The translations under genes were made by a program, and so were the position numbers. Positions 1 through 23,288 of a stretch of DNA of 23,288 nt are shown one piece after another (positions within the stretch are counted from its first letter, which is position 1; every line of letters begins with the position of its first letter). The notes beneath the pieces are model-generated. The model ran no database searches. It was given only the letters and a program-made list of their open reading frames with translations, and was not told the origin of the DNA. This stretch comes from a virus: IMG/VR virus record IMGVR_UViG_3300050821_001035, positions 1 to 23,288 of that record. One strand, written 5' to 3'.

Positions 1-2810
1 TTTTCGGTTTCGACGGCATGATCGTCTGCCTCCATCACGGCCCGTTCGTGGGCGATGTCGGGTTCCAGTCTTTGTCTGTCCATCAGTTCGCGCATTCTGG
101 CGGCGATGGATGGTTCTATTTCGTTCCGCTTGATACCGACTTCTTGCAGATAATCGGCTATGCGGGAATCGAGTTCCGCTTGTTCCGCTCTGTGTTGTTC
201 CAGTTCGGCGGCATCGGGCACGCGCTCGCGGGCTTCCTGTGGCTCAACACCTTGGCGGTAAACTTTGGTGCCACGTTCCTCGCGGTCCATCGCCTGCAAC
301 AGCGTGTCGATGTTGGACGTGGCCTCGCCTGTACTCACGCCGCTTTGTCCGTGATCCTGGATATACCCCGCTTCAACCGCCGCCTCGCGGGCGCGGTCTA
401 ACTCCATGCCGTCTTTGCGAATCAGTGGGCCAAATCCGGGAATCCACTTCTGATCTTTGCCGAAGATCGTTCGCACGTCGCCGATGTTTTTGTCGTCGGC
501 TTTTATTCCGCCGCGGTCGGCGATGAATTGCAGGAGCGACCAGTGTTCTTGCGGCACAGCGCGCGGGCCGCGTGCGGCTTTAGGAGCGACGTGGATTGTG
601 GTAATTTCGGACTCGGGGATTTCCTCTGCCGGTTTTGTTGCTTCAAGTAGAGGCGCCGTGGCCTCTTTGAAACTCACCGGCTTGTCGCCGACCAGCCCCT
701 TGTGAGCCTCGGCATTATAACTCTTGCTGATTCCGTTGGCGTCCGGCTTGGCAATCAGCGTGAATGTGCCATCGGAGTTTTTCGACGTGATGAGCAGGTC
801 TTTGACAAATCCCACATCCACGACATTGCCGGGTGTCCATTCCTGTGAGCGTCGCAAATGGATCGGTGCACCGAGTTTGGTTGTTAGTGCGTTATAGCCG
901 GTCTCTATGACAGCCCGCGATGTTCGTTCGGCCCGCGCGGCGACAAAGGCGTTCCATTGCTCAGCGGGGGCACGTTCCGCCAACGGAACCGGCGCGGCGG
1001 TCGGAGCAGGTGCTACGGTCGGCGGCTCTGCCGGTCCACCCGGCCCGCGAATCTGGGCACCCTCGGCCTTGTAAAGTTCCTCCGCGCTGCCGCGCGCCCC
1101 ACCAAGCCTTACGGCTCTTGCCTCGTACCGCGCGGCGACAAGCTGCCCCGCCGCCTGCGCTTCTGCCTCTGACCGCCCCGCCGCGATCAACTGGTGCTTG
1201 ACATCGTTGACGATGAAATCGCGCTGCGCCTCGATTGGCTTGATGACCTGTTCGGGTGCAACGGTCGGCTTGTTCTCCGATTTGTGATGCCCAATCGCAG
1301 CCTCCGGGTCGATGTGCATCTGTCCGGGCGGCGGATTCGTATTCGGCTCATGCTCGATCCGATCAAGGTATCCGTCCATTTCATGTGTATAGCCCGGCCA
1401 TGACACGCCATCGGCTTCGACCGCGGCGCGTTCCGCTGGCGTCGCAATCTTCGGATGAGCCACGTCGTTGTAGTATTTGGTCGTTTCCTCCTGCGTCGGT
1501 ACTCGGCCTTCCCTTGCGATAAACTCCGCTTTCCACTTCGCCATCGCCTCAGATTCCGCGGTCTCATGCACGACGAGATACTTGTGCAGATTCGCCGGAT
1601 TGCCGTCTTTATCTTTGAGTGTCGGCGAGAATTCTGGAATGTTATGATCGACGACAACCGTTCCGTCTGCGGTCGAATTTGCGCCCGAGAGAACGGTATG
1701 CGTTGCGTCGATCTTCGCTGGCGCTCCGGTCACTTCCGGCGGCGGAAACATCCCCCACGATTGCGACACAGGCGGCGGCACTGTTGCGGCGTTCGTAGTT
1801 TCCGCCGCTTGCTGATACGCCGCCTTGACCTGTGGCGAGAGTTCGTCGAGTTCCTTGTTCACGCCGTCGAGATAAGCCTTCACACCAGGTTCGGGCTGCC
1901 CTTGCGCCTCGCGTTCGGTAAGCCATTTTTGCAAACCGTCCTGTTGCTGCTTCAACGTGTCGTAGCGCGCAAAGACATCGGGCGCGGCTTGGCGCGCTGC
2001 CGTGTGGATGTCGGGCGCAATATCCTCAGGACTCGGCGTGACTGCGGCAGGCGGCGGCGTCCTTGGTGACGGTTGTTCCGATTTTCCCGCTACCGGCTGC
2101 GGCGCGGTCTCAATCTTGACCGGTTCGCCCTTTGGCGCTTCGACTGGCGCCGTACCGGCCCAACCGCGCTCGCCGGCACCTATCACGCGCATCTGCCGCG
2201 CCGTCTCAATCAATCCCGGCGAATTACGATAGGCTTCGCTAAGACCAAGGCCAGGTATCGGCACTCCACTGACCGGCCCATGCAACCCGGTAGGGAAGGC
2301 TTCCGGCAAAGCGGCAATTTCGCGGGCAATATTTGGTGCCCCAACTTCCTCACCTAATTGTTGGACAACGGCCTGACCGCCGCGAAACATTCCTGGCAGG
2401 CCGCGCCTGATTACAGCATCGAGCGCGACCGCCGCCGGCCGCAACAGGACTTCGTTCGCGGTCTTAACGAGGCTCGATTGGCCCTTTTGATAATCGTTGA
2501 AGATGCCAATCTTTTTCAGATAATCGGTACTTTCATCGGACAATCCCAACCGATCAGTGCCCCACCCTTGCTCGAATCCCTGCCCGAACGAATCCAATAT
2601 CCGCGCAACCGGATTTACCGTCTTGTCGCCGAAGATTAAATCCTGCACGGGCGAGTGAGAAACCCCATAATTCTTTGCCTTCCTGTCCGCCTCGACCGAA
2701 GCCGGGAACAGCGAATCAACATCCTGCGCCCCACCCTTCTCCGGGAACAGCGCGTCCACGTCCTGCGGGGCAGGCGCGGCGGCAGGCTGTTGTGGTTGAA
2801 CATCCTGCAT
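1..2810 (-). CDS. Very large multidomain internal/ejection protein (partial, C-terminus outside window)
   Basis: An uninterrupted frame runs from ATG at 2810 off the window at 1, giving 936 residues with no stop. The start overlaps the upstream stop as TGATG, which suggests coupled translation. Residues 16-23 and 29-36 are a tandem repeat (QDVDALFP, QDVDSLFP). Residues 220-365 are rich in Pro, Ala and Gln. Residues 366-510 carry DHNIPEF, HETAE at 415-419, a downstream YxxxAH, and ERAAVEADGVSW, which resembles a protease-like domain I associate with large phage proteins; HExxE could hold a metal, but activity is unproven. Residues 756-850 (HWSLLQFIADRGG, PGFG, GMELDRAREAAVEAGY) resemble a module of large polyvalent phage proteins. 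The tail after 860 is charged and probably helical. Position after the lysozyme-bearing protein, at the end of an ejection gene block, fits a protein injected with the DNA. Exact function is unknown. Confidence 0.85.
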   Translation of the reverse strand, partial: MQDVQPQQPAAAPAPQDVDALFPEKGGAQDVDSLFPASVEADRKAKNYGVSHSPVQDLIFGDKTVNPVARILDSFGQGFEQGWGTDRLGLSDESTDYLKKIGIFNDYQKGQSSLVKTANEVLLRPAAVALDAVIRRGLPGMFRGGQAVVQQLGEEVGAPNIAREIAALPEAFPTGLHGPVSGVPIPGLGLSEAYRNSPGLIETARQMRVIGAGERGWAGTAPVEAPKGEPVKIETAPQPVAGKSEQPSPRTPPPAAVTPSPEDIAPDIHTAARQAAPDVFARYDTLKQQQDGLQKWLTEREAQGQPEPGVKAYLDGVNKELDELSPQVKAAYQQAAETTNAATVPPPVSQSWGMFPPPEVTGAPAKIDATHTVLSGANSTADGTVVVDHNIPEFSPTLKDKDGNPANLHKYLVVHETAESEAMAKWKAEFIAREGRVPTQEETTKYYNDVAHPKIATPAERAAVEADGVSWPGYTHEMDGYLDRIEHEPNTNPPPGQMHIDPEAAIGHHKSENKPTVAPEQVIKPIEAQRDFIVNDVKHQLIAAGRSEAEAQAAGQLVAARYEARAVRLGGARGSAEELYKAEGAQIRGPGGPAEPPTVAPAPTAAPVPLAERAPAEQWNAFVAARAERTSRAVIETGYNALTTKLGAPIHLRRSQEWTPGNVVDVGFVKDLLITSKNSDGTFTLIAKPDANGISKSYNAEAHKGLVGDKPVSFKEATAPLLEATKPAEEIPESEITTIHVAPKAARGPRAVPQEHWSLLQFIADRGGIKADDKNIGDVRTIFGKDQKWIPGFGPLIRKDGMELDRAREAAVEAGYIQDHGQSGVSTGEATSNIDTLLQAMDREERGTKVYRQGVEPQEARERVPDAAELEQHRAEQAELDSRIADYLQEVGIKRNEIEPSIAARMRELMDRQRLEPDIAHERAVMEADDHAVETE

Positions 2811-5026
2811 CACTGGCTCATCGGCACGGTTGGCATCGCAGGCGCGGGCGGCTTGCGTGTCGCCCAGCCCTTCGCAATAGCGGTCGCATCGGCGGTCGCC
2901 TTATCGACATTTCCGGCACGATAAGCAGCAACCAAATCCTCAAGCGATTTGACTTTGCTCACGTCGAAAGTCTCGGGCGATGCTTGATCGGTAATGATGT
3001 CGGCATACCATTGGTCCGGCGGTCGCCTAAAACCCGCGATTGCATTACCGAGATAGTCCTTGCTTGTAGGATTGAATAGTTCCGGCGCCGTCTTGCCAGC
3101 CTTGCGCTGTGCGTCATACTGCGGCAGCACTTGCGCCAGAAACTTCAAATAAATTTCGTCGCCCTTTGGGTCTTTGATGTGGAGCCCTTCGTCAGTCCCC
3201 GTGATCTGCGCTCGCGCATTCTTCAAAAACTGCGCTTTCATTTCTGATTCGGCGACGCCTTCCGGGGATTTGCGCGCCTGGATTTCCGTATTCAATTTAT
3301 CGACGCCGGCAACGGTCAAATCGCCTTGCGGCCCAACATGGCCGTAAAGCTGCGAACCATCCGTCACGCGATTAGGATCGCCTTCGGGCAGATGAATGCG
3401 GCGGTACATATCGTAGAAACCAGCGCCATAGGTGCGCTCAGTCTTCTCCGTCCCCGTCGCCTTCTCCAATTGATCCGTCATCCTCTTCTTGGCTTCGACC
3501 GTGAGCGGCAACTTATCGATCATATCCATCGTCACCGATGGTTTGTCGGAGTGGATATTCTTGAACACTTCCCATTCGGTTGCATCGGATGTTTCTTTTT
3601 GTTGCTTGGCCTGTAGAGCGTCGGCGCGCTCCTGCATGGCGGTCTTTGAGAGGATATTTTGTTCGACGGCCTTTTGTAGCTCAGGGCGATTCTCAAAAGA
3701 TGGATCGGTTCGCACGCGCTGAATCAACGACGCCACATCGGGTTTTGGAACACCCTGCGCATCCTGCCGGCCAAACCACTCGGCTTCGCGATTGCGCCTA
3801 TCTGCAATCGACTGATCGAATTTTCCATTGACCTGATTATATTGCTTGAATAGCTCCTGCGCCTTCATCAAATCGCCGCCGCGGATCGCATCGCCTAGAC
3901 CGGACGTTGTCCATTTCGTTCCTGTATTGAAAGTCAGTGACGTAAGCGCGGCGCGTGTGCCAGGATCAAGGTGAGGATTTACCGAATCCACTGTAGCAGC
4001 AGCTTCCGTCACCTTATCTTCAAATCGTCCTTCGAGAGTGAACCTGTCGGCTTTTTCATCCGGCCCCGATGCTGGCGTGCCATATCCCACACTCCAATGA
4101 TTCACATCCCAATACGGCTTGTCTTTGTAACCCTCGGATTGTTTTAGCCCGGCAACAAAACTTGGATTGAGGCCCGCGACCGAACCGCTGATATAATAAT
4201 TCGAGAGTCTATCGACTGTGCGATTGAAAACTTTCGTATTCAATTCTTTGGAAATTATCAGACGACTGGCAGGATCAATCTCATCGCTATAGCGATGATA
4301 AATAGCGACCGCGTGAGTGAGTGCGTCCGGATCGTTCTGATTTGTTGCTGCGGTTTCGACCCAATTCTTAACCGCACTTCCGCGATACTTCGAGACTTCC
4401 ACATCCAATGTCTGCGGATCGTAGCCCATTGGATCGAAATAATTGTGGGCTTCCTTCCCGATGGTATCCATCTGCTCATCGAGTTTATTGAAATCACCCG
4501 TTTGGATCGCGAGACCGCCAATGTTCGAAGCCGCAGTAACGTTATCCGCCGCCGTCTTTGTTGCCCACGCGGTATGCTGCGCATCGGCGTGATGTGTAGC
4601 CGCCCCGACCAGCCAATCCATCGTGCGCCGCGTGTTACCGGCGACGAGAGCCTTTGTAGGGAGATTTCCGGCCTGCGATTCAGCTTGCGTTTGTAGATCG
4701 CCTATCTTCTTTTTCAGGTCCGGGAGAGCATCGAGTGCCGCCCGCCCCTGCAACTCGGAATGCTTCGATACAAGATCGCCAGCTTGATCGGAAAACCACG
4801 AATGCAATTCGCTGGCGTGAATCTGGTTGTTGTATTCGTTCTGCTGAGTGACATAGGCTAGACCAGTGTCCGCCGCCTTGACCAATCCTTCGCCGGTCTG
4901 TTTCAGGGCTTCCGCGCCATACGCGCCGAACATATTGGGCGATGACGGAATGCGCTCATAATCGTCGGACGGAGCGCCCGAGGGATTTATTTCAGGAAAG
5001 TCTACATTGAGAATTTGACCGGCCAT
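2810..5026 (-). CDS. Internal virion/DNA-ejection protein with embedded GH24-type lysozyme domain (738 aa)
   Basis: The long flanks are helical and hydrophilic, with a central muramidase-like domain at about residues 287-420. There, KQSEGY supplies a candidate catalytic Glu298; Asp307 lies nine residues later, as in T4 lysozyme. WSVGYGT follows, placing Ser312 near the usual Thr, with the loop one residue shorter. LTSLTFNTGT (361-370) and RRNREAEWF (410-418) match the family's conserved core and C-terminal helix. In T7-type phages, the ejected internal proteins carry a peptidoglycan-cutting domain that opens the cell wall for the ejection channel; this protein probably does the same. The start at 5026 lies 3 nt after the previous stop. 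It is followed by the large multidomain protein at 2810 in TGATG overlap. A free lysis endolysin is unlikely given the 738-aa length and structural context. Confidence 0.85.
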   Translation of the reverse strand: MAGQILNVDFPEINPSGAPSDDYERIPSSPNMFGAYGAEALKQTGEGLVKAADTGLAYVTQQNEYNNQIHASELHSWFSDQAGDLVSKHSELQGRAALDALPDLKKKIGDLQTQAESQAGNLPTKALVAGNTRRTMDWLVGAATHHADAQHTAWATKTAADNVTAASNIGGLAIQTGDFNKLDEQMDTIGKEAHNYFDPMGYDPQTLDVEVSKYRGSAVKNWVETAATNQNDPDALTHAVAIYHRYSDEIDPASRLIISKELNTKVFNRTVDRLSNYYISGSVAGLNPSFVAGLKQSEGYKDKPYWDVNHWSVGYGTPASGPDEKADRFTLEGRFEDKVTEAAATVDSVNPHLDPGTRAALTSLTFNTGTKWTTSGLGDAIRGGDLMKAQELFKQYNQVNGKFDQSIADRRNREAEWFGRQDAQGVPKPDVASLIQRVRTDPSFENRPELQKAVEQNILSKTAMQERADALQAKQQKETSDATEWEVFKNIHSDKPSVTMDMIDKLPLTVEAKKRMTDQLEKATGTEKTERTYGAGFYDMYRRIHLPEGDPNRVTDGSQLYGHVGPQGDLTVAGVDKLNTEIQARKSPEGVAESEMKAQFLKNARAQITGTDEGLHIKDPKGDEIYLKFLAQVLPQYDAQRKAGKTAPELFNPTSKDYLGNAIAGFRRPPDQWYADIITDQASPETFDVSKVKSLEDLVAAYRAGNVDKATADATAIAKGWATRKPPAPAMPTVPMSQ

Positions 5027-5029
5027 GAC

Positions 5030-5473
5030 TCACGATTCGATTGCTATACCGCGGAACGCACAAGGGACAGGTGTATTATCCCCAATAGTTCTCACTAGAA
5101 CATTTCGGCTGCGAATTGCCTGCATTTCCATATGTTGTCTAACCTCTAGCGTGGTTTCAAATTTAATCATTTTCACAACATCAAGCCCCCAGCGTTCCGG
5201 GGCAATTCTCAATTTTTGCGGCGGCAATTTAATAACGCTTCTCGCCATCATCGCAAAAACATCTGGCGGCTCAGCGCCTTCAAGACCAGAACAATCAATC
5301 CGGTCTATGGTGCGCCATACATCCCCATCTTTCTCTTTCAAAAAGATTTGTTGTCGCAACCAATGTCCGGAAAAGCCGGGGCGTAGCGACATTAGGCTTG
5401 ATGCTGACACGACAGATGAAGCAAGCAAACCTGCCGCCGCGCCGATGAAAAAACTGCGCCTATTTAGGTTCAT
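5030..5473 (-). CDS. Tat-type signal peptide fused to a major-capsid C-terminal-like segment (147 aa)
   Basis: The N-terminus MNLNRRSFFIG has the twin-arginine pattern RRxFF, followed by a weakly hydrophobic Gly/Ala stretch and a plausible VVSA cut site at 24/25. From residue 53 the chain aligns with major capsid residues 228-330 of the same phage: WR..(I/V).R(I/M), then PPDVFAMMARSVIKLP against PPDIFAIMSKSVVRLP (10 of 16 identical), MEMQAIRSRNVLVR against MDIQAIRDKNVLLR, and FRGIAI against FRNIAI. The first 227 capsid residues are missing, so it cannot form a normal shell subunit. An in-frame TTG at 5479 is an alternative start. Local base composition is lower in GC than its neighbours (about 43% by hand count in 5161-5220). 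It sits among ejection genes, not head genes. Its role is unknown; export of a capsid-like domain is an inference. Confidence 0.85.
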   Translation of the reverse strand: MNLNRRSFFIGAAAGLLASSVVSASSLMSLRPGFSGHWLRQQIFLKEKDGDVWRTIDRIDCSGLEGAEPPDVFAMMARSVIKLPPQKLRIAPERWGLDVVKMIKFETTLEVRQHMEMQAIRSRNVLVRTIGDNTPVPCAFRGIAIES

Positions 5474-5475
5474 GG

Positions 5476-6000
5476 TCAACCCGTCGCCATTGCTTTACCG
5501 AAGTTGCCGCCAACGCTCGATGCCGAGCCCAGGAAATTTCCGAGTGCGGAGATTGGCGCCGCAGTCGCGGCCTGATCCGACTCCGACGTGAGCAATTGGG
5601 ATTCCGCCGTGTCGCTCGTCGCCGCAACCGTGTCGGAATATGCCTTCTTGGCCGCGTTGGAGCGAATCGTCATCGCGTCAAGCGCGCCGAGTTCGCTTTC
5701 TGCCGCGCGTACTTTGGGAGCGGAGCCGGTATTCACGTCAACCCCGGACGCCCCTTGCTGCGCCAAGGTCTTGCCGACCGCCGCGCGTGTCTTGAGTCCC
5801 TGATTCGACGCCGCGATCTCCCCCGACTGCGTGTCCATCGCAGCGTTTTTCATAGCGATGGTTGCATTATTGGCCGCGACTTGCGCTTGGTAGGCCGCAT
5901 TCTTGGAAGCCGCCTCCATCGATCCGTAAGTGCCGGCCGCAGACAATCCGGCGCCCGCGACGCCCGCGACCAACATAACCGGAAGAAGTGCCGCACCCAT
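5476..6000 (-). CDS. T7 gp14-like internal virion protein (174 aa)
   Basis: A hydrophobic Gly/Ala-rich N-terminus (GAALLPVMLVAGVAGAGLSAAGTYG) precedes a long Ala/Gln/Asn-rich helical region. The core contains GASGVDVNTGSAPKVRAAE and LGALDAMTIRSNAAKKAY, which match internal virion proteins of the T7 gp14 type across podoviruses. In T7, gp14 is ejected first and forms a pore in the outer membrane for the ejectosome. The order gp13-like, gp14-like, gp16-like follows T7. ATG at 6000 is preferred over the in-frame TTG at 6015, because GAGGA abuts that TTG with no spacing. The 80 bases between this gene and the preceding one (6001-6080) hold no gene and no convincing promoter or terminator. Confidence 0.8.
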   Translation of the reverse strand: MGAALLPVMLVAGVAGAGLSAAGTYGSMEAASKNAAYQAQVAANNATIAMKNAAMDTQSGEIAASNQGLKTRAAVGKTLAQQGASGVDVNTGSAPKVRAAESELGALDAMTIRSNAAKKAYSDTVAATSDTAESQLLTSESDQAATAAPISALGNFLGSASSVGGNFGKAMATG

Positions 6001-6080
6001 GATCTTTTTTCTCAATCCTCTATGGCCGTAAGACTCTCACAGAATAATCGCACGCCAAGGTAGCCAGTCTAACCAATTGC

Positions 6081-6617
6081 TTAAGCGTCAAAGCCCATAT
6101 GAAACCTACAATACAGCGCACCATTCAACCCAACCGCTTCCGGTTTTTCCACAGCAAAGCCCAAAATCCGAAGAAACTTGATCGCCTGCGCATAGTCAGC
6201 AGCCACAAACGATTCAAGTCGTGGCCTTAACTTCAACATAGCTGCCAACTCTGCTTTCGCTACTCGCACAAATGAGAAAGGAACAGATTCAATAGCAGCC
6301 GACGTATGCAACCACGGCACACCAAGATCGGACAAAGGACTCACACCCGCACGCAAACCTATTCCCAACCCCCAAATCGCCGCAACCTTGTCAGCCACCA
6401 ACGCCGTCTTGCACATGATCGAGTTACGATAGGCTCTCCACAGGGCTTTCTTGACGCCAAATCCGAGATTTAGAATCTCCGTTCGATCTTGGTCGCGGAG
6501 AGAATCGGCCAGTTTGTAGATGTGGCCGACTTCGGTTGGCTCGATAGAGTAGCCACGCAGCATAGGCTCTAAGTCGAGCGGTACTTTCGCGAGACCGTGG
6601 CCGTTCATGCTAAGCAT
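6081..6617 (-). CDS. T7 gp13-like (DUF2833) internal virion protein with GNAT-like fold (about 178 aa)
   Basis: The pattern of DR.EIL..G, then ALVADKVAAIWGLG, then PWLHTSAA, a helical segment, and finally DYAQAIKFLRILGF matches DUF2833. That family includes T7 internal virion protein A (gp13) and resembles N-acetyltransferases, although catalytic activity is not established. The gene overlaps the end of the nozzle gene. ATG at 6617 and 6608 are both possible; the longer ORF from 6662 would overlap even more and has no visible ribosome site. I chose 6617, but 6608, two bases after the upstream stop, is nearly as good. It lies next to the gp14-like gene, as in T7. Confidence 0.75.
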   Translation of the reverse strand: MLSMNGHGLAKVPLDLEPMLRGYSIEPTEVGHIYKLADSLRDQDRTEILNLGFGVKKALWRAYRNSIMCKTALVADKVAAIWGLGIGLRAGVSPLSDLGVPWLHTSAAIESVPFSFVRVAKAELAAMLKLRPRLESFVAADYAQAIKFLRILGFAVEKPEAVGLNGALYCRFHMGFDA

Positions 6618-9600
6618 GTTGGTCGCCTGTGTCGCCGACTTCCAATTCGGGGATGAAGGCAAGGATTTCAGCCGGCAGAGGCAAATCTTGCTCCACCGCT
6701 ACCATGCCCGGAGAGGCTTGACCATTGGTTGTCGAGTAATCGCCTGCGATCACCACGTATTTATCGCCTGAGAACAACGGCACGGCGTTTCCTGCGCCCG
6801 CCAGAGCATTCGGCTCCGTAAGTGCCGTCATAAGATTCGGCGCTTGATCCCACGGAATCTCGATCTGATTCGGCTGTTGGGCTGCAATCGGCTGATCCTG
6901 CCCGAGCTTGATGCCACGGGTATTTGCCAGTCTGACCGTCACGCCCTGAATCCTCTTGCGTTTGCCTTGGATCAACTCGCCCGGCATGTCGGCGTGCATC
7001 GACTGCGCCTGCGCAATGAAAAGCAGGCCGATGAGCACTTGGCTTGCAGGATTCGGCAGCATCACAGAGCCATTCACCACCACAAGCCCCACGACCGGCG
7101 TCCCGTCACACAGCGCATTGACCGTCATCCCTTCCAAATGTTCAAGACCAAGGATGGCCGTCACTGGAGCCGTCAGAGTCCAAGTCCCTGCCGCAGCCGG
7201 AACCGGCATATTGAGCGGATCGTTTGCCAGCGTGGCCGCAATCGCCGCCTGCGGCGCCACCTGTGCGGTTATTTGGGTCGGAGACTGATAAGCGACGTTC
7301 GTTCCGATGCCCCCGCCCACGCGCAGCACGGAGCCGTTATTGGCCGACGAGAATACGGCACCATCCGCCGTGAAGGTGACAGTATTATCGACCACCAAAG
7401 AAATATCCGCTCCAGCGCCCGTGGCGTCCGTGATGATGATTCGCGGCAACTGATAATTAACGCCGGGGGTGATCGCTAGATTCGTGATCGCGCCCGCGAC
7501 AACAGTAAAACCGGTAACGACCGCACCCGTTCCGGTCCCGGCATCATCTACAATCTGTCCGGCAGGCCCCGCTGAATATCCACTACCCCCAAGAATGACC
7601 GCCCCAAGCTTCACACCACCTGTGCCCCGCGCCGCAGAGGCCACAAGGTTTGCGTTCGGCGCGGGCTGCGCAAGAGACAGCGCACTATCAAGACAATACG
7701 ACTGCTCGACATTCTGCCACAGCCGATTGTCCATACGCTCCTGCATGTAAACCCACTGGCCTTTTCCCGTCACATATCGCTTGACGATAAAATAAGCCGC
7801 ATTGACCGGAGGTTCGGAAGCAACCGCGACGGAAGCAAACAAACCCAACGTATCGTGCCGCGCCCAGCCGCGCATTTCCTGTTCGGCGATGTAGGTTAGA
7901 GAGAGCATCTTGCCATCGTTACGAACGGCCCAGATCAAACGATATGGACTGAAAGACAGCGCCCATTGCACAAGATTATTGTTCTGAAAAAGTTGACTCG
8001 ACAGCAGCGTAATATCCTGCCCCGTGTAGATGTTGAAATAAAAATTGTAATTTATCTCGTTCACAAAACCATTCAGAGAATCGACGTAGAGCAAATTATT
8101 TCGGATTCGGATCGGAGCAATTGTGGGAGAGGACCCGATACCTTCCTGCGCTTGCGCATTCTGTTGTGATGGAGTGATCGGAGACCCCGCACCGGCCGTT
8201 CCAGACACCTGCCACGTCGTTCCGCCCGTAAAAGTAACGAGACCTCCCGGCATCGGCCGCATCCACTGAATGCCGTCGATCTGTTCTCCCCAAGGTGTCC
8301 CCGTGATCGAATCCGAATCGATTGGAGGATCGGCCGAATCGAAATTGAGATACGAACCGGGCTGGGACATTTCGTAGGTATCGGGAGCAACAATCGAATC
8401 CGCATAGACGCGGCGCTGTTGGAAATATGCTGCAACACCGGGGAATGTGCCCGATTCCGGCCCGACTGTTAACTGTCCTGTCGCACCCGCTCCGCTTCCA
8501 CTATCGGCAAAGATTGGAGTATCTGTCGGCAAATAACCCTTGCCTGGATTCTCGATGAAGGTCCCGATCCAACCGCCGCTTCCCGTGAGCGTTATCAGTT
8601 GCGTGTTGGTTGGGACCGCACTGTTCGCCGAAGTATCCACCACGGGAGAAGAACCAAATCCCCCACCCCCGCCCTGGAATTGCTGACTGCCAAGCAATTG
8701 TACGTCAATTGTCGTAGCACTCACGGCCACAACAAGACCTTGGGCAGTAGCAGCACCGACTTGCTGACTGACTCTCGCACCATTCAGAAACGGATTAGCC
8801 GCAAATGTAATCCTCTGGCCAGTGATAGCCCCACCGATGATGGGAGTACCCACAAATCCCGAACCCGTGGCACTATTGATCGTGAGACTCGCGGTCGCCG
8901 CGGTATAATTTGCGCCGATGTTCGTCATCGGAATATCGAGAATCTGTCCGGCGGCAAACGGATTCGTGTGTAGCGGAGGCGTGGTCGCAAAGTCCGCGAT
9001 GACATTGGTATCCTGCCACGAATTTGACCGCGACGACCCGACATAACCAAACAACTGTCCCGAGAAATTACCGACATTCGTATAATCCGGAGCGGCCCTA
9101 TAGACATTGTAACTTGAAGCGCCTGGCACCGCCGCCCAAGTCACCGTATTAGTCCCGAACTGCCCCGCTATATCGACAACGCCGGTCGTCACGCCGACAG
9201 GGGACGGTTGACTTTCATCGCCTGTCTGGCTGTCGATTGAGGTAACCACATAACCGTAAGCTGCCGGCCCCGGCCCGGTCGCATAGGTCGTTCCAGCGAC
9301 TGCGCAACTGCCCGGCGCAGCAATCGAAGCAGCAAAGGACGGCGGTCCAATCGTCCAATTATTAGCTGCTAAACGGCTCAATTCCTGGGGCGGATATTCG
9401 GCTTGCGTCGCCTGGTTGACGCAAGTCAGCGACATCGTATCGGCGCTTTGAATGAATTTCAGATAAGATAAATCGACAGCGTGATACGGCGTTGTTAGCG
9501 TATAGATTCGCGCTGCCGTTCCGCCGGTCGTGTAAGCCCCATAGGCCAGAGAATTGATTGGCACGCCGAACACGTCTTGGATCGTGACGGCGCTACCTGC

Positions 9601-10056
9601 GACATTCCGCACGATCACTGTGCGCGCATCCAACTGAATCATGCCGCCGAGATTGATAAGAAAAATCCAGTCGCCAACGACATAATTATTGCCGGGAATA
9701 TTCAGCATACAAGGATTGGCCTGGGTCGCTCCTGTGACCGCAAAAGCCGTCTCCGTGACATAGCCGCCATTGGCGACCACGCGCATATATTGTTCGCCAA
9801 ATTCCAGAATGTACGATTGAAAAATATTGAATGTGAACGGGATATTTCGCGGCGGAACGGAATTGGCGGATGCAGATTGTTTACAGATGCCGACGTAGGC
9901 GAGACCACCGCGGCTCAGCAATCCACCTTTATAAGAAACAAAGAAATTCCGCGCGACCGAACAGGCTTTGTGCCACCCGGCTAAATCTACACGACCATAT
10001 AATGACGGCGACACTTCGCCGCTTGAAAACGACGAATGCATGATCGGCGTTGTCAT
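6610..10056 (-). CDS. Tail tubular protein B-like nozzle protein (1148 aa)
   Basis: The N-terminus (SSFSSGEVSPSLYGRVDLAGW, then ARNFF...GGLLSRGGLAYVG) is the typical opening of podovirus nozzle proteins of the T7 gp12 kind. These form the lower tail tube and contact fibres. Residues about 265-350 (AAYGYVVTSIDSQTGDESQP, later GASSYNVYRA) look like a fibronectin-III-type insert. Further on, the protein has QRRVYADS, GTTWQVSG, WALSFSPYRLIWAVRNDG and QEMRGWARHDT, all usual in this family. Gly-rich beta segments (GSGYSAGPAG) lie in the C-terminal third. ATG follows the adaptor gene's TGA directly. At 1148 residues it is longer than T7 gp12 (about 790), because of the inserted beta domains. Confidence 0.85.
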   Translation of the reverse strand: MTTPIMHSSFSSGEVSPSLYGRVDLAGWHKACSVARNFFVSYKGGLLSRGGLAYVGICKQSASANSVPPRNIPFTFNIFQSYILEFGEQYMRVVANGGYVTETAFAVTGATQANPCMLNIPGNNYVVGDWIFLINLGGMIQLDARTVIVRNVAGSAVTIQDVFGVPINSLAYGAYTTGGTAARIYTLTTPYHAVDLSYLKFIQSADTMSLTCVNQATQAEYPPQELSRLAANNWTIGPPSFAASIAAPGSCAVAGTTYATGPGPAAYGYVVTSIDSQTGDESQPSPVGVTTGVVDIAGQFGTNTVTWAAVPGASSYNVYRAAPDYTNVGNFSGQLFGYVGSSRSNSWQDTNVIADFATTPPLHTNPFAAGQILDIPMTNIGANYTAATASLTINSATGSGFVGTPIIGGAITGQRITFAANPFLNGARVSQQVGAATAQGLVVAVSATTIDVQLLGSQQFQGGGGGFGSSPVVDTSANSAVPTNTQLITLTGSGGWIGTFIENPGKGYLPTDTPIFADSGSGAGATGQLTVGPESGTFPGVAAYFQQRRVYADSIVAPDTYEMSQPGSYLNFDSADPPIDSDSITGTPWGEQIDGIQWMRPMPGGLVTFTGGTTWQVSGTAGAGSPITPSQQNAQAQEGIGSSPTIAPIRIRNNLLYVDSLNGFVNEINYNFYFNIYTGQDITLLSSQLFQNNNLVQWALSFSPYRLIWAVRNDGKMLSLTYIAEQEMRGWARHDTLGLFASVAVASEPPVNAAYFIVKRYVTGKGQWVYMQERMDNRLWQNVEQSYCLDSALSLAQPAPNANLVASAARGTGGVKLGAVILGGSGYSAGPAGQIVDDAGTGTGAVVTGFTVVAGAITNLAITPGVNYQLPRIIITDATGAGADISLVVDNTVTFTADGAVFSSANNGSVLRVGGGIGTNVAYQSPTQITAQVAPQAAIAATLANDPLNMPVPAAAGTWTLTAPVTAILGLEHLEGMTVNALCDGTPVVGLVVVNGSVMLPNPASQVLIGLLFIAQAQSMHADMPGELIQGKRKRIQGVTVRLANTRGIKLGQDQPIAAQQPNQIEIPWDQAPNLMTALTEPNALAGAGNAVPLFSGDKYVVIAGDYSTTNGQASPGMVAVEQDLPLPAEILAFIPELEVGDTGDQHA

Positions 10057-10848
10057 TCAAACAAACCCGCCGCCAGGAAATCCCAAACTCGACCAGCCAT
10101 AGTAAGTCATCGCCGAATCCCAAGCAAGACCGTAGCCGGTTATTCCTCTGACCGCCATCCAATCTGGCGTGTGATCAATGGAAGTAATTCCCTCGTTGCC
10201 ATCCGAGATTCGCGCTGACTGCACGACCGACGTTGCAATCTCGATTTGCTCTTTGAGGACTATCGCATTGCGAGCGAGCGGATTGACCAGCCATGCGCCA
10301 AGAGTTGCAATAGCGCCATTCTGAAAATGAGCATCCCAAAGATCAGGATTTGTCACGCGGCCGGTATAAACAATATCCGCAAATTCCAAATCGGTCAGGA
10401 TGACTTTTATTTGGTTGCCGGCCGCATCCGTGTCGTTTGCTACCACAAACTTATAACCGGGATTTCCGAACGGCCACAGCGGCGTTGTTTGGACTCCCGC
10501 AGGAAAAGGGTTGCCGCTTCCGGTCAGGGGTTGATTGCAGAGAAGATAACGCGCAAGCAAACAATCTGGGGGGTAAGCGTAGGCATACTGCCAGGGATAC
10601 GGAGGAATCGGCAGCGTTGTGCCGTTGGGATTTTCAGGTGTGCCTTGCGCAGCTTTTAGGATAATTCCTTTTTTTTGGAAACGGGCAAAATTCCAATGCG
10701 CGCTACGATGAAGCGCGTCAATCCGAATCTGATATTGGCGCGCAACAACTATTGCGTTCGGCGGCGGAAGTGGTGGCTGCAACGACGTAATGGACATGCG
10801 AGCGCCTATGTTGTCCAAGGCGATATTCGCAATCGTTACGTCGTCCAT
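10057..10848 (-). CDS. Tail tubular protein A-like head-tail adaptor (263 aa)
   Basis: The N-terminus (TIANIALDNIGARMSITSL, then ARQYQIRIDALHRSAHWNFARFQKKG) carries the helical signature of T7 gp11-like adaptors, which form a dodecameric ring between portal and nozzle. YPWQYAYAYPPDCLLAR and ILTDLEFADIVYTGRVTNPDLWD also match the family. Length is moderately above T7 gp11 (about 196 aa). A GGGAGG ribosome site lies just upstream of ATG 10848. The nozzle gene follows at once, the standard A-then-B order. Confidence 0.85.
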   Translation of the reverse strand: MDDVTIANIALDNIGARMSITSLQPPLPPPNAIVVARQYQIRIDALHRSAHWNFARFQKKGIILKAAQGTPENPNGTTLPIPPYPWQYAYAYPPDCLLARYLLCNQPLTGSGNPFPAGVQTTPLWPFGNPGYKFVVANDTDAAGNQIKVILTDLEFADIVYTGRVTNPDLWDAHFQNGAIATLGAWLVNPLARNAIVLKEQIEIATSVVQSARISDGNEGITSIDHTPDWMAVRGITGYGLAWDSAMTYYGWSSLGFPGGGFV

Positions 10849-10884
10849 CCGCCGCCTCCCGCCGCATCGTCATCGCCAAGAGCA

Positions 10885-11514
10885 TTACGCCGGATTGCTC
10901 GGTTGACTTGGCGGCGGCGGATAATCCGGCGGCGGCATCAGAGGCGCGGCATCATCTTCCGGCTGCGCCTCTACCGGCTCATCCTCGACAGGCTCCGCGT
11001 TTGCGGCTTCAATCGCCTTCTGCTCACTCTCCTGCTTGACTTTCAGTGCCTCGGCTTCCGCCTTGTGCCGCGCCGCAAGATCGTCCTTGTTGGTCTCGGA
11101 CGGCGGATTGACGGTCGCCAGAACTTCGGCGCGTTTGTCGAAGGCGACGACTTCGGCCTCCTGCCGGCGCTGCAACGTCTCAGCTTCGACCTTGTGCCGC
11201 GCCTCGGTCTCACTCGCCAATTGCTTGCGACGAAGATCGGATGATTCCTTGGCGTGTTTGATCGCCAGTTCGCGACGCTCGGCGGTATGATCGAGGGCTT
11301 CCACTTCGGCCAGATGCCGCAAGCGCATGTCCTCGCGCTCTTTCTCCAATCCTTCATCGACCGGAACGAACATCGGTTCGTCTTGGAGTACACCCGCAAC
11401 GGACACGGAACGATGAGGACCACGAACGCCGTCGGGCAGCGTGACGACTTCGCCGGGACCGTAAACGTGCCCGTTGATCTGTGCGGAAGTGAGTAGGCGG
11501 ATTCTCTGCGGCAT
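10885..11514 (-). CDS. Coiled-coil structural protein of unknown function (209 aa)
   Basis: Residues 1-50 form a small beta-like module (INGHVYGPGEVVTLPDGVRG), similar to short modules in other phage structural proteins. Residues about 55-165 are highly charged and helical, with heptad-like repeats such as RHLAEVEAL, RHKVEAETL and RHKAEAEAL, which indicates a coiled coil. The end is acidic and then Pro-rich (PPPDYPPPPSQPS). The ribosome site AGGAGG at 11521-11526 is the strongest in the window, so high expression is plausible. The gene lies between the staple-like and adaptor genes. I do not recognise a specific function; a minor head or connector component is possible. Confidence 0.75.
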   Translation of the reverse strand: MPQRIRLLTSAQINGHVYGPGEVVTLPDGVRGPHRSVSVAGVLQDEPMFVPVDEGLEKEREDMRLRHLAEVEALDHTAERRELAIKHAKESSDLRRKQLASETEARHKVEAETLQRRQEAEVVAFDKRAEVLATVNPPSETNKDDLAARHKAEAEALKVKQESEQKAIEAANAEPVEDEPVEAQPEDDAAPLMPPPDYPPPPSQPSNPA

Positions 11515-11520
11515 TTGATT

Positions 11521-11526
11521 CCTCCT
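11521..11526 (-). promoter_or_regulatory. Strong ribosome binding site (AGGAGG)
   Basis: A full AGGAGG lies six bases upstream of ATG 11514 and fixes the start of the 209-aa coiled-coil gene. It is the best match to the anti-Shine-Dalgarno sequence that I see in the window. Confidence 0.8.
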
Positions 11527-11571
11527 GGAATCGGATTGGGATTTAGGTTAACGCGCGGTCGTACCTTTGGT

Positions 11572-11967
11572 TCACGCGGCCTTGGTGTCGGTCGATCCAT
11601 AGAAGCGGGAGCGGCGCGCTTCCTGTTCGCCTTCTTCGTCCTCATTTTCGGTTGCCAGATGTGTGAATTGCAATTCGATCCGGCGGCATTTCTGTTTGCT
11701 GCCGTCGCTCATTTCGCGCTCGTTCTCGGAAGCCGATGTGACCTTGGCCATGCCCGCGATGTGGAGCATGTCGCCGACCGAAGGAAGTTCGCCGTCGAGG
11801 CCGAGCTTTTCAAGCTGCTCATCTTCGAGGCTGATACAGAGGCCATAGGGATAGACCGGGACCGATGGCTTGGCATCCGCAGGCATCGGCGCGGTCATCT
11901 GCGCCGTTTCCTTTTTGACTTCGCTGATGTCCTTCGCCATGTCGATCATCGCCGAAAACCTTGCCAT
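11572..11967 (-). CDS. Capsid staple-like protein (131 aa)
   Basis: The core YPYGLCISLEDEQLEKLGL, then GDMLHIAGMAKVTSAS and CRRIELQFTHLATE matches a small beta-rich phage family that databases label capsid staple protein. Staples bind the outside of the shell and clamp neighbouring capsomers, as the gp10 protein does in phage epsilon15. The N-terminal 30 residues (DMAKDISEVKKE) are helical and the C-terminus is acidic and then basic. AGGAAG lies about six bases before ATG 11967. It is separated from the rest of the head genes by the exported-adhesin module, which may be a later insertion. The family name is from memory and should be confirmed. Confidence 0.65.
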   Translation of the reverse strand: MARFSAMIDMAKDISEVKKETAQMTAPMPADAKPSVPVYPYGLCISLEDEQLEKLGLDGELPSVGDMLHIAGMAKVTSASENEREMSDGSKQKCRRIELQFTHLATENEDEEGEQEARRSRFYGSTDTKAA

Positions 11968-12006
11968 CGCGATCTTCCTTTCCGAATAAGTGGCGGCTTC
12001 GCCCGA

Positions 12007-12060
12007 TTAAGCGTTCGTCATGACCGAGGGTTGCCCCTCACCTGATTTCAGCGCCGGCAT
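12007..12060 (-). CDS. Possible 17-aa micro-ORF
   Basis: ATG 12060 to TAA 12007 encodes a Lys/Gly/Ser-containing 17-residue peptide (MPALKSGEGQPSVMTNA). There is only a weak GGA well upstream, and the frame overlaps the inverted-repeat element, so it may be chance. It could act as a leader peptide for the staple-like gene. Coding is unproven. Confidence 0.2.
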   Translation of the reverse strand: MPALKSGEGQPSVMTNA

Positions 12061-12126
12061 CGGGCGCGTGTGTATCCTGCGGGCCGCCGGCCGAACAGGG
12101 AGGAACTGAAATCAGGCTGGATTTCA
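12026..12126 (-). promoter_or_regulatory. RNA element with mutually exclusive hairpins
   Basis: In the minus-strand RNA, segment 1 (12126-12120, TGAAATC) can pair with segment 2 (12113-12107) in a 7-bp hairpin with a 6-nt loop. Segment 2, extended to 12116-12106 (CCTGATTTCAG), can instead pair with segment 3 (12051-12041) over 11 perfect base pairs. Just beyond lies GAGGG-GCAA-CCCTC (12039-12026), a 5-bp stem with a GNRA tetraloop. Segment 1 contains the stop codon of the 95-aa gene, so a terminating ribosome would favour the 2:3 pairing. The element fills the 156-bp gap before the staple-like gene. There is no clear U-tract, so a processing or translation-coupling role is as likely as termination. 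Confidence 0.5.
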
Positions 12127-12411
12127 TGCTGGCGCCCCTGCGCCGGTTGCTGCCGCAGCGGCTCCCTGACCCGCTGGCGCCGCTGCTGCGGGAGCCGCTG
12201 CGGCAGCCGGCGCCTGCGCTCCTTGATTCTCGGTCGCCGCCTCCTGAGACTGCCGTTCGGCCATCTGGCCAATCTCGTCCTCGTGCTGCTTGTGGAGCGC
12301 ATCGCGCATCTTGGAATGCCGCGTGTGCATTTCCTTGCGCTCGCGGGAATGGCGTTCGTGAGTCCCTTCCCCGCCGCCGCCCTCTTTGCCGTACCATTTG
12401 CGTTCGGCCAT
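12124..12411 (-). CDS. Small His/Glu-rich then Ala-rich protein with N-terminal KWYG motif (95 aa)
   Basis: The protein starts MAERKWYGKEGGGG, continues as a strongly charged His/Arg/Glu helix (residues 17-55), and ends in a low-complexity Ala/Pro/Gly tail from about 63. I recognise no enzyme or binding fold. The start is two bases beyond the previous stop, with AAGGA eight bases upstream inside the preceding gene. The opening motif echoes the C-termini of the two genes before it. A small structural or host-takeover protein is possible, but function is unknown. Confidence 0.7.
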   Translation of the reverse strand: MAERKWYGKEGGGGEGTHERHSRERKEMHTRHSKMRDALHKQHEDEIGQMAERQSQEAATENQGAQAPAAAAAPAAAAPAGQGAAAAATGAGAPA

Positions 12412-12413
12412 TT

Positions 12414-12680
12414 TCAGTCCTTTCCATACCAGCGTTCGCCGCGGGGTTTCTTGCTTTTCGCCGATAACGCCAGCCCGAGGCGGCCGGCGGCGGCGAGCGA
12501 CTTGTTCTTGCTGTGGCTGTCGCTTTCCATCTGCTCGTGGGTAGAGACGCCATGTTCCTTGGCGCGGCGCGTCTCTCTGCCGGGATGTTTGATCGCGCCC
12601 TTGATCCAGTGTTTCTTCGCCACGGCCTTAGCTCCCGGCACCATCCGTCTTGCCATGTCGGCGAGCGTTAACGAGGCCAT
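12414..12680 (-). CDS. KHPG-type small basic protein with capsid-like N-terminus (88 aa)
   Basis: Residues 1-18 (MASLTLADMARRMVPGAK) match major capsid residues 1-18 (MASLTLADVGRRMDPGGK) at 14 of 18 positions, but with different synonymous codons. Residues 25-72 (WIKGAIKHPGRETRRA, later SLAAAGRLGLALS) resemble small basic KHPG proteins that are common in phage structural clusters and have no known function. The C-terminus is ERWYGKD, and its codons contain the AAGGA ribosome site for the next gene. ATG 12680 overlaps the preceding TAA by one base. The capsid-like start suggests binding to the shell or scaffold, which is inference. Confidence 0.75.
   Translation of the reverse strand: MASLTLADMARRMVPGAKAVAKKHWIKGAIKHPGRETRRAKEHGVSTHEQMESDSHSKNKSLAAAGRLGLALSAKSKKPRGERWYGKD
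12423..12436 (-). repeat. 14-bp direct repeat, copy 2
   Basis: AACGCTGGTATGGA (minus strand) encodes most of the RWYG motif at the end of the 88-aa protein. An identical copy lies at 12683-12696 at the end of the preceding gene. Being identical at DNA level, it may reflect recent duplication or a shared translation-coupling role. Confidence 0.7.
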
Positions 12681-12868
12681 TATCCATACCAGCGTTTTTG
12701 TCGGGCTTCAATTCGATTCCCCGTTTTATTCGCTGTCGCGATGGCTTCTCCCTCGGGAATCCCTTTTTTAATCATCGCCTCGGCTTGATTCTTCGCCGTG
12801 GTTGCGGCTTCACCTTTCAGTTTCTTGTTGTGCTTCGAGGCGAAGGCTTTGCCGGATTTCCATGGCAT
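12680..12868 (-). CDS. Small conserved basic protein, MPWKSGKAF family (62 aa)
   Basis: The opening MPWKSGKAFASKHNKKLKG, then AATTAKNQAEAMIKKG and PEGEAIATANKTG, is a short helical pattern I have seen in many phage and bacterial small proteins, with no established function. It ends in KRWYG, the first of three RWYG-type motifs in consecutive genes. The ATG at 12868 is two bases after the stop of the exported 310-aa protein. An upstream in-frame GTG (12883) is less likely because it would overlap that gene. Confidence 0.75.
   Translation of the reverse strand: MPWKSGKAFASKHNKKLKGEAATTAKNQAEAMIKKGIPEGEAIATANKTGNRIEARQKRWYG
12683..12696 (-). repeat. 14-bp direct repeat, copy 1
   Basis: This is identical to 12423-12436. 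It encodes the RWYG end of the 62-aa protein and sits immediately before the TAATG junction with the 88-aa gene. Confidence 0.7.
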
Positions 12869-12870
12869 TG

Positions 12871-13803
12871 CTAGAAATTCCACCCATTGGTCGCGCTGCG
12901 CATATTGGCGAGCATGGCTTGATAGGATGAGTTGAGATCGGCGGGCCAGATACCGGCTTCGCAGACGAAACCACCAGCAAGTATTGGCCCCTGACCGCCA
13001 GACCTTCCGACAATAGCTTCGGTAGAGGCCATTGCAGAGGTTCCAAACGTTGCTGTGCTTGTGTTTGCGCTGCTATCGGCAGCAAATAAAGGGGCTGTCG
13101 CGCTAACCACCGCCAGCAACGCATGAAAAGCACTATCAGTTGCAGTTAATGTACTGGCTGTCCCAGACACAGCGCTTACCTGATTTGCCACCGCCGGAAA
13201 CCGAAGGATGTTAAGATTTCCATTGTTTTGTATATTTTGAAGAGTCGTAAATCCGCTACCGCGCTCGGTTACTGCTGTCATCGTAAATGGTGCGGCTTGC
13301 GTTATATTTCCGGCTGTGACTAAGCGCGGACTATTCGCTCCACCCGCCGCGCACGGCAATCCATTCTGTGCATTGAACGTCAGCGCCGGCATATTGGCGA
13401 GCGTCGCCTGTACCACATGATTGCCGGTGCCGGTCTGGTCGTACATCTTCGTGACGCTGCACGCGGCGTGGCAGGCTTGCCCAACGCCGGTCAGTTCGTT
13501 GACGTTTACAAAGCCGGTAGAGAGAAAGTGCATCGTTCCCGTGACAAGACCTGTAGCGGTATCGACTACGTCGCAAGCGGCATTAAGGCCGCTTGCATAG
13601 GCTGCGTTGTAAGCTCGACTACAGGAATAGAATGCGATGGCGCCTGACGTGATGTCGCCGGGGCCAACATATGCGGCTGCCGCAGAGGATGGCGGACTAC
13701 AAAATCCAGCCTGACAGCCGTTGAACTGCGCCCGCGGCGCGTTGAACGCGAACAGCGAGAGTGCCGCCGTCAGCCAAACCGCAAGAGCGACACGCCACAT
13801 CAT
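12871..13803 (-). CDS. Exported arabinofuranosidase-B-like adhesin (310 aa, Sec signal peptide)
   Basis: Residues 1-25 form a signal peptide: Arg4, a hydrophobic core VALAVWLTAALSLFAF and a cut site APRA before Gln26. The mature chain has 8 cysteines. SGAIAFYSCSRAYNAAYASG followed by SVTKMYDQTGTGNHVVQAT (YDQTGTGNH at 121-129) resembles the beta-sandwich catalytic domain of alpha-L-arabinofuranosidase B, a fold that phages often use in putative receptor-binding proteins. I cannot confirm catalytic residues. The start ATGATG overlaps the preceding TGA by 4 bases. It is the last of four consecutive exported genes. A tail fibre, a cell-surface coat or a sugar-active protein are the main options. 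Confidence 0.8.
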   Translation of the reverse strand: MMWRVALAVWLTAALSLFAFNAPRAQFNGCQAGFCSPPSSAAAAYVGPGDITSGAIAFYSCSRAYNAAYASGLNAACDVVDTATGLVTGTMHFLSTGFVNVNELTGVGQACHAACSVTKMYDQTGTGNHVVQATLANMPALTFNAQNGLPCAAGGANSPRLVTAGNITQAAPFTMTAVTERGSGFTTLQNIQNNGNLNILRFPAVANQVSAVSGTASTLTATDSAFHALLAVVSATAPLFAADSSANTSTATFGTSAMASTEAIVGRSGGQGPILAGGFVCEAGIWPADLNSSYQAMLANMRSATNGWNF

Positions 13804-14315
13804 GTGAGATCGTTCCCGACGACATAGAAATCGCACGTCGCCGCACTGCCCGTTCCGGTCGTAAGCGAGAGGTAAACCGAGTTAACGGTTTGTCGCGTCG
13901 TCGCGATGTTGGCCGCGAGCGTCAGTCCTAAAACGACAGTCGCGCCGGTTAGCGCCGTATAAGCCTGCGCCGCAGCGACCAGCGCCGTTCCGGCTTTGCT
14001 CGTCGCGGGATAGACGCCGCCAGCCGCTAGAGTGAACGTGCCGGAACAATTCGTCACAATGATCGAGGTCGGCACCCAGGCCGTAACTGAGGCCGGGATC
14101 GCACATGATTGATCTGTCGTGATGTTGAAATTCGCGGCGCGGATCGAGCAGAGAATTCGATTGACGCCGGTATGAAGATTCGTGACCTGACACGACGTAT
14201 TGAGATCGCCGTTGCATGGCGAGATCGTACCACCGCTGCCGAACTGCGCTTGACTCGGCGAAACAAGCGACGATGACAGCAGAAGTGCGGCGAGCGTTCT
14301 TTTGAAGCGGCCCAT
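13800..14315 (-). CDS. Exported cysteine-containing beta protein (171 aa, Sec signal peptide)
   Basis: MGRFKRTLAALLLSSSLVSPSQA is a clear signal peptide (Arg3, Lys5, Arg6, then a hydrophobic core, then SQA cut before Gln24). The mature chain has 6 cysteines. The C-terminal half (FTLAAGGVYPATSKAG, LVAAAQAYTALTGATVV and SVYLSLTTGTG) looks like a compact beta-sandwich seen in small phage structural proteins of unknown function. ATG 14315 lies two bases past the previous stop. In-frame GTG codons upstream (to 14333) would add residues before the signal peptide and are not favoured. Function is unknown; grouping with the other exported adhesin-like proteins suggests a shared surface role. Confidence 0.75.
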   Translation of the reverse strand: MGRFKRTLAALLLSSSLVSPSQAQFGSGGTISPCNGDLNTSCQVTNLHTGVNRILCSIRAANFNITTDQSCAIPASVTAWVPTSIIVTNCSGTFTLAAGGVYPATSKAGTALVAAAQAYTALTGATVVLGLTLAANIATTRQTVNSVYLSLTTGTGSAATCDFYVVGNDLT

Positions 14316-14317
14316 GG

Positions 14318-15208
14318 CTACCACCACGTGCACGTAAACTTATGGCTGGTCGTCGCCGCGATCACTGACAGCGCGTGATTGAGGCCGAAGCCCGGTGGCG
14401 CCGTGAACGAGCCAAATCCGGCAAAGGTCGTCGCGGTCGCGGCGGGCAGCGGATAGCTGCCCGCGCCGGACGCCGCAGCCGTTGTCGTGAATGAAATCCA
14501 CAGCGGCTCAGTCGTATCGATGTTGGCGATGGTAAAGCCATGCAACGTCGTCTGCGCCGTGAAGGCATTTTGAGCGCCACCGCCCGACGTAATTGTACCG
14601 GAGCAATCCGTCGCGGTAACATTCGCCGCACCGTTGGCGGTCACGGTCCCGCTGACGGTAGTGCCACCGAGCGCGGTGGAAATCCGCTGCGCAATGCGTT
14701 GCAGCAGCGCGTTGAGCGAGCACGATCCGGTATCGGTCGCGCACGCCGTCGCGCCGGGAGGTCCCAGATCAGTGTTGGTCGTGGCGACTGAGGTATCAAG
14801 TGCAAAGCCGGTGATCGCAGGCGGCGGTGTCAAGGTGGAAAGCTGCGCCGCGGTCAGCACCACAGGCACAGAAGCAGCCGCAAGTTGCTGGCCCAGCGTG
14901 TAAGGCCAAAATGTCCCGCTTACCGGAAACGTCGCACCGGTCGCGGGAAAGACCCATAGGGGATTTGTCAGGCTCGGTGCGGCGCCAAGAATTTGTGTGA
15001 GATTGACGTTCTGCGTGCCGCTTGGTGTGAACGTTGCGCCCGTACACAGGTTACCATTTACATCAACGGTGAATGGCCCTGGATTTGTGGCTTTAAATGC
15101 CGTGGGGACAGTGCCGCAGGTCGTTACGACAAGCCCCGTAGTGTTTTGCGCAACAACAGGCAAAACGCTAAGCAAGAGCCCGAGCCCAGCAAACAAAATC
15201 CTGCGCAT
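14318..15208 (-). CDS. Exported adhesin/head-spike-like beta protein (296 aa, Sec signal peptide)
   Basis: The start MRRILFAGLGLLLSVLPVVA is a short, textbook signal peptide, cut before Gln21. The mature chain has 6 cysteines and is rich in Thr, Ala and Gly. The N-terminal part contains FKATNPGPFTVDVNGNLCTG; a helical stretch SLNALLQRIAQRIS may trimerise; the C-terminal domain (HGFTIANIDTTEPLWISF, later FTAPPGFGLNHALSV) resembles small beta domains found in phage decoration or spike proteins. GGAG lies ten bases before ATG 15208. The frame is open upstream to 15538 on this strand, but that extension is a shadow of the 437-aa gene. Function is not known. Confidence 0.78.
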   Translation of the reverse strand: MRRILFAGLGLLLSVLPVVAQNTTGLVVTTCGTVPTAFKATNPGPFTVDVNGNLCTGATFTPSGTQNVNLTQILGAAPSLTNPLWVFPATGATFPVSGTFWPYTLGQQLAAASVPVVLTAAQLSTLTPPPAITGFALDTSVATTNTDLGPPGATACATDTGSCSLNALLQRIAQRISTALGGTTVSGTVTANGAANVTATDCSGTITSGGGAQNAFTAQTTLHGFTIANIDTTEPLWISFTTTAAASGAGSYPLPAATATTFAGFGSFTAPPGFGLNHALSVIAATTSHKFTCTWW

Positions 15209-15240
15209 GGCGCTATCGCTCCAATGCTTTCGCTTAACGC

Positions 15241-16554
15241 TCACAATTCCGCCGACGCATTGATATTGAACGCCTGCGCATCGCCGATCAATTGCGATGG
15301 AACGGTAATCGCAATGTTCGATGTCGGCGTGCATGTCACCGAAATCATCCCGCCCGGCTGTGGAACGGTCGAACTCGTTGTCACTGCAAGCGCCGTACAG
15401 ACGTTCGCAGCACCGTTCGCCGCCGTGATCGCAAAGGCCGTATTCGAGCCGGGAGCAGTGATCGTCGGCGCGGCGCGCATCGTAACCGGCAACGGCACGA
15501 GGCACACGGCAGCGGAATTCGCCGTAATAACCTGGCACGTCCCGACCGAAGCCGTCGCCGCCGGATCGTTCAACTGATAATAGTACGTTAACTGCAACAG
15601 CCTCTCTTCGCTCGCTGCCCGGCGTAAGAAAGCCTTGGCGCGCGTATCGTTGACTCCCAAGATCGCGCCGGCAGTCCCGGCAACCGACGTAAGGCTCGCA
15701 TTCGGAACAACTTGCGCTCCGGTAAATTCAAAGCCGTCCGTAGAACCTCCGGTTCCTACCGGCGTATAGCAGATCGCCACCATGATTTCGGTTGAGGTCG
15801 CCGGAATCGGCACGACGACGCCATATCTGGCCCACGTCGTAGTGATCGGAATCAGATAGCCCGTGGTGCCCCCGGCCACGACCGGACCTGTCCACGGAGT
15901 CGAAGAACCGCCGCCCGCGTTGATGCTGAATGCGCCGTTGGCAGTTCCTTCATCGGTTCCCGTTCCCGTGATTACATAAACCGCAAGATTCTTGGAAGCC
16001 GCCGAAAACCCCGCAAGCGCTTTCGCGTGAAAGTCAAATTCAGTCGCCAATCCTTGAAAGCGATAGCTATTCTGGGTCGTAATCTCCTGTCCAACACAGA
16101 CTTGGACAACGCCCGCACCGGATGCTTTCGTGACCTTGAAACTCTTGCCGTAATTCTGGGGCGCATCGGTCGCGCTCGCCACCGTCACTGGCGTATTCGT
16201 GCCACCCCATGCCACCCAGCGATCCGCCGTGTAAGCAACAGCCGCGGGGGTCGCGAGCACAACGGACGAACCGCGTTGGAACAAATTTGTGGTGGCGTCC
16301 CCACCGACCAAAGCATTCTCGGCATTACCACCGGGCGTCGCCTGTGAGTAATTTGCCAGTGTTGCGCTGGTGACAAAACACGAGACCGTGCAAGGATAAC
16401 CGAGCGATATTTGCTCAGTGCCCGCGAGATTTATGATCTGCGCCATCCCTTGACTGACGGCGCGCTGTACCGGCCCGATAGTCCCAACCATCGCCAGGAA
16501 CACACAACCCAAAGCGCAGAGCGCCGCAACACGGAAGCGAGAAAGGAATTTCAT
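15241..16554 (-). CDS. Tail-fibre-type jelly-roll protein with Sec signal peptide (437 aa)
   Basis: The first 38 residues have Lys2, Arg6 and Arg8, a hydrophobic core at 9-27, and possible cut sites at GMA before Gln39 or AVS before Gln35. If uncut, the core could be a membrane anchor. The body has the hallmarks of a phage tail-fibre carbohydrate-binding jelly roll: NLFQRGSS at 90-97, YTADRW at 108-113, and near the C-terminal third SEERLLQLTYYYQL, the usual Glu-rich then Tyr-rich helix before the last beta domain. Predicted mature chain has 8 cysteines. It is the first of four consecutive exported genes. A tail fibre made in the cytoplasm would not need a signal peptide, so this protein may act on the cell surface or be assembled outside the cytoplasm. 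Confidence 0.82.
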   Translation of the reverse strand: MKFLSRFRVAALCALGCVFLAMVGTIGPVQRAVSQGMAQIINLAGTEQISLGYPCTVSCFVTSATLANYSQATPGGNAENALVGGDATTNLFQRGSSVVLATPAAVAYTADRWVAWGGTNTPVTVASATDAPQNYGKSFKVTKASGAGVVQVCVGQEITTQNSYRFQGLATEFDFHAKALAGFSAASKNLAVYVITGTGTDEGTANGAFSINAGGGSSTPWTGPVVAGGTTGYLIPITTTWARYGVVVPIPATSTEIMVAICYTPVGTGGSTDGFEFTGAQVVPNASLTSVAGTAGAILGVNDTRAKAFLRRAASEERLLQLTYYYQLNDPAATASVGTCQVITANSAAVCLVPLPVTMRAAPTITAPGSNTAFAITAANGAANVCTALAVTTSSTVPQPGGMISVTCTPTSNIAITVPSQLIGDAQAFNINASAEL

Positions 16555-16584
16555 CGTGCTATCGCCGTTTGCTGCGGCGCTCCT
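16555..16584 (-). promoter_or_regulatory. Ribosome site with a hairpin folded into the spacer
   Basis: The AGGAG at 16584-16580 is 25 bases from ATG 16554, too far for normal use. Between them, CGCCG (16579-16575) and CGGCG (16567-16563) can form a 5-bp hairpin with a 7-nt loop. This would bring AGGAG to within about 8 unpaired bases of the start. A folded spacer of this kind is documented for phage T4 gene 38. It would also allow control of the first exported gene. Confidence 0.5.
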
Positions 16585-16596
16585 GTCTGAATGCGA

Positions 16597-17202
16597 TTAC
16601 GTGGTGGTCTGTGCCGGCGCCGCCGGGGCAGTATTTGGCATCGGTGGTCGGCGATTCTGGCGTTGCGCGCGAGCGTCCATAGTCGATTGCGCCTGCGGCT
16701 GGTGCATCGCAGGAGCCCGGCCCGGATCGGGCGCGATAGGTCCGGTCGAAGCAAACGGCATCGGCGGGGTGTTGGGAGCCATCGGCCGAAAACCGGGTTG
16801 TACCTTGGCGACCTTACCGCGCTTTTCATCGGCCATCTTCGCGGCCAATCGAAGCACATGCGGCCACCATTGATCCATCGGGAATTCAGGGTCGCCCTCG
16901 CGCGGGCGCAACTGGAACGCGGCCTCGGTGATAAGCTCCTGCGGGATATTCTTGCCGTCCAACGGAAGCGAATTCACCCAGTTCTCGAAACGCTCACCGG
17001 CTGCGCGATTCAGTGGAAGCCACGCATGAGAGGGGATTGCTTCGCTGGTGAAGATTTCACCGACTTCGAGTAATGTAGGTCCGGCTTGCCCTGTCTCAGC
17101 GGAAGCGAGAATCAATTGAACCTGCACCAGTGCCTCGTAAGTCGGCGCGGTCACTCTACGCCCGTCATCGGACACAAAGGCTTCGGGAAGTTGTTCGGTC
17201 AT
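16597..17202 (-). CDS. Uncharacterised structural-region protein with Pro/Gln-rich tail (201 aa)
   Basis: ATG 17202 has GGAG six bases upstream and was chosen over the in-frame GTG at 17274, which lies inside the stem-loop. The folded part spans about residues 1-140 (FVSDDGRRVTAPTYEALVQVQL, GEIFTSEAIPSHAWLPLN, AAGERFENWV), followed by WWPHVLRLAAKMADEKRG. The last 60 residues are Pro/Ala/Gln-rich and probably disordered. I recognise no family. It lies between the cement protein and the exported adhesins, and could be a minor head protein or a chaperone for them. That is a guess from position only. Confidence 0.7.
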   Translation of the reverse strand: MTEQLPEAFVSDDGRRVTAPTYEALVQVQLILASAETGQAGPTLLEVGEIFTSEAIPSHAWLPLNRAAGERFENWVNSLPLDGKNIPQELITEAAFQLRPREGDPEFPMDQWWPHVLRLAAKMADEKRGKVAKVQPGFRPMAPNTPPMPFASTGPIAPDPGRAPAMHQPQAQSTMDARAQRQNRRPPMPNTAPAAPAQTTT

Positions 17203-17237
17203 CGCTAACTCCAATCTTGAAAAATCGAAACTTGGTT

Positions 17238-17279
17238 GCGCCGTGCCCTTTGGCCTCTGCAGCTTTGTGGGCACGGCGC
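17238..17279 (-). terminator. 11-bp perfect stem-loop downstream of the capsid-cement genes
   Basis: GCGCCGTGCCC and its exact complement flank a 20-nt loop in the 104-bp gap between the cement gene and the 201-aa gene. The T-rich run that follows (TTTCGATTTTTC) begins about 8 bases later, so it is an imperfect intrinsic terminator. A comparable stem-loop follows the capsid gene in T7 and sets the ratio of capsid to downstream products. Partial termination or mRNA end protection are both possible. Confidence 0.55.
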
Positions 17280-17306
17280 GTTACGGCACACGGGAGGATG
17301 GTGCCG

Positions 17307-17867
17307 TTAGGACGCAACCTTATAATTACTGCCGTAGAACGCGAGCGTCGTTTGTGCGTCGTCGTCGCCCAGCGTCACATCCGACGTAATCGTGCCAGTC
17401 GTTGCGTTCGATCCGGCGACCACATAGTTCAACTGCACGAAACGCGGCAGCGCCTGGCCGGTCTTGCGCATCGGCCAATCGAAAGCGGCGATTCGGGTAT
17501 TTGCCGTGAGCAGAGCCGCGGCGATGGTGTCGGTTTGGATATAGGTGACGAACGTCAAATCCGACCGATTACCCGAGGCGTGCGAGGTCGCGTTTTCCGG
17601 GGCGCCTTGGAACTGAATCTGCAACGACGTGAGAGTTGCGAAAACAGTCCCGACATTGACCACGACACGCGGCGTGCCTTCGCCCTTGCCGATGCCCAAG
17701 TCCTCGCCGAAGTAGGTTTCGTTGACCGAGAAGATAGCCGAAGGCGACGGCGTATAAGTCGTCGTCAGGCTTTGCCCGGTCAACTGGTCGTAGAAGTTGG
17801 TCGATTGTGCGGTAGCCGTGATGGCCTGCGCATTGGAGAACTGTAGTGCCAGATCGAGCATACCCAT
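17307..17867 (-). CDS. Bbp16-like capsid cement protein (186 aa)
   Basis: The start MGMLDLALQFSNAQAITATAQSTNFYD and the following GEDLGIGKGEGTPRVVVNVGTVFATLTSLQIQFQ match the Bbp16 family of capsid cement proteins from BPP-1-like phages. These beta-rich proteins bind outside the shell and stabilise it. There are no cysteines. AGGAG lies 8 bases before ATG 17867; an ATG at 17861 is also in frame. It directly follows the major capsid gene, the usual order, and is probably made in large amounts. Confidence 0.85.
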   Translation of the reverse strand: MGMLDLALQFSNAQAITATAQSTNFYDQLTGQSLTTTYTPSPSAIFSVNETYFGEDLGIGKGEGTPRVVVNVGTVFATLTSLQIQFQGAPENATSHASGNRSDLTFVTYIQTDTIAAALLTANTRIAAFDWPMRKTGQALPRFVQLNYVVAGSNATTGTITSDVTLGDDDAQTTLAFYGSNYKVAS

Positions 17868-17898
17868 CGGGTGCTCTCCTTTCCTATTGAGGTTGCGC

Positions 17899-18933
17899 TT
17901 AGACCACGCGGCTTTCGGTATCGAGAATCTGATCGACCACACCGATTGCGATATTGCGGAAATTCACAATCGGACGGCCGGCGTAATCCTCGGGCCGAAG
18001 CAGCACGTTCTTATCCCGGATCGCCTGGATGTCCATGTACTCCCGCGCGGTACGGTCGCAGTAGAATTTCAGGCGGATCGAAGGAGCGACGCGATCCGGT
18101 GCGTCGGTCTTGACGATGCCGGAAACCATCCGCCCTGCCGTCGGCAGACGAACAACCGACTTCGACATGATCGCAAAGATGTCCGGGGGAGTAGGACCAG
18201 CAAGCCCTGCGGTCGTGGTATCGAAGTTCGCCATGCGAATCACATAGCGCCAGTCCTCGATAGCGAGACCGCCGTTACGCGAGAAGTAGGACGTATAGGC
18301 TTCGTACCGGGCCGTGCCGTTCGATGTGAACGCCGGGACAACATCACCTTTGTTCTCGAAGATCAGCCCGGCTTTCGTACCATCCGGGTAAATCTCGTAA
18401 ACCGTCTGGTCGCCCCAGCCGATGAGCCAGATCGAGGTATTTGAGGAACCAGTTCCCCCAGCGTCGAACACATTGACGCCGTTCGGTGTATTGGCGATTG
18501 CGGAGAAGTAGGTTGAAAAACCGGAGAACTGTTCGGGAGTGGTCCAAGCATTTCCATAAACGAGGAAGCCAGTCCACTGCTGGGACATGCCCTCCATGTG
18601 GGCCACGTCCTCTTTCTCGCGGTTGGCGTTGGTGTTTCCACCAAGATCGGCGAGTCTTTTGTCGATCTGCGAATAGGCGTCCAGCATCGCCATGCCGAAC
18701 GTGATCTGCGCAGCCGAGGATTTGGTGTAGCCGACGCCTTGATTGAAGCGTCGAAGAGTGCCCTTCGGCAGAGCGGTTCGGAGCGTGGCAACGTGGCCGG
18801 TTGTGAGATTGCCTTTTACGAGCGGGGCATCCTCGTCGATCTCGTTGCATTGAGACATCAGTTCGGCCATGTCGGCGATTTTGCCGCCAGGGTCCATGCG
18901 ACGGCCGACATCGGCCAGGGTCAAGGAAGCCAT
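17899..18933 (-). CDS. Major capsid protein, BPP-1-like HK97-fold (344 aa)
   Basis: The protein matches BPP-1/GP7-type major capsid proteins: SLTLADVGRRMDPGGKIA at the N-terminus, then MAELMSQCNEI, LVKGNLTTGHVATLRTALP, FNQGVGYTKSSAAQIT and KRLADLGGN, with AHMEGMSQQWTGFLVYGNA in the middle. Near the C-terminus come DIQAIRDKNVLL and FRNIAIGVVDQILDTE. It forms the icosahedral shell. Two parts are reused elsewhere in the window: the first 18 residues by the 88-aa protein at 12414-12680, and residues 228-330 by the 147-aa protein at 5030-5473. The ribosome site is weak and lies in an imperfect hairpin. It lies between the scaffold and cement genes as expected. Confidence 0.93.
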   Translation of the reverse strand: MASLTLADVGRRMDPGGKIADMAELMSQCNEIDEDAPLVKGNLTTGHVATLRTALPKGTLRRFNQGVGYTKSSAAQITFGMAMLDAYSQIDKRLADLGGNTNANREKEDVAHMEGMSQQWTGFLVYGNAWTTPEQFSGFSTYFSAIANTPNGVNVFDAGGTGSSNTSIWLIGWGDQTVYEIYPDGTKAGLIFENKGDVVPAFTSNGTARYEAYTSYFSRNGGLAIEDWRYVIRMANFDTTTAGLAGPTPPDIFAIMSKSVVRLPTAGRMVSGIVKTDAPDRVAPSIRLKFYCDRTAREYMDIQAIRDKNVLLRPEDYAGRPIVNFRNIAIGVVDQILDTESRVV

Positions 18934-18938
18934 GGGCT

Positions 18939-18963
18939 AGAAGCCTTTCAAACTTGGCCTTCT
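18939..18963 (-). promoter_or_regulatory. Imperfect hairpin over the capsid gene leader
   Basis: AGAAG-G-CC and GGCTTCT can pair over 7 bp with one bulged G around a 10-nt loop, between the scaffold stop and the capsid start. It includes AAAGG, the only Shine-Dalgarno-like sequence at a workable distance. Folding could limit capsid translation unless upstream ribosomes open it. The stem is short, so this is tentative. Confidence 0.3.
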
Positions 18964-19884
18964 CTACGTCTTGGCGACCGAATCGTACCAGCCACGCTGG
19001 CCGGGTTCCTTCGAGGTCGTTGCGTTGAGAGGCAGGGTTCCGGGAACGGGTTCAGGCTCGCGCAAAAGCTCGTAGATTCCATTGAGCGCCTTGATCATCA
19101 AACGATGGTGAGAAACCCCACCTGCGTCCATGACGGCGATCAAAGTGGTGGCTTCGTCTTTCGACAATCCCACCATGGTTTCCAGAGCGTACTTAGCGTT
19201 ACCCAGCGTTGTTTCGATGCGGTTGCCGCCTAGCTGTGGGTCCGATTTGAGTTCGTTGACCCGCTGCTCGACAAGTCTATTCCACACGTCATGCTGGTGC
19301 TTTGCGACCTGTTGTCCGATGCGATTGACTTCCTCGACATAGAGATTGGCTAAATCCTGCCGCATAGCAGTCATTGCGGCGTGATCGCCTTTGGTGGACA
19401 GTTCGGTTTTGCCGATAATCTCGTCGAATTTCGCGACGCGATCCTTGTCCAACTTCACCGTGTCGGGGAGTTTCAACGCTTCGTAAACAGGAGGGGCCTG
19501 CGGCGTTGCTTCCGGGGCTTCCTTGGTATCCGCCGGCTTCGTCTCAGGCTTGACCTCACCTTCGGGCTTGGTCTCAGCCTTCACTTCTGCGGGCGGCTTG
19601 GTCTCGCCACTTTCCGTGGCGGGCTTTGTTGCATCGGGCTTGGTCTCCGACGCTGAATCTGGTTTGGTCTCGGGCTTCGTCTCAGCGGCCGGCTTCGCTT
19701 CGGCAGTTACATCGTGGCCGTTCGGCTTTGTCTCAGGTTTGACTTCCGCAGCGGGTGCTGCGCCTTCGTGATTGGCCGAATCGGCAGTTGCCAAAGGCGA
19801 CGCGGGGAGCGCGACCGAATCGGTAACTTTCGTCTCCGCAGGAACGGCGGCAACAGGCTCGGGTTTTGCGTCTTTATCAGCCAT
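18964..19884 (-). CDS. Scaffolding protein with ETKP repeats (306 aa)
   Basis: Residues 1-130 are disordered and rich in Glu, Lys, Pro, Ala and Thr, with seven ETKP copies (51-54, 68-71, 72-75, 80-83, 94-97, 104-107, 114-117). Residues 133-270 are helical: YEALKLPDTVKLDKDRVAKF, AMRQDLANLYVEEVNRI, ATTLIAVMDAGG. This matches phage scaffolding proteins, which guide shell assembly and then leave the capsid. It lies directly before the major capsid gene. The start overlaps the Bbp19-like gene by 8 bases. The ETKP count may vary between relatives, since tandem repeats expand and contract. Confidence 0.85.
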   Translation of the reverse strand: MADKDAKPEPVAAVPAETKVTDSVALPASPLATADSANHEGAAPAAEVKPETKPNGHDVTAEAKPAAETKPETKPDSASETKPDATKPATESGETKPPAEVKAETKPEGEVKPETKPADTKEAPEATPQAPPVYEALKLPDTVKLDKDRVAKFDEIIGKTELSTKGDHAAMTAMRQDLANLYVEEVNRIGQQVAKHQHDVWNRLVEQRVNELKSDPQLGGNRIETTLGNAKYALETMVGLSKDEATTLIAVMDAGGVSHHRLMIKALNGIYELLREPEPVPGTLPLNATTSKEPGQRGWYDSVAKT

Positions 19885-20266
19885 TTCCGCTGTCTTGTTT
19901 GTCGTTCTGCTTTAGAAGCTGCGCGTTGCGCGCTTGCCGGTCGATTTCCTGTTCCTTGAGCATCAGCATATAGAGTTCTGCGTGCCTGCGAAGCCTTTCG
20001 TCCCACCATGCACCGATATTTCTTTCGCCGAGGTCCAGATAGGTCCGGTGCGTGTCGGAATGGCCGTTTTCATCGACCGCAACAAAGGTCCGGCCTAGGT
20101 GACAAGTTTCGTAGACATGGCGGTACAGAAGATCGCGCCCCTTGGGGTGGTTCATCCATACCCGGATTGTTTCGTCGTCGTCGTGGTCGCGGCGCGCGGC
20201 GGCGCTTGCTGCGGCGTCGATGGCGGCAGGGTCGGTTGAGTCGTAGATGCCTTGGCGTTCGGCCAC
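19877..20266 (-). CDS. Bbp19-like small structural-region protein (129 aa)
   Basis: The core IRVWMNHPKGRDLLYRHVYE, FVAVDENGHSDT and GERNIGAWWDERLRRHAELYMLMLKE matches the Bbp19-like domain encoded between portal and scaffold genes in BPP-1-like phages. It may contribute to head assembly, but its function has not been shown. The start is GTG 20266, one base after the previous stop. N- and C-terminal ends are charged and probably flexible. Confidence 0.8.
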   Translation of the reverse strand: MAERQGIYDSTDPAAIDAAASAAARRDHDDDETIRVWMNHPKGRDLLYRHVYETCHLGRTFVAVDENGHSDTHRTYLDLGERNIGAWWDERLRRHAELYMLMLKEQEIDRQARNAQLLKQNDKQDSGNG

Positions 20267-20267
20267 G

Positions 20268-20696
20268 TCAGTTGATGTCCGCTAAGTTTGTCATAACCTT
20301 CCCGCGCCCGTTCCGAAATTCAGCCCACTCGACAAAACCCCGGATCATCGTCTTGTCGTTGCCAAAACCCGTCAGTTCCATCCACTTTTTGAATCCAGGC
20401 GCGGAGACTTCAAGGGCATCGACGATTTCTGCGGTCAGGTGGAGTTTTACGTCGAGTTCGGAGCCGAAGAATTTGATCGATTCGGCAGCACCACCGCGCG
20501 ACGGGCCGTTGTGCAGCGCATTGCTGATGTGGAACCGAGCGGCGAAATTTGCCTGCCGCGCCGCGGCCTCGGTCAACATCCTGCGGAATTTGTCATCCAC
20601 ATCCTTGCGGATGTGGCTTTTGCCGTCCTGTACGAACGCGGAGATATTCACCCCGTACGGCAGATCAGTCATGGCTTTCTTCGGCTGCATCAGCAT
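20268..20696 (-). CDS. Hypothetical protein in head region (up to 142 aa)
   Basis: Visible features are HIRKDVDDKFRRMLTEAAARQ, a Gly/Ser-rich loop NGPSRGGAAES and a helical C-terminal region ending near GFVEWAEFRNGRGKV. I do not recognise a family. Possible starts are ATG 20696, 20690 and 20672. The last gives a protein beginning MTDLPYG, and none has a convincing ribosome site, so the first 8 residues are uncertain. The gene lies between a small membrane protein and the Bbp19-like gene. Confidence 0.65.
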   Translation of the reverse strand: MLMQPKKAMTDLPYGVNISAFVQDGKSHIRKDVDDKFRRMLTEAAARQANFAARFHISNALHNGPSRGGAAESIKFFGSELDVKLHLTAEIVDALEVSAPGFKKWMELTGFGNDKTMIRGFVEWAEFRNGRGKVMTNLADIN

Positions 20697-20762
20697 CCCC
20701 GGCAGATTGACGGCGTTTCTCTCAGATCGGGCGGAATCGACGGAACCCGGCTCACTGCCAGC

Positions 20763-20954
20763 TCATCGAAAGGGACCGCCTCCACCTTGCAGGATAAACC
20801 CAAAGTCGTGCCAGCCGAGCAGGAACAGGAGCACGAACAGCAACAGCATGTTGCCGCCCCAGCCGTATGCCCAGCCGGCGCCGTTGCGCCACCAAACACC
20901 GCCGAAGATCAGCCACAGGATCATCAGCATCCAGAACAAAAGACCGATAGGCAT
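20763..20954 (-). CDS. Small Trp-rich two-helix membrane protein (63 aa)
   Basis: Two hydrophobic segments (about residues 3-20, GLLFWMLMILWLIFGGV, and 35-48, MLLLFVLLFLLGW) are joined by a short Trp/Gly-rich loop. AGGAG lies upstream of ATG 20954. Similar tiny membrane proteins occur in head clusters of related phages, with no assigned job. A holin is possible from size and topology, but no endolysin neighbours it, so this is not favoured. Confidence 0.7.
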   Translation of the reverse strand: MPIGLLFWMLMILWLIFGGVWWRNGAGWAYGWGGNMLLLFVLLFLLGWHDFGFILQGGGGPFR

Positions 20955-20972
20955 AGGAGTCTCCTGTTGTTT

Positions 20973-21080
20973 TTATATCCAAAACCACAGAGGCGTCGGC
21001 GCTATCCAGGCAACGTAATTCTTGCCGGCTACTTTGATTATCCAGAAACGTCCTTTGCCGTCCTCTTCGATCATTCGCAT
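20973..21080 (-). CDS. 35-aa Trp-rich micro-protein
   Basis: ATG 21080 to TAA 20973 encodes 35 residues including GRFWIIKVAGKNYVAWIAP, with four tryptophans and a hydrophobic end PLWFWI. It fills the gap between two genes exactly: it overlaps the preceding TGA by one base (TGATG), GAGG lies about five bases upstream, and the membrane-protein gene starts 18 bases after its stop. That fit supports real coding. It has an SH3- or beta-hairpin-like look but no recognised function. An in-frame GTG just before the ATG is also possible. Confidence 0.6.
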   Translation of the reverse strand: MRMIEEDGKGRFWIIKVAGKNYVAWIAPTPLWFWI

Positions 21081-21625
21081 CACGACCTCGCAAATCCAGG
21101 CGGCAGAATCAGCGGCGTCCCCTTCCTACTTTCCACCACGCGCCCGAGCAACAATCCCCGGAACGTCTTTTCCTGCCGCTCAAGCCGTTGCGCCATCATC
21201 GACCACATATAGTCGCCGCGAAAGCACGTCGCGAGTTGGCGCATTCCGCCGGTTGTTTGTTTGATGCCGTCGAGAAACTTTTGCCGCGCCGCGCGCCAGG
21301 ACAGAGGTTCACCCCTCACGGCTTCGGTTTCCTGTTGCTTCATGACCAGATCGACGCCACCTAAAGCCACAGCGTCGCGGCGTATCTTGTCGAGCATCTG
21401 TGCTATCTCGTTCCACACGGAGGCGGTTAGCGGCTCGCGCTTGGCAAGATGCACGCAAGCGTCGCTCGCCATCTTCAAGCCTTCCACTACGCGTTCATAC
21501 GATTCCTTCTCGATCATGGCTGTGCCATTCGGATGAGGAACCGGATCGCCGTCGCGCCCACGAACAACCAGATTGTTCGGGTTCTGCGGATCGTCGGGTT
21601 CGTAGGTTTTGACTTCTTCGGTCAT
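21080..21625 (-). CDS. Hypothetical helical protein (181 aa)
   Basis: ATG 21625 overlaps the previous stop as ATGA. The frame extends upstream to 21904, but that part shadows the 80-aa gene. An N-terminal flexible segment contains PDDPQNPNNLVVRG. The body is helical, with WRAARQKFLDGIKQTTGGMRQLATC and MMAQRLERQEKTFRGLLLG, and the end is PLILPPGF. It resembles uncharacterised proteins that I associate with rhizobial phages. Helical, basic content and location downstream of portal suggest a minor head protein; this is inference. Confidence 0.7.
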   Translation of the reverse strand: MTEEVKTYEPDDPQNPNNLVVRGRDGDPVPHPNGTAMIEKESYERVVEGLKMASDACVHLAKREPLTASVWNEIAQMLDKIRRDAVALGGVDLVMKQQETEAVRGEPLSWRAARQKFLDGIKQTTGGMRQLATCFRGDYMWSMMAQRLERQEKTFRGLLLGRVVESRKGTPLILPPGFARS

Positions 21626-21864
21626 AGAAGCGACTTCGTGACATCCAATCGGCCGATGACGTTCTTGCCAAACCCATCGATAACCATCTGAAACTCGACG
21701 CGCATACCTTGCGCGTTCGCTTGATCCATCCAGCGCCCGACTTCGAACATGAGTTGTTTGATACCATCGCGGATTTCTGCCGCGCGCTCGCGTTCGCTGC
21801 GGCCCAGGTACGTGACAGAGCCGGCTGCCGGCGTTGCGGGTTGTTGCTTCAAATCGTCGCTCAT
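21622..21864 (-). CDS. Small hypothetical protein (80 aa)
   Basis: It starts MSDDLKQQPATPAAG, continues with SERERAAEIRDGIKQLMFEVGRWMDQAN and ends in a beta-like segment FQMVIDGFGKNVIGRLDV. ATG overlaps the upstream TGA by four bases, and its own stop overlaps the next start, showing tight coupling. No family recognised. Confidence 0.65.
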   Translation of the reverse strand: MSDDLKQQPATPAAGSVTYLGRSERERAAEIRDGIKQLMFEVGRWMDQANAQGMRVEFQMVIDGFGKNVIGRLDVTKSLL

Positions 21865-22070
21865 TGCACTGCACTCTGCGGCCCAAACATTTCCAAAAAC
21901 TCAACCTGAGTGAGCATCACCTTCTCAAGATTCGGGTTGCCGGTCCCGATCATCTTCCCGCTGATAACGACGAAATGCTTGTGTGGACGCCTATCCTCTT
22001 TCGGACAGGTCATCAGCATCGCAACCGTGCGATCAAGCAACAGCGCCGTGATTGGACTTGTCGTGTTCAC
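21861..22070 (-). CDS. Small hypothetical protein, GTG start (69 aa)
   Basis: GTG 22070 overlaps the preceding TGA as GTGA. This is preferred over the long upstream frame (to 22379), which shadows the 82-aa gene. The protein has ITALLLDRTVAMLMTCPKEDR, then HKHFVVISGKMIGTGNPN and VEFLEMFGP. No family recognised. It belongs to the coupled run of small genes after the portal. Confidence 0.65.
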   Translation of the reverse strand: MNTTSPITALLLDRTVAMLMTCPKEDRRPHKHFVVISGKMIGTGNPNLEKVMLTQVEFLEMFGPQSAVQ

Positions 22071-22315
22071 GCGGCTTGCTCCGTCACGCCGAGTAAGCGT
22101 AGTTTCTCGTTGATTTCTTGAATATCCTGTCGAAGCCTGTGAGCTAAAAGTTCCTTTAGAGGCTGCATCATTTTGTCGTCCGCGGTGATTGTGACGGCGG
22201 TTCTTCCTGAGATAGTCAAATTGGAGCCTGTGTCTTGGCATTGCTCCAACAGAATATTTCTTTTCTTCATCGAGATAGCAAGCCGCGCAGCCTCTTCGAG
22301 ATTTTGCTGTTTCAT
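22067..22315 (-). CDS. Small hypothetical helical protein (82 aa)
   Basis: The start overlaps the portal stop as ATGA. The N-terminal helix (NLEEAARLAISMKKRNILLEQ) is followed by a beta segment SNLTISGRTAVTITADDK and a charged helix LKELLAHRLRQDIQEINEKLRLLG. This layout suggests a small dimeric protein. Function is unknown. Confidence 0.65.
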   Translation of the reverse strand: MKQQNLEEAARLAISMKKRNILLEQCQDTGSNLTISGRTAVTITADDKMMQPLKELLAHRLRQDIQEINEKLRLLGVTEQAA

Positions 22316-23288
22316 TGTCCGCCTTCCACTGCGGGTGGGGCACCCGTACCGCCGCCACCCAACAGCATTTGCAGCGCATTCATACCGCCGCCAGTATCGG
22401 TTTGTGACAGGTTTTGTGCCGCTGATGCAAGAGCCGGCGTGACTTTTTCAGCCGTGTGCATCTGGGCGACCTGCTGTTGCTGCTGTGCCCTCGCGGTTTG
22501 CAAAGCCTTCTTTTCCGCGTCGGTGTTCCAATCCTCGGGAGGAAACTCGACCGCTTCGCCATAATCCCGCAGGTATTTCGGGAAGTTGATTTCGTCGAGC
22601 GTGCCAGGGCGGACGGCTTCCATGCGACCGCCCATGACGATAGTGCGCTCCATGCCGGCGGTCTTAGCGGCCTGTTGAATGAGCGCCAGCTTGGACACGA
22701 ATTTCAGTTGGACCGGCACGCCCGCGAGCGATTGGGGCTTGGGCGGAATCAATCCACGACGATTCATGATCGACACGATGCGCCTCAAGCCAACGGCATC
22801 CTCGCGAAGATTGCGCTCGATCACCGGACCAAGGCGCAACAGTTTCTCACCGCGGCGCTCCTGCAATTCCAGTTCGTTGCGGGGTTGAACTCCCTCCATC
22901 TGCGAGATCATTTCGAACACATCGTTGGCGAACCATCGCTCGATTCGCTTCTGCAACGTCACGATCTTCTGCTCGATGAATTCCACAAAACGCGGATCGA
23001 CCGTGTATGCGGCTTTCATGCCGGCGTTCTGTGCGAGGTTCGGAACGTATGTGACTTTACCGGGAAGCGTCGAAGCCGGCTCGTTCTTCAACGTCGCGTC
23101 GGCAAGCATCGGAGGCCGCACGCCCTTGTCGATGGCCTCGGCTTCTCGCCGCGTCATCTGATTCAACTGACTGCAATCCGGCAGCGCATCCATACCAAGC
23201 CCGCGCCCATAGGCATCGTTCGAGCGCTGAGTCCAAGGCGCATACATGAACGGCTTTTCGCGATAGCCTCGCACCGAGAGAGGCTGCG
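22312..23288 (-). CDS. Portal (head-to-tail connecting) protein, C-terminal part
   Basis: The frame is open to the window edge, so the N-terminus is missing; the GTG at 23274 is internal. REKPFMYAPWTQRSNDAYGRG, ALPDCSQLNQM, VDPRFVEFIEQKIVTLQKRI, LRLGPVIERNLRE and MNRRGLIPPKP match the PF12236 portals of BPP-1-like and T7-like podoviruses. The portal forms the dodecameric channel at one vertex for DNA packaging and tail attachment. The C-terminal 90 residues include a Gln-rich helix and a Gly-rich tail. At least seven small genes follow in the same transcript. Confidence 0.92.
   Translation of the reverse strand, partial: QPLSVRGYREKPFMYAPWTQRSNDAYGRGLGMDALPDCSQLNQMTRREAEAIDKGVRPPMLADATLKNEPASTLPGKVTYVPNLAQNAGMKAAYTVDPRFVEFIEQKIVTLQKRIERWFANDVFEMISQMEGVQPRNELELQERRGEKLLRLGPVIERNLREDAVGLRRIVSIMNRRGLIPPKPQSLAGVPVQLKFVSKLALIQQAAKTAGMERTIVMGGRMEAVRPGTLDEINFPKYLRDYGEAVEFPPEDWNTDAEKKALQTARAQQQQQVAQMHTAEKVTPALASAAQNLSQTDTGGGMNALQMLLGGGGTGAPPAVEGGQ

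Follow-up and report, generated by a model that had tools for sequence, protein, structure and literature searches.

A phage gene that joins a Tat-type leader to a capsid-like segment, and a class of phage leader proteins whose passengers resemble head proteins

The gene P0001 and its two parts

The window, the whole 23,288-nucleotide stretch of viral DNA that was analysed, contains at 5030 to 5473 a gene for a 147-residue protein, P0001. The earlier note had reported an open reading frame (ORF) between these positions; the coordinates hold, but the gene lies on the minus strand and runs from 5473 to 5030, and a plus-strand reading is ruled out by 8 stop codons. The ATG is 2 nt past the stop of the upstream gene and the stop 3 nt ahead of the ATG of the downstream gene, all within the late gene cluster. 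The features referred to below are the following.

5030..5473, minus: P0001, whole ORF, 147 aa (ATG at 5473, stop 5030-5032)
5402..5473, minus: Tat-type leader, residues 1-24 (RR, then a hydrophobic stretch, and V-S-A ahead of the putative cut 24/25)
5456-5461, minus: RR of the leader, residues 5-6 (from the sequence)
5390..5398, minus: SLM motif, residues 26-28, just past the putative cut, common to the phage leaders
5039..5356, minus: capsid-like segment, residues 40-145 (BLASTP, profile, AlphaFold2, VIA-align)
5039-5317, minus: part of P0001 matched by BLASTP, residues 53-145
5476..6015, minus: upstream neighbour, internal virion protein (phrog_418; PHROGs match E 7e-17)
2810..5026, minus: downstream neighbour, 738 aa, containing a phage lysozyme domain (PF00959, E 1.9e-12)
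17899..18933, minus: major capsid protein (MCP), 344 aa, imitated by P0001 (Pfam GP7 PF20911, E 1.9e-91; PDB 3j4u, E 2.2e-59)
17944..18252, minus: MCP residues 228-330, the part matched by P0001 (BLASTP)

The base composition of P0001 is foreign, with a GC content of 0.477 against 0.572 for the window and a GC3 of 0.44 against 0.70 for the MCP. No match was found in PHROGs at E 1 or in Pfam at E 10 (TAT_signal included), and no relative among GenBank phages at E 1. The same phages gave no relative of P0005 at E 10; when compared with the relative P0004 they gave 24 records at E 1-8, which are capsids of known phages and chance matches.

The N-terminus of P0001, MNLNRRSFFIGAAAGLLASSVVSASSLMSLR, has the shape of a Tat signal, as the earlier note had proposed from MNLNRRSFFIG, and leader profile A4 searched against the window matched 5390-5473 with an E value of 3.7e-5. 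The layout is that of a Tat substrate, the twin arginine being followed by a hydrophobic stretch and a putative signal-peptidase site; the cut (24/25) was placed by eye. The NCBIfam Tat model TIGR02811 matched at E 0.1, which is sub-threshold.

BLASTP aligned residues 53-145 of P0001 with residues 228-330 of the phage's own MCP at E 2e-14, with 38 of 106 positions identical (36%), 57 of 106 similar and 16 gap columns, and a second search gave 43% for residues 61-145. The likeness is thus far beyond chance. The capsid profile match on which the earlier note had made its proposal depend is present as well, P0001 matching a profile of 90 MCPs at E 3.7e-8. The alignment reported in that note is therefore borne out, and BLASTP and the leader profile support its idea of a Tat-type leader in front of a capsid-derived segment; its "long near-identical blocks" were overstated, as identity is scattered and the longest identical run is 4 residues (QAIR).

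In the MCP of BPP-1 (3j4u), the beta-element is reported to comprise residues 169-241, with the alpha-element after it (PMC3863775). Mapped through the 3j4u alignment, this border lies close to window MCP residue 238, so the part that P0001 imitates, residues ~209-330, takes in the last portion of the beta-element and the greater part of the alpha-element. By the BLASTP and profile matches P0001 is homologous to the GP7 alpha-element. Residues 40-145 correspond to the terminal part of the beta-element together with the alpha-element in GP7-type MCPs (PF20911; BPP-1 3j4u, epsilon15 gp7 3j40, Carin1 8cjz), and the PPD-F and QAIR-NVL motifs are largely kept. On the other hand, the whole GP7 fold of N-, beta- and alpha-elements is absent, since P0001 aligns only to ~209-330 of the 344 MCP residues; it lacks the N-element, the complete beta-element and the C-terminal tail, has a Tat-type leader, and is less than a whole capsid subunit. 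The relative P0004 matched PF20911 at E 4.5e-5, below the curated cut-off.

We modelled P0001 with AlphaFold2 using an alignment (A5) in which 56 capsid C-termini were combined with P0001 and its relative P0003. The predicted order of elements is hairpin, helix, strand, helix, hairpin, with block pLDDT values of 89-92 over residues 41-80 and 85-88 over residues 101-120 (mean 72). A run on a four-row alignment, with a mean pLDDT of 48, was set aside. The top three VIA-align matches of the model were GP7-family capsids (3j4u, Z 6.8, rmsd 9.6; 8cjz, Z 5.5; 3j40, Z 4.8), which we count only as agreement because a capsid alignment went into the model and a Z under 8 is weak. Foldseek of the model against the PDB gave no match at E <= 0.001 and no capsid among the best 50 rows.

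Accessory distribution and the leader class

The second record of the same phage (G001) carries the P0001 gene at the same place. At this site the gene is absent from two very close relatives, G003 (MCP 100% identical) and G004 (MCP 99%), in which the internal virion gene directly adjoins the lysozyme gene; P0001 is therefore dispensable. The only other full-length homologue found, in L004, has 40-41% identity, keeps the RR, the hydrophobic stretch and SLM, and is located behind the portal gene. G004 has a Tat-leader ORF between two terminase ORFs that matches capsid residues 282-330 (61% over 49 aa), an identical copy of which occurs in two further contigs. Shorter versions of a leader with a capsid piece are present in G023 and G044; in G043 the leader is joined to another capsid piece, approximately residues 209-237 (profile E 5e-7), and in G049 to a possible N-terminal capsid piece whose match is not significant (E 0.075). 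Across 71 records in or linked to the capsid clade, the leader profile detected something in 13 at E 0.1, and 10 of the 13 are short leader ORFs as judged from ORF lengths and positions, G000 and G001 being one phage. P0001 is thus an accessory gene whose position is variable or moving.

The same fusion, which the earlier note had suggested seeking in related phages, does recur there, in the L004 homologue and in the leader ORF of G004 with its capsid piece. Homologues lacking the RR and hydrophobic segment, which that note had set against its reading, are a mixed case: the L004 protein keeps these features, but leaderless short capsid-like ORFs exist, for example in L016 and L119. Short leaderless ORFs resembling pieces of GP7-type MCPs were seen at L016:5247-5681, L119:4548-4913, L012:12928-13158 and L120:2420-2818 and in L173 and L195, some of this set with a permuted segment order. 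Their occurrence in related phages indicates that the leader is not always needed.

The large terminase of G004 (L076:4092-6640) and of the relatives seen consists of separate ORFs for the ATPase and the nuclease, and the gap in G004 holds two Tat-leader ORFs, one of them the ORF with the capsid piece. An intron was considered as the cause of the interruption and dropped, as the two-ORF split is general in the relatives seen.

The phage leaders share the motif APA[IV]VxAx[ST]LM. We searched IMG/VR with a DNA pattern for its 11 residues in which third codon positions were left free and found it in at least 124 places in at least 120 stretches. The RR, which is not part of the pattern, lies upstream in frame in 120 of the 124 places listed. 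Among the 111 distinct leader proteins in the matches listed, synonymous positions vary almost freely and the Arg and Ser codon families mix, showing that conservation acts on the leader protein and not on the DNA. In these listed matches the RR-to-Ala spacing is 19-20 in 100 of the 111 proteins, and the free position before the cut (-2) is R or K in 104 of them. The leader is the most conserved part of the class proteins; the curated Tat model PF10518 of Pfam matched 23 of 106 members at E <= 0.05. Five leader proteins that run off their contigs were left out of alignment A3.

When the leader profile was compared with nine bacterial genomes, host proteins were detected in five (three Reyranella, one Rhizobium and one Alphaproteobacteria MAG), with the match ending at the cleavage region. 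Candidate ORFs found by the motif were present at 5 of 12 host loci, and all four that were scanned are TctC transporter receptors. These Alphaproteobacteria Tat substrates have the RR, the hydrophobic stretch and the cleavage region in common with the phage leaders, but the phage passenger is a head-protein piece and the phage leaders add SLM past the cut. Since the host matches end before SLM, the phage leader resembles a host-type Tat signal with a phage-specific SLM. Judged from these sequence features, the leader very probably works as a Tat signal in the class.

P0001 has the properties that define the class, an RR leader with SLM past the cut and a passenger resembling the MCP of its own phage. 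Its own leader is divergent within the class, the cleavage region reading ASSVVSASSLM where the class has APAIVRASSLM. Position -2 is Ser, so that P0001 lacks the basic residue found before the cut in Tat substrates of Alphaproteobacteria. Such a residue serves Sec avoidance and is common in Tat substrates, but it is not obligatory, and the P0001 leader probably acts as a Tat signal too. The class is large, the same leader preceding imitations of capsid or portal pieces from several capsid families, and P0001 is one of its divergent members; we are highly confident of the two-module make-up of P0001 and of the existence of the class.

Of 35 leader ORFs, 13 are on the other strand from the MCP, so co-expression with the head genes is not required. 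The GC of the class (median -0.009, p 0.058) is not significantly low, and low GC was dropped as a mark of the whole class. No model covering the class was found in Pfam, PHROGs or NCBIfam, the last tried on nine proteins only; phrog_11563, of unknown function in PHROGs, matches 3 of 106 members. GenBank phages gave nothing convincing for class members L193, L232 and L268, and for L253 gave the MCP of Bradyrhizobium phage ppBjS10J-1 (E 3e-3), the other matches being chance (E 0.2-0.4). The open-access literature listed nothing on Tat signals in phages, on Tat leaders joined to pieces of capsid, or on decoys made from capsid protein. The class is widespread and apparently undescribed in that literature and in the domain libraries searched.

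Passengers and head proteins

In an own-contig test, each of 49 passengers was compared with every ORF of 150 aa or more in its contig, and the expectation was taken from other contigs. The test used 40 of 44 contigs, 38 of them whole and two (G126, G129) to base 60,000, and 49 of 55 leader places, leaving out four in contigs G115, G121, G125 and G130 and the weak places G112:26812 and G142:6721; 28 of the 40 contigs have an identified MCP of the families listed below. Own-contig matches of at least 28 bits were found for 16 of the 49 passengers, with 0.97 expected, and at 32 bits for 11, with 0.56 expected. The 14 distinct targets at 28 bits are 12 MCPs, from six PHROG families (283, 212, 1357, 9953, 267, 371), and two portal/connector proteins, one a portal (PHROG 16240) and one annotated "head-tail adaptor" (PHROG 332), which we take to be a podoviral portal. 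A further target, reached at 26 bits, is again a major head protein. As a control, 1,196 leaderless gene-like ORFs of 60-220 aa from the same contigs gave 22 own-contig matches at 28 bits, none of them to a target in the MCP or portal sets; by eye, these 22 include end repeats, tandem copies and fibre-like repeats. In this test the passengers of the class show a preference for head proteins.

With MCP and portal profiles at E 0.01, 24 of the 49 passengers matched and none of the 1,196 leaderless small ORFs did. In a larger set of 108 passengers (the 111 leader proteins minus three with passengers shorter than 25 aa), 37 matched, 34 of them MCP and three portal profiles, compared with 0 of 1,080 shuffles; the other 71 had no MCP or portal match at this level. 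The profile counts are not independent of the own-contig test, as the profiles were chosen from its targets, and the unbiased tests are the own-contig comparison of the passengers and its control with leaderless ORFs.

The capsid-like pieces are often only 20-45 residues long. Of the 34 MCP-like passengers, 26 start within the first 60 positions of the MCP profile, so P0001, with its C-terminal element, is of a rarer kind. Two separate segments of one MCP profile were found in four of the 108 passengers at i-E <= 0.5, three of them permuted, and in two, both permuted, at i-E <= 0.05; none of the 1,080 shuffles had two segments at either level. In L281, MCP positions 363-400 precede positions 100-141 (5.7e-9 and 4.2e-6). 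In G102 and G129, neighbouring leader ORFs carry N-terminal and C-terminal capsid pieces. Passenger pN/pS, available for five pairs only, was 0.51 when pooled.

General libraries recognised less of the class: PHROGs at E 0.01 assigned its members (106 searched) to three major-head families, one member each, to one head-tail adaptor and one virion structural protein family, and to tail families with up to two members each. Pfam at E 0.05 gave tail collar (2) and DUF7483 (2) for the same 106, while GP7, P22 coat, head-tail connector, a pectate-lyase fold and some others were matched once each. The tail matches indicate that pieces of tail proteins also occur as passengers. A Tat leader followed by a phage tail collar domain was noticed at L197:9635-10105 (PF07484) and, by eye, at L303:7761-8150. 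A PRCxxC-GMCxxTGGP motif is common to the passengers of L225:1155-1469, L252:4594-4848 and L270:244-576, whose linkers are quite different.

Possible roles, and other features of the window

P0001 combines a Tat-type signal peptide like those of the host with a passenger imitating a piece of the phage's own MCP, and the host Tat translocase would deliver it to the periplasm. The capsid-like piece may bind a factor, most likely a sensor of host defence, that normally recognises freshly synthesised capsid or portal protein. Tat would then hold this factor or carry it away from the cytoplasm, or the piece itself would block it, and expression of the head genes could then proceed. Such a role would suit Tat, since some Tat substrates take a signal-less partner along: export as heterodimers with one signal peptide is reported for some of them (PMC10924467).

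Among known defences, Avs4 senses the portal and Lit acts with the Gol peptide of the T4 MCP, examples of a portal and of a short MCP peptide as triggers. For CapRel (PMC9712102) and for staphylococcal Thoeris (PMC11312562), the MCP itself is reported to act as the direct trigger, so that hosts watch a protein that is imitated here; these defences themselves are host systems. A decoy for capsid- or portal-sensing host defences is, on sequence grounds, the most likely reading of a Tat-exported head-protein mimic, but a tentative one. It is close to the "periplasmic decoy" of the earlier note, whose capsid piece and Tat-type leader stand, its decoy part being no firmer than this reading. We keep it at this level in view of the divergence of the P0001 leader and of the 71 passengers, out of 108, that MCP and portal profiles do not recognise; the leaderless capsid-like ORFs and the tail pieces also count against it. 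Thoeris is reported to sense hexameric MCP (PMC11312562), which together with pieces of 20-45 residues weighs against a decoy. Binding of a sensor and its removal or blocking, taken jointly, are likewise a tentative proposal. A bolder reading, slightly less probable still, is that phages of Alphaproteobacteria have a general counter-defence device in the form of short "poly-epitope" proteins, with pieces of their own capsid or portal, sometimes permuted, stitched behind a host-type Tat signal; sensors of head proteins would bind the imitation and be blocked or exported through Tat.

The passenger may instead be part of an MCP or portal interface and pair with head subunits that are still unassembled, Tat reading its folding and binding state so that export would depend on whether free subunits are left and would report head assembly to the envelope, for example in the timing of lysis. 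The own-contig targets, the preponderance of pieces from the first 60 capsid positions and the location of P0001 in the late gene cluster are as such a sensor of assembly would have them; the opposite-strand leader ORFs (13 of 35) and the absence of the dispensable gene from very close relatives are not, and we consider this improbable. A similarly low probability attaches to the possibility that the leader is the active part and fragments that do not fold clog or deplete the translocase, with the passenger sequence hardly mattering. The leader is indeed the most conserved part and most passengers (71 of 108) are unrecognised by MCP and portal profiles, but the own-contig focus on MCP and portal/connector proteins would be left unexplained, and by eye related passengers keep capsid-like motifs after different linkers. 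Nor is it probable that a mobile leader has merely picked up functionless fragments of highly expressed head genes by illegitimate recombination. The accessory nature and variable position of P0001, its foreign base composition (both GC and GC3) and the many unrecognised passengers, as expected of old debris, are consistent with this origin. Against it, the leader is conserved as a protein while its codons are free, RR is kept in 120 of the 124 places listed, the own-contig matches fall on MCP and portal/connector proteins, which are a small part of the genome, segments are permuted, and a full-length relative of 40% identity has the same architecture. Even if the proteins were recurrent fusion debris, their preference for MCP and portal would need explaining.

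Two further possibilities place the exported piece in the virion or its entry apparatus. It could wait in the periplasm and decorate virions at lysis, binding through the interface that it imitates. The imitated parts do belong to virion proteins, tail collar pieces included, but portal and N-terminal capsid pieces would have to reach sites that are buried in the known folds, and we regard this as still less probable. The earlier note had also offered a capsid-like ring in the ejection machinery; such a ring, or a membrane anchor, would act with the neighbouring internal virion proteins. Tight spacing between the internal virion gene and the lysozyme-bearing gene fits this idea, which is otherwise unsupported: the gene is missing there in G003 and G004, which are among the closest relatives, and related genes are found in other places, next to the portal gene or in the gap of the split terminase. 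Other head types also have class members, the same leader class carries portal pieces and capsids of other families, and P0001 has no PHROG match at E 1, internal virion families included. An ejection role is thus very improbable.

Ty1 Gag p22, a truncated capsid protein, is a self-restriction factor. It resembles P0001 as a partial capsid protein encoded beside the whole one, but has no export signal and acts on assembly in the cytoplasm. If the class is what it seems to be, its phages, which span several capsid families, encode imitations of their own head-building proteins that are tagged for export, and this would be a new kind of phage gene. The passengers would then reveal the parts of capsid and portal that matter to whatever recognises them, and each phage would offer a testable bait for capsid-sensing defences in Alphaproteobacteria.

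Two other regions of the window were noted. At 12414-12680 (minus strand), a small basic protein starts with MASLTLADMARRM, in which 14 of the first 18 residues are those of the MCP start; the synonymous codons differ from those of the MCP, and such a start is found in four other related phages. Three neighbouring small proteins near this gene share an RWYG/KWYG motif. At 12871-16554 (minus strand) lie four consecutive genes, fibre-like by eye, that seem to start with Sec-type signal peptides, e.g. MRRILFAGLGLLLSVLPVVAQ; similar genes are present in related contigs.
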